Assembly: GCF_013745115.1 (NCBI RefSeq)
Contig: NZ_CP051151.1
Location: forward strand, 1,674,001 to 1,738,000
DNA: 64,000 nt
DNA from: Hujiaoplasma nucleasis
GTDB taxonomy: Bacteria > Bacillota_I > Bacilli_A > Izemoplasmatales > Hujiaoplasmataceae
Reading direction: 5' to 3'
The notes under the pieces: generated by a model
What the model saw: only the letters and a program-made list of their open reading frames with translations
The model's database searches: none
Told to the model about the DNA's origin: nothing
Program-made: the position numbers and the translations under genes
In this document: positions 1 through 64,000 of the stretch, piece by piece
How the letters are laid out: every line of letters starts with the position of its first letter
Position numbering within the stretch: the first letter of the stretch is position 1

Positions 1-755
1 CTTGGATGTTAGGAAGTCTTGGTCAAGATGAGTTTGGTTTTTCAGTAAGTGAATCCTTAAAAAAGTTCTCAGTGAAAACACATTACATTGATAAAGTATC
101 AGATTTTCCAACAGGTACAGCTTGTATCTTAATGGAAGAGTTTGACAATCGTATCTTGGTCTATCCTGGCGCAAACCATGTGCAAGATTTTAATAAAATT
201 CAAAAATGTATTATAGATAATGGTCATATAAATGATGTTCTATTAATGCAATTAGAAATACCGATGAAGACCATTAAGGATGCTTTAGAACTTGCTAAAG
301 CACATAAAATGATTACTGTTGTAAATGCTGCGCCATTTGATTCTCAAATTAAACCACTCTTAAATATGGTGGATATACTAATCGTAAATGAAACTGAAGC
401 TGAAGCTTTACTTGATAGAAAAATTATCTTTGATCAAATTAAAGAGTACTTGGAAGAAATTTTAGATTTAGGACCTTCAGAGGTTATTATGACCCTAGGT
501 AAACAAGGCAGCTATTATATAAATAAAGACACTATGATATTCACAAAATCATATGAGGTTCCTGTAATAGATACAACTGGAGCTGGAGATGCCTATATCG
601 GCTGTTTTGTTGCCAATAGAATGCTGGGTTATAAGCTAGAAGAATCTTTGGACAAAGCTTCTATATGTGGGGCTTTAACTTGTAAGAAACTGGGTGTTCA
701 TAAAGCCATACCAGATAAAAAAGAAATAGAAGAATTTAAAAGGAGAATGATTTAA
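1..755 (+). CDS. PfkB-family carbohydrate kinase (ribokinase-like), 5' end outside window
   Basis: The C-terminal ~250 residues of a PfkB-family sugar kinase are visible, and the reading frame is open to the window edge. NETEAEAL (about nt 388-411) matches the NxxE phosphate/magnesium motif. DTTGAGDAY (about nt 568-594) is the PfkB signature 2, whose last Asp is the catalytic base. The N-terminal Gly-Gly substrate motif lies outside the window. The gene abuts the nucleoside hydrolase at 756, so a role in phosphorylating ribose released from nucleosides is the natural reading. Ribokinase is inferred from this context; another PfkB substrate cannot be excluded. Confidence 0.88.
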   Translation, partial: WMLGSLGQDEFGFSVSESLKKFSVKTHYIDKVSDFPTGTACILMEEFDNRILVYPGANHVQDFNKIQKCIIDNGHINDVLLMQLEIPMKTIKDALELAKAHKMITVVNAAPFDSQIKPLLNMVDILIVNETEAEALLDRKIIFDQIKEYLEEILDLGPSEVIMTLGKQGSYYINKDTMIFTKSYEVPVIDTTGAGDAYIGCFVANRMLGYKLEESLDKASICGALTCKKLGVHKAIPDKKEIEEFKRRMI

Positions 756-1676
756 ATGAGAAAAATAATTTTAGACTGTGATCCAGGACACGATGATGCA
801 TTTGCCTTGTTATTGGCTGGAAAGGATCAAGAGATTGATTTGCTAGGTATTACAGTTGTTTCAGGTAACCAAACTTTAGAAAAAACAGGAATTAACACTT
901 TAAATTTATGTCAATATTTAGACATAAAAACACCTGTATGTTTAGGGGCTTCTAGACCCCTTATTAAGGAGGAAGAAGTATGCGAAGTAATCCATGGTGA
1001 TAGTGGTTTAGACGGATTTGAATTTCCTAATTTAAAAATTGGTTTTGATCCTAGAAATGCTTGCGATTTTATCATACAAACCCTCTTAGAATCAAAAGAT
1101 AAAATTACATTTGTAACAACAGGACCATTAACCAATTTGGCTTTAGCCATGAGAATTCAACCGAAAATTATTGATAAGATTAAAGAAGTTATAGTTATGG
1201 GTGGTTCAATTGCTAATGGTAATGTCACTCCAGCTGCGGAATTTAATATTTATACAGATCCTGAAGCCGCACATATAGTTTTTAAATCTGGAGCGCCCAT
1301 CAAAATGTTTGGACTTGATGTAACAAGAAAACTCATGGTATTACCTGAAATTATCGAAAGAATGAAAAAAATTAATAACTCTTCTTCTAAACTTTTTGTT
1401 GATTTAATGAAGGTTTTTAATGAAAACCAATTTAAAGTGTTTGCTTTACCTGGAGGACCTTTACATGATCCTATTACCATAGCTTACTTAATTGACCCGA
1501 AAATAGCGACTTTAAAGAAAGTGCACTGCACTATAGACTTAAGCCATGGTTCAAGCTACGGAAGAACCAACATTGATGTATTTGATTACCAACATTTACC
1601 AAAGAATATTGAAGTAGCTGTAGATGTTAATGTGGATAGATTTTGGGATTTAATTGAAGACGCTATTAGAAAGTAA
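756..1676 (+). CDS. Inosine/uridine-preferring nucleoside hydrolase (RihA/B-like)
   Basis: 306 residues, the normal length of the family. The N-terminus carries DCDPGHDDA (residues 7-15), the calcium-binding DxDPGxDD motif. GPLTNLALAM, EFNIYTDPEAA and GGPLHDP follow in family order; the late HDP matches the histidine region of pyrimidine-preferring RihA/RihB enzymes. The reaction is hydrolysis of a ribonucleoside to free base and ribose. Its ATG directly follows the TAA of the sugar kinase, so the two are translationally coupled, and kinase plus hydrolase form a ribonucleoside salvage pair. Substrate preference is inferred from motif resemblance only. Confidence 0.9.
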   Translation: MRKIILDCDPGHDDAFALLLAGKDQEIDLLGITVVSGNQTLEKTGINTLNLCQYLDIKTPVCLGASRPLIKEEEVCEVIHGDSGLDGFEFPNLKIGFDPRNACDFIIQTLLESKDKITFVTTGPLTNLALAMRIQPKIIDKIKEVIVMGGSIANGNVTPAAEFNIYTDPEAAHIVFKSGAPIKMFGLDVTRKLMVLPEIIERMKKINNSSSKLFVDLMKVFNENQFKVFALPGGPLHDPITIAYLIDPKIATLKKVHCTIDLSHGSSYGRTNIDVFDYQHLPKNIEVAVDVNVDRFWDLIEDAIRK

Positions 1677-1685
1677 GGTGTTACT

Positions 1686-2354
1686 ATGTTTATATTCAAA
1701 TTGATAAGAAGAATGGTATTGTTTTTTTTGGTCATCATTGTGATAACTTTTGTAGGATTACTTATTTATATGAACTCAGTTAATGTTAATATCACTGATG
1801 AAGACTTGCCAGAAAACGTTTATAATTCATCTAAGAACTTAGAAATTAGAATGATTGATTCTATGATTGAAATCGTAACTTCTGATAATCAGGAAGATGC
1901 TAACCAAGATATAGAAGATTTCTTGAATCTAATGATTTTTAAAACAATTAGGGATGATATTAATGCTGAATATGATCCTATAAAGGGTGAGTCTGATCAA
2001 AGTCAATATATTATTGAAGATTCATTATTCACTTTGGATTATTTAATAGCCAATGTCAATGATGAAGATCAAGTTGTATTGACAGTTAGTCTTAAGAGAT
2101 ATGGCTTTCCTAAATTTGAAACAGCCTTATATTTTTATTTTGATATTGATTTAAGCTTTGCTAAAAGGAAAATGATTTTGACCTTAGATAAAGTATTTTT
2201 AGACAATCAAGAAATTTCTAGAGGTGTATATGATTATGTGGTTTCAATGGCTGATAAGGATAGTATTGAATCAGCTGTTGACAAAGGAGAACTTGATTTA
2301 GACAAATATACATACACGATTTCATTTGGCGACTTTATACCTTTTTCTTTCTAA
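1686..2354 (+). CDS. Membrane-anchored protein of unknown function
   Basis: 222 residues. After a short basic segment (KLIRRM) comes one strongly hydrophobic helix (about residues 9-30), then an acidic soluble domain expected outside the cell. There is no lipobox and no domain I recognise. An AAGGTG Shine-Dalgarno precedes the ATG, and only 9 bases separate it from the nucleoside hydrolase, so it probably ends that operon. The architecture resembles other single-pass Firmicutes proteins such as YpmS, but I see no diagnostic motif. Function unassigned. Confidence 0.72.
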   Translation: MFIFKLIRRMVLFFLVIIVITFVGLLIYMNSVNVNITDEDLPENVYNSSKNLEIRMIDSMIEIVTSDNQEDANQDIEDFLNLMIFKTIRDDINAEYDPIKGESDQSQYIIEDSLFTLDYLIANVNDEDQVVLTVSLKRYGFPKFETALYFYFDIDLSFAKRKMILTLDKVFLDNQEISRGVYDYVVSMADKDSIESAVDKGELDLDKYTYTISFGDFIPFSF

Positions 2355-2425
2355 ATTATAGTTTAGTAAAAGTATGTAAGTGTTTTCATTTTTATTTATA
2401 TTATGATTGAATATTGATTTCTTAA

Positions 2426-2453
2426 ATGATATAATCTTATTGGTTAAAAGGAG
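2426..2453 (+). promoter_or_regulatory. Promoter -10 region and Shine-Dalgarno of the aminotransferase gene
   Basis: TATAAT (about 2430-2435) lies in the gap after 2354, and AAAAGGAG (2446-2453) sits 9 bases before the ATG at 2463. This supports 2463 over the upstream GTG at 2457. Confidence 0.5.
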
Positions 2454-2462
2454 AGAGTGTAT

Positions 2463-3656
2463 ATGAAATTATCAGATAGAATTTTAGGAATGCAAGAATC
2501 ACCAGTAAGAAAATTAGTGCCAGTTGCCACAAAAGCAAAAAAAAGGGGAATTAAAGTATACCACTTAAATATAGGACAACCAGATATAGAAACACCTAAA
2601 TGTTTCATGGAAGCCATAGAAGCCTATGATTCTAAGGTAATCAAATATTCTTTTTCACAAGGCGAACCAGTATTAATTGATGCCATCATAGATTATTATA
2701 AGAGAGATGGAATGCATTATGAAGAAGATGAAGTTTTAATCACCAATGGTGGTAGTGAAGCTTTAACCTTTGCTTCAATAGCGACATGTAACCCTGGAGA
2801 TGAAATTTTAATCCCAGAGCCTTTTTATACAAACTACAATGGCTTCACATCAGAAGTTAATGTTAATCTTGTCCCTATTACAACAAAGGCTGAAACTGGC
2901 TTTCATCTACCAAAAAAAGAAGAAATAGTTAAACTAATCAATGAAAAAACCAAAGCTATTTTATTCTCTAATCCTGGAAATCCTACAGGTACTATTTTAA
3001 CTTTAGAAGAAATGGAAATGATTAAAGAAATCGCTATTGAACATGATCTATTTATTATTAGTGATGAAGTATATCGTAAAATGGCTTTTGACGGATTAAT
3101 TTCTCATTCAATGGCTGAATTAGAAGGAATTGAAGATAGATTGATTTTAGTAGATTCTGTATCCAAAAGATTTTCTGCTTGTGGAGCCAGAATTGGTGCT
3201 ATAATGTCAAAAAATAAATTATTAATGAAGAATATATTAAAACTGTGTCAAGCTAGATTATGTGTAGCAACATTAGAACAAATAGGTGCTGCAGCCTTAT
3301 ATTCAATGCCGTTAGATTATGCAGATCATATTCGTGATATATATCAAAAGCGAAGAGATATTGTTTATGAGACATTAATGCAAATTCCTGGAGTTGTTTG
3401 TGAAAAGCCTCAAGGGGCATTCTATGTGGTGGCTAAACTACCAATAGAAGATGCTGAAGATTTCTGTTTATGGTTACTAGACTCTTATGACCATGAAGGA
3501 GAAACTGTGATGTTGGCTCCTGCTCAAGGCTTTTATGCGACTGAAGGTTTAGGAAAAAATGAAGTAAGAATAGCTTATGTTTTAAAAGAAGAAGAGATGC
3601 AAAGAGCCATGTCAATTCTTAAAGAAGCATTATTGGTATATAAACAAAAATCGTAA
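2463..3656 (+). CDS. Class I/II pyridoxal-phosphate aminotransferase
   Basis: 397 residues of a fold-type I PLP aminotransferase. Visible landmarks are NIGQPD near residue 36, NPGNPTG (about 170), SDEVYRKM (about 200) and SVSKRFSACGARIG, whose Lys (about 235) should form the Schiff base with PLP. The family moves amino groups between amino acids and 2-oxo acids; aspartate or aromatic substrates are most likely, but the exact one cannot be read from sequence. It has its own promoter and a strong terminator overlapping its stop codon, so it is monocistronic. Confidence 0.92.
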   Translation: MKLSDRILGMQESPVRKLVPVATKAKKRGIKVYHLNIGQPDIETPKCFMEAIEAYDSKVIKYSFSQGEPVLIDAIIDYYKRDGMHYEEDEVLITNGGSEALTFASIATCNPGDEILIPEPFYTNYNGFTSEVNVNLVPITTKAETGFHLPKKEEIVKLINEKTKAILFSNPGNPTGTILTLEEMEMIKEIAIEHDLFIISDEVYRKMAFDGLISHSMAELEGIEDRLILVDSVSKRFSACGARIGAIMSKNKLLMKNILKLCQARLCVATLEQIGAAALYSMPLDYADHIRDIYQKRRDIVYETLMQIPGVVCEKPQGAFYVVAKLPIEDAEDFCLWLLDSYDHEGETVMLAPAQGFYATEGLGKNEVRIAYVLKEEEMQRAMSILKEALLVYKQKS

Positions 3657-3677
3657 AGTTAAACTTTACGGTTTTTT
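3652..3677 (+). terminator. Rho-independent terminator of the aminotransferase gene
   Basis: A perfect 9-bp inverted repeat (CGTAAAGTT A AACTTTACG, 3652-3670) is followed by GTTTTTTCTTTT. Its 5' arm includes the end of the stop codon. Confidence 0.9.
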
Positions 3678-3737
3678 CTTTTTCTATTTAGTGATTTTAA
3701 GGACTTATGATAAGATATTAAGTAGAGGTGATAGAAT

Positions 3738-4259
3738 ATGAAAAATCCAATAGTAACAATCAAAATAAAAAATCATCAGGAGATAAAGCTAGAATTATAT
3801 CCTGAAAAAGCACCAAATACAGTAAATAACTTTTTATCATTAACGAAAAAAGGTTTTTATGATGGTATTATCTTTCATAGAGTTATAAAAGGATTTATGA
3901 TTCAAGGAGGAGACCCACAAGGTATCGGAATAGGTGGACCTGGCTATCATATCAAAGGTGAATTTAATTCTAATGGTTATGATAATGATCTTTTACACAC
4001 GAGAGGTACGATTTCAATGGCAAGATCGGGACATCCAGATTCAGCTGGATCTCAATTTTTCATTATGCATCATGATGCACCACACCTAAATGGACAATAT
4101 GCAGCATTTGGTAGAGTTATTGATGGCATAGAAGAAGTTGATAGAATAGCCAATGTACAAACAAATCATCAAGATAAACCAATTGAAAATCAAATAATTG
4201 AAAGCATTATTATTGAATTTCAAGATTATAATTTCTCTGAACCAGAGATATTACAATAG
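3738..4259 (+). CDS. ppiB: Cyclophilin-type peptidyl-prolyl cis-trans isomerase
   Basis: 173 residues, cytoplasmic, with no signal peptide. The cyclophilin core is clear: FHRVIKGFMIQGGDP (about residues 47-61, with the catalytic Arg), GSQFFIM, and AAFGRVIDG. It catalyses proline cis-trans isomerisation during protein folding. AGAGGTGA precedes the ATG at good spacing. The esterase gene begins 2 bases after its stop, so the two are cotranscribed, though no functional link is evident. Confidence 0.95.
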   Translation: MKNPIVTIKIKNHQEIKLELYPEKAPNTVNNFLSLTKKGFYDGIIFHRVIKGFMIQGGDPQGIGIGGPGYHIKGEFNSNGYDNDLLHTRGTISMARSGHPDSAGSQFFIMHHDAPHLNGQYAAFGRVIDGIEEVDRIANVQTNHQDKPIENQIIESIIIEFQDYNFSEPEILQ

Positions 4260-4261
4260 AT

Positions 4262-5035
4262 ATGAAACTTATAAAAAGAGAATTCTATTGTGAACCTTTA
4301 CAAAGGGATGTTCGTTTATATATAGGGCTACCTAAAACCTATGATTTATCCAATCGAAGATACCCGGTCTTATATATGCAAGATGGCCATAATGTTTTTC
4401 TTAAAGAGGACTCATTTATAGGACATACATGGCAAATGTTAGAGATGTATGATAAACATCCAAATCTTAAAGAAATTATTGTTGTGGCTATGGATGCTTC
4501 TAGTAAAGAAAATGGTAGGCTTTATGAATACAGTCCATTTGTTTTTAATCTTAAAGATTCAGATTTCGATGGTTGTGGCGGGGGTGGAGATGTCTACTTA
4601 GATTACCTAGTTAACCATCTAAAACCAAGTATTGACTCAGAGTTTAGAACTTTGAGTGAGCAAAAACACACCGCAATTATGGGTTCATCTTTAGGTGGAT
4701 TCATTTCTATATATGCAGGTTTAAAATATCCGAAAACTTTCGGTAAATTAGCATCTTTATCAGGTTCGTTTTTCGTTGCTTTGAAAGAAATGTTAGAATC
4801 AATTGAACTAGCTGATATGTCTAATATAGACCTTATATATATGGATAGTGGGGATCAAGAAGTTGCTGGTGGAGATTCGATAGATTATTTAAAAAGCAAC
4901 GAAATTATCATGAAAAAATTAGTGAAAAAAATTGGTGAAGATAAAGTTGTATACAAAGTCATTAAGGGCGGAAAACATAGCGAGGTTGATTGGTCAAAAA
5001 GATTAAGGCCAATTATTCAATCGTTATTTGATTAA
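4262..5035 (+). CDS. Putative esterase, alpha/beta-hydrolase fold (esterase D/enterochelin-esterase family)
   Basis: 257 residues. YMQDGHNVF near residue 38 and IMGSSLGGFISIYAG (about 139-153, nucleophile Ser in GxSxG) are typical of the PF00756 esterase family. The late GGKHSEVDW supplies a plausible catalytic His near residue 238. There is no signal peptide, so it is probably cytoplasmic. Natural substrates in this family range from S-formylglutathione to siderophore and carbohydrate esters, so none is assigned. Confidence 0.82.
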   Translation: MKLIKREFYCEPLQRDVRLYIGLPKTYDLSNRRYPVLYMQDGHNVFLKEDSFIGHTWQMLEMYDKHPNLKEIIVVAMDASSKENGRLYEYSPFVFNLKDSDFDGCGGGGDVYLDYLVNHLKPSIDSEFRTLSEQKHTAIMGSSLGGFISIYAGLKYPKTFGKLASLSGSFFVALKEMLESIELADMSNIDLIYMDSGDQEVAGGDSIDYLKSNEIIMKKLVKKIGEDKVVYKVIKGGKHSEVDWSKRLRPIIQSLFD

Positions 5036-5063
5036 AAAAAAATTTTTCTTCATTAAATTTATG

Positions 5064-5069
5064 ATATAA
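5064..5069 (+). promoter_or_regulatory. -10 element upstream of the tandem GntR genes
   Basis: TATAAT at 5064-5069, after an AT-rich tract following the esterase gene. A start site near 5076 leaves room for a leader only if translation begins at 5110, supporting that start over the ATG at 5086. Confidence 0.45.
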
Positions 5070-5109
5070 TAAAAATTGCGATGCTATGGAAATAAAAAAG
5101 AGGACAGCG

Positions 5110-5844
5110 ATGAGAATGTTGAATAAACAAGCTAAAGAACCATATTATTTGCAAATTTCAAAGGCTATAGAAACCATGATTTTATCAGGGTATTTTAGTC
5201 ACGGACAAAAATTACCAACACTATTAGAAATGAAAGATTTATTTAATGTCAGTTTAAAAGTGGCTGCTCAAGCTTATGATGACTTAAATAAAAAAGGTTA
5301 TATTTACTCAAGACGAGGCAAAGGTTATTTTGTATCATTCTATGAAAAAGTAAAAATAGATTTAAACCATTTGTATGAGATAGAAGCTGAACTTGTCTAT
5401 GAGCACCAAATGTCAAGGGATATTATTCTATTTGAAAAAGTCCAAGTTGAGGGATATGTTCAAGAACAGTTAAATTTGAATTCTGGTGAATATTGTTATC
5501 ATATCAAACAAGTTTTTGGAAAAAACAATAGGAATGTGCTACTGCAAGATATATATTTACCTTTCAATCATTTTCCAAAGCTTAATAAGGTCTATGACGA
5601 TTTTCCTACCATTCCTTCACTAATTATGAATGGATACCGCTATAACTTAAATGAGTTTTCTAACCGGTTTTATTCTGGACAAGCTTCAATTGAGCATGAG
5701 ATTTTCTTGCGTTTACAAAACAATGATCCTTTATGGAGAATAGAAACAATATGTTATACAGATGATGATCAGCCAATTGCTTTAGTGAATCAATATATGT
5801 CTGGAGAATATGTAACAATGGCGGTGATGCTCAATGTCAGTTGA
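5110..5844 (+). CDS. GntR-family transcriptional regulator with UTRA domain (HutC subfamily), first of two
   Basis: 244 residues from the ATG at 5110, chosen because AGAGGA (5099-5104) is well placed for it; an in-frame ATG at 5086 lacks a ribosome site. Residues ~5-75 form the winged helix (LPTLLEMKDLFNVSLKVAAQ, then KKGYIYSRRGKGYFV as the wing). The remainder resembles a UTRA ligand-binding domain, which usually senses sugar phosphates or amino acids. It overlaps the next regulator by 11 bases. The pair precedes the G6PDH gene, a possible target. Confidence 0.85.
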   Translation: MRMLNKQAKEPYYLQISKAIETMILSGYFSHGQKLPTLLEMKDLFNVSLKVAAQAYDDLNKKGYIYSRRGKGYFVSFYEKVKIDLNHLYEIEAELVYEHQMSRDIILFEKVQVEGYVQEQLNLNSGEYCYHIKQVFGKNNRNVLLQDIYLPFNHFPKLNKVYDDFPTIPSLIMNGYRYNLNEFSNRFYSGQASIEHEIFLRLQNNDPLWRIETICYTDDDQPIALVNQYMSGEYVTMAVMLNVS

Positions 5845-6595
5845 TTATCAAAAAGAAATTATGATTGATCGTCGTTCTAGTAAACCTTTAGATGAACAGG
5901 TTAGAAACCAACTAGAGAGACTATTATCATCTGCTCGAGTCATTAATGATGAACGTTTATTATCCGCTAAAATGCTTGCTCATCAATTAAATATCGATGT
6001 AAAGCATGTCGAGAAAGCATATAGTAAATTACATAAAGATCACTTTATTAGATTTGATGATAATCATATTCCTTATGTATCAAAATATAGTAGAATTCTA
6101 GGTTTTTTTGATAAACTTGTATTTATTGAAGAGGGAATTGAATCCTTAGGTAAAAAGCCTTCTATAGAATTACTTGAATTTAATATTATTGAGTTACATG
6201 ATTCAGATTTAATTGATTTAACTAAGTTTAATGATCATCGTTTTATTAAGCAAGTTAGAATGTTTAAAGCGGATAATAAGCCTTATATATATTTAGAAGA
6301 GTATTATTCGATTGAGCATTTTCCAAAATTATTAGAGATTGATGAGTCTTATGCCGGAAAAATTTATCAAGGATTTTTAGCAAAACATTATGACACTATA
6401 TTTTCATACAATGAAAGACTCGTAAATGTCCATGTTTTTGATCAAGAATTTGCTGATAAAATGGAAATAGAAAAAGGTCTAACAGGTTTTAAAATAGATA
6501 TGGTTTATTATGATCAACATATGAAACCTTTTGGTTACTCACGAACCTATTCTTTACCACACTTTTATTTTGAGTATGGAATTAAGATAAGATAA
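5834..6595 (+). CDS. GntR/UTRA-type regulator, diverged second copy
   Basis: 253 residues. It shares the layout of the preceding gene: N-terminal winged helix (~18-80; DEQVRNQLERLL, then AKMLAHQLNIDVKHVEKAYSKL) and a UTRA-like C-terminal half (IKQVRMFKADNKPYIYLEEYYSI). Its wing lacks the usual RRGKGYFV Gly pattern (it reads RFDDNHIPYVSKYS), so DNA contacts may differ. The 11-base overlap with its partner suggests coupled translation and possibly a heterodimer, which is inference. Confidence 0.75.
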   Translation: MSVDYQKEIMIDRRSSKPLDEQVRNQLERLLSSARVINDERLLSAKMLAHQLNIDVKHVEKAYSKLHKDHFIRFDDNHIPYVSKYSRILGFFDKLVFIEEGIESLGKKPSIELLEFNIIELHDSDLIDLTKFNDHRFIKQVRMFKADNKPYIYLEEYYSIEHFPKLLEIDESYAGKIYQGFLAKHYDTIFSYNERLVNVHVFDQEFADKMEIEKGLTGFKIDMVYYDQHMKPFGYSRTYSLPHFYFEYGIKIR

Positions 6596-6623
6596 AAAAG
6601 ATATCATTTTGATATCTTTTTTT
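6595..6623 (+). terminator. Terminator after the two GntR genes
   Basis: AAAGATATCA TTT TGATATCTTTTTTT forms a perfect hairpin with a T-run directly after the stop codon. Confidence 0.88.
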
Positions 6624-6689
6624 AAACTATTCGAAACATTTTATAATTTATTTTAAAAATGGTAGAATATATGTTAGTTGAGGTGGAAA

Positions 6690-8051
6690 ATGAAAAAAGC
6701 ATTAGTTATATTTGGATCAACTGGTAATTTAATGTATAAAAAATTAATACCTGCTATATATCACTTAATTCAACAAGGCCATATTGGCGAAGATTTTATG
6801 GTTTATGCTGTTGCTAGAAGAAATCAATCATTTGATGATTATATTGAAGAAGCAAAAAACCAAGTCAAGATAAGTATTGATTGGACTCATTTTAAACAAT
6901 ATATTAATTATAGAGTCTTAAATGTTGATAATATTGATGATTATAGAAGGTTAAATGATGAAATAGTGAATAAATCATATAATGATGTATCAATTTATTT
7001 AGCGACTCCTCCAACTTTGTTTCCTCTTATTTCTAAAGGAATCAGCCAATCTGGATTTATAAATAAAGGAGAAAAACATAAACGTATTGTTTTTGAAAAA
7101 CCGTTTGGGGAAGATCTTGAGAGTGCTCAAAGTATCAATAAGGAGTTGTGGAAGTATTTTGATGAAACGCAAATTTATAGGATTGACCATTATTTAGGGA
7201 AAGAAATGATTCAAAATATATTGGTTGTTAGATTTGCTAATATCATTTTTGAACAAAGTTGGGATTATCGTTCAATTCAAGCCATTACTATATTAGCTAA
7301 AGAAGAAGAAGGTGTATTGAGTCGTGGCGGATATTATGATAAAATTGGTGCTCTGAAAGATATGTTGCAAAGTCATTTGCTTCAAATGGCTGCACTCATA
7401 TTAATGGATAAACCTAAAGAAATGACCAGTGACTTGATTAAAGATGAAAAGGTTAAAATATTTCAGTCTATGACATTTGATCAAAAAGATATGTTGTTAG
7501 GCCAGTACAAAGGTTATACAGACTCTGAAAAAGTAGATAGGAATTCATCTACTGAAACATTTGTTTATGCCAAAGCCTATGTTCAAAACCAACGCTGGCA
7601 TAATGTTCCGATTCATTTTTTAACTGGAAAAAAACTAAATGAAAAAAGAAGTGAAATTATCATTCATTTTAAAGATAATCATGATTTGAATTTATTGTTT
7701 CCTCAATCATCAAAAGTAGAAAATAAGTTGGTGATTAAGGTATCTCCAAAAGAAGGGGTAGAATTTAAATTTAACGTAAAGGAGCCAGGACTAACCAATA
7801 ATATTCACCCAGCAATATTAGATTACTGTCATAATTGTAAGGCTCTAGAAAATACCCCTGAAGCCTATGAAAGATTATTCATGGAATTATTAAATGACCA
7901 ACCTACGCTATTTACCCGTTGGGATGAAATTGAAAAAACATGGGAGTTGGTCAAATCTATGAAAAGTAATTCTCAACCAATAGTTTATAATTCTTATGAA
8001 GACTTGTTAAATATTTTAGAGAAAAAGGAAGTGTTGATTGATGATTTATGA
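6690..8051 (+). CDS. zwf: Glucose-6-phosphate 1-dehydrogenase
   Basis: 453 residues from the ATG at 6690, preceded by GAGGTGG; this is slightly short of the usual ~480-500. IFGSTGNLMYKKL (residues ~7-19) is the dinucleotide motif, with GSTGNL in place of the usual GATGDL. RIDHYLGKE (about 164-172) is the diagnostic active-site peptide, and DMLQSHLLQMAAL carries the second catalytic His. It oxidises glucose-6-phosphate to 6-phosphogluconolactone with reduction of NAD(P). No lactonase or 6-phosphogluconate dehydrogenase gene lies nearby. It overlaps the next gene and ends with TGA, evidence for the standard code. Confidence 0.93.
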   Translation: MKKALVIFGSTGNLMYKKLIPAIYHLIQQGHIGEDFMVYAVARRNQSFDDYIEEAKNQVKISIDWTHFKQYINYRVLNVDNIDDYRRLNDEIVNKSYNDVSIYLATPPTLFPLISKGISQSGFINKGEKHKRIVFEKPFGEDLESAQSINKELWKYFDETQIYRIDHYLGKEMIQNILVVRFANIIFEQSWDYRSIQAITILAKEEEGVLSRGGYYDKIGALKDMLQSHLLQMAALILMDKPKEMTSDLIKDEKVKIFQSMTFDQKDMLLGQYKGYTDSEKVDRNSSTETFVYAKAYVQNQRWHNVPIHFLTGKKLNEKRSEIIIHFKDNHDLNLLFPQSSKVENKLVIKVSPKEGVEFKFNVKEPGLTNNIHPAILDYCHNCKALENTPEAYERLFMELLNDQPTLFTRWDEIEKTWELVKSMKSNSQPIVYNSYEDLLNILEKKEVLIDDL

Positions 8052-8655
8052 TGTATCTATGTTAATCCATGATAAAATGCAAGTTTATAAAAATAAAGAA
8101 GATAAAAGACCTATTTTTAAAAACGCATTAAATCACATTGATAACCAAGTTCATGAAACAAATTTATATATCAATTTACATACTGGAACTCATGTTGATT
8201 ATCCTTTACATATGATTGATAAGGGAGATACTTCAGATAGTGAGTCTTTGCTTGAGCTTATTGGGTCTTGTAAGGTCTTAGACTTAACTGAACTTGATAG
8301 TAAAATTACTATAAATGATTTAAAAAAATATCCTATAGAGGAAGATGATTTTTTGTTTTTTAAAACAAAAAACAGTTTATCTGAAGAGTTTCTTCATGAT
8401 TTTGTTTATCTCGATAAAGAAGCTGCTCAATATTTAAAAGATAAAAAAATTAGAGGTGTGGGGACAGATGGATTGGGGATTGAAAGAAGTCAACCTAATC
8501 ACGAAACTCATAAAATACTACTTTCTAATGGCATTATTATTATTGAGGGACTTAGATTAAAAGATATAATAGAAAAAGAGTACGAGATGATTTGTTTGCC
8601 ATTAAAGATTAAGTCTGTAGAAGCATCACTTGCTAGAGTGATATTGATGGACTAA
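8041..8655 (+). CDS. Cyclase-family (kynurenine formamidase-like) metal-dependent hydrolase
   Basis: 204 residues from the ATG at 8041 (AAGGAAG upstream; a TTG at 8038 is less likely). HTGTHVDYPLHM (residues ~48-59) matches the HxGTHxDxPxH metal-binding motif of the cyclase family (PF04199). Members hydrolyse N-formylkynurenine, isatin or related amides; the substrate here is unknown. It overlaps the end of zwf by 11 bases, so it is translationally coupled. No kynurenine-pathway neighbour is present. Confidence 0.87.
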   Translation: MIYDVSMLIHDKMQVYKNKEDKRPIFKNALNHIDNQVHETNLYINLHTGTHVDYPLHMIDKGDTSDSESLLELIGSCKVLDLTELDSKITINDLKKYPIEEDDFLFFKTKNSLSEEFLHDFVYLDKEAAQYLKDKKIRGVGTDGLGIERSQPNHETHKILLSNGIIIIEGLRLKDIIEKEYEMICLPLKIKSVEASLARVILMD

Positions 8656-8691
8656 AAGAAAGAACGCTTATTTAAGCGTTCTTTCTTTTAT
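8654..8691. terminator. Bidirectional terminator shared by convergent genes
   Basis: AAAGAAAGAACGCTT / AAGCGTTCTTTCTTT is a perfect long inverted repeat with A- and T-runs on both sides. It overlaps the ends of the cyclase gene (+) and the PhzF gene (-). Confidence 0.92.
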
Positions 8692-9510
8692 AAGGGTGGC
8701 TTTTCCACCAACCCAAACATTTTTGATTTGTGAATGAGTTCTATCAATTTTAGCGATAATTTCGGAGGGTTGATTCATTGAGTAACCTTGTCTTAAAGTA
8801 TATTTGCTTTTCTGCTTGTGATGTTTAAATAGATAGCAGGCTAAAGCACCATTGGAAGTGCCAGTAGCTGACTCCTCTTCAATACCAACAATAGGAGCGA
8901 AGTTTCTTCCATATGCATCGACTTCACCATCTAAGCAAAACACATGGATTCCAATGACATTATATTTATCACAAACTTCAATGATTTCCTCATAACAAGG
9001 TTCTAAATGATTTAAAGTATCTAGGTCTGACACAGGTAAGAATATTTCTCTTAAACCAGTTGATATTATCTGTGCCTTATACTTATGATGGAATTTAATC
9101 TTTCTAAAACATTTATCAAATACTTGATTAGGAATAAAGTCGCTAAATACAGGTGGATTTTGTTGCATAAAAACGAGATCACTATCTATATCTAGCATTA
9201 AAATACCTGCTTTTGTTTCTTGAGTATAATATCTATTTTCGACGATGTTTAAGTCCCTTAATAAATTAAAAGTAGCTATAGTCGCATGGCCACATAAATC
9301 AACTTCAGAAGTGGGAGTAAAGAATCTTACTTTAAAATCAGCCTTATCACTATGGCAGACAAATGCTGTTTCACTATAGCCTAATATTTTAGCGATTTTT
9401 TGCATTTGATCATCACTTAAATCATCAGCGTATATGTATACCCCAGCTTTATTACCACCATATATTGTTTTGGGAAATGCGCTAAGCCTATACAATTGAT
9501 TCAATTTCAT
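8668..9510 (-). CDS. PhzF-family isomerase/epimerase
   Basis: About 280 residues. YGGNKAGVYI near the N-terminus, YSETAFVC (general acid/base Glu near residue 47), DLCGHATIAT and ESATGTSNGALACYLF follow the PhzF pattern across both halves of the duplicated diaminopimelate-epimerase-like fold. Substrates in this family are mostly unknown; phenazine synthesis is not implied. The start is uncertain: the GAGGTGAT Shine-Dalgarno touches the ATG at 9510 and would better fit a TTG at 9504, giving a protein beginning MNQLYRLSAF like many homologues. Confidence 0.88.
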   Translation of the reverse strand: MKLNQLYRLSAFPKTIYGGNKAGVYIYADDLSDDQMQKIAKILGYSETAFVCHSDKADFKVRFFTPTSEVDLCGHATIATFNLLRDLNIVENRYYTQETKAGILMLDIDSDLVFMQQNPPVFSDFIPNQVFDKCFRKIKFHHKYKAQIISTGLREIFLPVSDLDTLNHLEPCYEEIIEVCDKYNVIGIHVFCLDGEVDAYGRNFAPIVGIEEESATGTSNGALACYLFKHHKQKSKYTLRQGYSMNQPSEIIAKIDRTHSQIKNVWVGGKATLIKERTLK

Positions 9511-9534
9511 CACCTCATTTATATCTTACACTAT

Positions 9535-9582
9535 TTTGATAAAAAAATATCTTGGTCACTAAAATTTGATAAAAAAATCTTG
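9535..9582. repeat. Short direct repeat in the phzF/glsB intergenic region
   Basis: TTTGATAAAAAAATATCTTG (9535-9554) and TTTGATAAAAAAATCTTG (9565-9582) are near-identical direct repeats 30 bases apart, upstream of the gene at 9634. They could be regulator sites or simple AT-rich repetition. Confidence 0.45.
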
Positions 9583-9633
9583 ATAATTTGAAAAATAACT
9601 CTAATTATTGTATATTTTGATTAGGAGGTTCAC

Positions 9634-9879
9634 ATGGGATTAATACTTTGGATATTATTTGGACTCATCGTTGGTTGGATAGCCAACACAATTATGGATG
9701 TTCATGGAAAAGGTTTTTTTAAAAATTTAATTATTGGTTTGATTGGTTCGGCAATTGGTGGATGGATTGGAGATTTAATTGATTTTGGGCCAATAGGCAC
9801 TTTTACATTATCAGGTTTTATTTTTGCTGTCATTGGCGCTATAATTCTGATTTGGCTTTTAAGAAAACTTAGGGTATAA
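9634..9879 (+). CDS. GlsB/YeaQ/YmgE-family small membrane protein
   Basis: 81 residues with about three transmembrane helices. The Gly-rich pattern LFGLIVGWIAN, LIGSAIGGWIGD and FIFAVIGAIILIWL is characteristic of the transglycosylase-associated/GlsB family (PF04226), often linked to general stress responses. TAGGAGG precedes the ATG at ideal spacing. The gene is alone, with a bidirectional terminator shared with the TetR gene. The biochemical role is unknown. Confidence 0.88.
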   Translation: MGLILWILFGLIVGWIANTIMDVHGKGFFKNLIIGLIGSAIGGWIGDLIDFGPIGTFTLSGFIFAVIGAIILIWLLRKLRV

Positions 9880-9912
9880 AAATAGAAGGAAAAAAATTCC
9901 TTCTTATTTTTT
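9878..9912. terminator. Bidirectional terminator between glsB-like and tetR genes
   Basis: AAAATAGAAGGAA / TTCCTTCTTATTTT hairpin with A- and T-rich flanks, between convergent genes. Confidence 0.85.
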
Positions 9913-10476
9913 TGGAGTTAATCCATACCATAATAGTTCAAATGATTCTTTAATAAAAGCTTCTTGATCTATGAGTTCTTTGTGATGGATTAAATATCTT
10001 GTTGCTGCATGCAAAGCATTATCTATATATAAAAGTAAATAAGCTGGATGATTGATGCATAGGTGATTTAAATCAATTGCTTTTAATAGGGTCTCCTTGA
10101 ATTTAGAATAAGTATCTAATGTTTCATCGTTACCAAAATTGTGAATATAAGGAGAAGTTGAAAACATTTCTAAATACTTAAACTCTTCAGGATAATGTAT
10201 TCCCCAGTGGATAACAGCTGTCCACATTGACAATATGTTTTCCTCATTACTTTGATTTTTATTGAGTTCTTCTAAATATCGTTTTCTAGAATGAATCTTT
10301 ATTTCTACATAGATGGATTGAATTAATTCAGCTTTTGTTGGAAAGTAATTAAATAATGTTCCCACGGATATTTTTGCCTTCTTAGCTATTTTAGATGTGG
10401 GTGTAGCATCGAATCCATAAAGATTAAATAACCTCATGGCAGTTTCTAATATGTGGATTCTTTTCTTTTCGTTCAT
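9904..10476 (-). CDS. TetR-family transcriptional regulator
   Basis: 190 residues. The N-terminal TetR helix-turn-helix is clear: ILETAMRLFNLYGFDATPTS, then KIAKKAKISVGTLFNYFPTKAELI. The C-terminal ligand domain is not classifiable by eye. It is divergent from the antiporter gene at 10736, and a palindrome lies between them, so control of the antiporter and of itself is likely. The inducer is unknown. Confidence 0.9.
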   Translation of the reverse strand: MNEKKRIHILETAMRLFNLYGFDATPTSKIAKKAKISVGTLFNYFPTKAELIQSIYVEIKIHSRKRYLEELNKNQSNEENILSMWTAVIHWGIHYPEEFKYLEMFSTSPYIHNFGNDETLDTYSKFKETLLKAIDLNHLCINHPAYLLLYIDNALHAATRYLIHHKELIDQEAFIKESFELLWYGLTPKK

Positions 10477-10578
10477 AAAGACCTCACTTATACATATTTT
10501 AACATAATAACATTAATTTATTAAAATTTTTTTATTTTTATCGTTTAAGGCCAAATATAAATAAAAACACCAGATAAG

Positions 10579-10592
10579 TGACTAATCAGTCA
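10579..10592. promoter_or_regulatory. Candidate TetR operator in divergent promoter region
   Basis: TGACT AATC AGTCA (10579-10592) is an inverted repeat with 5-bp perfect arms, placed between the divergent tetR and antiporter genes. The position and the TGACT...AGTCA form resemble known TetR-family operators. Confidence 0.55.
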
Positions 10593-10735
10593 TATTTTTC
10601 ATTGATTTTTTACTTGATTTTTAATTTATGAAGCGTATAATAACATTCGGTGAAATTTTTATAATTAGAAAAAATGATTATTTAATTAATAAAATTAAGG
10701 TCATTTTTTTCATGAATAGAAGGGAAGTTTTAAAA

Positions 10736-12031
10736 ATGTATTTATTATCAGTTGCGTCTTCGGGAGATGCACCAAAGCTTATTGTTTATGTTGGTTTAAT
10801 TATATTGTTAGGTTTACTTTTTGGCCGTTTAGCTGAAATGGTTAAGGTTCCAGCTATTACAGGTTACCTAGTTGCTGGATTGTTTTTAGGGCCTATCTTA
10901 AAAATAGTTGACATGGAATCAATTAGATCATTATCTTTTATTTCTGATATTGCTTTAGGGTTTATAGCCTTTCAAGTTGGAAATGAGTTATGGATGGGTA
11001 AACTAAAAAAATCAGGAATGAAAATAATTATAATTACAATTGTGCAAGCTGTTTTAACATCATTATTTGTAATTTTATTAGCCATGTTGTTTATTGATTT
11101 ATCTGTGGCGTTAATATTAGGTGCCATTGCGGCAGCGACTGCACCAGCGCCTATAATGATGATTGTAAAGAAGTATAGAACTAAGGGAGAATTGACAAAC
11201 ACTGTATTGCCAGTTGTTGGCTTAGATGATGCTGTTGGGGTAATCTTATTTGGAATTTTATTATCAATAGGAATGACAATGATGAACACAAATGCAGCTT
11301 CATTATCATTTATAGAGATGATGACTGAACCTTTAATTGAGTTAGGAATTTCAGTAGCATTAGGTTTATCAATTGGACTCATTTCAGGTTTAGCTATTAA
11401 GACAATTTCTCCAGATAAAGAAAGACAAGAGAAAAATTTAATTGTTGTAACAGTTACAGTATTAATTACAACAGGTGCTTCACTTTACTTAGGAGCTTCT
11501 CCGATTTTAACGCCTATGATTGCTGGTGCAATTGTTACTAATATGATTAATAAGGATTGTTATGTTTTAGAAGAAAGAACCATTAGATTCTTCGTGCCAC
11601 CAATCATGATTGCATTTTTCACCATTGCAGGAGCCTCATTACAATTTGATGTTATATTAGCTGCTGGCGCTGTTGGTATTATGTATATTATTGGACGCAC
11701 CATTGGAAAAATATTTGGTTCTTACTTAGGAACAGCCATGGTAAAAGCAAGTCCAAATGTAAGAAAGTATTTAGGTACCGCTTTATTACCACAAAGTGGT
11801 GTAGCAATTGGTTTGAGTATAGCAGCTTTTAATGCAATAGCTCCTATTAGAATGGATTTTGCATTAACCATTCAAAATGTAGTCTTAGCTGCCGTCTTAG
11901 TATTTGAATTAATTGGTCCTGTTTTAGTTAAAATTGCTTTTGAAAAAGCTGGAGAATCTCAAGAATATAACGAAAGACTTATAGAAGAAAAAGAAGAAAG
12001 AATTAAACTTAAGAAGGTAACTCAGTCATAA
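10736..12031 (+). CDS. CPA-family cation:proton antiporter (Na_H_Exchanger/Kef type)
   Basis: 432 residues from the ATG at 10736, supported by AGGGAAG at 10721-10727; upstream in-frame starts lack ribosome sites. About 12 membrane helices are visible. PAITGYLVAGLFLGP and TAPAPIMMIVKKY with GLDDAVGVILFGI (paired acidic residues in a membrane helix) match PF00999 monovalent cation:proton antiporters. There is no TrkA-type regulatory domain. It is probably controlled by the divergent TetR protein; ion specificity is not deducible. Confidence 0.9.
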   Translation: MYLLSVASSGDAPKLIVYVGLIILLGLLFGRLAEMVKVPAITGYLVAGLFLGPILKIVDMESIRSLSFISDIALGFIAFQVGNELWMGKLKKSGMKIIIITIVQAVLTSLFVILLAMLFIDLSVALILGAIAAATAPAPIMMIVKKYRTKGELTNTVLPVVGLDDAVGVILFGILLSIGMTMMNTNAASLSFIEMMTEPLIELGISVALGLSIGLISGLAIKTISPDKERQEKNLIVVTVTVLITTGASLYLGASPILTPMIAGAIVTNMINKDCYVLEERTIRFFVPPIMIAFFTIAGASLQFDVILAAGAVGIMYIIGRTIGKIFGSYLGTAMVKASPNVRKYLGTALLPQSGVAIGLSIAAFNAIAPIRMDFALTIQNVVLAAVLVFELIGPVLVKIAFEKAGESQEYNERLIEEKEERIKLKKVTQS

Positions 12032-12034
12032 AAT

Positions 12035-12064
12035 ATCTCATCCTTATGGATGAGATTTTTTTTT
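12035..12064 (+). terminator. Terminator of the antiporter gene
   Basis: ATCTCATCC TTAT GGATGAGATTTTTTTTT hairpin and T-run. Confidence 0.9.
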
Positions 12065-12184
12065 AGAATATATCATTAAAACAAAAAGATATTCTACCTG
12101 ATTTTTATTAGTCTTTCTTGTAGATTGAGTATTTACTCATAAAATGGTATATTGAAATAAATAATGTTTGTGAAAGGATGTACT

Positions 12185-14152
12185 ATGAAAAAAGTTGAAA
12201 TGAATGATTTTTATAAATTTAATTTTCTAGGCAATTTGAAATCATCACCTAAAAACACAGTAGCAGCTTGGATTCAATCAAAACCAATAGAAGAAGAAAA
12301 TGAGTACCATCACGACTTATATGTTCTTCAAAATCAAAAAGTGGATAAAGTAAAATCTTTAAAAACTAATTTTGACTATATATTTATTGATGAGAATTGT
12401 ATGTTGATTGATTATCAAAAGAATAATCAAGAAAGAAATCAATTAAAAGAAAAGTACAAAAAGACATTTTATTATTATTACTTAAATGAAAAGAAACTAG
12501 AAAAAGCATTTGTATTAAACGTACCATTTAAATTAGAAAAACTTATAGATTCTGAACGTATTTTGTTATCTGCTCAGTTAAAAGTAGAAGATCATATCTT
12601 ATATGAAGGTTCTGAATTGGCAAGAGATGAATATATAAAATCAATTAAAAAAAATAAAGTGTATGAGGATATTAACGAAATTCCCTATTATTTTAATGGT
12701 AGAGGGTTTTCAAGTGGGCAAAATAAGCAATTATTTGTTTATCATATAAAAAGCAAACAAATTAAGCGCCTATTTGAGCCAGCTTTTTCAGTTGATATCT
12801 TTACTTTATCTCAAGATAATAAATCACTTTATTTTACTGGGAAATATGCCGAAAAAGTTAAAACATTTACTTCAAAAATTTACCAACTTATTCTTCAATC
12901 AAACAAAATTGATGTCTTATACAATCATCTTGATTATAGGATAGAGAAAATATTAGATTTGAATTCAATTGTCGTTGTGGCTAGCGATATGATTCCTTAT
13001 GGTATAAATCAAAATTCAAAGTTTTATAGGCTTGAACACGGACAATTAGTGCTTTTGAATGACTATCAAGATTCAATTGGAAACTCTATAGGGTCAGATT
13101 GTCGTTTGCTTGCTAGTTCACAATCTTTTATTGAAGGTAATCAGTGGTATTTTATGAGCACGGTCAATGATCATAGCCAACTCTTAACCATAGATGAACA
13201 TGGTCAATTAAATACTCTTTATACAATGGAAGGTTCTATTGATGGTATTATAATGAATCAAAATAGAATTTTGATGATTGGCATGAAAGAACAAAATCTA
13301 CAAGAAATATATTCTTTTTCAGGCAATACTATTTCTCCTTTAACATCTGTCAATAAAAATCCATTTAAAAATAAATATGTTGCTAAGCCAAAAGAGGTTA
13401 TTCTTAAGAAAGAAGGCTTTGATATTCATGGCTTTGTTCTTTTACCTCAAGGTTTTAATCCAAATATTAAATACCCTATGATTTTAGACATTCATGGTGG
13501 TCCTAAAACTGTCTATGGTAAAATATATTATCATGAGATGCAAGTATGGGCAAATCAAGGATTTGTTGTTGCTTTCTGTAATCCTAGAGGCTCAGATGGC
13601 AAAGGTAATGAATTTGCTGATATTAGGGGAAAATACGGAACAATTGATTATGCTGATATTATGGAATTCACAGACCAAGTTTTGGTTGAGTATACTAATA
13701 TTGATCAATCTAGATTATATGTTACAGGTGGCTCATATGGTGGTTTTATGACCAATTGGATACTTGGACATAGCCATAGATTCAAAGCAGCTGCTAGTCA
13801 AAGGTCAATATCTAATTGGATATCGTTTTATGGTACATCTGATATAGGGTATTATTTTGCTAGTGATCAAACTGCAGGACATCCTATATTAGATTTTGAT
13901 CAATTATATGAACAATCGCCAATTAAGTATGCAATGAATGTTCAAACACCTTTGTTGTTTATTCATTCAGATGAAGATTATCGCTGCCCTATTGAGCAAG
14001 CCCAACAATTTTATGCAATACTAAAGACTAGAGCTATAGATACAAAATTGATATGGTTTAAAGGTGAAAATCATGAGTTATCAAGAAGTGGAAAACCTCA
14101 AGGGAGAATCAAGAGGCTAAATGAAATTAGTCAGTGGTTTGAATCACATTAA
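12185..14152 (+). CDS. S9-family serine peptidase (acylaminoacyl-peptidase/prolyl oligopeptidase type)
   Basis: 655 residues from the ATG at 12185 (AAAGGATG upstream). The N-terminal ~390 residues are beta-rich and probably form the propeller. The C-terminal domain has DIHGGPKT, NPRGSDGKG, VTGGSYGGFMTNW (nucleophile Ser), HSDEDYRCP (Asp) and GENHELSRSGKP (His), a complete catalytic triad in S9 order. No signal peptide is seen, so it is likely cytoplasmic and degrades peptides. Promoter-like TATA elements lie in the 12064-12185 gap. Confidence 0.93.
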   Translation: MKKVEMNDFYKFNFLGNLKSSPKNTVAAWIQSKPIEEENEYHHDLYVLQNQKVDKVKSLKTNFDYIFIDENCMLIDYQKNNQERNQLKEKYKKTFYYYYLNEKKLEKAFVLNVPFKLEKLIDSERILLSAQLKVEDHILYEGSELARDEYIKSIKKNKVYEDINEIPYYFNGRGFSSGQNKQLFVYHIKSKQIKRLFEPAFSVDIFTLSQDNKSLYFTGKYAEKVKTFTSKIYQLILQSNKIDVLYNHLDYRIEKILDLNSIVVVASDMIPYGINQNSKFYRLEHGQLVLLNDYQDSIGNSIGSDCRLLASSQSFIEGNQWYFMSTVNDHSQLLTIDEHGQLNTLYTMEGSIDGIIMNQNRILMIGMKEQNLQEIYSFSGNTISPLTSVNKNPFKNKYVAKPKEVILKKEGFDIHGFVLLPQGFNPNIKYPMILDIHGGPKTVYGKIYYHEMQVWANQGFVVAFCNPRGSDGKGNEFADIRGKYGTIDYADIMEFTDQVLVEYTNIDQSRLYVTGGSYGGFMTNWILGHSHRFKAAASQRSISNWISFYGTSDIGYYFASDQTAGHPILDFDQLYEQSPIKYAMNVQTPLLFIHSDEDYRCPIEQAQQFYAILKTRAIDTKLIWFKGENHELSRSGKPQGRIKRLNEISQWFESH

Positions 14153-14193
14153 ATATGATATAATAATGTTATCTTATAGAAATAGAGGTTCCT

Positions 14194-15390
14194 ATGAAAA
14201 CATTACTTAAGTTATTATTGCTCTTCTCTATCTTATTGCTACCCTTAAGTGTTAAAGCACAATCTAACCAGATTATAGATATCCATTATTTTCAAAATAA
14301 TTTATGTAGTAGCTGTCAAGAAGTAAAAATATTTTTTGACGAGAATTTAAAGGATAGAGAAGATGTTAATATCATTTATTATAATACATTTGATGACTTA
14401 GATAGGGCATTAATGGATGACGTATTAACTTTCTATGATTTATCTTACGAAACACCTACAGTTGTCATTGGTTCGACAATTTTGCAAGGAAGTGAACCTG
14501 TTAAGTCTTATATTGAATCAGTTATAGAATATTATAGAAATAATAGTGATTACTCAGATGTAGTAATTAAAATTCAAAATCAAGATTCTAACTTATCAAA
14601 AGATGATATTATTCATCTTGATGATATATTAAATGATGATGAACTTGTCTATAATTTGCCTATATTTGGTCCAATTAATTTAAAATCTTTCTCTCTACTC
14701 TTAGGGGCAGTTTTCATTGGTATCATTGATGGGTTTAACCCTTGTGCCATGTGGGTCTTGATATTTTTAATCACTATGCTGATTAACTTGAAGGATAAGA
14801 AAAGGGTATGGATTCTTGGATTAACCTTTATTTTTACAAGCGGGATAATCTATTTTATAATTATGATGGCTTGGTTTGAACTCATATCATTTGTCATATG
14901 GATGAGATTATTCCAGGTGATCATTGGAATTATAGCGCTTGCTTTTGCAGCTTTGTCTATAAGAAATTTTTGGCGTCAAAGACAAATTGATATTGGATGT
15001 GAAATCACTTCAAAAGATTCAAAAATAAAATTAATGAATAGAATAAAAGCAGCTATTCAAAAGAAAAGTTTACTATATGCTGTGATTGGTGTTGTCGCGG
15101 TCGCCTTAACAGTAAATATTATAGAACTTGCATGTTCTGCCGGATTGCCAGCTATTTATACTTCAATGCTCGCTTATCAAAATATCGGAGAATCTCAATC
15201 AATAATCTATATTCTAGTATATGTATTCTTTTTCATCTTAGATGACTTACTTATATTTGCAATTGCTGTTATAACCTTTAAAGTAACTGGTATATCAAAT
15301 AAGTATGTTAAATATTCTAATTTAATTGGTGGATTAATTATGCTTTTTATCGGATTAAGTTTGATCTTTTTTCCACAATTATTGTTTTAA
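14194..15390 (+). CDS. Secreted thioredoxin-like domain fused to CcdA/DsbD-type membrane domain
   Basis: 398 residues. A signal peptide (cleavage near VKA22-Q23) is followed by a small thioredoxin/glutaredoxin-like domain with C38-S-S-C41. From about residue 160 there are six or so helices, with a Cys in GFNPCAMW (~184) and another in IELACSAGLP (~314), the pair expected of CcdA/DsbD electron-carrying domains. It should pass reducing equivalents across the membrane to an extracytoplasmic thiol domain on the same chain. No cytochrome c genes are nearby, so disulfide reduction in exported proteins is the likelier role. Confidence 0.85.
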   Translation: MKTLLKLLLLFSILLLPLSVKAQSNQIIDIHYFQNNLCSSCQEVKIFFDENLKDREDVNIIYYNTFDDLDRALMDDVLTFYDLSYETPTVVIGSTILQGSEPVKSYIESVIEYYRNNSDYSDVVIKIQNQDSNLSKDDIIHLDDILNDDELVYNLPIFGPINLKSFSLLLGAVFIGIIDGFNPCAMWVLIFLITMLINLKDKKRVWILGLTFIFTSGIIYFIIMMAWFELISFVIWMRLFQVIIGIIALAFAALSIRNFWRQRQIDIGCEITSKDSKIKLMNRIKAAIQKKSLLYAVIGVVAVALTVNIIELACSAGLPAIYTSMLAYQNIGESQSIIYILVYVFFFILDDLLIFAIAVITFKVTGISNKYVKYSNLIGGLIMLFIGLSLIFFPQLLF

Positions 15391-15396
15391 AACAAT

Positions 15397-15422
15397 AAAA
15401 GATGGTTTTACCATCTTTTTTT
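15397..15422 (+). terminator. Terminator of the thioredoxin-CcdA gene
   Basis: AAAAGATGG TTTTA CCATCTTTTTTT hairpin with T-run. Confidence 0.88.
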
Positions 15423-15459
15423 CTTAGGATTAGATATTGTGAAATAGGTATGAGTTGTT

Positions 15460-15478
15460 TATAATAAGTATATACTTA
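15460..15478. promoter_or_regulatory. -10 element with overlapping perfect palindrome, candidate operator
   Basis: TATAAT (15460-15465) is followed at once by the perfect 14-bp palindrome TAAGTATATACTTA (15465-15478), covering the likely start of transcription of the MFS operon. The third gene of the operon encodes an XRE regulator that could bind here. Confidence 0.55.
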
Positions 15479-15492
15479 ATAAAGAGGTTAAC

Positions 15493-16716
15493 ATGAAACA
15501 AGAATATGTTTATTATATGATTAGAGCTCTAACTGGTTTAACATTTCATATGATGTTTACTGCTGCTGGGCTTTATAGAATTGATATTGCACAGATGGAA
15601 ATTTATCAACTAATACTTATTGGAACAGCATTAGAAATAGCTATTTTTATATTTGAAGTTCCGACAGGTATAATTGCAGACTTAAAAAGTAGAAAACTAT
15701 CAATAGTTATTGGTATGTTTGTTATTTCTATTGGTATCTTGATAGAACCCTTAACACCTATTTTTATTGTAATTTTTATATCTCAAGTCATTTTTGGTTT
15801 TGGCTATACTTTCATTAGTGGAGCATTAGATTCATGGATATCTGATGAAACAGAAATCGCTTCTTTAGAGAAAATAATTATTACAGGCTCACAATTTTAC
15901 AAGTTAACATCGGTCATAGGAATCGTATTAGCTGCTTTAATAGGTATGATTAATATTAAATATCCCTTATATTTATCCTCTTTTATTTTCTTATTTTTAG
16001 GACTATTCAGCCTAATATTTATGAAGGAAGTGAAATTTAAGAAGGATGTTAAGATAGGAAGTTTCTATAAAAAATATTATGGGCAATTAATGAAAGGTTT
16101 TTCTCACATAAAAAACCATAAAATATTGAGAATAATGTTTGTAATTATGTTATTTTATGGGCTTTTTAGTGAAGGTATTGATAGAACTTATGAACTACAT
16201 ATATTAGATGGATTAAATTTTAGAACTATTTGGAATATTCCTGCTATTTGGACCTTATCAATAGTAAGTGGGTTGGTTGCTATAGCAGGATATATCATGT
16301 TATATGTTGTAAAAAAGAGAATAAATCAAGGTAATCTTATCTACATATGGTCACTCAATTTCACAGTGATGATGATCGTTGGTATTATCATATTTGCATA
16401 TGCTCCAAGAGTCTATTTTGCCTTATTCGGATATATTTTCTTTTCTGTATCAAGAGAAGCAACACATCCTTTACTTAACTCAATATTATTGAAAAATACA
16501 CCATCAAAAATAAAAGCCACAGTTCTTTCAAGTTTTGGGCAGCTAGATGCGATTGGACAATTATTGTCTGGTGGATTGATGGTTTTGATAAGTTTTTGGT
16601 TGAATATCAAAGGTTTATATTTAGTGACAGCATTACTGTTGGTGGTACCATTGATATCCTTTATAAAATTAATCAATCAAAAACATCATGAAAGGAGCAA
16701 TTATGAAACAAGTTAA
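15493..16716 (+). CDS. Major facilitator superfamily transporter
   Basis: 407 residues with about 12 membrane helices. FEVPTGIIADLKSRK (~residues 57-71) is the MFS motif A loop, and a later soluble loop separates the two six-helix bundles. Its 3' end overlaps the next gene by 14 bases, and an XRE regulator follows, so the three form one operon. This context (exporter plus own regulator) suggests efflux of a small molecule, as in drug exporters of this subfamily. The substrate is unknown. Confidence 0.87.
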   Translation: MKQEYVYYMIRALTGLTFHMMFTAAGLYRIDIAQMEIYQLILIGTALEIAIFIFEVPTGIIADLKSRKLSIVIGMFVISIGILIEPLTPIFIVIFISQVIFGFGYTFISGALDSWISDETEIASLEKIIITGSQFYKLTSVIGIVLAALIGMINIKYPLYLSSFIFLFLGLFSLIFMKEVKFKKDVKIGSFYKKYYGQLMKGFSHIKNHKILRIMFVIMLFYGLFSEGIDRTYELHILDGLNFRTIWNIPAIWTLSIVSGLVAIAGYIMLYVVKKRINQGNLIYIWSLNFTVMMIVGIIIFAYAPRVYFALFGYIFFSVSREATHPLLNSILLKNTPSKIKATVLSSFGQLDAIGQLLSGGLMVLISFWLNIKGLYLVTALLLVVPLISFIKLINQKHHERSNYETS

Positions 16717-17596
16717 AACATGGATTATGAATCATGCAAGGCCATTAGAGCAAGCGCTCTATGACTTTTTCTTTGAAAATGGGACTAAAGAAGATGTTGT
16801 TAAAGCATTGAAAAAGTTCCAGAATCAAGATGGAGGCTTTGGAAATGCACTAGAACCTGATTATAGAAATCCAGAAAGTAATCCTATTGCTTGTCAATTC
16901 GCAGCCAATATCATTCATGCTATGAATCTGCCTAAGGATCACAAGATGATTACACTCTTACTTGAGTATTTAAAACATACACCTTATAAGAAAGAAGGCA
17001 AATTTTATTTTAGAATACCTTCAAACAATGAATATCCTCATGCTCCTTGGTGGCATTATGAAAAAGGTAATGAAATAGAAGGATATAATCCAACAGCATC
17101 TTTAATTGGTTTTATGTTCTATTATATGGATGAATCAGATCCATACTATTCTAAAGTTGAAAAAGATTTAGACCAAATAATCAGAGATTTTATGAATCAA
17201 AATATAACAGAGATGCATGAACTAAAGTGTTTTAATGAGCTATATGAATACGTATGTGAGGGTTTAGACTGTACCAACTTAAGAAGAAAATTATTGGAAC
17301 AAAATATGAATGCTATTGAGAAGGATACTTCAAAATGGTTAAGTGCTTATGTAGCAAAACCTTCACAAGTTTTAGTGTCTATGCATAGTCCTGGTATTCA
17401 TGAACTCATGGATTTATTTCATCAGGAATTAAAAATGACTATAGCAAATAGAAATAGTGAAGGCGTTTTTGATATTGCGTGGGAATGGGGTCAATATCAA
17501 GAAGAATTTGAAATAGCAAAAAAAGAATGGATGGGGATTATAGCTGTAAAGACATTAAGAATGCTTAAAGACTTTAAAGTTAATATTAACACCTAA
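16703..17596 (+). CDS. Prenyltransferase/squalene-cyclase-like alpha-toroid protein of unknown function
   Basis: 297 residues from the ATG at 16703 (AAAGGAG at 16691-16697). FQNQDGGFGNALEPDY (~residues 41-56) is the QxxDGGFG-type repeat of the terpenoid-cyclase/prenyltransferase alpha-alpha toroid fold. I see no DxDD or DDxD catalytic motif, so enzymatic cyclase activity is not supported. Start and stop overlap the flanking MFS gene and nearly abut the XRE gene, tying it to that transport/regulation operon. Proteins of this kind are conserved in Firmicutes without known function. Confidence 0.7.
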   Translation: MKQVKTWIMNHARPLEQALYDFFFENGTKEDVVKALKKFQNQDGGFGNALEPDYRNPESNPIACQFAANIIHAMNLPKDHKMITLLLEYLKHTPYKKEGKFYFRIPSNNEYPHAPWWHYEKGNEIEGYNPTASLIGFMFYYMDESDPYYSKVEKDLDQIIRDFMNQNITEMHELKCFNELYEYVCEGLDCTNLRRKLLEQNMNAIEKDTSKWLSAYVAKPSQVLVSMHSPGIHELMDLFHQELKMTIANRNSEGVFDIAWEWGQYQEEFEIAKKEWMGIIAVKTLRMLKDFKVNINT

Positions 17597-17606
17597 GGAG
17601 AAGGAC

Positions 17607-18536
17607 ATGGATGTAGGAAAACGTATAAAATATTTAAGAAAAACTCAAGATATGAATCAAGATGATTTGGCCCGAAAATTGCATGTAGCTATATCAACCA
17701 TTTCAAATTGGGAAAATGGCCGAAATCAGGTAAGTCCAGATTACTATGCTAGTCTAGCAAAGATCTTTAATATTTCAGTTTCTGAACTCTTAGGTGAAAT
17801 TCGTCCTCGGAATGATCAAATCATTAATTTAGTTTCAAAACCTTATCTTTCATATGATTATGAAAGAAACTATCTTTTATGGTTCATTTATTTTATAGTG
17901 ATGATATTATCTCTTTTATCACCTGTTGGGGGACTTACTCTACAAGGTTTTATGGTTTTTTCATGGATTTTATTGTTAATATATTTAATTGCTTCTTATT
18001 TTAGGCATTATAAGACCAACATCGTGACCAAGTATTATAAAGAGGATAAGAAACTTTTTTACGAACATCAATCTAGCGAGAAGAACATTCAGTTTATGAG
18101 AAAATATTATTTATTGATGACAGTTATGCTTTGGTTTTCAATAAATTTATCAATTATCTTTTCTTTTGTTTACTTATTAAATCAAACCCAAGATTCAGTG
18201 GTTGTATCCCTATTTTCTATTTTTTTAATTTTACTTAATCTTTTAACTATTAATCTATTTTTTATAGATTACCAAGAAAAGTACAAATCTAAACTTATAG
18301 ATTACAAAGCAATTAATATTCATTTTTTCCTTTTTAGGAATAAGTTGTTATTGTTTGTTTATACAATCTTTTATATTTACTACCATATGATGATTAATGC
18401 TTTAAATTTAAACCCATATATTGATTTTGGCATGTTATTATTAGATATCATCATGATGTTTATACTTGTCGTTATCATCATGCTTTATGAATCTAATAAA
18501 TTATTTTATTCTAAATATAAGTTGATTGTGAAATAA
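17607..18536 (+). CDS. XRE-family regulator with C-terminal membrane domain
   Basis: 309 residues. Residues 1-62 are a Cro/cI helix-turn-helix (KRIKYLRKTQDMNQDDLARKL, then AISTISNWENGRNQVS). About six membrane helices follow, from ~residue 92 to the end. Such membrane-tethered XRE proteins could sense membrane or transport state. It is the last gene of the MFS operon, with 10 bases separating it from the toroid gene, and may act on the palindrome at 15465-15478. Confidence 0.85.
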   Translation: MDVGKRIKYLRKTQDMNQDDLARKLHVAISTISNWENGRNQVSPDYYASLAKIFNISVSELLGEIRPRNDQIINLVSKPYLSYDYERNYLLWFIYFIVMILSLLSPVGGLTLQGFMVFSWILLLIYLIASYFRHYKTNIVTKYYKEDKKLFYEHQSSEKNIQFMRKYYLLMTVMLWFSINLSIIFSFVYLLNQTQDSVVVSLFSIFLILLNLLTINLFFIDYQEKYKSKLIDYKAINIHFFLFRNKLLLFVYTIFYIYYHMMINALNLNPYIDFGMLLLDIIMMFILVVIIMLYESNKLFYSKYKLIVK

Positions 18537-18560
18537 TTTCACATATTGTCAAATAAGTAC

Positions 18561-18585
18561 AGCGAATCCTTGATTCGCTTTTTTT
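18561..18585 (+). terminator. Terminator of the MFS-toroid-XRE operon
   Basis: AGCGAATC CTT GATTCGCTTTTTTT, a perfect 8-bp stem with T-run. Confidence 0.9.
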
Positions 18586-18633
18586 ATGCTTTTTTTATGA
18601 TAATCTTGAATCAAATCATAAAGGAGGCATATG

Positions 18634-19116
18634 ATGATAAAAAATTTTGTTAAGAAAATTAACATACTAATTGATGACTATGATTTAAATGAAACTCATA
18701 TATCAACCTTAAGTGAGGATCAGTTAAAAAATTTATATGACCTATGTATAAATTCATCCAAGGACTTGGTAGAGGAAATGTATTTACTCTGGAAAAACAA
18801 ACAGGTTCACGTAGATGGATATACTTCATTAATAGTCAAAAATCAAATATCAAAATTTATTAAAGGTAAAGGAAAGAATTATTCAATATATTTATGGTAC
18901 TTTTTATCTGACGAACAGCCATATTATATTGAATTAAGAAAAAATAGAATAGTAAAGCTCTCGGATACTATGCTTAGTATTATCAATGATTATCCAACTA
19001 ATTCTATTTTAATAAAAGATAATCTATCAGAAATGAAAGCACAAAAAATCAAAAAGCAAATAGAATATTTTTCCTTTATTTCGAATATTCATTTGATTAG
19101 GGAAGAAGAGGTATAA
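18634..19116 (+). CDS. Hypothetical protein, partner of the NERD gene
   Basis: 160 residues from the ATG at 18634, 6 bases after AGGAGG; an ATG at 18631 is also possible. It is hydrophilic, rich in Lys/Asp/Asn, with no membrane helix or motif that I recognise. Predicted helices and a Trp/Tyr-rich middle (SIYLWYFLSDEQPYYIEL) are the main features. The NERD gene follows after 4 bases, so they are cotranscribed and may act together. Function unknown. Confidence 0.65.
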   Translation: MIKNFVKKINILIDDYDLNETHISTLSEDQLKNLYDLCINSSKDLVEEMYLLWKNKQVHVDGYTSLIVKNQISKFIKGKGKNYSIYLWYFLSDEQPYYIELRKNRIVKLSDTMLSIINDYPTNSILIKDNLSEMKAQKIKKQIEYFSFISNIHLIREEEV

Positions 19117-19120
19117 AAAT

Positions 19121-19801
19121 ATGTGGTGGATTTTAATTGTTCTAATAATAATTATGCTTGGATTGACTTTTATAAAATCTCCTAAAGGTAAAGGGATGAT
19201 TGGTGAGTTTAGAGTCAACCGAATTATAAAAAAAGCTGCTTTAGACTTAGGTGGAATAGAACTTCATGACTTAATGTATCAAGATGAAATTTCATCATCA
19301 CAAATAGACCATTTATTACTGACTCAAAAGGCATTATATGTAATAGAAACAAAAAACTATAATGGCTATATTTATGGGAATGAATCTTCCCATGACTGGA
19401 CAATGACTGTTAAACATATCAATCAATATAAAAATAGAAAAGGCAAGAAATATCTAAAAGTCAATATCTCTAAACATCAATTTTATAACCCTATAAAACA
19501 AAATCAAACCCATATTAGAAAAATTATGAATTTAACTGATATTAAAATAAATATCATAAATATCGTTGTTTTTGGAAGGAAAGCAATATTAAAAGATGTC
19601 AAGCACTCAGATCAGGTTTATGTAGTTCATGAGCATGAACTTCTAAAAACAATTCAAAGAATTGAAAATAATATTTCAAACAAAAAAACTATAGAAGTAC
19701 AAATAGATGTTTTGGACCAACTAATATATCATAATATTAAAGATAGAAAATCAAGAAGAGGCCATGTTCAAAGGATCAAAGCAAAATATAAAAAGAATTG
19801 A
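19121..19801 (+). CDS. Membrane-anchored NERD-domain (nuclease-related) protein
   Basis: 226 residues. One N-terminal membrane helix (~2-18) precedes a NERD domain: KGMIGEFRVNRII, SSQIDHLLL and LYVIETKNYNGYIYG carry the conserved Glu, Asp and ExK of the restriction-endonuclease-like core, and FYNPIKQNQTHI matches the conserved NPxxQNxxH segment. The fold implies nucleic-acid cleavage or binding, tethered at the membrane. It is the second gene of a pair with an uncharacterised protein. Confidence 0.88.
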   Translation: MWWILIVLIIIMLGLTFIKSPKGKGMIGEFRVNRIIKKAALDLGGIELHDLMYQDEISSSQIDHLLLTQKALYVIETKNYNGYIYGNESSHDWTMTVKHINQYKNRKGKKYLKVNISKHQFYNPIKQNQTHIRKIMNLTDIKINIINIVVFGRKAILKDVKHSDQVYVVHEHELLKTIQRIENNISNKKTIEVQIDVLDQLIYHNIKDRKSRRGHVQRIKAKYKKN

Positions 19802-19823
19802 ACATTTATAATATGTTCAATTC
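19795..19823. terminator. Terminator between NERD gene and DUF1858 gene
   Basis: GAATTGAACAT TTATA ATATGTTCAATTC, 11-bp perfect stem. The better T-run is on the minus strand, serving the DUF1858 gene; it may also end the plus-strand operon. Confidence 0.8.
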
Positions 19824-20047
19824 TCTTCTTCAAAGTCTATGCCAACCTCGTTAAAAGCTGATTTAGCTATTGTATAATCTACTTTTTTAAATTCACATCC
19901 CTTTTTTAAAGTCATAAATCTACCTGCTGTTTGTAACATGCCAGGTTTTACAATATCTTCAAAACCCAAGTTCTTCATTATATCTTTTGTTTGAGGACAT
20001 TCTTTTGATAATTGATAGATGCTTATAGAATCCTTTAAAACTTTCAT
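19817..20047 (-). CDS. DUF1858-domain protein
   Basis: 76 residues. SIYQLSKECPQTKDIMKNLGFEDIVKPGM with TAGRFMTLKKGCEFKKVD matches the DUF1858 pattern, which stands alone or precedes DUF438 hemerythrin-like or PAS domains in anaerobes. Two Cys (in KECPQT and KKGCEF) are present. An AGGAGGT site precedes the ATG. Its function is unknown; a redox or iron-sulfur-related role is often suggested for the family. Confidence 0.82.
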   Translation of the reverse strand: MKVLKDSISIYQLSKECPQTKDIMKNLGFEDIVKPGMLQTAGRFMTLKKGCEFKKVDYTIAKSAFNEVGIDFEEEN

Positions 20048-20192
20048 ATGACCTCCTATTTATATTATAATTCAGAAATAATTCTTAATCAAATATTTGG
20101 TTTAGATGGTTGAAAACCTCTTCCTTTGGTCTTAATACATTCATTATTGAAATTATTAATTATTTAATATATAATGTATTTACTGAGGTTAT

Positions 20193-21149
20193 ATGTTTAT
20201 TTATGTTATAAAAAGGATTTTATCTATAGTTGTAGCAATGCTTATAGTGATGACTGCTTTATATGTTTTATTAGCAGCTGCTATGTATGAGTTTTGGACA
20301 ACACAGCCATTTGATCAAAATATTAATATTGCTTGGGATAGCTATAAGGAATATTTTTACAACATTATTCACTATTTTGATTTTGGTAAGTCTAATATTA
20401 CACATCAAGATGTGTGGCCTTTGGTGTGGCCAAAATTCAAATTATCTATGATGTATAATGGCATAGCTCTTATTTTGTTTGTACCCATAGGTATTTACTT
20501 AGGGATAAAAGCTGCTTTACATAAAAACAAAACAATTGATGTTATCGTATCATCCTTTGCAATGATTTTTAATTCCATCCCTGCCTTTTTATTGATTTTC
20601 TTTTTAGTTGTGTTTGTGGGTTATGGATTAAATATATTTCCGCCGATTGCTCCAGCCTATTCAGCTCCTTTGGGAAAACAACTATTAGGTTTGGTTATTC
20701 CTGTTTTTGCACTTGTGGTTGGACCCATTGGTAAGATTGCACAGCTAACTAGAGGAGAAATTGTTGAGATGATGAGTTCAGACCATTTCTTACTTGCGAA
20801 AACAAAAGGTTTAACCACCAAACAAGCTATTTATAGACATGGATTTAGAGAGGCAATGACTTCAGTAATACCAGAAATCATTCCTACATTTATGCTTATG
20901 ATCGGGTTTTCTTTTGTCGTTGAGACAACTTACAATATATTTGGTGTATCAAAATTATTATTAGACTCATTAATTGTTCCTGGAGAATATTATTCTGAAC
21001 TACATATTGATGTGAATGTTGTTGTTGTTATCGGAGTCTTATTATATGGAACCATTTTAATAGCCTCACTTATTTCTGATATTGTCTTGACACTCGTTGA
21101 TCCAAGAATTCATATGATTAAGAAGAAGGATAAATCATCAATTGAATAA
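20193..21149 (+). CDS. ABC transporter permease, OppB/DppB type, without visible partners
   Basis: 318 residues with about six membrane helices. The N-terminus MFIYVIKRILSIVVAM and the EAA-type cytoplasmic loop (LLAKTKGLTTKQAIYRHGFREA, ~residues 200-221) are typical of the OppB/DppB subunit of peptide or nickel importers. The second permease, ATPases and binding protein that normally accompany it are absent: the gene stands between a divergent DUF1858 gene and a terminator. The remaining subunits may be encoded elsewhere. Confidence 0.87.
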   Translation: MFIYVIKRILSIVVAMLIVMTALYVLLAAAMYEFWTTQPFDQNINIAWDSYKEYFYNIIHYFDFGKSNITHQDVWPLVWPKFKLSMMYNGIALILFVPIGIYLGIKAALHKNKTIDVIVSSFAMIFNSIPAFLLIFFLVVFVGYGLNIFPPIAPAYSAPLGKQLLGLVIPVFALVVGPIGKIAQLTRGEIVEMMSSDHFLLAKTKGLTTKQAIYRHGFREAMTSVIPEIIPTFMLMIGFSFVVETTYNIFGVSKLLLDSLIVPGEYYSELHIDVNVVVVIGVLLYGTILIASLISDIVLTLVDPRIHMIKKKDKSSIE

Positions 21150-21153
21150 TAAT

Positions 21154-21180
21154 AAAGAACTCAATTTTTGAGTTCTTTTT
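21154..21180. terminator. Bidirectional terminator between permease and serine dehydratase genes
   Basis: AAAGAACTCAA TTT TTGAGTTCTTT with A- and T-runs, between convergent genes. Confidence 0.88.
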
Positions 21181-22363
21181 CTACTTTAGCTTTATATTTT
21201 TTTGCTAATCCACCTTGAGAGGTTTCTCGATAAGTATCTAATAAATCATTACCAGTTTCCTTCATGGTTTCAACAATAGTATCGAAAGAAATTAATGAGG
21301 TGCTGGTAAGCAATTCAGCTAAATTTCCTGCATTGATTGCTCTATGAGCAGCAACTGCATTTCTTTCTATACAAGGGATTTGAACATAACCATCAATTGG
21401 GTCACATGTTAAACCTAAGTGGTGTTCTAAAGCAATCTCTGCTGCATATTCAATGACTGATATTTGACCACTTTCTAACTGGCTATAAGCCGCCGCCGCC
21501 ATTGAACATGCTGTACCCACTTCAGCTTGACATCCTGCTTCTGCACCGCTAATAGAACCATTATGTTTAACGATGTTTCCGATAATACCTGCAGTCGCTA
21601 TGGCGTTGATAATCATTTGATCATTGTATTTGTAGACATCTTTTAAATAATACAAAACGCTAGGTAAAACACCGCTTGCGCCACAAGTAGGTGCTGTAAC
21701 AACAAGTCCCCCACTGGCATTAACTTCACTAACTGCATAGGCATAAGCACTGACCAATCTTAGCTCGATGGACACTTTATTTTTTTGAGAATAAAGTAAT
21801 GCTTTCGCTTTTCTTTTTACTTTTAATTTCCCAGGTAAAAATCCTTCGGTATGTAAACCAATATTAATAGCTTCTTGCATGACACGCCATACTTCCTTTA
21901 AGTAATCTTTTATGGATTCACCTTCAAAGTGATAAACGTAATCATATAATGATAGATTTTCTTTTAAACAATAATTTTTTATTTCTTCAAAAGACTTATG
22001 AGGATAGATATCATTTTCTTCAATCCAATCATCTCCTCGTCTTCTTATAGCGCCACCACCAATAGAATAATAGCGCTCATGGCCTATTATTTCTTGGTTC
22101 CTATAAACGATGATATCCATAGTGTTAGGGTGTTCTATATGAAGGTCATTTGAAAATTCTATATCAACATTTTTTAAAACTTCTTTAATGATAGAATCAG
22201 TTAAGTGCCCCTTGCCTGTAAAACTTAATGATCCATATAATATTACTTTATAATAATCTCCATCGTAATGTTTTAAAACATCTAAACATATTCTTTCAGG
22301 ACCAATAGTATGTGAACTAGAAGGTCCATGACCAATATTATATAAAGATTTAATAGATTTCAT
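21161..22363 (-). CDS. sdaA: L-serine ammonia-lyase, iron-sulfur type, single chain
   Basis: 400 residues combining the beta domain (GHGPSSSHTIGP near the N-terminus) and the alpha domain in one chain. Cluster ligands expected for the [4Fe-4S] centre are in TAPTCGASG, GTACSMAA and DPIDGYVQIPCIERNA. It converts L-serine to pyruvate and ammonia, a common energy-yielding step in anaerobes that feeds pyruvate to hydrogenase- and lactate-linked fermentation. It is somewhat shorter than E. coli SdaA (~454) but has all core motifs. Monocistronic. Confidence 0.94.
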   Translation of the reverse strand: MKSIKSLYNIGHGPSSSHTIGPERICLDVLKHYDGDYYKVILYGSLSFTGKGHLTDSIIKEVLKNVDIEFSNDLHIEHPNTMDIIVYRNQEIIGHERYYSIGGGAIRRRGDDWIEENDIYPHKSFEEIKNYCLKENLSLYDYVYHFEGESIKDYLKEVWRVMQEAINIGLHTEGFLPGKLKVKRKAKALLYSQKNKVSIELRLVSAYAYAVSEVNASGGLVVTAPTCGASGVLPSVLYYLKDVYKYNDQMIINAIATAGIIGNIVKHNGSISGAEAGCQAEVGTACSMAAAAYSQLESGQISVIEYAAEIALEHHLGLTCDPIDGYVQIPCIERNAVAAHRAINAGNLAELLTSTSLISFDTIVETMKETGNDLLDTYRETSQGGLAKKYKAKVEKELKN

Positions 22364-22447
22364 TTTTTATCTTTTCCTTTTCATTCAATATGATATGATT
22401 ATATCATAAAGTATAAACATTTATAAGATAGTAAGTAGAGGAATACT

Positions 22448-23128
22448 ATGAACCATGAAATATTTAATCAAAATTTAATTGAATTTTGGGATAATCAATT
22501 TAGTAAATTGGTTGCCAGCAAAATTAATAAAGAAGACGTCTATGATCAATCTTCTTTATCAAAAAAAATATCTTGGCTCGCTAATAAGTGTTCGAATATA
22601 TTAGATATTGGAACAGGTTCAGGATACGCCTTGTTTAGTGCAGCTTTATTAGGTGATAAAATGACTTATGGTTTAGGTATAGATACATCTAAACATGCAA
22701 TTTCATACTGTCAAGAAACTGCAAAAATATCTCATATTGAGAAAATAGAATTTAAGTTAGGTGATCACAATACCTTAAACTCATTAGCAGATGAATCCTT
22801 TGAAGGAATCATTTGTTCAAACGTTTTGGATGTTGTACCCTATGAAACATCCAAGGAAATGATAAATCAAATTGCTAGACTCTTAAGTAAAGAAGGCTAC
22901 TTGCTTCTTAAGTTAAATTTTTATCTTACTGATGAATTAATTAAGAAAATAAAGATGGAGAAAATTGATGAAAATTCTTACTCAATCAACGGAATACTAA
23001 GGGGTGTTAACCTAACAACCCAAGAATGGGTTGATAGATTTCCCCTGTTTGACTTAATTGAGATAGATGAATATCAAAGACTAGAAAAGGGACCAAAAGA
23101 TAGATTGCTATTACTTAAAAAGCAATAA
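22448..23128 (+). CDS. SAM-dependent class I methyltransferase
   Basis: 226 residues. ILDIGTGSGYALFSAALLG (~residues 56-74) is the SAM-binding motif I, and EGIICSNVLDVVP corresponds to motif IV. The following SKEGYLLLKLNF is the usual strand 6 region. Substrate unknown. It is divergent from sdaA, with the promoters in 22364-22447, and has its own terminator. Confidence 0.87.
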   Translation: MNHEIFNQNLIEFWDNQFSKLVASKINKEDVYDQSSLSKKISWLANKCSNILDIGTGSGYALFSAALLGDKMTYGLGIDTSKHAISYCQETAKISHIEKIEFKLGDHNTLNSLADESFEGIICSNVLDVVPYETSKEMINQIARLLSKEGYLLLKLNFYLTDELIKKIKMEKIDENSYSINGILRGVNLTTQEWVDRFPLFDLIEIDEYQRLEKGPKDRLLLLKKQ

Positions 23129-23176
23129 TTCGTTAAAGATTATACTAAAGAACTTTTAAACATAAGTCAAATACTT

Positions 23177-23211
23177 AACATAACAAACGTTATTTTTTGT
23201 TATGTTTTTTT
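23177..23211 (+). terminator. Terminator after the methyltransferase gene
   Basis: AACATAACAAA / TTTTGTTATGTT inverted repeat followed by TTTTTTATTT. Confidence 0.85.
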
Positions 23212-23284
23212 ATTTGTTTAAAGCGCTAATTTTAGAGCTTAATTTATTTTATTAAAAAAAGTCATTTTTTATTAAAAATAAGTA

Positions 23285-23338
23285 TTTACAAACATCATTT
23301 ACATTTGTTATAATGACGGCGGTTAAGTAAATGGAGGG
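23285..23338 (+). promoter_or_regulatory. Promoter and ribosome site of the hydrogenase operon
   Basis: TTTACA (23285-23290) and TATAAT (23309-23314) are separated by 18 bases. GGAGGG (23333-23338) sits 4 bases before the ATG at 23343, which decides that start over the ATG at 23331. Confidence 0.65.
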
Positions 23339-23342
23339 ACAT

Positions 23343-23858
23343 ATGATTAGAAAAATTTTAGATATGAGTACATTAGATAAATCATTATTAAATGAGTTAG
23401 ATGATTATATCTTATCTTTAGAAGGAAAGAAAGAAGAACATCTAATTCACGTTTTGCATAAGGCCCAATCTTTGTTTGGATATCTTCCGCAAAACTTACA
23501 ACTCTATATAGCAAGGAAATTAGATTTACCAGCTGCTAGAGTAAATGGAGTTGTTACTTTTTATTCTTTTTTTAATGAAAAACCGGTTGGGAAATATACT
23601 ATTTCAGTATGTATGGGTACAGCATGTTTTGTTAAAGGCGCAGACAAGGTATTAGATCGTGTAATGGAAGTTACAGGCACTAAAAAAGGTGAAATGAGCA
23701 AAGACGGATTATTTACAATTAAAGATGTAAGATGTATTGGTGCTTGCGGATTAGCACCTGTATTAACTATTAATGATAAGGTTTATGGAAAAGTAAAACC
23801 TAAAGATGTTGATGACATTATTAGACACTACAGGAGTATTCAAAATGATCGTAAATAA
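23343..23858 (+). CDS. hydC: [FeFe]-hydrogenase complex NuoE-like [2Fe-2S] subunit
   Basis: 171 residues of the thioredoxin-like [2Fe-2S] ferredoxin family. VCMGTACFVKG and RCIGACGLAPVL supply the four Cys ligands in the Cx4C...Cx3C pattern; the N-terminal helical part (HVLHKAQSLFGYLP) is typical of NuoE/HndA. It is the small subunit of an NAD-linked multimeric hydrogenase. The next gene overlaps by 14 bases. The order NuoE, NuoF, catalytic subunit is the same as hydCBA of bifurcating hydrogenases. Confidence 0.93.
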   Translation: MIRKILDMSTLDKSLLNELDDYILSLEGKKEEHLIHVLHKAQSLFGYLPQNLQLYIARKLDLPAARVNGVVTFYSFFNEKPVGKYTISVCMGTACFVKGADKVLDRVMEVTGTKKGEMSKDGLFTIKDVRCIGACGLAPVLTINDKVYGKVKPKDVDDIIRHYRSIQNDRK

Positions 23859-25668
23859 TATTAATGACTTAAAGGCTTGGAAAAAACAATGTCCTAAAAA
23901 AGCAGATTATAAAATTAATGTCCTTGTTTGTAATGGAACATCTTGTATGTCTAGTGACAGTGAGATGATTGCAAAAATGATTGAAAAAGAACTTGAAAAA
24001 AGATCTATTGAAGCAGAGATAAGAATTATTAAAACAGGATGTTTTGGATTTTGTGGTCAAGGACCAATTATTAAAATTGAACCAGATGATATCACTTATG
24101 TTCAAGTAAAAGTTGAAGATGTAAATGATATTGTTGACTCTCATTTAGTCCATAGAACCCTTGTGGAAAGATTATTATACAAAGAACCAAATGAAAAAGA
24201 TCAAATAAAAGATGGTTCTGGTATGAAGTTTTATAAAAAACAAATGCGTATAGCATTAAGAAATTGTGGGGAAATTGATCCTGAAAATATAGAAGATTAT
24301 ATTGTCAATGATGGCTATTTAGCCTTAGCCAAAGTTTTAGAGGAATACAGTCCTGAAGATGTTATTTCTATCATTAAAAAATCATCTTTAAGAGGTCGTG
24401 GTGGCGGCGGTTTTCCTACTGGACTTAAATGGGAATTGACTAGAAAAGTAAAATCTGATCAAAAATATATTGTTTGTAATGCAGATGAAGGAGATCCAGG
24501 TGCCTTTATGGATCGTTCAATCTTAGAAGGTGATCCTCATTCTATTTTAGAAGCTATGATGATTGCAGGTTATGCTATTGGCGCTAATCATGGTTTAATC
24601 TATATTAGAGCTGAATATGGGGTAGCTACAGAGAGATTGAGAAAAGCAATTGCAGCTGCTAAAAAAGCTGGATTAATAGGCGAAAATATTTTTGGCACAG
24701 AATTTTCTTTTGATATTGAAATTAAGCTAGGTGCAGGGGCTTTTGTTTGTGGCGAAGAAACAGCTTTAATTCATTCAATGGAGGGTTTGCGTGGTGAACC
24801 TACAAAAAAACCACCATTTCCTTCTGAAGCGGGGTATAGAAACAAGCCTACATCTGTAAATAATGTTGAAACATTTGCCAATATTCCAGCCATCATAATT
24901 AATGGACCGGAATGGTTCTCTAGTATTGGAACTAAAAGTTCAAAGGGGACCAAGGTTTTTGCTTTAGCTGGTCAAATAAGAAATAATGGACTTGTGGAAG
25001 TGCCAATGGGAACAACCTTTAATGAAATAGTCTATGAAATTGGCGGTGGACATCCAGAGGGAAAAGAAATTAAAGCCATTCAAATTGGTGGCCCTAGTGG
25101 TGGAGTTATCACAAAAGAGTTCTTTGATATGGAAATTGATTATGATTCACTACAAAGTAAAGGCGCAATGATGGGTAGTGGTGGAATGATCATCATGGAT
25201 GAAGATACTGATATGGTCCAAGTAGCAAAATTCTACCTTGACTTTACCCAAGATGAATCTTGTGGTAAATGTACGCCATGTAGAATCGGTACAAAAAGAA
25301 TGTACGAAATTCTTGAAAGATTAGTCAATATGGAAGGTAGTCCAGAAGACTTAAACAAGTTAAAAGTATTAGGTGAAAATATTAAGAGTACTTCTTTATG
25401 TGGCTTAGGCCAAACAGCACCCAATCCAGTATTATCGACCATGAAATATTTTAAGGAAGAATATGAAGCTTATGCTTATCGAACTAAGAAAAGAGCATAT
25501 TCTATTGATCCTAACCTATGTGTTGGTTGTACAAAATGTGCTAGAAATTGCCCAGTATCTTGTATTAGTGGATCAGTAAGAGAAGTACATATCATTGATG
25601 AGTCTAAGTGTATTGCATGTGGCGCTTGTTATGAAGCTTGCCCAGTAAATGCCATCATCAAACCTTAG
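23845..25668 (+). CDS. hydB: [FeFe]-hydrogenase complex NuoF-like flavin/iron-sulfur subunit
   Basis: 607 residues from the ATG at 23845 (GGAG at 23832-23835). In order: N-terminal [2Fe-2S] thioredoxin-like domain (CNGTSC, then GCFGFCGQG); NuoF core with RGRGGGGFPTGLKWE (FMN/NADH site) and NADEGDPGAFMDRS; SCGKCTPCRIG for a [4Fe-4S] cluster (~residue 473); and two C-terminal [4Fe-4S] sites (CVGCTKCARNCP, CIACGACYEACP, ~556-600). It links NAD(H) to ferredoxin and the hydrogenase subunit. This domain set is that of HydB/HndC in electron-bifurcating complexes. Confidence 0.95.
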   Translation: MIVNNINDLKAWKKQCPKKADYKINVLVCNGTSCMSSDSEMIAKMIEKELEKRSIEAEIRIIKTGCFGFCGQGPIIKIEPDDITYVQVKVEDVNDIVDSHLVHRTLVERLLYKEPNEKDQIKDGSGMKFYKKQMRIALRNCGEIDPENIEDYIVNDGYLALAKVLEEYSPEDVISIIKKSSLRGRGGGGFPTGLKWELTRKVKSDQKYIVCNADEGDPGAFMDRSILEGDPHSILEAMMIAGYAIGANHGLIYIRAEYGVATERLRKAIAAAKKAGLIGENIFGTEFSFDIEIKLGAGAFVCGEETALIHSMEGLRGEPTKKPPFPSEAGYRNKPTSVNNVETFANIPAIIINGPEWFSSIGTKSSKGTKVFALAGQIRNNGLVEVPMGTTFNEIVYEIGGGHPEGKEIKAIQIGGPSGGVITKEFFDMEIDYDSLQSKGAMMGSGGMIIMDEDTDMVQVAKFYLDFTQDESCGKCTPCRIGTKRMYEILERLVNMEGSPEDLNKLKVLGENIKSTSLCGLGQTAPNPVLSTMKYFKEEYEAYAYRTKKRAYSIDPNLCVGCTKCARNCPVSCISGSVREVHIIDESKCIACGACYEACPVNAIIKP

Positions 25669-25677
25669 GAGGCAAAA

Positions 25678-27432
25678 ATGAAATTAATAGATAAAATGGT
25701 GGAATTAACCATTAATAATATACCAGTGACCGTAGAAAAAGGGTCTACTATACTTGATGCTGCAGAGAAGATTGGTGTACATATTCCTACCCTATGTCAT
25801 CTTAATTTGCAAGAGTTTGGCGTTGTTAATAAAACTGCAAACTGCCGTGTATGTGTGGTGGAAAATGAAGATACAGGTAGATTAGTTCCATCTTGTGCCC
25901 AAGAAGTCCATGATGGTATGAGAATACAAACAGATTCTTTAAAAGCAGTTATGGGTAGAAGAACTAATCTAGAGCTATTGTTATCTAATCACCCTAATGA
26001 TTGTTTAACTTGTGTAAAGAATCTTGATTGTGAGTTACAAACATTAGCGCATGAAATGAATATTAAAGAAATTCATTATCAAGGCGAAAAAATGTCTCAT
26101 CCAGTGGATGTAACATCATTTGGTATTACCAAAGACACCAATAAATGTATCATGTGTAGACGGTGTGTCACGATGTGTTCAGACATTCAAACAGTAGGGG
26201 TTTTAGGGGCATTAAAAAGAGGCTTTGATGCTGTTGTAGCAACAGCCTTTCATTTAGATTTAAATCAAACATCATGTACTTATTGTGGCCAATGTGTTTC
26301 TGTATGTCCGACAGGTGCTTTGGCTGAGACAAATGACTCTCCTAAAGTATGGCGTGCTTTAAACAATCCGGACAAACATGTGATTGTTCAAGTTGCGCCA
26401 GCTGTGAGAGCAGCTATCGGAGAAGAATTTGGTTATGAGCCTGGAACGATTTTAACAGGAAAAGTAGTTTCAGGATTAAAAAGACTTGGTTTTGATCAAA
26501 TATTTGATACCAATTTTGGTGCTGACTTAACCATTATCGAAGAAGCAACTGAATTGGTAGACAGAATCCAAAATAATAAAACCTTACCTATGTTAACATC
26601 ATGTTGTCCTGCTTGGGTTCAATTTATAGAACATCAATTCCCTGAATTACTAGATGTGCCTTCTTCATGTAAATCTCCACATGAGATGGTGGGTATTTTA
26701 GCAAAAACTTATTATGCTAAAGAAAAAAATCTAGACCCTAAGGATATTGTTATGGTATCCATTATGCCTTGTACAGCAAAAAAAGCAGAAGCTGCAAGAG
26801 AAGAATTAAACAAAGATGGTATTTCTGATGTTGATTATGTTCTTACAACTAGAGAACTTGCAAGAATGTTTAAGGAAGCTTCAATTGATTTTAAAAAATT
26901 ACCTGAAGGAGAATTTGATCAATTATTAGGAGAATCTACAGGTGCAGCTGCAATATTTGGTACTACAGGCGGTGTCATTGAAGCAGCAACTAGAACTGCA
27001 TATGAAATGATAACTGGTAAGGAACTTAAAGAAGTGACCTTTGAACAATTTAGAGGCTTAGAAGGTATTAGAGAAGCCAAGGTTCAAATTGGTGATTTAG
27101 AGTTAAATATTGGTATAGCTCATGGTTTAGGAAATGCAAGAAAAATATTAGAAGATATCCGTGATGGTAAAAGTCATTTCCATGCCATAGAAATCATGGC
27201 ATGTCCTGGTGGATGTATTGGTGGTGGTGGCCAACCTTATCATCATGGCCACACAGATATTTTACTTAAAAGACAACAAGCTCTTTATGATTTAGATAAA
27301 TCTATGCCAAGAAGAAAATCTCATGAAAATGAAATGGTATTAAAACTATATAAAGATTTCTTAGAGAAGCCTGGTTCTCATATAGCACATGAATTATTAC
27401 ACACAAGCTATAGCGCAAAAGAAAGAATATAA
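25678..27432 (+). CDS. hydA: [FeFe]-hydrogenase catalytic subunit
   Basis: 584 residues. In order: plant-type [2Fe-2S] domain (Cys near 40, 54, 57, 71), HPNDCLTCVKNLDC with its His-ligated cluster (~105), two [4Fe-4S] sites (CIMCRRCVTMC, CTYCGQCVSVCP; ~156-212) and the H-cluster motifs TSCCPAW (~308), MPCTAKKAEA (~363) and EIMACPGGCIGGGG (~507), all intact. It makes or consumes H2. AGGAGG precedes the ATG at 25678. With hydC and hydB it likely oxidises NADH and reduced ferredoxin together to evolve H2. Maturases HydEFG are not in the window. Confidence 0.96.
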   Translation: MKLIDKMVELTINNIPVTVEKGSTILDAAEKIGVHIPTLCHLNLQEFGVVNKTANCRVCVVENEDTGRLVPSCAQEVHDGMRIQTDSLKAVMGRRTNLELLLSNHPNDCLTCVKNLDCELQTLAHEMNIKEIHYQGEKMSHPVDVTSFGITKDTNKCIMCRRCVTMCSDIQTVGVLGALKRGFDAVVATAFHLDLNQTSCTYCGQCVSVCPTGALAETNDSPKVWRALNNPDKHVIVQVAPAVRAAIGEEFGYEPGTILTGKVVSGLKRLGFDQIFDTNFGADLTIIEEATELVDRIQNNKTLPMLTSCCPAWVQFIEHQFPELLDVPSSCKSPHEMVGILAKTYYAKEKNLDPKDIVMVSIMPCTAKKAEAAREELNKDGISDVDYVLTTRELARMFKEASIDFKKLPEGEFDQLLGESTGAAAIFGTTGGVIEAATRTAYEMITGKELKEVTFEQFRGLEGIREAKVQIGDLELNIGIAHGLGNARKILEDIRDGKSHFHAIEIMACPGGCIGGGGQPYHHGHTDILLKRQQALYDLDKSMPRRKSHENEMVLKLYKDFLEKPGSHIAHELLHTSYSAKERI

Positions 27433-27436
27433 AAAA

Positions 27437-27470
27437 ATCAGTCTATGAATTAATTTTCATAGACTGTTTT
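27437..27470. terminator. Bidirectional terminator, hydrogenase operon and ABC permease gene
   Basis: CAGTCTATGAA (27439-27449) pairs with TTCATAGACTG (27456-27466), with A-run before and T-run after, between convergent genes. Confidence 0.9.
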
Positions 27471-28181
27471 AATTTTTCTTAGAATACTTTCGAAAATAAT
27501 AACAAGGATAATTAACAATATGGTCCAGGCAAAGACTAAGTCATATTGTATGGATATACTGCCATCAAATAGTTCTCGGCCAATACCTATTTTAGCTTGT
27601 GTAATAAACTCGGCCATAACAATCACTTTGAAACCTAAACCGATGGATTGAAATAATGAAGTTCTAATAAAAGGTAAGGATAAAGGAAGTTGAACTCTAA
27701 ATAAAAGAATCCAAGTTGAATGAGTTTCTAAAGCAATATTATCTTTTAAAGCTTGATCAATATTTTGAACTCCAGACTTGCTTGCTTCATATACAAGTGG
27801 AAAAATCATTAAAAAAGTGATGATATAAAGTGAATTGTTTCTTCCGAAAAGTATCATGATGATAATGATAATAGAAGCTATAGGTAAGGACCTTAAAGCA
27901 GATACCAAAGGTTTTAAAAGTTCATCTAGGATATTAAAGTTCCCTGCCATAAGTCCTAGCAAAGTTCCTGACACAGCTGATAGGACAAAAGATATGAATA
28001 ATCGAAAAAGACTCCAGAGAATAATCTTATATGTTGAAGATAAAAACAATAAATCAATAGTTGTTTTAATAACCTTTATAGGCCCTGGCAATATAAACTC
28101 ATTAGCAATATGTTTAGAATAACTAAACCAAATAAGTATTAATATAGAGATTGATAAAGCTCCTAAGATTATTTTCCTCAT
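27450..28181 (-). CDS. ABC transporter permease, nitrate/taurine (SsuC/TauC-like) type
   Basis: 243 residues with about six membrane helices. The pattern FILPGPIKVIKTTIDL near the N-terminus and the EAA loop region (ALETHSTWILLFRVQLPLSLP) match the SsuC/TauC/ThiX permeases. It overlaps the binding lipoprotein gene by 4 bases (ATGA), so they are cotranslated. The ATPase subunit that such importers require is not next to it or anywhere in the window. The substrate is unknown. Confidence 0.87.
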   Translation of the reverse strand: MRKIILGALSISILILIWFSYSKHIANEFILPGPIKVIKTTIDLLFLSSTYKIILWSLFRLFISFVLSAVSGTLLGLMAGNFNILDELLKPLVSALRSLPIASIIIIIMILFGRNNSLYIITFLMIFPLVYEASKSGVQNIDQALKDNIALETHSTWILLFRVQLPLSLPFIRTSLFQSIGLGFKVIVMAEFITQAKIGIGRELFDGSISIQYDLVFAWTILLIILVIIFESILRKIKTVYEN

Positions 28182-29110
28182 GATAGAGGATAATAGAAAT
28201 CATTATCAGGAAGTTGATTTCCAATAAGTTCAGATTTAAAATCTATAATTAAATTTAAGTATTCATTGATAATATCACGACTATGTAAATGAGATTGAAA
28301 ATCAATTTGACTTAGCTTGATAGAAGACTCAATTACTATTTTTTCAAAAGGGTAGTCAAGTGACTCGCAATAGTTAGCGATTAATGAGGGGTTATCATTG
28401 GCCTTATTCGTCGCAATTTCTATATCTTCTATATACTGTAATACTTTAGATGTTTCCAATGATTTTTTGACGAAAACACCAGCTTGTGGAAATAAGTCAA
28501 GCTTAGTTTGTTCAGTCCATATCGCAGCTAAATCCAAGACATATAAATCATCTATCATTGTTTTTGCTTGTGAACTTATGGGTTCTGATACAATGGCTAT
28601 GGACTCTTCATCTTGCAAAAAGAATGTATAAGCTTCTTGTACAGAACTTGCTTGATAAGAAATAATAGGTTCATCTTGAAAATTGTATTGAGAAATCAAG
28701 AAATCAATAATCATTTCAGGTGTTGAACCTTGACCATAAGCTATAATATTTTTACCAGATAAAGTTAATAAATCATTAATTTCAAAACGAGAAATCACTT
28801 GTAAATTGGACCAAGTTAATACGCCTACCAATTGATAATCAATCCCTTTTTGATATAAGTTAGCACCTAAATTAACTGGAGCAATAATAATATCATGTGA
28901 TTGACTGGTAAAGGCAGCAACCAGCGATTGCGGACCACTTACCCTATCGATGATATAAGAGGATGATTCTTCATGTTCAATATAAGCTTGCGCAATGCTT
29001 GGTGTACCATTAGGGACTAAAACTGTCATTGACTCCTTTGGTGTATCACTGTTTGTACATGATAATAACCCTAGCAAAATTAATGTTAAAAAGATGGTGA
29101 ATTTCTTCAT
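28178..29110 (-). CDS. Substrate-binding lipoprotein of an ABC importer (NMT1/THI5-SsuA type)
   Basis: 310 residues from the ATG at 29110, 9 bases after AAAGGAG; a TTG at 29119 is less likely. A signal peptide ends with the lipobox GLLSC, so the protein is lipid-anchored outside the membrane. VLVPNGTPSIAQAY, SQSHDIIIAPVNLGANL and NIIAYGQGSTPEM are typical of the aromatic/sulfonate-binding-like periplasmic fold. It probably feeds the permease encoded by the overlapping gene. Its promoter region is shared with the divergent Crp/Fnr gene. Confidence 0.86.
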   Translation of the reverse strand: MKKFTIFLTLILLGLLSCTNSDTPKESMTVLVPNGTPSIAQAYIEHEESSSYIIDRVSGPQSLVAAFTSQSHDIIIAPVNLGANLYQKGIDYQLVGVLTWSNLQVISRFEINDLLTLSGKNIIAYGQGSTPEMIIDFLISQYNFQDEPIISYQASSVQEAYTFFLQDEESIAIVSEPISSQAKTMIDDLYVLDLAAIWTEQTKLDLFPQAGVFVKKSLETSKVLQYIEDIEIATNKANDNPSLIANYCESLDYPFEKIVIESSIKLSQIDFQSHLHSRDIINEYLNLIIDFKSELIGNQLPDNDFYYPLS

Positions 29111-29141
29111 GTTTTTCAACTCCTTTAGTCAAATCTATGAT

Positions 29142-29179
29142 ATACTAATAACGATTTTAAATATGTAACATATGTTACA
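29142..29179. promoter_or_regulatory. Promoter plus perfect 16-bp palindrome, candidate Crp/Fnr operator
   Basis: TGTAACATATGTTACA (29164-29179) is a perfect palindrome just downstream of a TATACT -10 element (29142-29147) and upstream of the Crp/Fnr gene. Size and TGT...ACA ends resemble Crp/Fnr-family sites. The position over the initial transcribed region suggests autorepression, and it may also affect the divergent ABC genes. Confidence 0.65.
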
Positions 29180-29198
29180 GTGGGAAAGGTTTTTATTT

Positions 29199-29789
29199 AT
29201 GATATCTCAATTTATAAAGTATTTTTCTATTATGTGTCACTATCAAAAAGGGATATGTGTTTATCAAGAACAAGATTTGTGTGATCGAATAGGTTTGATT
29301 CATTCAGGTCAAGTGGATTTAATTCATTACACCATTAATGGTGATGAAAGAGTTTTGGCCACATTACATGAATTTGATCTTTTTGGTGATTTTTTGATTA
29401 ACAGTCCTAACCCATTTTATCCTGGTGACCTTGTGACCAAAGAAGAGACAGTTATCTCTTATCTAGATAAAGAAAAATTAAATCAAATTTTAAGTAAAGA
29501 TATTAAATTTCAAAAGTTCTTTATCAGTCAGTTAAGTATCAAGGCTCTTAAACTTAATCAACATAATAAAATTCTTATGCAATCTACATTGAGAGAAAAG
29601 ATATTGATGTGGCTACTTTATGAGAGAATTAATCAAAAGACCAATCAAATAAAAATTCCCAAAAAAGAAACATTGGCAAACTATTTTAATGTTGCAAGAC
29701 CATCTCTTTCAAGAGAACTTATTCAAATGAAAAATGCAAAATTAATAGATTACGATAGGCATTATATTTATCTTAAAGAGGTAATTTAA
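29199..29789 (+). CDS. Crp/Fnr-family transcriptional regulator with N-terminal cysteine triad
   Basis: 196 residues from the ATG at 29199, chosen because GGGAAAGG (29182-29189) precedes it; the ATG at 29172 lies in the palindrome. Residues ~14-110 form the cyclic-nucleotide-type sensor fold, and LANYFNVARPSLSRELIQM (~160-178) is the recognition helix region. All three Cys of the protein lie in the first 28 residues (C13, C20, C28), which may bind an iron-sulfur cluster or act as a thiol switch; a fourth FNR-type ligand Cys is absent. Targets could include the divergent ABC genes. Confidence 0.86.
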   Translation: MISQFIKYFSIMCHYQKGICVYQEQDLCDRIGLIHSGQVDLIHYTINGDERVLATLHEFDLFGDFLINSPNPFYPGDLVTKEETVISYLDKEKLNQILSKDIKFQKFFISQLSIKALKLNQHNKILMQSTLREKILMWLLYERINQKTNQIKIPKKETLANYFNVARPSLSRELIQMKNAKLIDYDRHYIYLKEVI

Positions 29790-29840
29790 TCTTTTATATT
29801 TATAGACTTGGTGATATAATAATCAAGGTGAGGTGAGGGT

Positions 29841-30386
29841 ATGTTAGAAAAAGATATTGAAAGAATTTTAGTTGACCAAGATGAAATTATTGAGATTTCA
29901 AAAAGATTAGGTAAGCAAATTACTGAAGACTATCAAAATAAAAAACCATTAATTATAGGTCTTCTTAATGGGTGTTTACCATTCTTAGCTGAACTTATAA
30001 AACATATTGACTTGTATTGTGAGTATGAACTTATGAGTGTTCAATCATATCATGGTGGAACAAAATCAGTTGGTAATGTGAAAATTACCAAAGATTTAGA
30101 TATATCAGTTGAAAATAGACACGTGATTATTGCTGAAGACATTGTAGATACCGGAAGAACAATCAATGTAGTTAAAGACTTATTACTTTACAGAGGAGCT
30201 GCTTCAGTTGAAGTGGTAACGCTTTTAGATAAACCTGCGGGTAGGGTTGAACCTTTTATACCTAAGTACATTGGTGTAACTATACCCAAACTTTTTGTTG
30301 TTGGCTTTGGCTTAGATTATGAAGGATTCTATAGAAACACACCTTATGTTGGAATTTTAAAAGAATCTGTTTATAATAAAGATTGA
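29841..30386 (+). CDS. hpt: Hypoxanthine(-guanine) phosphoribosyltransferase
   Basis: 181 residues, the family's normal length. VIIAEDIVDTGRTINVVKDLL (split here as VIIAEDIVDTG and RTINVV) is the PRPP-binding motif, and LLDKPAGR and YVGILKESVY at the C-terminus fit HPRT. It salvages hypoxanthine or guanine to the nucleotide, complementing the nucleoside hydrolase at 756. A GAGGTGAGGG site precedes the ATG. It lies just upstream of pyrG, separated by a promoter-like region. Confidence 0.94.
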   Translation: MLEKDIERILVDQDEIIEISKRLGKQITEDYQNKKPLIIGLLNGCLPFLAELIKHIDLYCEYELMSVQSYHGGTKSVGNVKITKDLDISVENRHVIIAEDIVDTGRTINVVKDLLLYRGAASVEVVTLLDKPAGRVEPFIPKYIGVTIPKLFVVGFGLDYEGFYRNTPYVGILKESVYNKD

Positions 30387-30411
30387 TTTTGATATTTATA
30401 TTTGTTATAAT
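30383..30411 (+). promoter_or_regulatory. Predicted pyrG promoter
   Basis: TTGATT (30383-30388) and TATAAT (30406-30411) at 17-base spacing. The expected start (~30418) is upstream of the leader hairpin. Confidence 0.55.
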
Positions 30412-30416
30412 TTTAA

Positions 30417-32072
<1,656 letters not shown>

Positions 32073-32100
32073 AGCAACAATTTTTTGTTGCTTTTGTTTT
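32073..32100 (+). terminator. Terminator of pyrG
   Basis: AGCAACAA TTTT TTGTTGCTTTTGTTTT. Confidence 0.9.
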
Positions 32101-32125
32101 ACATTCAAGAAGAAATGTGTATAAT
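32098..32125 (+). promoter_or_regulatory. Promoter of the tRNA-Val gene
   Basis: TTTACA (32098-32103) and TATAAT (32120-32125), spacing 16, ending 15 bases before the tRNA 5' end. Confidence 0.75.
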
Positions 32126-32140
32126 AGTATATAGACATTT

Positions 32141-32215
32141 GGAACTATAGCTCAGTGGGAGAGCACCTGCTTGACGTGCAGGGGGTCGGGGGTTCAAGTC
32201 CCTCTAGTTCCACCA
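32141..32215 (+). tRNA. tRNA-Val (anticodon GAC), intact
   Basis: 75 bases including an encoded CCA. The acceptor stem pairs GGAACTA with TAGTTCC; D arm GCTCAGTGGGAGAGC; anticodon stem CCTGC/GCAGG with loop TTGACGT, giving GAC for Val GUC/GUU; T arm GGGGGTTCAAGTCCCTC. A promoter precedes and a terminator follows. Its 3' half is repeated, degraded, at 33850-33909 and 36468-36522, marking it as an integration target. Confidence 0.96.
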
Positions 32216-32227
32216 TTTTGGCTAAAT

Positions 32228-32266
32228 ATAGGAATGATACTTTTTGGTATTATTCCTATTTTTTTA
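32228..32266 (+). terminator. Terminator of tRNA-Val
   Basis: ATAGGAATGATAC TTTTT GGTATTATTCCTAT TTTTTTA. A diverged version follows the first tRNA fragment at 33924. Confidence 0.88.
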
Positions 32267-32398
32267 TAAGGATAGTATATATATATAATTATTTATGATA
32301 TACTATATTTGAAATCAACAAAGTAATTACTTATTTTTTAATAAACTTAAAATTTTGGATTATGATATTTAAAATTTAATTGTAATGGGTGATTCGTA

Positions 32399-33655
32399 AT
32401 GAAAACGTTATTTGTTATAGTTTTATTATTTTTTACTGCTGTATCTTTAGTGGGGTGTGGTGGTGAAGGGAGCTTAACCACCACACCTACTGGTGATTTG
32501 ACGACGACTGAAATCCCAACAACAACGACACAAGACCCAACAACATCATTGATGGATGAAATTTATTTGCTATATTCTGGTTCATATTCTAACTTTCATG
32601 ATTTTAATGAGCCAATCACATGGATTACGTCATACAATGAATACTTAAATTCAGATTATTCATTTGAATTAAATGAAAGATTCTTTGATGATTATAGTCT
32701 CTATACTTACGCATTTTTTTATAGTAACTTGGGAAAAGATATATTTTTATATGATACCTATCTTATAGTAGATAACAATCTTTTTATCACATGTAGACCT
32801 GCTGACGAAGGACAAGTTTCTCCAGCTTTTGGAGATTATGCGATTGTATTTGCTATTCCCAAAATAATGTTGGGTGAAGATATTGAAGTTTTTTTATCAC
32901 TTAGTGGTGGTACTGATATGATATTTGATAACTCTACTACAATAAGAAGTATGGCTAGATTGAAACTACTTTATTTTGAGATAACAGAAGACCATGAATT
33001 TGGTATTAATTTTGATAGAGAAGGTGTGTGGCCAATTACAGCAATTACGGGTAGATTATTTAACATATCAGATAATCAAGAAATATCCATGACTATGTTC
33101 TCTGGCCTTTATGGTTATCATGCAATATTAGAACCAGGTCAATATGTATTTATCTTGGATATTGGAAATAATGATGAAGAGGATGATTTATTTTATATAT
33201 TTGATTATCATGCGAAACTGCATAAATTAAACAGTACTGAGTTTTGGAGTAACACCATCACCGAAGAGTTTTTACTTGATACAGAGTTCACAAGTATAGA
33301 CGCAGCGGAGGAATTTTTGATTGAGTATAAGACGAATGATATGACATATTATTCAGTTGACGCATTCAGTGATTTATCAAATACCCTTGATCAGCTGACA
33401 ACACTAATCGTTGATAGAAGTGGTTTACCCGAAAGCGATAAGTGTGAGAAGGATCATTGTCAATATATTATTATACCTTTATTTAGTACCTGGATCTTTG
33501 ATGATTATAATTTGGATTCATCATACGCAGATGGAACAATAACATTTTCTATATCTATCGTGCCATCAGTCTTACCTGCGACCATGGTTAAAGTATTAGT
33601 TTTAAGAGTTGATTCGGACTATTCGTATGAGATCGTTATTAATCCGGAAGACTAA
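32399..33655 (+). CDS. Predicted surface lipoprotein, cargo of the tRNA-Val locus
   Basis: 418 residues. A signal peptide ends in the lipobox SLVGC (Cys20), then a Thr/Pro-rich linker (about residues 27-50, repeated TTT and PTT), then a soluble domain with many aromatic and acidic residues and two Cys (CEKDHC) near 345. No domain is recognised. It lies alone between the intact tRNA and the first tRNA fragment, so it was probably brought in by an integrated element. The 183-base gap before it holds the tRNA terminator and an AT-rich promoter-like stretch. Confidence 0.8.
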   Translation: MKTLFVIVLLFFTAVSLVGCGGEGSLTTTPTGDLTTTEIPTTTTQDPTTSLMDEIYLLYSGSYSNFHDFNEPITWITSYNEYLNSDYSFELNERFFDDYSLYTYAFFYSNLGKDIFLYDTYLIVDNNLFITCRPADEGQVSPAFGDYAIVFAIPKIMLGEDIEVFLSLSGGTDMIFDNSTTIRSMARLKLLYFEITEDHEFGINFDREGVWPITAITGRLFNISDNQEISMTMFSGLYGYHAILEPGQYVFILDIGNNDEEDDLFYIFDYHAKLHKLNSTEFWSNTITEEFLLDTEFTSIDAAEEFLIEYKTNDMTYYSVDAFSDLSNTLDQLTTLIVDRSGLPESDKCEKDHCQYIIIPLFSTWIFDDYNLDSSYADGTITFSISIVPSVLPATMVKVLVLRVDSDYSYEIVINPED

Positions 33656-33718
33656 TTGAATGAAAATAGTATAACTAGACATTAAACAAATACTAAGAAA
33701 AAATAAGGTCCATCTATT

Positions 33719-33848
33719 TGATGGTCCTATTTTTTATGATAATTAGGCAAGGAAAACATCATTTGATTTACAAGGGTCAAACAAGGGTCAAAATAAGGGT
33801 CAAACTATATTTTTTATTACACAAACGTCTATATTTAGACCTTTTTAA
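33719..33848 (+). pseudogene. Element-end remnant: integrase-tail-like sequence with tandem arm-site-like repeats
   Basis: Just upstream of the first tRNA fragment, a short open frame (33750-33848) encodes DLQGSNKGQNKGQT before a stop, reminiscent of basic Gly/Lys/Gln tails at the C-terminus of tyrosine recombinases. The DNA contains three tandem copies of AAGGGTCAAA (about 33773-33805), which could instead be arm-type integrase-binding sites. A homologous, more decayed copy is at 36351-36467. No complete integrase gene is present. The assignment is inference. Confidence 0.5.
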
Positions 33849-33849
33849 A

Positions 33850-33909
33850 GGGTAGAACACTTGCTTGATGTGCAAGGGGTCGGGGGTTCAAGTCCCTCTA
33901 GTTCCACCA
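33850..33909 (+). repeat. Degraded copy of the tRNA-Val 3' half (att-like), copy 1
   Basis: From the anticodon stem to CCA the sequence nearly equals the tRNA at 32141-32215: CGGGGGTTCAAGTCCCTC and TAGTTCCACCA are unchanged. The D arm and 5' acceptor strand are missing, and the anticodon loop reads TTGATGT. It cannot form a tRNA. A 3'-half tRNA duplication is the classic scar of tyrosine-recombinase integration. Confidence 0.85.
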
Positions 33910-33923
33910 TTTCATCAAATTAT

Positions 33924-33959
33924 AGGAGTAATAGTTTTTAAGCTATTGCTTCTTTTTTT
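33924..33959 (+). terminator. Hairpin after tRNA fragment 1, homologous to the tRNA-Val terminator
   Basis: AGGAGTAATAG TTTTTAAG CTATTGCTTCT TTTTTT with wobble pairs. Sequence and position parallel the terminator at 32228-32266, so duplication extends past the CCA. Confidence 0.7.
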
Positions 33960-34045
33960 GTATAATTTTATAAGGCATATAATATATACTCTGTTTTTAT
34001 GTTATTATGTTTGTGATAACATACAATAGAAAAATGAGGTATTCG

Positions 34046-34202
34046 GAAAGAGAAAATTAATAATATTCTCAGCTATTTTCGGAATATCTCTTCTTACTTT
34101 ATTTGGGATATATTTTTATTAAAAATGGGAGTTTGGGTTTATGTTGACCTAGTAAAGGATGTTTCAAGTAATTATTTAGAAGAAGTTTATGCTTATGATT
34201 AA
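34046..34202 (+). pseudogene. Possible frameshifted small membrane-protein remnant
   Basis: One frame encodes KRKLIIFSAIFGISLLTLFG, a convincing membrane helix, ending at a TAA near 34120. A second frame continues to 34202 with WVYVDLVKDVSSNYLEEVY. Joined by one frameshift, these would make a small membrane-anchored protein. No start with a ribosome site is obvious. Within the 650-base gap 33656-34306 the rest is the element-end remnant, the tRNA fragment, its terminator and AT-rich sequence. Confidence 0.35.
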
Positions 34203-34306
34203 AATCTTGCATACAGTCTATCTAAATTGGTGTTAATATAGTATAGAAGACAAGTAAATTAAGCATTTAATTTTTACGACAGAATTGAGAAGGAGTAAAT
34301 ATAGTA

Positions 34307-34876
34307 ATGACAAAAAGTGAAAAAGATTTGGTGTTAAAGGAGTTTAATTATTTAAATACCAAATACCATTTTGAACAAACCACTATATTGAATGATTTTA
34401 TCAGATTTGGAAGGAATGATGATAAATTAAATATTGAGTTTTGGTATGAAAACTATACATATCAAATGTATATAATATTAATCTATATTAGTGATAGTGG
34501 TTTTCAACATAAAATATATTTTAAATCTTATTTAGATTTGAAGGGTGACAAAAAGGAAGTAGAATTTACTTCAACAAAAACCAATTTCCCTAATCTTGTA
34601 AAGAGGCTAGCGAATATTTTAAGATTATCAATAGAAGAAATCTTATCAAAGAATGATGATGATTGGGATTCATTAATTAAAGTTCACAAAAATGATCTAA
34701 AACTTAAAAGGGAAGAAATTGATAAGAAGAGAATTGTAAATCAATCAAATCAACTATGGAATGAAAAGAAGTACAAAGAGTATTGTAGCCTACTTGAGGA
34801 TACCCCCTATGAATTAAGTTCTTTACAGATATCAAGAATTAAGTATGCAAAAAGAAAATATAGGAATAATCAATAA
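34307..34876 (+). CDS. Hypothetical protein, cargo of the tRNA-Val locus
   Basis: 189 residues, soluble and charged, with no recognised domain. The N-terminal part is mixed alpha/beta with many aromatics; the C-terminal part (residues ~140-189, QLWNEKKYKEYCSLLED, then ISRIKYAKRK) resembles the helical tail seen in many small bacterial orphan proteins, some of them immunity-like. AGAAGGAG precedes the ATG. It lies between the two tRNA fragments with the DUF4143 ATPase gene. Function unknown. Confidence 0.7.
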   Translation: MTKSEKDLVLKEFNYLNTKYHFEQTTILNDFIRFGRNDDKLNIEFWYENYTYQMYIILIYISDSGFQHKIYFKSYLDLKGDKKEVEFTSTKTNFPNLVKRLANILRLSIEEILSKNDDDWDSLIKVHKNDLKLKREEIDKKRIVNQSNQLWNEKKYKEYCSLLEDTPYELSSLQISRIKYAKRKYRNNQ

Positions 34877-35120
34877 CGTAAATGGATATATTTTGGATAT
34901 AATGTGTATTTATATAAAGAAAGCAGAAACGCAAAGAAAGTTTTTCTATAATTGTTAATAAGAAAGATTTTTATCCACTCAAGATTTTATACTTTAAAAA
35001 ATGATTATTGTTTTTATTATAATAAATTAAAAACTTATTATATTTACACTTTTTTTTAATGCAAATATAAAAACTTGCATTAATTACGCTTAATTTGTAT
35101 AATATATGTAGAGGTGAAAT

Positions 35121-36311
35121 ATGATTAATAGACCATTGTATTTGAACAAACTTGTAAAAACAATAGATAATGACCTGGTTAAAATATTAGTTGGTGTACG
35201 TAGAAGTGGTAAATCAACTCTTTTAAAGATGATTAAACAATATTTACTAAATCATAATGTTCTTGAAGAACAAATCATCGATATTAATTTTGAATTAATT
35301 GAAAATGATTATTTGAAATCCAAAGATGCGTTTATTGCTTATGTAAAAGAAAATTTAGTTTTAAATAAAAAATCATATCTATTTGTTGATGAAATACAAG
35401 AATTAGATAATTGGGCAAGGATTATCAATTCATTAAAAGTATCTGAGAACATTGATATCTATTTAACTGGATCAAATGCAAGATTATTCATTGGAGATCA
35501 TTTAACATATTTAGCTGGCAGATACATTTCGTTTAATGTGTATCCCTTATCTTATGAAGAATATTTAAAGTTTAAAAATATTGTTGAAGTAAATTTCAGT
35601 TTTTATAATGAGTTTTTAGATTCCAGTTTTCCGGCCTTGGTTTTAGAAACACATGATGACATAAAAACCATGATGAAACAAGATATGTTTGATACTATTT
35701 TTAGAAGAGATATGATTATGAGAGGAAATATATCGAATGAATCTATGTTTTTTAGAGTTGCAAGATATATCTTAGAACATATTGGTTCTTCAATATCAAT
35801 CAATAAAATAACAAATACATTAAACTCTTTAGGACTGAAAATATCTTACGGAACAATCGATAGTTATATAGATTTAATGACGAAATCATATTTTATCTAT
35901 CAATGTCAAAGGTATGATATTAAGGGAAAAGAGATTTTAAAAACAAATGGAAAATATTATGTCGTAGATTTTGGCATAAGAGACCAACTTATTCCGAATA
36001 AAACCACAAATACCGGTAAGGTTCTAGAGAATTTCATATATTTAGAGCTAGTAAAACATGGTTACAATGTTTATGTTGGGAAAATAGGAAGAGACTTAGA
36101 AATAGATTTCGTCGCAACTAAAGATGATAAAAAGTTATATATACAAGTTTCACAATCTGTCATAGATCCTAAGACTAGAGAAAGAGAAATCAAACCTTTT
36201 TCATTGTTAAAAGACATGAGTAAACGTTACTTGGTTTCATTTGATTCAGTTATGATTGAATCAGATTATTTCGAACATTTAAACGTGATGGATTTTATTA
36301 ATAAATTATAA
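35121..36311 (+). CDS. AAA-family ATPase with C-terminal DUF4143
   Basis: 396 residues. VGVRRSGKSTLL (~24-35) is the Walker A motif, LFVDEIQELDNW (~89-100) Walker B, and LTGSNARLF (~117-125) sensor 1. The C-terminal half has the DUF4143 pattern (YVVDFGIRDQL, NFIYLELVKHGYNVYVGK, EIDFVA) with a nuclease-like EIDF...YIQVS core. These proteins are common accessory genes of anaerobes without known function. TATAAT (~35098) and GAGGTG precede it. It is cargo between the tRNA fragments. The 244-base gap before it shows only this promoter. Confidence 0.88.
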   Translation: MINRPLYLNKLVKTIDNDLVKILVGVRRSGKSTLLKMIKQYLLNHNVLEEQIIDINFELIENDYLKSKDAFIAYVKENLVLNKKSYLFVDEIQELDNWARIINSLKVSENIDIYLTGSNARLFIGDHLTYLAGRYISFNVYPLSYEEYLKFKNIVEVNFSFYNEFLDSSFPALVLETHDDIKTMMKQDMFDTIFRRDMIMRGNISNESMFFRVARYILEHIGSSISINKITNTLNSLGLKISYGTIDSYIDLMTKSYFIYQCQRYDIKGKEILKTNGKYYVVDFGIRDQLIPNKTTNTGKVLENFIYLELVKHGYNVYVGKIGRDLEIDFVATKDDKKLYIQVSQSVIDPKTREREIKPFSLLKDMSKRYLVSFDSVMIESDYFEHLNVMDFINKL

Positions 36312-36350
36312 AAAGATCATAAGTCAAAAGAAAGGACAAACAAACTATGG

Positions 36351-36467
36351 TCCTATCTCTTTATGATAAATAGTCAAGGAAAAATCATGAAATTTATAAA
36401 GGGCAAAACAGGGATCAAATCATATTTAGAATAAATGAATGTCTTTATTTAGGCATTTTTCACAAAT
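36351..36467 (+). pseudogene. Second element-end remnant, homologous to 33719-33848
   Basis: ATGGTCCTAT, TTTATGATAA, then TCAAGGAAAA and AAAGGGCAAAACAGGGATCAAA align in order with the block before tRNA fragment 1, but the coding frame is broken by several stops. Only two degraded copies of the AAGGGTCAAA repeat remain. It lies immediately before tRNA fragment 2, in the same relative position. Confidence 0.5.
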
Positions 36468-36522
36468 AGAGCACCTGCTTGACGTGCAGGGGTTCGTGGT
36501 TCAAGTCCCTCAAGTTCCACCA
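36468..36522 (+). repeat. Degraded copy of the tRNA-Val 3' half (att-like), copy 2
   Basis: AGAGCACCTGCTTGACGTGC, identical to the tRNA D-arm end and anticodon arm, then GGTTCAAGTCCCTC and AGTTCCACCA. The 5' strand of the acceptor stem and most of the D arm are missing, so it is not a functional tRNA. It keeps the GAC anticodon, unlike copy 1. Confidence 0.85.
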
Positions 36523-36534
36523 TTTTTATGAAGT

Positions 36535-36594
36535 AACTTCCTATACTAGAAACATGGTATATTAGCCATGTATTCTAATATTGGAAGTTTTTTT
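36535..36594 (+). terminator. Long hairpin after tRNA fragment 2
   Basis: AACTTCC (36535-36541) pairs with GGAAGTT (36583-36589), with an inner TAGAA-ACATGG / CCATGT-TTCTA stem, then TTTTTT. This is the third tRNA 3' end followed by a terminator. The rest of the gap to 36713 is AT-rich with no gene seen. Confidence 0.75.
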
Positions 36595-36713
36595 GACTCA
36601 TACTTATTTGCAATACCTTATAGATTTAATTAAATGGATAAATGTGATAAAATGTTTAGATGTAAGATAATAACTGTTACATAATTGACTATTACCCAAA
36701 AGAAAGGTTTATC

Positions 36714-38162
36714 ATGAAAAAAATTTTATTATTAGTTAATGTAGTTTTAGTTTTACTAATATTAGCTTGTCAAGAACAAACTATGACTACTTCATATATT
36801 ACTGAAATAACTTCAATAGAGAACATTACTGAAGAAGATTCTAATGAGCCAACATATGCTTCTACTGAGTATAATATTGAATCATTATACAAAGTTTTTC
36901 CTATGGAACAAATGTCTTCGGACTTAGATTATGAACTTACTGGATTATTAGATGGAAAAAATTTGATTACAATTATGCTTGAGTCTGGAGTATCTGAAGC
37001 TATTAACCCAGTTTTAACTCCAACCTTATATCAATTGACTCAAGAAGGAATTTATTTTTCTAATCATTATACTGAAAATAAAACATATATGTCGGAAATG
37101 ATAGGTATTTTGGGAAATTATCCTTCTTATAATTTTTCTACTAATTCTTATGAGTATGATTTGCCATTCTCTTTACCCAATATATTTAATGCAAGAGGAT
37201 ATAAAACAGTATATTTTCATGAAAATATTGGTTCGTTTTTTTGGAGAGATGACCGAATACCGATGTTTGGTTTTCAAGAATCGTATTTTCATTTCGATTT
37301 CTTTCCAACAGAACCTATATATGGTTGGGGAGGAGATTACACTTTAGATTCCAGAACGATGGACGCAATGATGCCTTATATGTTTAATGAAGAAGAAAAT
37401 CAACCATTTTATTATTTTTGGACTACATTGGTAACTCATGGACCTTATAATCGAAACTATCCTAGTGATAGAGGAATGAATAATTTGAAAAAATTTATAC
37501 AACTTGGATATTTTGATTTAATTGACCAAGCAAAAGAAAACGGACAATGGATTAATCCTCTAGATTCAATTGGAGAAGAAGCAGCAGGACAATTTAGATT
37601 TTATCAAGCAGCAATGATGGATTTTGATATTGCCTTGAACAAATTAATAACTCAACTAACTGAGAAAGAACTAATAGATGACACGTTAATATTGATTTAT
37701 GGTGATCATGCTTTTTATCACGATGGAATCAATGAGTTAATGTTAGAAGCAACCAATCCCAATGCACATGAGAAAGAAATGTATCAAACTTTCTTTGTCT
37801 TATATAATCCTGAATTATCTGAAATTTATATGAATTATCATGATTCACATCAAAATGATAAATTTATAAATCCCTACGATATAGCGCCAACCCTTTATCA
37901 ACTTTTTAATATTGCTTATTATGAAGAGTTTATTCATGGGCATAGTGTATTTTCTAGTGAAGAATCAATTTTCTATTCACATAAATTGGATGCCTACTTT
38001 AATGATGATTTTTATACAGTTTCATTAGACAAGGTTGATTATTCAAATATTGATATTGATCCTGAATTAAGCATAGAATTCTTAGAACAAGTCAATATAT
38101 TTTACGAAAAACAAGCATTTTTTGATGCTTGGATATATAGTCATAAAACGAAGCGAGACTAA
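36714..38162 (+). CDS. LtaS-like sulfatase-fold enzyme anchored as a lipoprotein
   Basis: 482 residues. The signal peptide ends in lipobox LILAC (Cys19), followed by a Thr/Glu-rich linker and an alkaline-phosphatase/sulfatase catalytic domain. MLESG (Glu ~90), ENKTYMSEM (candidate nucleophile Thr ~124), VYFHENIGSFFWRDD, THGPYN (~241) and YGDHAFYH (~330) follow lipoteichoic-acid synthase order. Classic LtaS has five N-terminal membrane helices; here they are replaced by a lipid anchor. It may transfer or hydrolyse phosphoglycerol at the cell surface. It lies just past the tRNA-Val array. Confidence 0.85.
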   Translation: MKKILLLVNVVLVLLILACQEQTMTTSYITEITSIENITEEDSNEPTYASTEYNIESLYKVFPMEQMSSDLDYELTGLLDGKNLITIMLESGVSEAINPVLTPTLYQLTQEGIYFSNHYTENKTYMSEMIGILGNYPSYNFSTNSYEYDLPFSLPNIFNARGYKTVYFHENIGSFFWRDDRIPMFGFQESYFHFDFFPTEPIYGWGGDYTLDSRTMDAMMPYMFNEEENQPFYYFWTTLVTHGPYNRNYPSDRGMNNLKKFIQLGYFDLIDQAKENGQWINPLDSIGEEAAGQFRFYQAAMMDFDIALNKLITQLTEKELIDDTLILIYGDHAFYHDGINELMLEATNPNAHEKEMYQTFFVLYNPELSEIYMNYHDSHQNDKFINPYDIAPTLYQLFNIAYYEEFIHGHSVFSSEESIFYSHKLDAYFNDDFYTVSLDKVDYSNIDIDPELSIEFLEQVNIFYEKQAFFDAWIYSHKTKRD

Positions 38163-38163
38163 G

Positions 38164-38676
38164 ATGAGATTGTTATTTGAAATAGATCTAAAAGATTATA
38201 AAAAAAATGGCTCCATATTTTCTAGACCGTCTTCAAGAGCTATATACATTAAAGATGGTTTAATAGGATTGATTTATAGTCAAAAATATCAATATTATAA
38301 GTTCCCTGGTGGAGGTATAGAGGCTAATGAATCTAATATTCAAGCTTTAATTAGGGAAGTTAAAGAAGAAACTGGATTAGCTATAAAAGAAGAATCTATA
38401 AAAGAATATGGTTATGTTCATAGAGTTCAAAAGGGTATAGATGAAGATATTTTTATCCAAGATAATTTTTATTATTTTGTTGATTGTGAGGACAAAGGAC
38501 ACCGCCAAACTCTTGATTTGCATGAAATTGAAGAGGACTTCATTTTTGTTTTTGTTAAACCTATGGATGCGATTAGAAAGAATAAAGAAAATCTCCATAA
38601 TTATAAAAACCCTACATTAATCACTCGAGAAGTTAAAGTTCTTGAGTTGCTAATAAAAGAAAAATACTTGAAATAG
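38164..38676 (+). CDS. Nudix hydrolase
   Basis: 170 residues from the ATG at 38164, right after the preceding stop. The Nudix box GGGIEANESNIQALIREV plus KEETGL (~49-72) fits Gx5Ex7REUxEExGU exactly. Such enzymes hydrolyse nucleoside diphosphates linked to another moiety; the substrate is not deducible. Tightly packed between the LtaS-like gene and the membrane protein gene, so likely cotranscribed. Confidence 0.9.
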   Translation: MRLLFEIDLKDYKKNGSIFSRPSSRAIYIKDGLIGLIYSQKYQYYKFPGGGIEANESNIQALIREVKEETGLAIKEESIKEYGYVHRVQKGIDEDIFIQDNFYYFVDCEDKGHRQTLDLHEIEEDFIFVFVKPMDAIRKNKENLHNYKNPTLITREVKVLELLIKEKYLK

Positions 38677-38689
38677 TTAGGATGAATCA

Positions 38690-39655
38690 ATGAAAAAGTA
38701 TTTACTACAACTTAAAAACAATTTAAAATTTAAGAATACATATGCATGGATTTTGTTGTCAGTAACCTTACTCTATGCATATATTTTAGTATTGTTTGAA
38801 TTTAGAGATTGGATGATTTTCCTATATGCCTTATTATCGATACCTTTAATTATTGGTCTTAGGCACGTGTATCAATCTATGGATAGAATTTCTGAGAAGT
38901 TTTCTCTAAAAGATTATGATATAATATTTGCATTTTTTGGTGTCATCGTAACTTATCTTTTAGCTCATCAACTTAATATCTCAGCTGTGATTGCTTCAAG
39001 TTTTATAGGTGTTTTAGGATATTACTTATTTCCTAAAAACTCTGTAGCTATCTATTGTGGTTCATTTGCTGGTATGGTTTCTTCCTATTTATTCAACTAC
39101 TATGAAGTTGGTTTCATTTCTATTGTTTGTGGAGTTTTATTTGTTTTTTTAAAACCGGTCTATAATGGTTATGGAGGAAAGCTTGGGTCTACAGCTTTTA
39201 TAGCCACAATGTTTGTGGCTATAGTTTTAGAAAAAGATTTTTTACTTGTTGTTAATGATCTGAATTTATTAAGACTTTTTATTGTATCCATATTAGGTGT
39301 TTTTATCCCATTTTTTATGACACATTATTTTAAACTATCTCCTGTATTTACTTCGGCAATAGCTTCCTTAGTGTATGCTTTGATTGTTATTTACCTAGTA
39401 CAAGATTATTTAACATGTAGTCTTGTTTTTTTCTCAGCTTCATTTATTGGCATGTCAGCTAAAGACAAACTTCCGAATCTTTTTTATCTTTTGCTTGCTG
39501 CCTTAGTTCACGCCTTTTTATTTCATGTTTATTTTGAACACTATAATGGTTTAGGGGGTAAATTAGGTTTGATGGCTTTAACGACCATGATGATTGTGAC
39601 TGGATTTAAAGTCATGGTTGAAAAAATTAAATTAATTAGTAAGAAGGCATCTTAA
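38690..39655 (+). CDS. Polytopic membrane protein with internally repeated GGKLG motif
   Basis: 321 residues with roughly ten membrane helices. Two equivalent segments, NGYGGKLGSTAF (~residue 159) and NGLGGKLGLMAL (~286), suggest an internal duplication of a helix-loop unit, as in many transporters. No family is recognised. It starts 13 bases after the Nudix stop and ends the operon at the terminator 39641-39669. Its role is unknown. Confidence 0.75.
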   Translation: MKKYLLQLKNNLKFKNTYAWILLSVTLLYAYILVLFEFRDWMIFLYALLSIPLIIGLRHVYQSMDRISEKFSLKDYDIIFAFFGVIVTYLLAHQLNISAVIASSFIGVLGYYLFPKNSVAIYCGSFAGMVSSYLFNYYEVGFISIVCGVLFVFLKPVYNGYGGKLGSTAFIATMFVAIVLEKDFLLVVNDLNLLRLFIVSILGVFIPFFMTHYFKLSPVFTSAIASLVYALIVIYLVQDYLTCSLVFFSASFIGMSAKDKLPNLFYLLLAALVHAFLFHVYFEHYNGLGGKLGLMALTTMMIVTGFKVMVEKIKLISKKAS

Positions 39656-39669
39656 CTGCCTTCTTTTTT
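39641..39669 (+). terminator. Terminator after the membrane-protein operon
   Basis: AAGAAGGCA TCTTAAC TGCCTTCTT TTTTT. Confidence 0.88.
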
Positions 39670-39690
39670 TAAGCAAATGATTTGATTATA

Positions 39691-39710
39691 TATACCCCAT
39701 AGGGTATAAT
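39691..39710. promoter_or_regulatory. CsoR-type operator overlapping the -10 element
   Basis: TATACCC CATA GGGTATA (39691-39708) is an inverted repeat with perfect 7-bp arms and the G/C-tract centre typical of CsoR/RcnR-family operators. TATAAT (39705-39710) overlaps its right arm, so binding would block transcription of the adjacent repressor operon. Confidence 0.8.
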
Positions 39711-39743
39711 AACAATGCAAATATCTTGAAAGGGGTTATGGCA

Positions 39744-39995
39744 ATGAAATGTGATGATACATTAAAAAACAGATTAAAAAGAGCACACGGCCAAATGAAG
39801 GGTGTCATCCAGATGATGGAAAATGATACAACTTGTATGGATTTATTGACACAATTAAAAGCCATACGTTCTAGTATAGATAAAACCATAGGTATATTGA
39901 CAACTCAAAATCTTATTCAAACCATTGAACATAAATTTAATGTGAAAATAGATGATATTAATGAGGCTGTCGATTTAGTTGTCAAAGGAAAGTAG
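39744..39995 (+). CDS. CsoR/RcnR-family repressor with non-canonical ligand set
   Basis: 83 residues from the ATG at 39744, 8 bases after AAAGGGG. RLKRAHGQMKGVIQMMENDT with TTCMDLLTQLKAIR is the family core, with Cys at 31. The usual second-site His and Cys are replaced by N56 and T60, so copper binding as in CsoR or a C31-C60 disulfide as in CstR is not possible in the standard way; a second Cys is at position 3. It lies under a CsoR-type operator and is followed by two thiol-redox genes, so sensing of sulfur species or redox is plausible. Confidence 0.88.
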   Translation: MKCDDTLKNRLKRAHGQMKGVIQMMENDTTCMDLLTQLKAIRSSIDKTIGILTTQNLIQTIEHKFNVKIDDINEAVDLVVKGK

Positions 39996-40004
39996 GGTGA
40001 TTTT

Positions 40005-40982
40005 ATGTTTAATTTTTCTTTAGATAAAAAAACTGAAGCTTCAGACTTTGATCAAATATTAAAATGGGATTTTCTCATTGTTGGTGGCGGACCTGCTGGT
40101 TTAAATGCAGCATTATATGCAAAACGTAAAGGTTTAGTGGTTGGTGTTATTGCAGATGAAATAGGCGGTCAATTACATAATACATCTACAGTGGATAATT
40201 ACCTAGGTTTCAATATGATTGAGGGAGAAGCTTTGTCAAACACATTTTTAGATCACGTTCAATCTTTAAATGTTCCTATTCTTAAAGGTGTAAAAGTTCA
40301 ACATATAAAAAAAGTAGACCATGATTTTAAAATTAATGTTTCTAATGGTAAATCTTATATATCAAAAACAGTGCTTTTATCAACAGGGGGAATGCCTAGA
40401 AAATTAGGTATCCCAGGTGAAGAAGAATTCGCAAATAAAGGTGTGACTTATTGTGCAACATGTGATGCGCCTTTCTTTAAAGACAAGCATGTAATTGTCG
40501 CTGGAGGAGGAAACTCTGCGGTTGAAGGAGTTTTAGATTTGGTGCCTTGGGCTAAGAAGATTACTTTAGTTCATCGAAGCGAGTTTAGAGCTGATCAAAT
40601 ATTGTTAGATAAATTTAAAGATATCGATAAATTGACCATCAACCTACAAACTCAAATACTTGAAGTTATAGGGAAAAATCAAATGACCCATATTAAAGTC
40701 TTTGATAAGATAAAAAAAGAAGAAAGATTAATTGAAGCAGATGGTTTATTGGTTGAAATAGGGACAATACCTAACTCTTATTTAATTAAAGACATGGTAA
40801 AAACCAATGATCGTGATGAAATCATCGTTGATCATAATCAAATGACATCCCTAGACGGTTTATACGCTGCGGGTGATGTGACCGAACAACCATTTAAGCA
40901 AATTGTTATTTCAGTCGCTGAAGGTGCAAAAGCAGCTTTAGCAGTGAATCAGTATTTAAATCAAAATTATAAAGGAGAGTAA
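40005..40982 (+). CDS. Thioredoxin reductase-like FAD/NAD(P)H flavoprotein
   Basis: 325 residues. GGGPAGLNAALYAKRKG (~29-45) is the FAD-binding motif, CATC (~149-152) the redox-active disulfide, GGGNSAVEG the NAD(P)H-binding motif and GLYAAGDVTEQPFKQ the second FAD motif. It has a ~20-residue N-terminal extension compared with standard TrxB. The next gene, a two-domain disulfide oxidoreductase, begins after 5 bases and is its likely electron acceptor, as in archaeal PDO/TrxR pairs or AhpF. Confidence 0.92.
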   Translation: MFNFSLDKKTEASDFDQILKWDFLIVGGGPAGLNAALYAKRKGLVVGVIADEIGGQLHNTSTVDNYLGFNMIEGEALSNTFLDHVQSLNVPILKGVKVQHIKKVDHDFKINVSNGKSYISKTVLLSTGGMPRKLGIPGEEEFANKGVTYCATCDAPFFKDKHVIVAGGGNSAVEGVLDLVPWAKKITLVHRSEFRADQILLDKFKDIDKLTINLQTQILEVIGKNQMTHIKVFDKIKKEERLIEADGLLVEIGTIPNSYLIKDMVKTNDRDEIIVDHNQMTSLDGLYAAGDVTEQPFKQIVISVAEGAKAALAVNQYLNQNYKGE

Positions 40983-40987
40983 TAAAA

Positions 40988-41632
40988 ATGGAAAAACTAT
41001 TAAACAAAGATGTAAGCAAGCAAATTAAACAAGCATTGGAACCAATGCAAAACAATATTAAAATGGTATTGTTCACCAAAGAGGGTGGATGTAATACATG
41101 CCAAGAAACAGAACAATTATTAAGTGAGATTAAAGACTTAAATGACAAAATTTCTGTAGAAGTTAAAGACATTGATAAAGATGCTGACTTAGCTAAATTC
41201 TATGACGTCGAATATGTACCAACATTTGTGATGTTAGATGATAAAGATGAATACAAAGGAGTTAAATTTCAAGGCATTCCTGCTGGACATGAAATCAATT
41301 CTTTCTTATCAGCCATCGTCTTTATGTCAGGCCTAGATTTAGGTTTAGACTCTAAAATCATCGAAAGAATATCAAAAATTGATAAAGCAGTAGACATTAA
41401 AGTATTTGTTACCTTATCTTGTCCTCATTGTCCAGGTGCAGTTTCAACTGCTCACACACTTGCAATGTTAAATAATAATATCAAAGGATCAATGATTGAA
41501 GCGCAAACTTTTCCTGAATTATCAACAAAATATAATGTTTCAGGTGTTCCTAAAATTGTCATTAATGATAAATATGAGTTGTTAGGTAACCAACCTATAG
41601 ATGCATTCTTAGCTGAAATCGAAAAAATATAA
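40988..41632 (+). CDS. Two-domain protein disulfide oxidoreductase (glutaredoxin-like PDO)
   Basis: 214 residues made of two thioredoxin folds. The first has GGCNTCQE (Cys ~35 and 38), the second LSCPHCPGA (~145-148), each followed by its cis-Pro region (VEYVPTF, VSGVPKI). This arrangement matches archaeal/bacterial PDO proteins and the N-terminal domain of AhpF. It should receive electrons from the flavoprotein encoded just upstream. No peroxiredoxin lies nearby. The operon is probably controlled by the CsoR-type repressor. Confidence 0.9.
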   Translation: MEKLLNKDVSKQIKQALEPMQNNIKMVLFTKEGGCNTCQETEQLLSEIKDLNDKISVEVKDIDKDADLAKFYDVEYVPTFVMLDDKDEYKGVKFQGIPAGHEINSFLSAIVFMSGLDLGLDSKIIERISKIDKAVDIKVFVTLSCPHCPGAVSTAHTLAMLNNNIKGSMIEAQTFPELSTKYNVSGVPKIVINDKYELLGNQPIDAFLAEIEKI

Positions 41633-41639
41633 TTAATAT

Positions 41640-41672
41640 AGACATATTCTTAGATGGATATGTCTTTTTTTT
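41640..41672 (+). terminator. Terminator of the CsoR-thiol operon
   Basis: AGACATAT TCTTAGATGG ATATGTCT TTTTTT. Confidence 0.88.
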
Positions 41673-41685
41673 GAAAACATTTTCA
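41672..41685. promoter_or_regulatory. Inverted repeat upstream of ldh
   Basis: TGAAAA CA TTTTCA (41672-41685): perfect 6-bp arms around two bases, upstream of a TATGAT-like -10 (about 41720). It somewhat resembles a catabolite-responsive element but lacks the central CG. Confidence 0.35.
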
Positions 41686-41755
41686 AGGTCTTATATTTTA
41701 TTTTTAATTCGAAATTATGGTATGATGTAATTGAGAAAAGGAAAAGAGGGATATT

Positions 41756-42700
41756 ATGAAAAATAATAGAGTTGTCATTGTAGGTACTGGTTTTGTCGGT
41801 ATGTCTTACGCATATGCTTTATTAAATCAAGGTGTAGTTGAAGAACTGGTATTAATTGACTTAAATAAAGAAAAAGCCGAAGGCGAAGCCATGGATCTTA
41901 ATCATGGATTAGCATTTGCTCCAAGAAAAATGTCTATTAAAGCAGGTGATTATTCTGATTGTAAAGATGCTTCTTTAGTTGTCATTACAGCTGGTGTTAA
42001 TCAAAAACCTGGCGAAACAAGAATTGACTTGTTAAACAGAAATGCTAAAATTATTCAAACTGTAACTTCAAATATTATGAAATCAGGTTTTGATGGTATT
42101 ATTTTGGTTGCTTCAAATCCAGTTGACATTTTAACTTATGTAGCATGGAAAGAATCTAAATTACCATCATCAAGAGTATTAGGTAGCGGAACATCTCTTG
42201 ATACTGCTCGATTAAGGTATGAAATTTCTAAATATATCCATATTGATTCAAGAAATATTCATGCTTATATCATGGGTGAACACGGAGATAGTGAATTTGT
42301 ATGTTGGTCTAAAGCTTATGTTGGTGCTAAACCAATGTTGGATGTAATAGAAAGTATGGAAGAAATAAATTTTGAAGATTTGGATCATATTTATCAATCA
42401 GTAAGAGACGCGGCTCAAGAAATTATTCAGAAAAAGAATGCTACATATTATGGGATTGGTATGGCTCTTGTAAGAATTACTCAAGCCATATTTAACAATG
42501 AAAATAGAATTATGCCAATATCCGCTTACAATGATGGTGTTTATGATATCGATAAGGACTTATATATAGGATTACCTGCGGTTCTAAATAGAGATGGGGT
42601 TCATCATGTTGTGAATTTAAAACTCTCAGAAGATGAACAAATAAAACTTCAAAAGTCTGCCAAGTTATTAAAGGATTCTTTAAATCAAATGAATTTGTAA
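41756..42700 (+). CDS. ldh: L-lactate dehydrogenase
   Basis: 314 residues. VGTGFVGMSYAYAL is the NAD-binding motif, KPGETRIDLL includes the mobile-loop Arg, SNPVDILTY is conserved, and GEHGDSEF carries the catalytic His. It reduces pyruvate to L-lactate while reoxidising NADH. With the hydrogenase and the serine and glycerol pathways in this window, it gives a coherent fermentation. Monocistronic, with its own promoter and terminator. Confidence 0.95.
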   Translation: MKNNRVVIVGTGFVGMSYAYALLNQGVVEELVLIDLNKEKAEGEAMDLNHGLAFAPRKMSIKAGDYSDCKDASLVVITAGVNQKPGETRIDLLNRNAKIIQTVTSNIMKSGFDGIILVASNPVDILTYVAWKESKLPSSRVLGSGTSLDTARLRYEISKYIHIDSRNIHAYIMGEHGDSEFVCWSKAYVGAKPMLDVIESMEEINFEDLDHIYQSVRDAAQEIIQKKNATYYGIGMALVRITQAIFNNENRIMPISAYNDGVYDIDKDLYIGLPAVLNRDGVHHVVNLKLSEDEQIKLQKSAKLLKDSLNQMNL

Positions 42701-42701
42701 A

Positions 42702-42727
42702 ATCGGTGTTTTTTATACCGGTTTTTT
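42702..42727 (+). terminator. Terminator of ldh
   Basis: ATCGGTGT TTTTT ATACCGGT TTTTT with two wobble pairs. Confidence 0.75.
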
Positions 42728-42801
42728 CATTTTTTTTATATTTTTTTATAACCATCTTGAGCAATATTATTTACATGTTATAATGAAAGAGAGGTGGATA
42801 T

Positions 42802-43209
42802 ATGAAAATATATAATGATTTATTACAGGTTAAAACAAATAAAGATGAAGAAATGATAGATATTACAGAAAAGGTTTCTGAATTCGTAAAAGAAAGCAAA
42901 ATTCAAAATGGAATGGTTCACCTTTTTGTAGCGCATACTACAGCAGCCATTACCATTAATGAAAACACAGACCCTAATGTAAAGAAAGATGTGTTATTAA
43001 GTTTAAGGCATGCTTTTCCTATTGAAAAAGAATTTTTACATTTTGAAGGTAATTCACATGCTCACATAAAATCCTCTGTGATTGGTAATACCCAAAGTCT
43101 TATAGTTGAAGATAATCAATTAAAATTAGGTCGTTGGCAAGCCATATATTTTTGTGAATTTGATGGACCAAGACAAAGACAAGTTTATATTCAAATCATG
43201 GGTGAGTAA
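42802..43209 (+). CDS. YjbQ/UPF0047-family protein
   Basis: 135 residues. VHLFVAHTTAAITINENTDP, then NSHAHIKSSVIGNTQSL and GRWQAIYFCEFDGPRQRQV follow the UPF0047 pattern, with His residues thought to form an active or metal site. E. coli YjbQ shows weak thiamine-phosphate synthase activity; the real role is uncertain. GAGAGGTGG precedes the ATG, and the GNAT gene follows directly. Confidence 0.92.
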   Translation: MKIYNDLLQVKTNKDEEMIDITEKVSEFVKESKIQNGMVHLFVAHTTAAITINENTDPNVKKDVLLSLRHAFPIEKEFLHFEGNSHAHIKSSVIGNTQSLIVEDNQLKLGRWQAIYFCEFDGPRQRQVYIQIMGE

Positions 43210-43211
43210 TG

Positions 43212-43622
43212 ATGAATATAATTTATAAAGACTTTAATATCTTATCAGAAAATGAAGTTAAAAATCTTTATGAAGATGCAGGATGGACTGTTTATACAAA
43301 GAATATCAAAAATACTTTGTCAGGAATTCAAAATTCTTCATTTGTTTATAGTGCGTGGTATGATTCAAAATTGATAGGACTTATTAGGGTGCTATCTGAT
43401 GATCATACAGTATGCTTTATTCAAGATTTACTTGTTATGAAAGCTTTTCAAAATCAAGGGATAGGACAATCTTTATTAAACAAAGTTTTAGAAAAGTATC
43501 AAAAAGCACATAAAATTGTTTTATTAACTGATCAAAATGGTCCCCACAGTTTTTATCGAAAATTAGGTTTTCAAAAAGCACTTGATTTAGATATTGAAAC
43601 TTATACTTATATACAAAAATAA
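43212..43622 (+). CDS. GNAT-family N-acetyltransferase
   Basis: 136 residues from the ATG at 43212; an ATG at 43209 overlapping the preceding stop is also possible. CFIQDLLVMKAFQNQGIGQS (~71-90) is the acetyl-CoA-binding motif A with QxxGxG, and NGPHSFYRKLGF the C-terminal motif B. Acceptor substrate unknown. Coupled to the YjbQ gene and ended by a strong terminator. Confidence 0.9.
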   Translation: MNIIYKDFNILSENEVKNLYEDAGWTVYTKNIKNTLSGIQNSSFVYSAWYDSKLIGLIRVLSDDHTVCFIQDLLVMKAFQNQGIGQSLLNKVLEKYQKAHKIVLLTDQNGPHSFYRKLGFQKALDLDIETYTYIQK

Positions 43623-43650
43623 CGGCAATTGAATTGCTGTTATTTTTTTA
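43618..43650 (+). terminator. Terminator after GNAT gene
   Basis: AATAACGGCAAT TGA ATTGCTGTTATT TTTTT with one G:T pair. Confidence 0.88.
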
Positions 43651-43785
43651 GAGAAGAGCATAATTTGTATAATATTTAATCTTTATAAAAATATTCATAT
43701 AAAGTTCATTCATATTATCTTAAATCGACTTGTTTATCAATAGTATCTTTGCTAATATAAAAATAATTGAAATTGAGGTGAGATT

Positions 43786-44325
43786 ATGGAAGTTATCAAA
43801 GGCATCATTAAAGATCACTATAAAAAGTATCCTAAAATGGAATTACAAGATTTTATTAAAATGTTCTATCAAAATTCATTTGGTCCAAAACACATTCAAT
43901 CCAATCCTTCTTTAGAATCAACCATACAATTTGTTGAAGAAGAACTTGGTTATTTTGTGGAAAATTCAGAAACAAGACAAGTAGAATATATTGGAAATGA
44001 TTATTATAGGGTATCTTTATCTGTTATTAAACATGGTTTATTAAGTCCATATCAACTAGGCCAAGCATTTTATCAATCTATGTTGGAATCACCTATCATT
44101 GAAGATTATAATATTCAATTATTTATCAATCAATTAAGATTATTGTGTGAGATGATTAACGAGAATATTTTACAGTTAGATAAGGAAAAGTGTCAATTAA
44201 TGGTAGAAGAATATTTAGACAAGGGGATTAGACCTATTCATCATAGTGATACTTATAAAGAACTTTATCATCCACATTATCGACTTGTTCATAAAACGAT
44301 ATTAAGAAATTATCTGGAAATTTAA
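43786..44325 (+). CDS. Conserved protein of unknown function
   Basis: 179 residues, soluble, mostly helical. FIKMFYQNSFGPKHIQSN near the N-terminus and PIHHSDTYKELYHPHYRLVH near the C-terminus look like the conserved His/Tyr-rich ends of an uncharacterised family seen in Clostridia and Bacteroidetes; clustered His and Tyr could form a metal or active site. GAGGTGAG precedes the ATG. It stands alone between terminators. No function assigned. Confidence 0.72.
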   Translation: MEVIKGIIKDHYKKYPKMELQDFIKMFYQNSFGPKHIQSNPSLESTIQFVEEELGYFVENSETRQVEYIGNDYYRVSLSVIKHGLLSPYQLGQAFYQSMLESPIIEDYNIQLFINQLRLLCEMINENILQLDKEKCQLMVEEYLDKGIRPIHHSDTYKELYHPHYRLVHKTILRNYLEI

Positions 44326-44450
44326 TAAGAAACATAATTTATATTATTTATGCATATGTTGATGAATAATTACTATGTTTAAAAAGCTATCTTTAAAGAA
44401 AAAAGTAAATGATAATAACATTGAGTAAAAGTATGAATATGAAATTTTTT

Positions 44451-44479
44451 AAAAAACCCATTAATTATGGGTTTTTTTT
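44451..44479 (+). terminator. Terminator upstream of the small membrane protein gene
   Basis: AAAAAACCCAT TAATT ATGGGTTTTTTTT. It ends the preceding gene after a ~125-base untranslated stretch. Confidence 0.85.
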
Positions 44480-44515
44480 AAAGGATATTGTATAATATTT
44501 ATACGGGGGAAGGGT

Positions 44516-44872
44516 ATGAAAAAATCTATTTGGATTGCTCAATTAGTCAGTGTATTAGTTGCGCTTGTTTTTGTTGTTTTTGCTATAGGAGCTTTGTATA
44601 CCGACGAAGCTTTTGTTTATAGAGTATTAAATTTTCTAATACTGATTTCACCAGGAATTTTAATTGTCTTGGTATTTATATTTTTCAGGAATTTTTATAA
44701 GTTAAGTGGGTTAATGTACTTGGGTTTAGGAATTATATTTTTTTTCTTTTTTAGACCTTATAAGGATTTTGAACAGGATTGGCCTGTTTTACTGATGATT
44801 ATTTTACCTTTAATCACGATTGGTATCATTCATTTATTATATAAGGACAAAACCAAAATAGAAATAAAATAA
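44516..44872 (+). CDS. Small four-helix membrane protein of unknown function
   Basis: 118 residues, almost entirely four membrane helices (about 7-29, 37-58, 63-80, 88-107) with a basic C-terminal tail. GGGGGAAGG precedes the ATG. No motif or family recognised; it stands alone just before the glycerol operon promoter. Confidence 0.7.
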   Translation: MKKSIWIAQLVSVLVALVFVVFAIGALYTDEAFVYRVLNFLILISPGILIVLVFIFFRNFYKLSGLMYLGLGIIFFFFFRPYKDFEQDWPVLLMIILPLITIGIIHLLYKDKTKIEIK

Positions 44873-44887
44873 TTCCCAAACAAGGAC

Positions 44888-44991
44888 TTGACACTTTATA
44901 TACTAAATCTTATAATAAATATATAAGTTAATAAAAATGTGAGTAAGGAGAACGAAGTAGGCCAAGCCTTTTTTCGTTCGTTTTATTTTTA
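44888..44991 (+). promoter_or_regulatory. glp operon promoter and leader terminator
   Basis: TTGACA (44888-44893) and TATAAT (44911-44916) at ideal 17-base spacing. The leader carries GAGTAAGGAG and then a hairpin (GAACGAA...GGC CAA GCC...TTCGTTC, 44950-44979) followed by GTTTTATTTTT, before the glpP ribosome site. A terminator in the leader is what a GlpP-type antiterminator would act on. Confidence 0.7.
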
Positions 44992-45004
44992 GAGGTGAAT
45001 AAGT

Positions 45005-45538
45005 ATGCAACAAGTAATTCCGGCAATATCCAATCACAAAAAACTTAAAGAATTTTTAGAATCAGATTTATCTATGGGAATATTAATGAATTTCCAATTG
45101 GCTCAATTAGAAGTGATTGTGAACAAAATGAAAGAAGCTCGCAAGAAAATATTAATACACTCTGAGTTGATTAAAGGTTTATCTTCTGATGAGTATGGTG
45201 CTATTTATTTAATTCAAAATTTACAAGTAGATGGCATAATATCTAGTAAACCCAAAGTTATTGAAACTTGCAAGAAAAGAAATATTATGGGTGTATATAG
45301 GTTTTTTATAAAAGATACTATATCACTAGAACAAAGTATTGAAATAGCTCAAAGATTAAGACCGGATTTTATAGAAATATTACCCGGATCATGTTTTGAA
45401 CTTATTCCAGATTTGAAGCAAAAGCTTAATTGTCAAATATGGATGGGTGGCTTAATAAATTCAGAAGCTAATATTCAACAATGCTTTATTCATGGTGCTA
45501 ACGCTATCACAACATCTAATACTGATTATTGGCAATAA
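45005..45538 (+). CDS. glpP: GlpP-family glycerol uptake operon antiterminator
   Basis: 177 residues, normal for the family. ILIHSELIKGLSSDEYGAIY, VDGIISSKPKVIETCKKR and RPDFIEILPGS are characteristic GlpP segments of its TIM-barrel-like fold. In Bacillus the protein binds glycerol-3-phosphate and leader mRNA to prevent termination. Here it heads the glycerol operon, and terminator-like leaders precede both glpP and the next gene. GAGGTG precedes the ATG. Confidence 0.93.
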   Translation: MQQVIPAISNHKKLKEFLESDLSMGILMNFQLAQLEVIVNKMKEARKKILIHSELIKGLSSDEYGAIYLIQNLQVDGIISSKPKVIETCKKRNIMGVYRFFIKDTISLEQSIEIAQRLRPDFIEILPGSCFELIPDLKQKLNCQIWMGGLINSEANIQQCFIHGANAITTSNTDYWQ

Positions 45539-45554
45539 AACTTAATAAATAAAG

Positions 45555-45604
45555 AGCGATAAGAGCAAAGAAATGATTTTCATTTTTTTGCTTTTTATTA
45601 TTTT
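45555..45604 (+). terminator. Intergenic terminator-like hairpin between glpP and the FAD dehydrogenase gene
   Basis: AGCGATAAGAG (45555-45565) precedes a hairpin of AGCAAAgAAATGA with TCATTTttTTTGCT, then TTTTATTATTTTT. A near-identical box, AGCGCTTAGAG, precedes the hairpin at 50231, suggesting a shared antitermination element. Confidence 0.65.
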
Positions 45605-45617
45605 TGGGAGGTTATTC

Positions 45618-47060
45618 ATGTACGATTATATAATTATTGGCGCTGGTGTTATAGGTTCAGCAGTTGCTAGAGAACTATCGAAATATCAAGTTAAAGTCTT
45701 GTGTTTAGAAAAAGAAAATGATGTGGCAAATGTCCAAACATTAGCCAATTCAGCTATTATACATGCAGGACATAACCCTGAACCAGGCAGCTTAAAAGCA
45801 AGGTTAAGTTTATGGGGTAATCTCTTATATGACGATTTAGAAAGAGAACTAAATATACCCCTTTTAAGAACAGGCGCATTTGTGGTTGCTCATGGTAAGG
45901 AAGAAGAAAAAGACTTAGATAAATATGTTAAAATTTGTAAAGAAAACAAAGTACCTGGTTACCAATTACTCTCAGGTCAACAAGCAAGAAAGATTGAAAG
46001 AAATTTAGCAGGTTCTATTACTAAGGTATTATCTCTCCCTTCTACAAAAGTAACCAATCCATGGGAAGTAGCTTTTGCTTTAATGGAAAATGCTATTGAG
46101 AATGGAGTTAAATTAAAATTGAATCATCGAGTGACTAAAATTATAAAAGAGAATGATTTTTATTTAGTTGAGGTGAATCATCATATAAACTTTAAAACAA
46201 AAAATATCATCAATGCAGGAGGAGTAGCTAGTGATGATATTGGTCAAATGATTGAGATCCCTCCTTTTAAAATCAAGGGAAGAAAGGGAGAATACTATGT
46301 CTTGGATAAAAGAAATATTGGCTTTATTAACCATGTTATTTATCCCCTACCTAGTGAAAGAGGGAAAGGTGTTTTACTAACCCCTCAAGTTCATGGGGAA
46401 ATATTAATAGGTCCAAGTTCTGAATTTGTAGATGACAAGCATCAAGCATCAACTACCCAAAAAGGCTTGGAATATGTTAAGGAACATTCAAAAGAATTAG
46501 CTAAAAATATACCATACAATCAAATTATAAGATCCTTTGCCGGTATAAGATCTACTTCGACTTATGATGATTTTTACATACAAGAATCAAAATATAATAA
46601 AGGTTTCTATTATCTAGGGGGTATTGAATCTCCTGGCTTAACAGCTGCACCGGCAATAGCTAAATATTTAATCAACGATGTTATTGGAGTTCAGAACCAT
46701 TATTTAATAAATAATCAATTTAAACCTTATAGAAAAGCAAAAGTTGAGTTTCATCGCCTGCCATTGAATGATCAAAAACGACTTTTAGAAATAGAACCCA
46801 AATATGGAAAAATAATATGTAAGTGTGAGAAAATTACTGAAAAAGAAATCATTGATGCTATTCACGGTTTATTAGGTACACATACAATCAAAGGGATCAA
46901 AAAGAGAGTTAGAGCTGGGGCAGGTATATGTCAAGGTGGATATTGTGAAGAAAAAGTAATGAAAATACTTGCAAGAGAACTAAACTTAGACCCATTAGAT
47001 ATTATATATGATAAAGATAATTCTAAATTATTCTTGTCAGAAAGCAAGGTGGAAAAATGA
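45618..47060 (+). CDS. FAD-dependent glycerol-3-phosphate dehydrogenase-type oxidoreductase with [2Fe-2S] domain
   Basis: 480 residues from the ATG at 45618 (GGGAGG upstream). IIGAGVIGSAVARELSKY is the FAD-binding motif of the DAO/GlpA-LhgO superfamily. The C-terminal ~80 residues (CKCEKIT near 401 and GAGICQGGYC near 435) form a BFD-like [2Fe-2S] domain. It oxidises glycerol-3-phosphate most likely, given glpP and glpK, although LhgO-like 2-hydroxyacid oxidation is possible. It overlaps the next gene by 4 bases. This trio (DAO, flavoprotein, DUF1667) is typical of anaerobic Firmicutes. Confidence 0.88.
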   Translation: MYDYIIIGAGVIGSAVARELSKYQVKVLCLEKENDVANVQTLANSAIIHAGHNPEPGSLKARLSLWGNLLYDDLERELNIPLLRTGAFVVAHGKEEEKDLDKYVKICKENKVPGYQLLSGQQARKIERNLAGSITKVLSLPSTKVTNPWEVAFALMENAIENGVKLKLNHRVTKIIKENDFYLVEVNHHINFKTKNIINAGGVASDDIGQMIEIPPFKIKGRKGEYYVLDKRNIGFINHVIYPLPSERGKGVLLTPQVHGEILIGPSSEFVDDKHQASTTQKGLEYVKEHSKELAKNIPYNQIIRSFAGIRSTSTYDDFYIQESKYNKGFYYLGGIESPGLTAAPAIAKYLINDVIGVQNHYLINNQFKPYRKAKVEFHRLPLNDQKRLLEIEPKYGKIICKCEKITEKEIIDAIHGLLGTHTIKGIKKRVRAGAGICQGGYCEEKVMKILARELNLDPLDIIYDKDNSKLFLSESKVEK

Positions 47061-48316
47061 TTGACTGTATTGTCATCGGTGGGGGTGCTGGTGGATTAGC
47101 AGCTGCCATTGAAATTAAAAGATTAGGCCATAATGTTTTACTTATTGAAAGAGAAGATAAATTAGGTGGAATATTAAACCAATGTATTCATAACGGTTTT
47201 GGTCTAGAGATTTTTAAAGAAGAATATACAGGGCCAGAATATGCGGATAAATACATCAAATTATTTTTAAGAGAAAAAATAAATTATCTTATTGACACCA
47301 CAGTCATAGATCTATATAAAGAAGAAGATATATTTATAGTAAAGACATCAAGTGAAACCTTAGGAATTCGAGAGTATAAATCAAAATCTATATGTTTATC
47401 GACAGGTTCATACGAGAGAACCAGAGGACAAATTTCTATTCCTGGAGACAGGCCCTATGGGGTCATAACTGCTGGATCAGCACAAAGATATATAAACATA
47501 GATGGGTATATGACTGGGAAAAGAGTTTTTATATTAGGTTCAGGAGATATTGGATTAATTATGGCTAGGAGAATGACTCTAGAAGGAGCCAAAGTCTTAG
47601 GTGTAGCTGAAATTATGCCGTATTCAAATGGTTTAAATCGCAATATTGTTCAATGTCTCAATGACTTTGACATTCCTCTTTACTTATCACATACAGTTAC
47701 TAATATAAAAGCAGATGATTCAAATCATTTAAAAGAAATAAGGGTGATGAAGGTTGATGATAGTTTCAATGTGATTAAAGACACTGAAATAGATTTTCAA
47801 GTAGATACTTTATTACTATCCGTCGGATTAATACCAGATATTATCTTATTGGACCAACTCGATGTAGAAATTGATCCTTTAACTAAAAGTGTCAAAGTTG
47901 ACCAGTCAAATCAAACAAGTATAGAAGGATTATTTGTATGTGGAAACGCCCTACAAATTCATGATTTGGTTGACAATGTATCTAAGGAAAGCCAAAGAAC
48001 AGGAAAAGCTATCGATCTGTATTTGCGAAATACAAATCATTCAAACAAGAAAATCAGTTTTATTCCTGGGGTAAATATTGCATATCTTACGCCGCAATAT
48101 ATAGATTTCTCAAATCCTAATGAAAAGGTTGTTGTTTCTTTCAGGCCAAAGAAAAAAATAGAAAAATCATTGTTAAAAGTTATTCAAAACGATAGAATAG
48201 TATATGAGAAGAAGAAAATGTTTTTATTACCCGCAGAAATGGAAACTATAGAACTAGACATTTTGCATTTTGATGAAAATCAACCAATTACTTTAGAATT
48301 AGAGGTCATCTCATGA
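47057..48316 (+). CDS. FAD/NAD(P)-binding oxidoreductase subunit of the glycerol-3-phosphate dehydrogenase system
   Basis: 419 residues. IGGGAGGLAAAIEIKRLG is the N-terminal FAD motif, LGSGDIGLIMARRMTLEG the NAD(P) motif, and GLFVCGNAL the second FAD motif. RLGGILNQC-type context (KLGGILNQCIHNGFG) is typical of flavoproteins paired with DAO-BFD dehydrogenases. It likely passes electrons from the iron-sulfur dehydrogenase to NAD or another carrier. It overlaps both neighbours by 4 bases (ATGA). Confidence 0.9.
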   Translation: MIDCIVIGGGAGGLAAAIEIKRLGHNVLLIEREDKLGGILNQCIHNGFGLEIFKEEYTGPEYADKYIKLFLREKINYLIDTTVIDLYKEEDIFIVKTSSETLGIREYKSKSICLSTGSYERTRGQISIPGDRPYGVITAGSAQRYINIDGYMTGKRVFILGSGDIGLIMARRMTLEGAKVLGVAEIMPYSNGLNRNIVQCLNDFDIPLYLSHTVTNIKADDSNHLKEIRVMKVDDSFNVIKDTEIDFQVDTLLLSVGLIPDIILLDQLDVEIDPLTKSVKVDQSNQTSIEGLFVCGNALQIHDLVDNVSKESQRTGKAIDLYLRNTNHSNKKISFIPGVNIAYLTPQYIDFSNPNEKVVVSFRPKKKIEKSLLKVIQNDRIVYEKKKMFLLPAEMETIELDILHFDENQPITLELEVIS

Positions 48317-48690
48317 TAAAAGAATATATATGCATTGTATGTCCTAGAGGTTGTAGGGTAAACGTGGATGAAAATTTAAATGTAAGTGGCAATCAATGTC
48401 AACGGGGAAAAACATATGCTTTAAATGAGATGAAATCACCGACGAGAATATTAACTACAACAATTAAAACAACCTTTCAAGATATGCCTAGGGTCTCTTG
48501 TAAAACTGACAAAGCAATTCCTAAATCATTATTATTTGCAGCTATGAAGATAATTAATCAAATGACTATAGATAAGTCCATGTATATTGGCGATATCGTC
48601 ATTGAAAACATATTGGATACTGGAGCAAACGTTGTTTTAACAAAATCTATAAAGGAGTCCACAAATGAAGAAATATATTTTAGCGATTGA
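48313..48690 (+). CDS. DUF1667 protein
   Basis: 125 residues. [12 protein letters not shown] near the N-terminus and [10 protein letters not shown] give the four-Cys pattern (CxxCxxxC...C) typical of DUF1667, likely an iron-sulfur or metal site. It always accompanies the DAO-BFD and flavoprotein genes in anaerobes and probably acts as a small electron-transfer or assembly partner. It overlaps glpK by 26 bases. Confidence 0.9.
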
Positions 48691-50155
48691 TCAAGGAACA
48701 ACGAGTACAAGAGCAATTATTTTTGATAAAAAATCCAAAATTATATCAATAGCCAATAAGGAGATTACTCAATTTTATCCTAAGCCAGGGTGGGTTGAGC
48801 AAGATGCTAATGAAATTTGGTTATCTGTTATTTCAACCATTACTCAGGCCTTAGTATTAAAAAATATTTTACCAAATCAGATTGATTCAATAGGTATTAC
48901 CAATCAAAGAGAAACAACGGTCATTTGGGATAAAGAAAGTGGAGAACCCATCTATAATGCTGTTGTATGGCAATCAAGACAAAGTCAAGATATTTGTGAT
49001 CAACTTGAAAAATCAGGTTATGAAGACAAGATTCGCCAAAAAACAGGTTTGTTAATAGACCCTTATTTTTCTGGTACAAAAATCAAATGGATTCTAGATC
49101 ATGTAAAAGGTTCAAGAGAAAAAGCTAAACAAGGTAAACTTGCTTTTGGGACTATTGATTCTTGGCTTATATATAAGTTAACTGGTTATGTTCATAAAAC
49201 TGATTACTCTAATGCTTCTAGAACTTTAATATATAATATTCATAATCTAAAATGGGACGATGAATTACTAGATATTTTAGATATACCTAAGAGTATTTTA
49301 CCTGAAGTAGTAGATTCTTCAGGTTTGTTTGGTTATACTACACCGAGAAGTTTCTATGGAGAAAAAATCAAAATAACAGGAGTGGCTGGCGACCAGCAAG
49401 CATCTTTATTTGGACAATTATGTTCTAAAGAAGGTATGGTTAATTCAACTTATGGAACAGGTTGTTTTGTCTTAATGAACACTGGAAATCAAATTGTTCA
49501 ATCAAAAAATGGAATGCTATCAACCATTGCTTGGAAAATTAAGGATCAAATTATCTATGCTTTGGAAGGCAGCGTATTCGTAGGTGGTTCATCGGTTCAA
49601 TGGTTAAGAGACGGACTTAAAATTATTGCTTCTGCTGCAGAAACGGAAAAACTAGCTGAATCAATTCCTTCGACCGATGGTGTTTATGTCGTTCCTGCTT
49701 TTGTTGGATTAGGTACGCCTTATTGGGATTCTGATGCTAAAGGTGCAATTTTTGGTTTAACAAGGGGTACTGATGAAAGACAACTTGCAAGAGCGACTTT
49801 AGAAGCTATTGCATATCAAGTCATGGATGTATTAAAAGCCATGGAAGCAGATTCTAAAAAACCAATTCCATTAATTAAAGCAACTGGCGGAGCTACGATA
49901 AATCAATATTTAATGCAATTTCAAGCAGATATAATGAATATTGATGTTGGTAGACCTGAAATTATGGAAACTACAGCTTTAGGAGCTGCATACTTGGCAG
50001 GTCTTGAAAGTGGTTATTGGAAAAACATAGATGAAATTAATCAACATAAAAATGATGATGATGTATTTAAACCAAAAATGAGTGAAGCAAAAAGAAAACA
50101 ACTCATCAAAGGATGGAAAATGGCTGTAGAAGCAACTCGATTCTTTAAACCTTAA
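48665..50155 (+). CDS. glpK: Glycerol kinase
   Basis: 496 residues. [15 protein letters not shown] (~6-20), [45 protein letters not shown] and [11 protein letters not shown] are all present. It phosphorylates glycerol to glycerol-3-phosphate, substrate of the upstream dehydrogenase. The Firmicutes activation loop YHFxG, whose His (230-232) is phosphorylated by HPr, reads RSFYG with Ser229 here, so PTS control is probably lost. No glycerol facilitator gene is in the window. AAAGGAG precedes the ATG. Confidence 0.96.
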
Positions 50156-50169
50156 TGGAATATATTTTG

Positions 50170-50198
50170 TTGACACAGCAACTATCCTATGGTATGAT
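50170..50198 (+). promoter_or_regulatory. Promoter of the alpha/beta-hydrolase gene
   Basis: TTGACA (50170-50175) and TATGAT (50193-50198), 17-base spacing. Confidence 0.7.
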
Positions 50199-50215
50199 AT
50201 TTTTAGAAAAGATAA

Positions 50216-50280
50216 TGTAAGCGCTTAGAGACCAAGAGCAGTATAATACACATTTTTGTGTTTTTGTTCTTGGTTTTTTA
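50216..50280 (+). terminator. Leader with cre-like/antiterminator box and terminator hairpin
   Basis: TGTAAGCGCTTAGA (50216-50229) resembles a catabolite-responsive element; inside it AGCGCTTAGAG matches 9 of 11 bases of the box in front of the hairpin at 45564. ACCAAGAGCA (50231-50240) pairs with TGTTCTTGGT (50265-50274) around an inner ACACA/TGTGT stem, then TTTTTTATTT. Since it lies downstream of the promoter it can act as an attenuator. Confidence 0.6.
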
Positions 50281-50333
50281 TTTAGGTATATAGATTTTAT
50301 ATATAAATATTCATTTTATGGAGGGAGAAAAAA

Positions 50334-52391
50334 ATGAAGCATTTGTCAAAACCGTTAAAATGGGTTCTTTCATTATTAGCGGTCATTATTGTCGCAAGCT
50401 TGGCGGCAAGTCTAGTTCAAAATTCATTCTTTTCAGTTAAAGTTGATAAAGTAAACTTTGAAACTGAAAATGGTGAGTTGTCAGGATATTTGTATGTGCC
50501 TAGAGATGTGGATGCAAGTAATCCTGCACCAGCTGTTGTTTTAACACATGGATATTTAAACAACGCTGAAATGCAAGAAATTGGTGCTATTGAATTATCG
50601 AGAAGAGGTTATGTAGTTCTAGCCTTTGATATGTATGATCATGGTGACTCTACTTGGGATACCCCAGCAGCTTTTAGATTTTTCATCAATTCTGTATATG
50701 ATGCTGCATCATATATGTATGATCAAGATTATGTATTAAAAGACGCTAATGGTAATGGAATGATCGGGGTTAGTGGTCATTCTATGGGGGGCTTCTCTTC
50801 GACTTATGCTGTTGTCTTTGATGAAACAAATTTTGCAGCATTGGGCTATCGGAAAATAGCTGCAGCTTTACCTGTGGGATCAGATTATCGATATGTATAT
50901 GATGGCTCTTGGAATATATATGGCACTAGATCTGCTGGACATATTGCTGCCCATTATGATCAATTTTTCTTTGATAATTCTTCAGATCCAGTAGGAACAG
51001 TTATTTATAAGGATTTTGTCCAAGATGAAGTTGGCTTAAAGTTTTTAGGAAGAGATGATGAAGGAAGTGCAGAAGCTGGTGTTTGGTATTCAAAAGATGG
51101 TGGTCAAAGAGTTATTTATACACCAGATGAAACTCATCCACAAAATACATGGTCAATTGAATCAGGGAAAAATACAGTTGAATTCTTTGAAAAAGCATTT
51201 GAATATCAATTAAGCCTTCATGGTTTAGGTGATTTAGAGGATTATGGTATTTCGACTGGCTCTACAGGACAAGTATGGTGGTTAAAAGAGGCTTTTACTT
51301 TAATTGCTTTAATAGGTTTAATTGCTATGATATTCCCATTATTTATGGTTGTTTCAAAACTTCCTGTATTTAATAAGATGCATAGAGAAGTTGCAGTTAC
51401 TAATGAAAATATTGAATTAGATTCTAAAGAAAACAAATATTTAAAATTCTTTATTATAGTGATTGTTGCTTTATTAGCAGCTTATTACTTGCCTCACTTC
51501 ATGGATAGATCGGCTGACCTTGATACTATTGCTAACGCTATGTATTATGTCATTGCTGGAGCAATTGTTCTATCTATATTTATGTGGATAGGTGCTGTTC
51601 TAAAAGATGATAATTCACAAGCACTGAAAAAAGCTAAGTCAGTTACACTTGGTGCAGTTGTTATTATACTTGTTGCTTTATCTTATCGTTGGATCTTAAA
51701 CAACAAAGATATAGCTACTCAATTAACTTATTATTCAGCACCATCAATTAACACCATAGTATATTGGGCTTTAACTTCAGGCGGTTTGATACTCATGGTA
51801 ACATTAGGTACTACTCCTATATTTAACTACGGTAATAAAATAGAAAATCCTTACGGATTAAAAGTATCTTTAATACAATTATTAACTTCTTTACTAACAG
51901 CTTTAGTACTAGCTTTTGGATTGCTACTATTGATTGGATTGGTAGAATGGATATTCTTAACTGATTTTAGATTCTATACATATGCTATAAAAATCTTTAA
52001 TTCACATCAATTTGTAGCTGCTTGGAGATACATTCCATTGTTCTTATTCTATTATTTTGCTGCTGGTATGAGTGTCTATGTTAATACTAAAAACATGAAA
52101 AATTGGAAAGGCGACCTATTAGCTGCTTTCTTATTAGCTGGACCAGTTGTTTTGTTCTTAATCTATCAATATAGTATGTTATATAATACTGGAGTTGCTG
52201 CTTATCCTAACTTTAATTTAAGTGCTATTTTATCTGTTGGATTAATTCCTACTTTAGTTTTTGCGGCAATCATTATGAGAAGATTCTCTATGAAAAACAA
52301 CCATATTTGGACAGGTGTTTTCTTCTCAACAATATTCTTTACAATCATTACATTGGCTAATACTGTAGTGTATTTGTTAAGTATAAAATAA
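50334..52391 (+). CDS. Alpha/beta hydrolase fused to a C-terminal polytopic membrane domain
   Basis: 685 residues. An N-terminal membrane helix (~10-30) precedes an alpha/beta-hydrolase domain with VLTHGYLNN (oxyanion region), FDMYDHGDS and VSGHSMGGFSS (nucleophile Ser ~150). From about residue 315 there are some seven to nine membrane helices of no known family. The catalytic domain should sit outside the membrane, which suggests action on lipids or an exported ester. A leader similar to that of the glp operon hints at coregulation with glycerol metabolism. Confidence 0.82.
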   Translation: MKHLSKPLKWVLSLLAVIIVASLAASLVQNSFFSVKVDKVNFETENGELSGYLYVPRDVDASNPAPAVVLTHGYLNNAEMQEIGAIELSRRGYVVLAFDMYDHGDSTWDTPAAFRFFINSVYDAASYMYDQDYVLKDANGNGMIGVSGHSMGGFSSTYAVVFDETNFAALGYRKIAAALPVGSDYRYVYDGSWNIYGTRSAGHIAAHYDQFFFDNSSDPVGTVIYKDFVQDEVGLKFLGRDDEGSAEAGVWYSKDGGQRVIYTPDETHPQNTWSIESGKNTVEFFEKAFEYQLSLHGLGDLEDYGISTGSTGQVWWLKEAFTLIALIGLIAMIFPLFMVVSKLPVFNKMHREVAVTNENIELDSKENKYLKFFIIVIVALLAAYYLPHFMDRSADLDTIANAMYYVIAGAIVLSIFMWIGAVLKDDNSQALKKAKSVTLGAVVIILVALSYRWILNNKDIATQLTYYSAPSINTIVYWALTSGGLILMVTLGTTPIFNYGNKIENPYGLKVSLIQLLTSLLTALVLAFGLLLLIGLVEWIFLTDFRFYTYAIKIFNSHQFVAAWRYIPLFLFYYFAAGMSVYVNTKNMKNWKGDLLAAFLLAGPVVLFLIYQYSMLYNTGVAAYPNFNLSAILSVGLIPTLVFAAIIMRRFSMKNNHIWTGVFFSTIFFTIITLANTVVYLLSIK

Positions 52392-52410
52392 ATTATTATT
52401 CTAAAATAAA

Positions 52411-52447
52411 AAATCCTCAAGAGCCATGAAGGCTTTTGAGGATTTCT
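52411..52447. terminator. Bidirectional terminator between hydrolase and surface-protein genes
   Basis: AAATCCTCAAGAGCC ATGAA GGCTTTTGAGGATTT, long stem with one mismatch region. Confidence 0.88.
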
Positions 52448-52459
52448 TTAATGAATCTC

Positions 52460-54322
52460 TTAAGTTGGTGTGACAGTAAAGCCACTACTCTCAAATCGCA
52501 TAGAAATTACAGTATTTGTATAAGTGTTATATAAAACACCATTAATATAAATGCTAATAGGGAAAGTTTTAACATTGAATATATCAAAGTAGAAGAAAGA
52601 ATCAGCTACGACAGAGTAATTAATAAAAATATTATAGTTATCATTAAGTAATCTTTCTATTTCTACAGTTAAGGTTTCACCAGATATAATTTCATAATTG
52701 AAAACCATCATAGAAAAATCATATGTTGATAAATTATTTTTAATTGTATTAATTGAGTCTTGATGAATAAAATCAACCTTAGAGATGAATTGTAAGGTTT
52801 CCTCAGTAGCAGCTGGTGCTTGATAATTAAAAACAATATTATTGATAGTAATTTGACCGTTTGTTACTGCAACAAGAAAAACATAGAAGTCAGGTATGAC
52901 TGTTTCATCAACAACTATTAAAGAACCTGTATCAGTATCTTCTACAACTGCGGTCCATGCATTATTAGCTATCATGGTGTTGGTTATGCCCGAAGCACCA
53001 AAACCGATGACTCCAGGTGATTGTTTATTTTTAAATATTCTATTTGGTTGATAAATCCCGTTAGCATCATAACCAGAAAGGTAAGAAAAATTACCTCCAC
53101 CTCCATAAGTCGATGTAACATCTCCTAAATCTTGAGGGTTATTGGTAGGTCTAACATATAAAAACACTGCATCAGGATGGTTAATTGGGTTGAATGTAGA
53201 ACCAACAGCTGGTGTTGTAAAGGCAGATAAATTTTGGAATATTTGATAGTTTGTTGTAGAAAAATCAATTAAACCAACAACATCAATATTTTCTCTAGAA
53301 TACTTAGATTGAGCTGTCCCTATGATATAGCCATCAGTTTCCAATTTATCAATCAAATAAACTGGATCTGGATCATTGGTGCTTTGTGAAATTCTCAAGG
53401 TAGAAAGTGAATAACCTATATTAAGTTTATTAGATGAAATAGCGTTGCTTAATCTTAAAGTTGAACTACCATTGATATACCAATTACCATATGTTGTTTG
53501 TGCATAAGATAAAGCTGCATAGGCAGAAGGCGCATCCATGGTAAAGTTATAAGAGTTTCTAGGACTAGCAGAAACCAATCCACCATCCGTTTCATTGAAA
53601 CCTATTAAACCATACTGGCTTCTATTTAAATCACCATTAGGGTCAGAATCTATGAATGGTTTACTTACAAATACATTTTCTAAAAGGCTACCCACACCTA
53701 AGTGACCGACAATGTATCCTGTAGCCCTATTGACTAAATTATTATTATGTTCATGAAAGGTTGGAGTTATTTCTGATATCACAGGGTTACTTAGAATAAT
53801 GGGTTCAATAATAAAAAAATTTGATATGATTGAACCAGAACCAGCATATCCGAAAAAACCAATATCTTGTTTGCCACTACCATCAATTGTTAAATGGTGA
53901 ACTTCAGATAAATTACCATCAAAGACTCCAGTGAAAGGATAGTCATGGTCACCTATTGGTGGAATGGTTTTATAAAAAGAAGGTATGAGTGGATCACTAT
54001 AATCTATAATAATAGGATTACCTGTATCTTTGTCAGCTACTTTAAAATAAAATGACTGAATACCCGTAAGATTTGGGTCTTGATCTTCCAAATAGCCTAG
54101 ATTTTGTAGCATGGACAAGTTAAACATATGTTCAGGTGATTCAATGATAAAAGGATCCGTTTGTGATCCATCCCCATCAGCGAAATAGTTAACCCGAGTT
54201 CTTCCTAAAATATCATTTTCAAAATTATAGGTATAGTCTAACCACGAATAAGTGATAAGGATCAGCGTTACAAGACTCACAATGAATAAAGAAAATATAG
54301 ATAATATTCTTCTAACTTTCAT
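52460..54322 (-). CDS. Large exported surface protein
   Basis: 620 residues. A basic N-terminus and one hydrophobic helix (~5-27, ending TYSWLDYTYNF) precede an extracellular, Asn/Thr/Gly-rich, beta-strand-dominated body. FADGDGSQTDPFIIES (~46-61) then HMFNLSMLQNLG resembles the leader unit of GLUG/parallel-beta-helix surface proteins, and HHLTIDG and SIISNFFI repeats fit a right-handed beta-helix. No sorting motif or lipobox is seen. It overlaps the stop of the companion gene by one base. Confidence 0.75.
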   Translation of the reverse strand: MKVRRILSIFSLFIVSLVTLILITYSWLDYTYNFENDILGRTRVNYFADGDGSQTDPFIIESPEHMFNLSMLQNLGYLEDQDPNLTGIQSFYFKVADKDTGNPIIIDYSDPLIPSFYKTIPPIGDHDYPFTGVFDGNLSEVHHLTIDGSGKQDIGFFGYAGSGSIISNFFIIEPIILSNPVISEITPTFHEHNNNLVNRATGYIVGHLGVGSLLENVFVSKPFIDSDPNGDLNRSQYGLIGFNETDGGLVSASPRNSYNFTMDAPSAYAALSYAQTTYGNWYINGSSTLRLSNAISSNKLNIGYSLSTLRISQSTNDPDPVYLIDKLETDGYIIGTAQSKYSRENIDVVGLIDFSTTNYQIFQNLSAFTTPAVGSTFNPINHPDAVFLYVRPTNNPQDLGDVTSTYGGGGNFSYLSGYDANGIYQPNRIFKNKQSPGVIGFGASGITNTMIANNAWTAVVEDTDTGSLIVVDETVIPDFYVFLVAVTNGQITINNIVFNYQAPAATEETLQFISKVDFIHQDSINTIKNNLSTYDFSMMVFNYEIISGETLTVEIERLLNDNYNIFINYSVVADSFFYFDIFNVKTFPISIYINGVLYNTYTNTVISMRFESSGFTVTPT

Positions 54323-55083
54323 TATAATTCCACCTCTCTTATCACAATTTTAATGTCTTGATAAAAAATGATGGTACCAATATTATTAACATCCAGCTGA
54401 CTATTGTCAATGACAGATTCGATTCTTGTTTCATCATAGGAAATATTAAAGTAAATATAAATTTCATTAAAATTTGCATCCAAAGTAATATTTTCATAAT
54501 TGATTGAGCCAGTATAAACATCGCTAATATCATAAAATTTTGATGTTGAGATCTCATTAAAATCATTTGTTAAATTATTATATAAGTTACTACCCTCTGG
54601 ACTTAAAGTATAAGAACTAGTATTAAGGAATTGAATAAAAGATACTTCGCTTAAATATATAGCGTCTAAAGGAGGATTAGATGCCATAGTCGAATCGGCA
54701 ATTAAATCCAATGATATTTGTGTGTTTTCAGAAATATTATAAATTAAATGTAATTCAATAAATATATTGTTATATTCATTATTTACAGTTAATATAGGGT
54801 CATATTCAGAAATGTAGATACCAGGTTCATTAAGATCAATCGGATTCCAAAAACCTTGGGTATATACTTCAATTTGGTCATAATCTTGATCATAACGATA
54901 TACATCATAGTAGGTGTAATAGTTTAATTCATAGTCTTCTATAACTCCACCAGAGATACTTAATGGAATCGCTGAGGTATTAACTTCAGTACTTATCGCA
55001 AACCAAGCCAAAGAAACCACAAAAAATGCGGCTATTGATAAAAATAATTCAATAATTGACAAGATTAATCTACGATTATCCAT
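54322..55083 (-). CDS. Exported surface protein with SipW-type-like N-terminus
   Basis: 253 residues. The N-terminus has one helix ending AFFVVSLAWFAIST (~17-31), reminiscent of TasA/camelysin-type signal peptides processed by SipW (WFS/YFS after the helix). The remaining 220 residues are acidic and beta-rich with many Tyr/Asn/Ile. It is first of a two-gene operon with the 620-residue protein. No SipW peptidase gene lies in the window. A role as minor fibre or matrix component is inference. Confidence 0.72.
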   Translation of the reverse strand: MDNRRLILSIIELFLSIAAFFVVSLAWFAISTEVNTSAIPLSISGGVIEDYELNYYTYYDVYRYDQDYDQIEVYTQGFWNPIDLNEPGIYISEYDPILTVNNEYNNIFIELHLIYNISENTQISLDLIADSTMASNPPLDAIYLSEVSFIQFLNTSSYTLSPEGSNLYNNLTNDFNEISTSKFYDISDVYTGSINYENITLDANFNEIYIYFNISYDETRIESVIDNSQLDVNNIGTIIFYQDIKIVIREVEL

Positions 55084-55523
55084 AGTATCTCCTTTATTTG
55101 AAAGTTTTAACTAACTTTATTATACTATATATTTTTTGGGAATATAACGTTTTGCTTAATTATGATGATATTTAATTACTTATATACAGTCTTTTTTTTT
55201 TTATAAATTGTTAAAATTTATAATTTATATAATTTTTTTTGTTTTTAATCATACACTCTTTTTAAAACGATAATATGGCTATTTTTAGTTTTTTTATTCT
55301 AATAATTATCATATAAATGATAAGTGTCGGTGGCGCAAAAAAAGATTTATTATTTTTTTTAAATTTTTTCTTGACATTATATTAAAAATTTGTTAATTTA
55401 TATAGGTTGGTTTTTTAAAAAAAGATAAACAAAACTTTTTTTAAACAAAATTTTTTCAATTTCCCTTTAAAATAAAAATAAGAGACTCCAAGAGGAGTCT
55501 TTTATTTTTTTATATAAAATTTT
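55084..55523. other. AT-rich intergenic region, possible small RNA
   Basis: A 440-base gap. At its left edge a TATAAT on the minus strand (55124-55119) may serve the surface-protein operon. A short GC-rich island GTGTCGGTGGCGC (about 55324-55336) stands out. TTGACA on the plus strand (55371-55376) is followed by weak -10 candidates, and the first strong hairpin downstream is at 55481, which would bound a ~100-base transcript. No reading frame of note. Confidence 0.3.
55481..55508. terminator. Terminator of the GGDEF/HD-GYP gene (usable on both strands)
   Basis: AGAGACTCC AAGA GGAGTCTTT with T-run on the plus strand and AT-rich T tract on the minus strand, 16 bases past the minus-strand stop. 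Confidence 0.8.
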
Positions 55524-57509
55524 TTAAAAGTTTATATCATTATTAATCATATATATTATAAATTTATCTACGACTTCTGGATCAAACTGGCTTGCTTTAT
55601 TCGATTTTAATTCTTCAATTGCTTCTTCAATCGTCAAAGGAATTCTATATGTTCTTTGTTCAGTCATTGCGTCAAATGCATCTGCAACCGCAATTATTCT
55701 AGATTCTAAAGGAATATTATGTCCTTTAACTCCCTTTGGATAGCCATGACCATCAAATCTCTCATGGTGGGATAAAACGATATTGGCAATATCTAAATAT
55801 TCTGGAACAGAAGATAAAATTCTGAATCCTGATTCAGGGTGTTTGTTAATTTTTTTTCTTTCAGATTCGTTAAGTCTAGCAGGTTTATCAAGAATCTCTT
55901 CAGCAATATTTATTTTTACAATATCATGGAGTCTACCTGCTAGTTCCACCCTATTGGTAAAAGCTGTACCTAATTCAAATATTTTAGCGATTTCTCTAGC
56001 GATGACAGATACTCTCTCAGAATGCATTTTCTCTCTTTTGCTTTTTTCAAATAAAGTAGCCATAATAACATCAATCGTTTTTATGGAAATACTAGATCCG
56101 TCATAGATTTTATTGCTATTCATATTAATTAAGGCCTGGTTGTAAGTTTCTGAAATACTTTTTCCCTTATCACTAATATAATCAATGCCATATGACATAT
56201 TGACGTTAAAATCAAAGAGGTCGATTTGATTAATTTGTTCTTTCACTTTTTCAGTAATTTTGTTTGCTTGATCAAGATTAGCTGAAGTAAAGATAAGGGC
56301 AAACTCATCTCCACCAATCCGATAAGGAATAACATCATCTAAATCATCAGTGATATTTTTTATTTGATTAGCAATTTCAACCAAGACTTGATTACCAACA
56401 TCATAACCAAAAGAAGTATTGATGATTTGGAAAGTGTTAATATCAAAAGTAGCAATAGCAATAGGTAATTCTTTCATATTGTCTGGATTTAAAATAAAAG
56501 TATCAAAAGAAGCGCGATTATATAATTTTGTTAAATTATCTAATTGAGTTAATTCTCTTATTTGTTGCTGGTTTTTAAATTGTTCAGTTAAGTCTTCAAC
56601 AACACCTATACCACCAATTACTTTGTCTTCTTGAAAAATAGGCGAAAATTGAACTCGAGTTGGAAAAACTTTACCAGTAAGAGATGACTCGTAGTATCCT
56701 TCATAAAGAGAAATTTGTCCAGAAAGTGATTCTTTAACTCTAAGAACCAACTGTTTGTTAGGAAGTTTAAGCATATCTAGATTTATTAAGTCACTTTTTT
56801 TGGCATCTAATATACTAGCGAAAGCTTGATTAGCAATCTCAATGACACCTTCTGAATTAAATTGAATTATACCTAGTTTTGAATTATCAATTAATGATCG
56901 GTATTTCTTTTCGCTTTTTTCAATAAGGATATTGGCTGTTACACTTTTTTCATGATTTACAATGGCAATACACAAAATCATTGTCGCGATTGGATAGAAA
57001 ATCAATACGATTAAACCAATATTTTTGATAACTTCAAAGTTTTGAGGATATGGGATGGCAAGTTGAGATATTAACATAAAGATATGGACTAAAATACCAA
57101 ATAAGTAATATTGCAAGTATTTATGAATTTTTAGTTTATTTTGAATATAATTTTTCCAAACCCAACCAACACCTAAGGCGGTTATAAGAGACAAAACACC
57201 AGCGTAAACTCCTGGACCACCAATATATATTCTATATGCTATGGCTACTAATGTGGCAATGAATGAAGTGATAGGTGAAAAAAACAAAGCTGTTACAGAA
57301 ATCATTACAGTTCTAGTATCAAAGAAGACACCAGTTGCCATTTGCCAAGCATTAATCATTATAAAAATGGTTATTAAACCAATGACGATACCAAAAATAA
57401 AATCGAATAAACGATTTTTGAGTTTAATTTTAGAGTTAGTTAAACTAATAATAAAAACTAAACCAAACAGTAAAATTATATTGATTAGTATGTCTCTAAG
57501 AATTATCAA
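55524..57509 (-). CDS. Membrane sensor with PAS, degenerate GGDEF and HD-GYP domains
   Basis: 661 residues: six membrane helices (~5-195) with YIGGPGVYAGVLSL typical of 5TMR-LYT sensors, a PAS domain (~208-330), GGDEF (~335-490) and HD-GYP (~500-655). IGGDEF is intact, but the substrate region reads NTSFGYDVGNQVL where NDxxGHxxGDxxL is expected, replacing the Asp that reads guanine; an I-site is absent. The HD motif is HDIVK in place of HDIGK, while HHERFDGHGYPKG is canonical. It is probably mainly a c-di-GMP phosphodiesterase, perhaps GTP-regulated. Confidence 0.9.
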   Translation of the reverse strand: MIILRDILINIILLFGLVFIISLTNSKIKLKNRLFDFIFGIVIGLITIFIMINAWQMATGVFFDTRTVMISVTALFFSPITSFIATLVAIAYRIYIGGPGVYAGVLSLITALGVGWVWKNYIQNKLKIHKYLQYYLFGILVHIFMLISQLAIPYPQNFEVIKNIGLIVLIFYPIATMILCIAIVNHEKSVTANILIEKSEKKYRSLIDNSKLGIIQFNSEGVIEIANQAFASILDAKKSDLINLDMLKLPNKQLVLRVKESLSGQISLYEGYYESSLTGKVFPTRVQFSPIFQEDKVIGGIGVVEDLTEQFKNQQQIRELTQLDNLTKLYNRASFDTFILNPDNMKELPIAIATFDINTFQIINTSFGYDVGNQVLVEIANQIKNITDDLDDVIPYRIGGDEFALIFTSANLDQANKITEKVKEQINQIDLFDFNVNMSYGIDYISDKGKSISETYNQALINMNSNKIYDGSSISIKTIDVIMATLFEKSKREKMHSERVSVIAREIAKIFELGTAFTNRVELAGRLHDIVKINIAEEILDKPARLNESERKKINKHPESGFRILSSVPEYLDIANIVLSHHERFDGHGYPKGVKGHNIPLESRIIAVADAFDAMTEQRTYRIPLTIEEAIEELKSNKASQFDPEVVDKFIIYMINNDINF

Positions 57510-57673
57510 AAAAATCCTCCATTAAAAACTGATTTTATCATCTATAATGGAATTCTATCACTTAAATATGTTTAAAGCAATTGTTTTAATTCATGGTAGG
57601 ATTAAAGGTTTTGATAATTAAATAAGGATTAATTTCCTATTTTTTAAATCAAAATGAAATTTACTTCTTTATG

Positions 57674-57708
57674 TTGTATAATAAAGATAATTGTAATGAG
57701 GAGGTCAA
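57674..57708 (+). promoter_or_regulatory. -10 element and ribosome site of the DUF2130 gene
   Basis: TATAAT (about 57676-57681) and GAGGAGGT just before the ATG at 57710. The upstream ATG at 57671 would precede the promoter, so it is rejected. Confidence 0.5.
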
Positions 57709-57709
57709 A

Positions 57710-59071
57710 ATGGCAAAGATAAATAAAATCATCATCATTAACTCACACACTTTAAAATTAGATCAAGATGCAAAAAGAGGAGATGAAATTAATCTGCTTG
57801 ATTTAGAGACTATTGATACAAGCATTTTATCTCAGAAAATAGACCAGTCAAAAGACCAAGAGTATAACAAAAGGCTTTTAGCCTTAGAAAATAGACTACA
57901 ACTTGAAAAGGAAAGAGATATTGAAAAGGCAACAAAAGAAAGCCAATCTGAGATTATTAGACTTCAAGAACAAATAAGTAGCCAAGAAAACCAATTGAAA
58001 GTCAAATTTTCTAGTGAATATGAACTAATAATTGAAAAATTTAAATATCAAATACAAGATTTAGAAAAAGAAAAAAACCAAATTTTAAGTCAATTGAAAA
58101 AAGATATTGAACTTGCTGAACAAAAGAAAATTAATGAGTTAAAAGATGATATTAATCAGTATAAAAACCAAATTCAAGACCTCGTCAAAGAAAATAATAA
58201 TATTAAAACACAAGCTGCTTTAAAACAAGAACTAGCTGTTAAAGAAAAAGAAAATCTCCTAAATAATACGATTCAAGAAAAAGAAGCAGTCATCGCAAGA
58301 CTATCTAAAGAAAAAATGAGTTTGAATATTAAGAAAATGGGTGAAGAATTAGAAATATGGGTTGACCAAGAATATCAAAATCATGCCTTACAAGGTTTTG
58401 AATCATGTCAATGGTACAAGGACAATGAATCAATCAACGATTATGGCGATTCTAAAGGTACCAAAGCAGATTTTATTTTCAAGGTGTATTCTGATCAAGA
58501 ATATATAGAAGAGAAATTATTAACTTCTGTTGCAATTGAAATTAAAACAGAAGATCAAACTTCAACTTATAAAAAGAAAAACGCTGATCATTACGATAAA
58601 CTTGATAAAGATCGACAAAAAAAGAACTGTGAATATGCTTTGTTAATTAGTGAGTTGGAATGGGACAGTATCAATGACGCACCAATAAGAAAAGTTCAAG
58701 GTTATGATAAAATGTATATGGTTAGACCACAGTATTTTATAGTATTCCTTAGCATTGTGTCTGCCTTAGGAAAAAAATATCATGAATTAATTTTAAACAA
58801 ACATATAGAAAGAAAAAAATTTAAGGAAACTGAAGAAATATTAAATGAACTTGAATTGATGAAAGATGATATATTAGATAAATCAATCACTTATTTACAA
58901 AATAAAATGGACGAAATTAGAAAATCTGCAGATAATATAGAAAAAGAAGCTAAAAATATTTTAGAAGCAAGTCGAATTGTAATTGATTCCCATGTAAGAA
59001 CAATTGTTAATAAAATTAATAACTTTAAATTACACAATATTATTGAGAAAATAGAGACTTTAAATGACTAA
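57710..59071 (+). CDS. DUF2130 coiled-coil protein with nuclease-like core
   Basis: 453 residues from the ATG at 57710. Residues ~50-205 are a long Lys/Glu/Gln-rich coiled coil. The DUF2130 domain follows: GEELEIWVDQEYQ, SKGTKADFIFKV, VAIEIKTEDQT and KNCEYALLISELE. The D...ExK arrangement (KADFIF, EIKTE) resembles the PD-(D/E)xK nuclease core. Function unknown in the family, though RecN/SMC-like or nuclease roles have been suggested by similarity. It is probably cotranscribed with the following c-di-GMP gene, 23 bases downstream. Confidence 0.9.
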   Translation: MAKINKIIIINSHTLKLDQDAKRGDEINLLDLETIDTSILSQKIDQSKDQEYNKRLLALENRLQLEKERDIEKATKESQSEIIRLQEQISSQENQLKVKFSSEYELIIEKFKYQIQDLEKEKNQILSQLKKDIELAEQKKINELKDDINQYKNQIQDLVKENNNIKTQAALKQELAVKEKENLLNNTIQEKEAVIARLSKEKMSLNIKKMGEELEIWVDQEYQNHALQGFESCQWYKDNESINDYGDSKGTKADFIFKVYSDQEYIEEKLLTSVAIEIKTEDQTSTYKKKNADHYDKLDKDRQKKNCEYALLISELEWDSINDAPIRKVQGYDKMYMVRPQYFIVFLSIVSALGKKYHELILNKHIERKKFKETEEILNELELMKDDILDKSITYLQNKMDEIRKSADNIEKEAKNILEASRIVIDSHVRTIVNKINNFKLHNIIEKIETLND

Positions 59072-59094
59072 AATTTTATAAAACGGAGATATTA

Positions 59095-61566
59095 ATGAAA
59101 ATAACAAAGAAGATACCACGATTACCAATCATGTCCTTGGTTTTGCTATTTTTAGTGGTAATGACTGTCTTATTTGCTTTTATTTCGGATTTAATTTCTG
59201 ATAAGCAAATAGAAAATTTGACTTTAAAAAGAGATGTGGCAGTATCTAAAATACAAAGAGAATTAGTTGAAACTGAATCTTTACTTATTTCTATGGCTTT
59301 ATCAATTGAAAATGGTATGGCCATAGGAGATTTAGAAGAGATTTTAAATGATATTGATGAAAAAAATGACAATATTACGCAAATGTTTTATGGGTTAGAA
59401 GATGATTCTTATATTATCACAGATGATAATTATGGTGAAGCAGTCATTGTTACACAAAGACCATGGTATATTGATGCGAAAAATCAAGGCGGTATGGTCT
59501 ATACAGATGCTTATTTGGATGAGGTAACTGGTGGACCGGTTATGACACTCGCTATCCCAGTATATGGTGATAATCAACAACTTAAAGGTGTTTTAGGGGC
59601 AGATGTTAGTGTAGTTACTGTGACTGATTTTATTAGAGATTTTATTGAAATAGAAAAAGGATATGCCTTCTTGTTAGATAGTCAAGGACAAGTGATTGGC
59701 CATCCTTTGATTGATCATAATTCATCAACTTTGATGAATTATGATGATTTTGATATTCCTTTTTCATCTCTTAATAAAAATCAAGGTATCACATCATATC
59801 TTAAAACTGGAAATCAATATGGAAAAATATCTTACATGTACTTTGAAAACTCATCTTTTGTTTTTGGTATTTTTATGACAAGAGCTGAATTAAATCAATC
59901 TTTGATAACATTTTTAATCGTTTCTATTTCTATTTTAGTTTTAATGGTCTCAGTTTTTACTGTAATCATTATTATTTATAAAAGTCATGTTGAGAAACCT
60001 ATGAATCGATTAATTGAAGATATTAATCGGATTGATATTTCTAAAAATTCCGATTTTAGATTAGAAACTAGCAATAAAGTAGGATTCACTCCTGCAAGAA
60101 TTGCCTTAAATAATCTTATTGATATGTCTGTTAACTATCAAGACCAATTGGAAGAATCCTTAGAAGAGTTATCTTTAGAAAACCAGAAATTTGAGTCTTT
60201 ATTATCTTCATCATCAGATATAGTTTTTGTGATTGATACATTTAAGCGATATATCAATGTCTTTGGTTCAGTCAAAGATGTCTTGGGCATTTCTAAAGAA
60301 GAAATTATTGGCAAGACTCATGAAGAAGCTTTTGGTTATAAGTATGCTATGGAAAGAAATGATGAATACGATAGAGTATTGAATGGAGAGTCAGTAATAT
60401 ATTCTTGGGAAAGTCATTTTATGGGTAAAACTTATTATTTCGAAAATATTTTAAATCCAATCTTTAATCAAGATAAAATCGTTATTGGTGCAGTTGGTGT
60501 TGCTAGGGATATAACCGAACAAGAAAATCGATACCAAGAATTATTGTATATTTCTACTCATGATTACTTAACAGACCTATATAACCGTAAAGTCTATTAT
60601 GAACGATTAAAAGAATTGAATGACTCTGAACAATTTCCTTTTGCGGTTATCAATTTAGATTTTAATGGGTTAAAATTAATTAATGATGCTTTTGGTCATG
60701 AGTATGGCGATTTAGCATTGAAAAAAACTGCTGAAATACTAAAAAATCTTATTGGAGAAAATGACTCTGTTTATCGTGTCAGCGGTGATGAGTTTTCTGT
60801 AATTATGGTTAATGCTTATAAACAAGATGTAATTCAGTTTAGAAGTCACTTGTTTGACGAACTTAAAAAAACAAAAATTAAGAATTTGAGTTTATCTGTA
60901 GCCATGGGTTATTTTATTCAAAAAGATCGCTTAACACCATTGGATGAAGTTAGAAAAAATGCAGAAAATGATATGTATAGACAAAAAATACTTGACCGTA
61001 AGTCTGTAAAGAACAAGGCTATTTCAGCCATACTAAAAACTTTAACCGACAAATATGATTATGAGAAAAGACATTCAGAACGTGTCATGAAAATCTCGGC
61101 TAAAATTGGTAAAGCTTTAAAACTTGATGATGATTCAATTAAAGCATTGTCAACTGCGGCTTTGTTCCATGATATTGGGAAAATTTCTTTGCCTGATAAT
61201 ATTTTAAATAAGGCGGATAAATTAACTCCAGAGGAGTATGAAGTCATTAAAACCCATACAAGTAATGGATATGAAATACTTAACACAGCTGATGAATATT
61301 CTGAATTAGCGATTCATGCATCAAGCCATCATGAAAGATATGATGGTAAAGGCTATCCTCACGGGTTGAAAGGTGAACAAATTCCTTACTATTCAAGAAT
61401 TATATGTATAGCTGATGCTTATGAAGCTATGACATCTGACCGTCCTTACAGGAGAAGATTAAGTAAGGAAAAAGCTAGACAAGAGATTATTGATAACGCT
61501 GGAAGCCAGTTTGATCCAAAAATTGCAAAGGTATTTATTGATTTATTAGACAAAGAAGAAGCTTAG
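59095..61566 (+). CDS. dCache sensor with PAS, GGDEF and HD-GYP domains
   Basis: 823 residues. Membrane helix 1 (~13-35), extracellular dCache domain (~36-275; RPWYIDAKNQGG and LKGVLGADVSV are typical), helix 2 (~275-300), PAS (~365-475), GGDEF (~480-640) and HD-GYP (~645-815). The GGDEF substrate site is complete (FNGLKLINDAFGHEYGD), with SGDEF in place of GGDEF, a variant compatible with activity. HDIGK and HHERYDGKGYPHG are canonical. It probably both makes and degrades c-di-GMP in response to an extracellular ligand, possibly an amino acid. Confidence 0.92.
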   Translation: MKITKKIPRLPIMSLVLLFLVVMTVLFAFISDLISDKQIENLTLKRDVAVSKIQRELVETESLLISMALSIENGMAIGDLEEILNDIDEKNDNITQMFYGLEDDSYIITDDNYGEAVIVTQRPWYIDAKNQGGMVYTDAYLDEVTGGPVMTLAIPVYGDNQQLKGVLGADVSVVTVTDFIRDFIEIEKGYAFLLDSQGQVIGHPLIDHNSSTLMNYDDFDIPFSSLNKNQGITSYLKTGNQYGKISYMYFENSSFVFGIFMTRAELNQSLITFLIVSISILVLMVSVFTVIIIIYKSHVEKPMNRLIEDINRIDISKNSDFRLETSNKVGFTPARIALNNLIDMSVNYQDQLEESLEELSLENQKFESLLSSSSDIVFVIDTFKRYINVFGSVKDVLGISKEEIIGKTHEEAFGYKYAMERNDEYDRVLNGESVIYSWESHFMGKTYYFENILNPIFNQDKIVIGAVGVARDITEQENRYQELLYISTHDYLTDLYNRKVYYERLKELNDSEQFPFAVINLDFNGLKLINDAFGHEYGDLALKKTAEILKNLIGENDSVYRVSGDEFSVIMVNAYKQDVIQFRSHLFDELKKTKIKNLSLSVAMGYFIQKDRLTPLDEVRKNAENDMYRQKILDRKSVKNKAISAILKTLTDKYDYEKRHSERVMKISAKIGKALKLDDDSIKALSTAALFHDIGKISLPDNILNKADKLTPEEYEVIKTHTSNGYEILNTADEYSELAIHASSHHERYDGKGYPHGLKGEQIPYYSRIICIADAYEAMTSDRPYRRRLSKEKARQEIIDNAGSQFDPKIAKVFIDLLDKEEA

Positions 61567-61608
61567 AAATAAGTTTCTTTTTTACTTAGAATCACTTATA
61601 ATATAATT

Positions 61609-62589
61609 ATGAATATTAATAAACTAGAAAATTGGTACGCAGATCATCATCGGAAGTTGCCATTTAGAGAAACAAAAGACCCATATCATATATGGGTTTC
61701 TGAAGTTATGCTCCAACAAACACAAGTAGAAACTGTAATTCCTTATTTTGAACGCTTTATTAAGCGCTTGCCAAGTATTCATGATTTAGCTGCTATTGAG
61801 GAAGAAAAATTGTTTTCATTAATTCAAGGTCTAGGCTATTATCGCCGTTTTAAAAACCTTCATAAGGCAGCGAAAATAGTCGTTACTCAACATAAAGGTA
61901 TATTTCCTTCTTCCTTTAAAGAAGTAAGAAAATTGCCTGGAATAGGCGATTATACAGCAGGAGCTATTATGTCGATTGCTTATAATAAACCCTATAATGC
62001 TACAGATGGCAATGTCATCCGAGTCTTATCAAGATTGATGAATATAAATGATGATATGCGTATAGATAAAAATAAAAAACAAATCACCGCCATTAACCAG
62101 AGCTTTATTGAAAAAGCAAACCCAAATATCTATACTCAAGCCATTATGGAATTAGGGGCTTTAATCTGTAGGCCTATTCATCCTAAATGTAAGTTATGCC
62201 CCTTAAATTCTGAATGTCTAGCTTATAAAAATAATCTTCAAAACACCTTGCCTAATTTATCAAAAAAGCCTGAAAAAAAGCTTATACAATATAAAGTGTT
62301 TATTATAAGAGATAATAATTATCTTTATTTAAGAAAGAGAAAAGAAAAATTGCTTGGAGGTATGTATGAATTTCCTCAGTTTGAAGAGGATCTATTGCCT
62401 TTTGATTACCATGTAATAAAAGTATTGGGGCATAAAAAACATATTTTCACCCATCTGATTTGGGAAATGAAAGCATTAGAAGTCAAATTAATATCGGAGC
62501 CCTTAGATGAATGGATTAAAATTTCTATTGATGATTTAAAATTATATCCTATGGCTACCGCTCATAAAAAAATCGCTAACTTATTATAG
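61609..62589 (+). CDS. mutY: A/G-specific adenine glycosylase
   Basis: 326 residues. SEVMLQQTQVE (catalytic Glu ~32), LPGIGDYTAGAI helix-hairpin-helix, ATDGNVIRVL (catalytic Asp ~132) and a four-Cys [4Fe-4S] loop (ICRPIHPKCKLCPLNSEC, ~187-204) are present. A short Nudix-like C-terminal recognition domain follows. It removes adenine mispaired with 8-oxoguanine. It overlaps nothing and ends in a terminator shared with the convergent groEL gene. Confidence 0.95.
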   Translation: MNINKLENWYADHHRKLPFRETKDPYHIWVSEVMLQQTQVETVIPYFERFIKRLPSIHDLAAIEEEKLFSLIQGLGYYRRFKNLHKAAKIVVTQHKGIFPSSFKEVRKLPGIGDYTAGAIMSIAYNKPYNATDGNVIRVLSRLMNINDDMRIDKNKKQITAINQSFIEKANPNIYTQAIMELGALICRPIHPKCKLCPLNSECLAYKNNLQNTLPNLSKKPEKKLIQYKVFIIRDNNYLYLRKRKEKLLGGMYEFPQFEEDLLPFDYHVIKVLGHKKHIFTHLIWEMKALEVKLISEPLDEWIKISIDDLKLYPMATAHKKIANLL

Positions 62590-62600
62590 TTAGCGATTTA
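62571..62600. terminator. Bidirectional terminator between mutY and groEL
   Basis: AATCGCTAACT TATTAT AGTTAGCGATT, perfect 11-bp stem overlapping the mutY stop, A- and T-rich flanks. Confidence 0.9.
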
Positions 62601-62605
62601 TAATT

Positions 62606-64000
62606 TTAGTACATACCAGGATTCATTTGAGGTAGATCATTTTTTTCTTCTTTTTGGCTAACAACAGCAGCTTCAGTTGTTATAAACATACCTGCTATAC
62701 TAGCAGCATTTAAGACAGCGTTTCTAGTCACTTTAGTTGGGTCTATAATGCCTTCGTCAATCATGTTAACAAATTGACCAGTTTTAGCGTTGAACCCAAT
62801 ATCTTTTTTAGAATTTTTTTGTTTTTCGACAATTTCAACTCCATCAAAACCAGCGTTTTCAGCGATTTGGAAAGTAGGAGTAAGTAAACTTTCTAACACA
62901 ATATTAATACCTTTTTGAACTTCTTGGTCTGAATCATTTAAACTTCCTTTGAGTTCATTATATATATCGATTAAGATTGCGCCTCCTCCAATTACAATGC
63001 CTTCTTCAACGGCTGCTTTTGTAGCATTTAGAGCATCTTCAATTCTAAGTTTTTTCTCTTTTAACTCAGTTTCTGTGGTAGCTCCAACTTTTAAAATGGC
63101 GATACCGTCTGTTAGTTTTCCAAGTCTCTCTCTTAAGCGTTTCTTATCATAGTCTGAGGATGTATTTTCTAATTGTTCTTTAATAATTTTTGCACGTTCT
63201 TCGATAGAATCTTTTGAACCTGCACCTTCTAGGATGGTAGTAGTGTCTTTGCTTACAATAATTTTTTTAGCCAAACCTAAATCATCCATGGTCATATCTT
63301 TTAGTTCCATATTCAAATCTTTTGCATAAAAGTTTGCGTTAGTAAGGGTTGCTATATCTTGTAGTATATCTTTTTGATTGTCTCCGAAACCTGGTGCTTT
63401 AGTGGCCACTACATTAAATGTTCCCCTAAGTTTATTAACAATTAAAGTTGATACAACTTCATTTTCAATATCATCAGCGATTATGAAAAGAGGTTTGTTT
63501 TGTTCTACAACTTGTTCTAACAAAGGTAAAATATCTTTAATGGTCGATATTTTTTGATCTGTGACTAAAACATAGGTATTTTCTAAATTTACTTCCATTT
63601 TTTCTCTGTCAGTAACCATATATGGACTGATATAACCCTTATCATATTGCATACCCTCAACCAGTTCTAAATTGGTATCAAATCCTTTTGATTCATCTAC
63701 TTGGATGACACCAGATTTTCCTACTTGGTCCATTGCTTTTGCAATTAAATCACCAATTTCTGTAGAACCAGATGAAATACTAGCCACTGAAGCTATATCG
63801 TGCGAAGAATTCAAAGTTCTTGTTTTTTCTAACAATCTTTTAGAAACTTCTTTACTTGCTTTGTCAATACCTTCTTTTAATAAAACTGGATTAGTGCCTT
63901 TGTCTACATGTCTTAACCCCTCGTGTATCATTGCTTGAGCTAATACAGTAGCGGTTGTTGTTCCATCACCAGCTTGATCATTTGTTTTTGATGCAACTTC
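62606..64000 (-). CDS. groEL: Chaperonin GroEL, 5' end outside window
   Basis: About 465 residues of GroEL are visible, open to the window edge; comparison with E. coli suggests ~75 N-terminal residues are missing. GDGTTTATVLAQA (ATP site) lies at the edge; VEGMQYDKGYISPYMV, KAPGFGDNQKDILQDIA and EEGIVIGGGAIL are typical. The C-terminus is EEKNDLPQMNPGMY, without the usual Gly-Met-rich tail. GroES, normally upstream, would lie beyond the window. Confidence 0.97.
   Translation of the reverse strand, partial: EVASKTNDQAGDGTTTATVLAQAMIHEGLRHVDKGTNPVLLKEGIDKASKEVSKRLLEKTRTLNSSHDIASVASISSGSTEIGDLIAKAMDQVGKSGVIQVDESKGFDTNLELVEGMQYDKGYISPYMVTDREKMEVNLENTYVLVTDQKISTIKDILPLLEQVVEQNKPLFIIADDIENEVVSTLIVNKLRGTFNVVATKAPGFGDNQKDILQDIATLTNANFYAKDLNMELKDMTMDDLGLAKKIIVSKDTTTILEGAGSKDSIEERAKIIKEQLENTSSDYDKKRLRERLGKLTDGIAILKVGATTETELKEKKLRIEDALNATKAAVEEGIVIGGGAILIDIYNELKGSLNDSDQEVQKGINIVLESLLTPTFQIAENAGFDGVEIVEKQKNSKKDIGFNAKTGQFVNMIDEGIIDPTKVTRNAVLNAASIAGMFITTEAAVVSQKEEKNDLPQMNPGMY

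Follow-up and report, generated by a model that had tools for sequence, protein, structure and literature searches.

Integrase-less cassettes behind tRNA-Val(GAC) in Hujiaoplasma nucleasis: a probable short array of integron-like, trans-mobilised units

The region behind the tRNA-Val(GAC) gene is probably a short array of integron-like, integrase-less cassettes that resemble CIMEs and would be mobilised in trans. The gene is the single tRNA that ARAGORN finds in the window, the whole 64,000-nt stretch of DNA analysed, and is presumed to be the primary attachment site, with attB in the anticodon loop. Two copies of its 3' end follow, each closing a cassette, and the region contains these features:

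32141-32215, plus strand: intact tRNA-Val(GAC) (ARAGORN; Rfam RF00005, 69.9 bits)
32216-33912, plus strand: cassette 1, 1.7 kb, bounded by the tRNA and fragment 1
32228-32259, plus strand: terminator hairpin 3' of the tRNA (homologous hairpin in genome G001, z -5.4)
32399-33655, plus strand: predicted lipoprotein of 418 aa, without Pfam or PHROG match
33710-33760, plus strand: conserved 3' cassette block, a CCATC..GATGG hairpin and TTATGATAATTAGGCAAGG, from alignment across cassettes
33772-33804, plus strand: three predicted arm-type direct repeats AAGGGTCAAA, starting at 33772, 33783, and 33795
33851-33912, plus strand: tRNA-Val 3'-end fragment 1 (core), from the chromosome-wide match and alignment to the tRNA
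33913-36526, plus strand: cassette 2, 2.6 kb, probably composite, bounded by fragments 1 and 2
33924-33953, plus strand: terminator hairpin 3' of fragment 1
34307-34876, plus strand: protein of 189 aa, without Pfam, PADLOC, or PHROG match
35121-36311, plus strand: AAA_14/DUF4143 ATPase, candidate phage-defence gene PDC-S01 (Pfam 7.7e-29 and 6.2e-19; PADLOC)
36398-36419, plus strand: two degenerate predicted arm-type repeats (AAAGGGCAAA, AGGGATCAAA)
36468-36526, plus strand: tRNA-Val 3'-end fragment 2, from the chromosome-wide match and alignment to the tRNA
36530-36594, plus strand: type C structured terminator-like element 3' of fragment 2 (covariance model R1, E 2.3e-6)

The copies are neither chance matches nor a dispersed repeat, because the 1.81-Mb chromosome holds only two other strong matches to the 3' part of tRNA-Val, at window positions 33851-33939 (E 2.9e-23) and 36468-36526 (E 1.1e-18). 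A fourth chromosomal match (74%) looks like an ordinary tRNA. ARAGORN and the chromosome-wide matching agree with the initial annotation, which had described an intact tRNA and two 3'-end copies around cargo. Genome-wide dispersal of the fragments and a gene order conserved with them across relatives, two patterns that it had set against an origin by integration, are not seen. Fragment 1 aligns to nt 17-78 of the tRNA with 92% identity and fragment 2 to nt 20-79 with 93%; the Val copies in the other genus and the Gly copies begin at approximately nt 27-28. Copies that run from the anticodon or D-arm region to the tRNA 3' end are what att scars would look like, which supports the proposal in the same annotation of site-specific att duplications left by a tyrosine recombinase. 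Its terminators behind both copies are also borne out, as a hairpin behind the first and a larger structured element behind the second. The latter was considered as a cassette part and dropped, since a covariance search found it dispersed, mostly 3' of tRNA or tmRNA genes or fragments. In an Rfam search of the array and its relatives, tRNA was the sole match over threshold. The flank of fragment 1 does resemble that of the tRNA, as had been noticed, and this common terminator-like flank could point to an origin without site-specific recombination, either by transposition or because the stretch around the tRNA was duplicated segmentally or in tandem. Such an origin is extremely improbable: the cargo between the copies is unrelated, the copies end at CCA after starting in the anticodon or D-arm region, the tRNA itself lacks the upstream arms, and the same structure occurs at tRNA-Gly, -Pro, -Thr, and -Lys.

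The main features absent from the initial annotation are the AAGGGTCAAA direct repeats and the common hairpin/AT block 5' of both fragments. The tandem repeats, intact before copy 1 and mutated before copy 2, end approximately 60 bp before the anticodon loop. In fragment 1, the loop copy TTGATGT (33865-33871) lies 60 bp beyond the last arm; in fragment 2, the loop copy (36479-36485) lies 59 bp beyond the last degenerate arm. Of 34 family genomes, 9 carry the arm pattern, at 24 places in all and in two genera only (Izemoplasmatales), and a reversed-pattern control gave 0. By inspection, all but one of the 24 places precede a Val or Gly core, and the exception abuts an integrase remnant. In 23 of 24 cassette sites, 59-62 bp separate the arms from the loop, with one of the 23 counted after allowing for a mutated arm; the outlying site has a 24-bp deletion. 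This distance is conserved even though Val spacers share only 47% identity with Gly spacers. The anticodon stem-loops of tRNA-Val and tRNA-Gly(GCC) are similar (TTGCTTGaCgTGCAA and TTGCTTGcCaTGCAA, respectively). The cassettes lack a second, integrase-proximal arm set. Among named strains, Mycoplasmatota bacterium zrk2 carries such an att site on its complete chromosome (CP076020), and viral contigs gave no match to the arm pattern.

The same att block closes cassettes in nine genomes of these two genera. Most genomes compared are fragmented MAGs, in which arrays break at contig ends, and at least nine Val cassettes stand in a row in G003. Complete cassettes have a median length of ~1.8 kb and hold one to three co-directional genes with their own terminators. 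Within cassettes, 51 of 53 ORFs are co-oriented. Gene orientation is 47:1 inside cassettes and 77:24 in the flanks (Fisher p 7e-4), an argument that rests mainly on the other genus because the flanks in the window's genus are also mostly co-directional. The cargo includes DUF4143/PDC-S01 ATPases, toxin-antitoxin genes, AbiE, HicAB, Phd-ParE, immunity-like proteins, and many unknown proteins. A further class of cassettes, with another boundary block, is also present in the same genomes.

Cassettes recur between genomes and between loci. An AbiE cassette is common to three genomes (89-93% identity), a MazE-like cassette is found in both Val and Gly arrays (81%), and the DUF4143 cassette occupies tRNA-Val here and tRNA-Gly in another species (G004). 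The tRNA-Gly(GCC) locus is empty in the window's own genome and occupied in G002, G003, and G004. Comparison across relatives thereby supports the earlier suggestion that the tRNA-Val locus is an integration hotspot with variable cargo. An uninterrupted locus joining pyrG-tRNA-Val to the gene at 36714, which the initial annotation had named as a possible confirmation, was looked for and not found; the genus yielded no empty tRNA-Val site, and G002 and G004 gave no match to this tRNA-Val stretch. The ATPase of cassette 2 is a candidate phage-defence gene on the basis of a full-length match to the PDC-S01 profile (PADLOC PDLC04787, E 1.8e-127, residues 1-394). Cassette 2 is probably composite, because only its DUF4143 part (35013-36418; 1.4 kb, 85% DNA identity) is common to the G004 tRNA-Gly cassette, and the 189-aa gene is extra.

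Both window cassettes keep their att sites and lack integrase and transfer genes, as CIMEs do. No integrase or conjugation Pfam was found in the window cargo, and the window has no intact ICE, IME, or prophage at tRNA-Val, with neither an integrase of its own beside the att sites nor transfer or phage genes. The sole recombinase linked to the arrays is a phage-type integrase remnant in a G003 array, frameshifted and without its N-terminus, the only one among 29 cassettes. It has no match in viral contigs, and the best phage records are streptococcal integrases of ~30% identity. The cassette-holding genomes yielded no intact member of this integrase clade. Four recombinases are encoded in the window's own genome, all of them away from the array and with no domains other than SAM and catalytic ones, and an arm-binding integrase was not found there. 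In the integrase-bearing relatives G013 and G014 (sister genera), 12-bp tandem arms adjoin int, and similar arms lie 60-61 bp 5' of tRNA-Pro, -Thr, and -Lys 3' fragments. Several Clostridia have the same AAGGGTCAAA arms between the 3' end of the integrase gene and tRNA-Leu, -Trp, or -Ser, and one such integrase has an Arm-DNA-bind_4 domain. The layout shared with the integrase-bearing tRNA-Pro, -Thr, and -Lys elements identifies the repeats as predicted arm-type sites of a lambda/Tn916-like integrase.

The initial annotation had proposed that two elements inserted one after the other and lost their integrases while keeping cargo. More broadly, ICEs, IMEs, or prophages could have inserted in series and lost their integrases and transfer genes independently, leaving arrays of scars by ordinary CIME accretion, a process that is well documented (PMC5704250). 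The decayed remnant in G003, the full elements with the same att layout in sister genera, and the mutated arms of fragment 2 in the window agree with that history. It is nevertheless unlikely, given that one remnant in 29 cassettes is few and that the Pfam-matched cargo contains no relaxase, replication, or phage-structural genes. The units are instead small, co-directional, and integrase-less, uniform in polarity and size, and closed by a common att block whose arm-core distance is conserved despite diverged spacers. Further points against it are the arrays in relatives, which reach nine or more units, and the occurrence of one small cassette at both tRNA-Val and tRNA-Gly.

The array shares features with several known systems. 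CIMEs are described as decayed elements that lie in tandem with an ICE or IME (PMC5704250). As in CIMEs and ICE-IME accretion, integrase-less, att-bounded units are stacked at a single tRNA gene, with a related integrase as presumed mobiliser; unlike them, the array belongs to a set of many ~1.8-kb units that have one to three co-directional genes and no transfer genes and that use two alternative tRNA loci. At Dehalococcoides ssrA, 15 islands without an integration module were proposed to be cis-mobilizable (PMC3146451). The islands there also form a tandem series 3' of a single RNA gene and are bounded by repeats of the 3' end of that gene, but they involve the serine recombinase DsiB, a tmRNA target, and a 20-bp repeat (PMC3146451), whereas the sites described here are putative tyrosine-integrase att sites with a core from the tRNA anticodon loop and arm repeats at a fixed distance. 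Additive flexible genomic islands likewise have variable, often unknown cargo and either target a tRNA or show recurrent repeats of its 3' end, as in the 20-bp repeats at Methylopumilus tRNA-Lys (PMC10872708) and the tRNA cassettes of Alteromonas (PMC4119200). In the available portions of those two papers, however, the cassettes are often much larger, and no arm block, spacing, polarity, or two-tRNA exchange is described. Tn916/lambda-like tyrosine integrases with Arm-DNA-bind_4 likewise use two-part att sites with distal tandem arms and a tRNA-derived core; here the arrays retain the att sites although the integrase gene is absent. In the way it works, the array resembles CALINs, in which small one-way cassettes, TA-rich and each closed by a recombination site, form an array with the recombinase elsewhere. 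Chromosomal integrons also hold small co-directional cassettes with many TA and unknown genes, which speaks for a true integron or CALIN, with attC cassettes moved by IntI, but that reading is still very improbable. The cassettes are bounded by tRNA 3' ends with lambda-type arms and bring their own terminators, and IntI is not linked to the array. A search for attC core sites, which largely refutes that reading, found no GTTRRRY/RYYYAAC pair that recurs at a constant position among 22 att blocks.

For the array of trans-mobilised cassettes, the following mechanism is suggested. Each cassette consists of its gene or genes and terminators and ends in an attR-type site, in which tandem AAGGGTCAAA arms and a spacer of ~60 bp precede a core formed by the anticodon stem-loop and 3' half of the tRNA. 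Another element would provide in trans a lambda/Tn916-like tyrosine integrase that has an arm-binding domain and binds both the arms and the inverted repeat of the anticodon stem. Recombination would then insert a circular cassette at the anticodon loop, either in the tRNA itself or in one of the copies that the array already contains. The incoming 3' half would restore the tRNA, and the old half, displaced downstream, would become the next boundary. Repeated events would build arrays, and a cassette could pop out between two sites. The same machinery may serve tRNA-Gly(GCC) through its similar anticodon stem-loop. The crossover point, the circular intermediates, and present activity are inferred from these arrangements, as is action in trans, because the cassette-holding genomes gave no intact integrase of the clade. 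The array in the window's genome looks old or stranded, given its mutated second arms and the lack of a detected arm-binding integrase.

It is conceivable, at somewhat less than an even chance, that these arrays arose independently in wall-less relatives of the Firmicutes as a counterpart of the integron, in which a lambda/Tn916-like integrase directs small trans-mobilised cassettes to tRNA anticodon loops, Val and Gly loci trade cassettes, and a stock of defence and toxin-antitoxin genes is kept. If the cassettes truly move in trans, bacteria would have arrived by more than one route at the integron principle of stockpiling small one-way gene cassettes, here with ordinary tRNA-targeting integrases in place of IntI and attC. 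The att block provides a simple DNA signature for finding further such arrays, and their cargo is a place to seek new defence genes in the little-studied Izemoplasmatales.

The intact tRNA-Val(GAC) gene proposed in the initial annotation was borne out, as were the two 3'-end copies behind it, which are the sole other strong matches to tRNA-Val(GAC) in the Hujiaoplasma nucleasis genome (G000), a 1.81-Mb chromosome in one contig from which the window takes bases 1674001-1738000. The relevant features are:

32141-32215, intact tRNA-Val(GAC)
33851-33912, tRNA-Val 3'-end copy 1
35121-36311, DUF4143 ATPase gene of the second cassette
36468-36526, tRNA-Val 3'-end copy 2
36530-36594, terminator-like element

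Alignment of the copies with about 150 bp of upstream sequence uncovered a block that is common to both, absent from the tRNA itself and missing from the initial annotation. It runs from a short hairpin through AAGGGTCAAAC-AAGGGTCAAAAT-AAGGGTCAAACT and an AT-rich spacer to the tRNA part; copy 2 has degenerate repeats. The comparison sample comprised species-level genomes, many of them fragmented MAGs, of Candidatus Izemoplasmatales and allied Mycoplasmatota, including strain zrk2 (G001; CP076020), MAG GH50 (G003), UBA5732 (G009), UBA5729 (G017), STD2_259 (G023), and HGW-Tenericutes-5 (G028). Among 34 family genomes, 24 places carry the repeat pattern, all within nine genomes of two genera (g1, that of the window, and g6), and a reversed-pattern control gave no matches in the 34. 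The last repeat lies 60 bp from the anticodon-loop copy in g1, 62 bp in g6, and 59 bp in the degenerate copy 2. The exceptions are one site with a 24-bp deletion and another that also comes to 62 bp if a mutated repeat is counted. Val-site and Gly-site spacers share just 47% identity, so it is their length that is conserved and not their sequence.

Such blocks close cassettes in several relatives. G003, from g1, carries six behind tRNA-Val on contig C7 and three further boundaries on contig C4, which is flanked on its right by the chromosomal anchor found downstream of the G001 tRNA-Val array. Val arrays also occur in G017, G028, G009, and G023, all of another genus. Among 29 mapped cassette intervals, 22 are complete (0.2-5.5 kb, median about 1.8 kb). 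Nearly all cassette ORFs of at least 70 aa (51 of 53) are co-oriented with the tRNA, the others being an integrase remnant and a probably spurious 76-aa ORF. For ORFs of at least 100 aa, the ratio is 47:1 within cassettes versus 77:24 in flanks (Fisher p 7e-4), a contrast that comes mostly from g6 because g1 flanks are mainly co-directional too.

The cargo of the Val and Gly arrays includes several distinct AAA_14/DUF4143 ATPase genes, and the two tested match the PADLOC candidate PDC-S01. Toxin-antitoxin or Abi-type cargo (AbiEi/AbiEii, HicAB, Phd-ParE, MazE) is joined by an Imm5-like protein, GNAT, ABC exporters, a GGDEF-HD protein, and lipoproteins. Many cargo proteins have no Pfam match, and the matched cargo contains no relaxase, replication, or phage-structural genes.

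Cassettes are shared between two tRNA loci. The counterpart of the DUF4143 cassette at window 35013-36418 in the relative G004 (85.4% over 1.4 kb) lies behind tRNA-Gly(GCC), closed by arms of the same kind but with a Gly core. One G003 array mixes Gly and Val fragments, whose cores differ chiefly in the anticodon loop (TTGCTTGACGTGCAA and TTGCTTGCCATGCAA). The tRNA-Gly(GCC) locus of G000 is empty, with conserved downstream genes beginning 0.1 kb past the tRNA; in G002 and G004, the same genes lie 0.7-4.6 kb past the last fragment. Additionally, an AbiE cassette (G017, G028, G009), a 432-aa ATPase cassette (G017, G023), and a MazE-like antitoxin cassette (G001, G004) recur in differing neighbourhoods.

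Sequence context indicates that the repeats are integrase arm sites. The G003 tRNA-Gly array holds a truncated, frameshifted tyrosine recombinase (PF00589, E 2.2e-12) whose 3' end adjoins two of the repeats. This remnant (L040 7054-7731, contig C43) lacks its N-terminus and carries a frameshift within a poly-A tract close to the C-terminus. Related intact integrases in G013 (44% identical) and G014 (33%) have two 12-bp tandem repeats placed likewise, and similar repeats precede tRNA-Pro, tRNA-Thr, and tRNA-Lys 3' fragments by 60-61 bp. In several clostridial genomes, an identical AAGGGTCAAA pair separates the 3' end of a tyrosine integrase from tRNA-Leu, -Trp, or -Ser; the one such integrase examined by Pfam has an Arm-DNA-bind_4 domain.

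Integrase-bearing elements of about 22-25 kb occupy tRNA-Thr and tRNA-Pro in G013 (L097/L178, C20) and G014 (L098/L175/L148), and arm repeats mark each of their ends. A further Pro fragment in G014, its arms mutated, makes a tandem arrangement probable there as well. AAGGGTCAAAATAAGGGTCAAAC arms occur at L109, L111, L112, L115-L117, and L124-L127 (Clostridia, Oscillospiraceae, and Christensenellaceae MAGs), and several of these loci place them between a tRNA and a tyrosine integrase, which suggests that Firmicutes classes share this arm specificity.

Other repeated elements were also observed. A second cassette-like class, present in three genera, occurs in G000 (C1:98363-108573; L225 6371, 9852, 12979, 16553), G004 (L226), G013 (L227), and G023 (L228/L229). 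Copies of its highly conserved block of at least about 130 bp (...GGCTAAACTAAGCC...GGGGTGTAATTTTTTCGGGTGGGGGTGTAAAAATTTTNGCTAGGGGTGTAAAATTGTAGCAAAATAGGTCATACAACCCATA) share one direction and stand 2.4-4 kb from each other, with DUF4143, HTH, transposase, and unknown genes between them. This class appears to sit in the variable region behind tRNA-Gly(TCC) in G000 and G004. The element at 36530-36594 is a structured, terminator-like sequence of about 68 nt with two nested stems (z about -5.8), weak covariation, and no Rfam match. It occurs in 20 of 34 family genomes (seven copies in G000), mostly immediately 3' of tRNA/tmRNA genes or att-like fragments. It also follows ssrA (tmRNA)-like 3'-end remnants (...CTTCAGGGACCATCAGCTCCACCA) at L209/L210 (G003, where the locus begins at an intact tmRNA), L211 (G001), and L214 (G030), which may make up a third fragment array that uses another recombinase. 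Another G000 cargo site, L206 (C1:950000-964000), runs from tRNA-Ala(GGC) through a terminator element, a DUF4143-ATPase-like gene, and two more genes to a second terminator element, preceded by the end of the class-2 core.

The arrays work similarly to an integrase-less integron array, but integron identity was rejected, as 22 att blocks showed no attC core sites and there is no IntI. They meet the definition of CIMEs (PMC5704250) and resemble the Dehalococcoides ssrA island arrays, which use a serine recombinase (PMC3146451), and the Methylopumilus tRNA-Lys repeat islands (PMC10872708). As far as these sources go, the present arrays are set apart by combining very small one-way cassettes, a near-invariant spacing of arms and core, and the exchange of cassettes between two tRNA loci. 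No description of such arrays in Izemoplasmatales was found in open-access papers.

Comparative sequence evidence establishes the units, their boundaries and geometry, their sharing between loci, and a link between the boundary and a clade of arm-binding integrases. An integrase of this clade, acting in trans, would insert cassettes in circular form by recombination at the anticodon loop of either the tRNA or one of its copies, and the incoming tRNA half would restore the tRNA. No intact integrase of the clade was found in cassette-carrying genomes. In G000, SAM and catalytic domains were detected in all four recombinases but an arm-binding domain in none; therefore, the window array may now be stranded.
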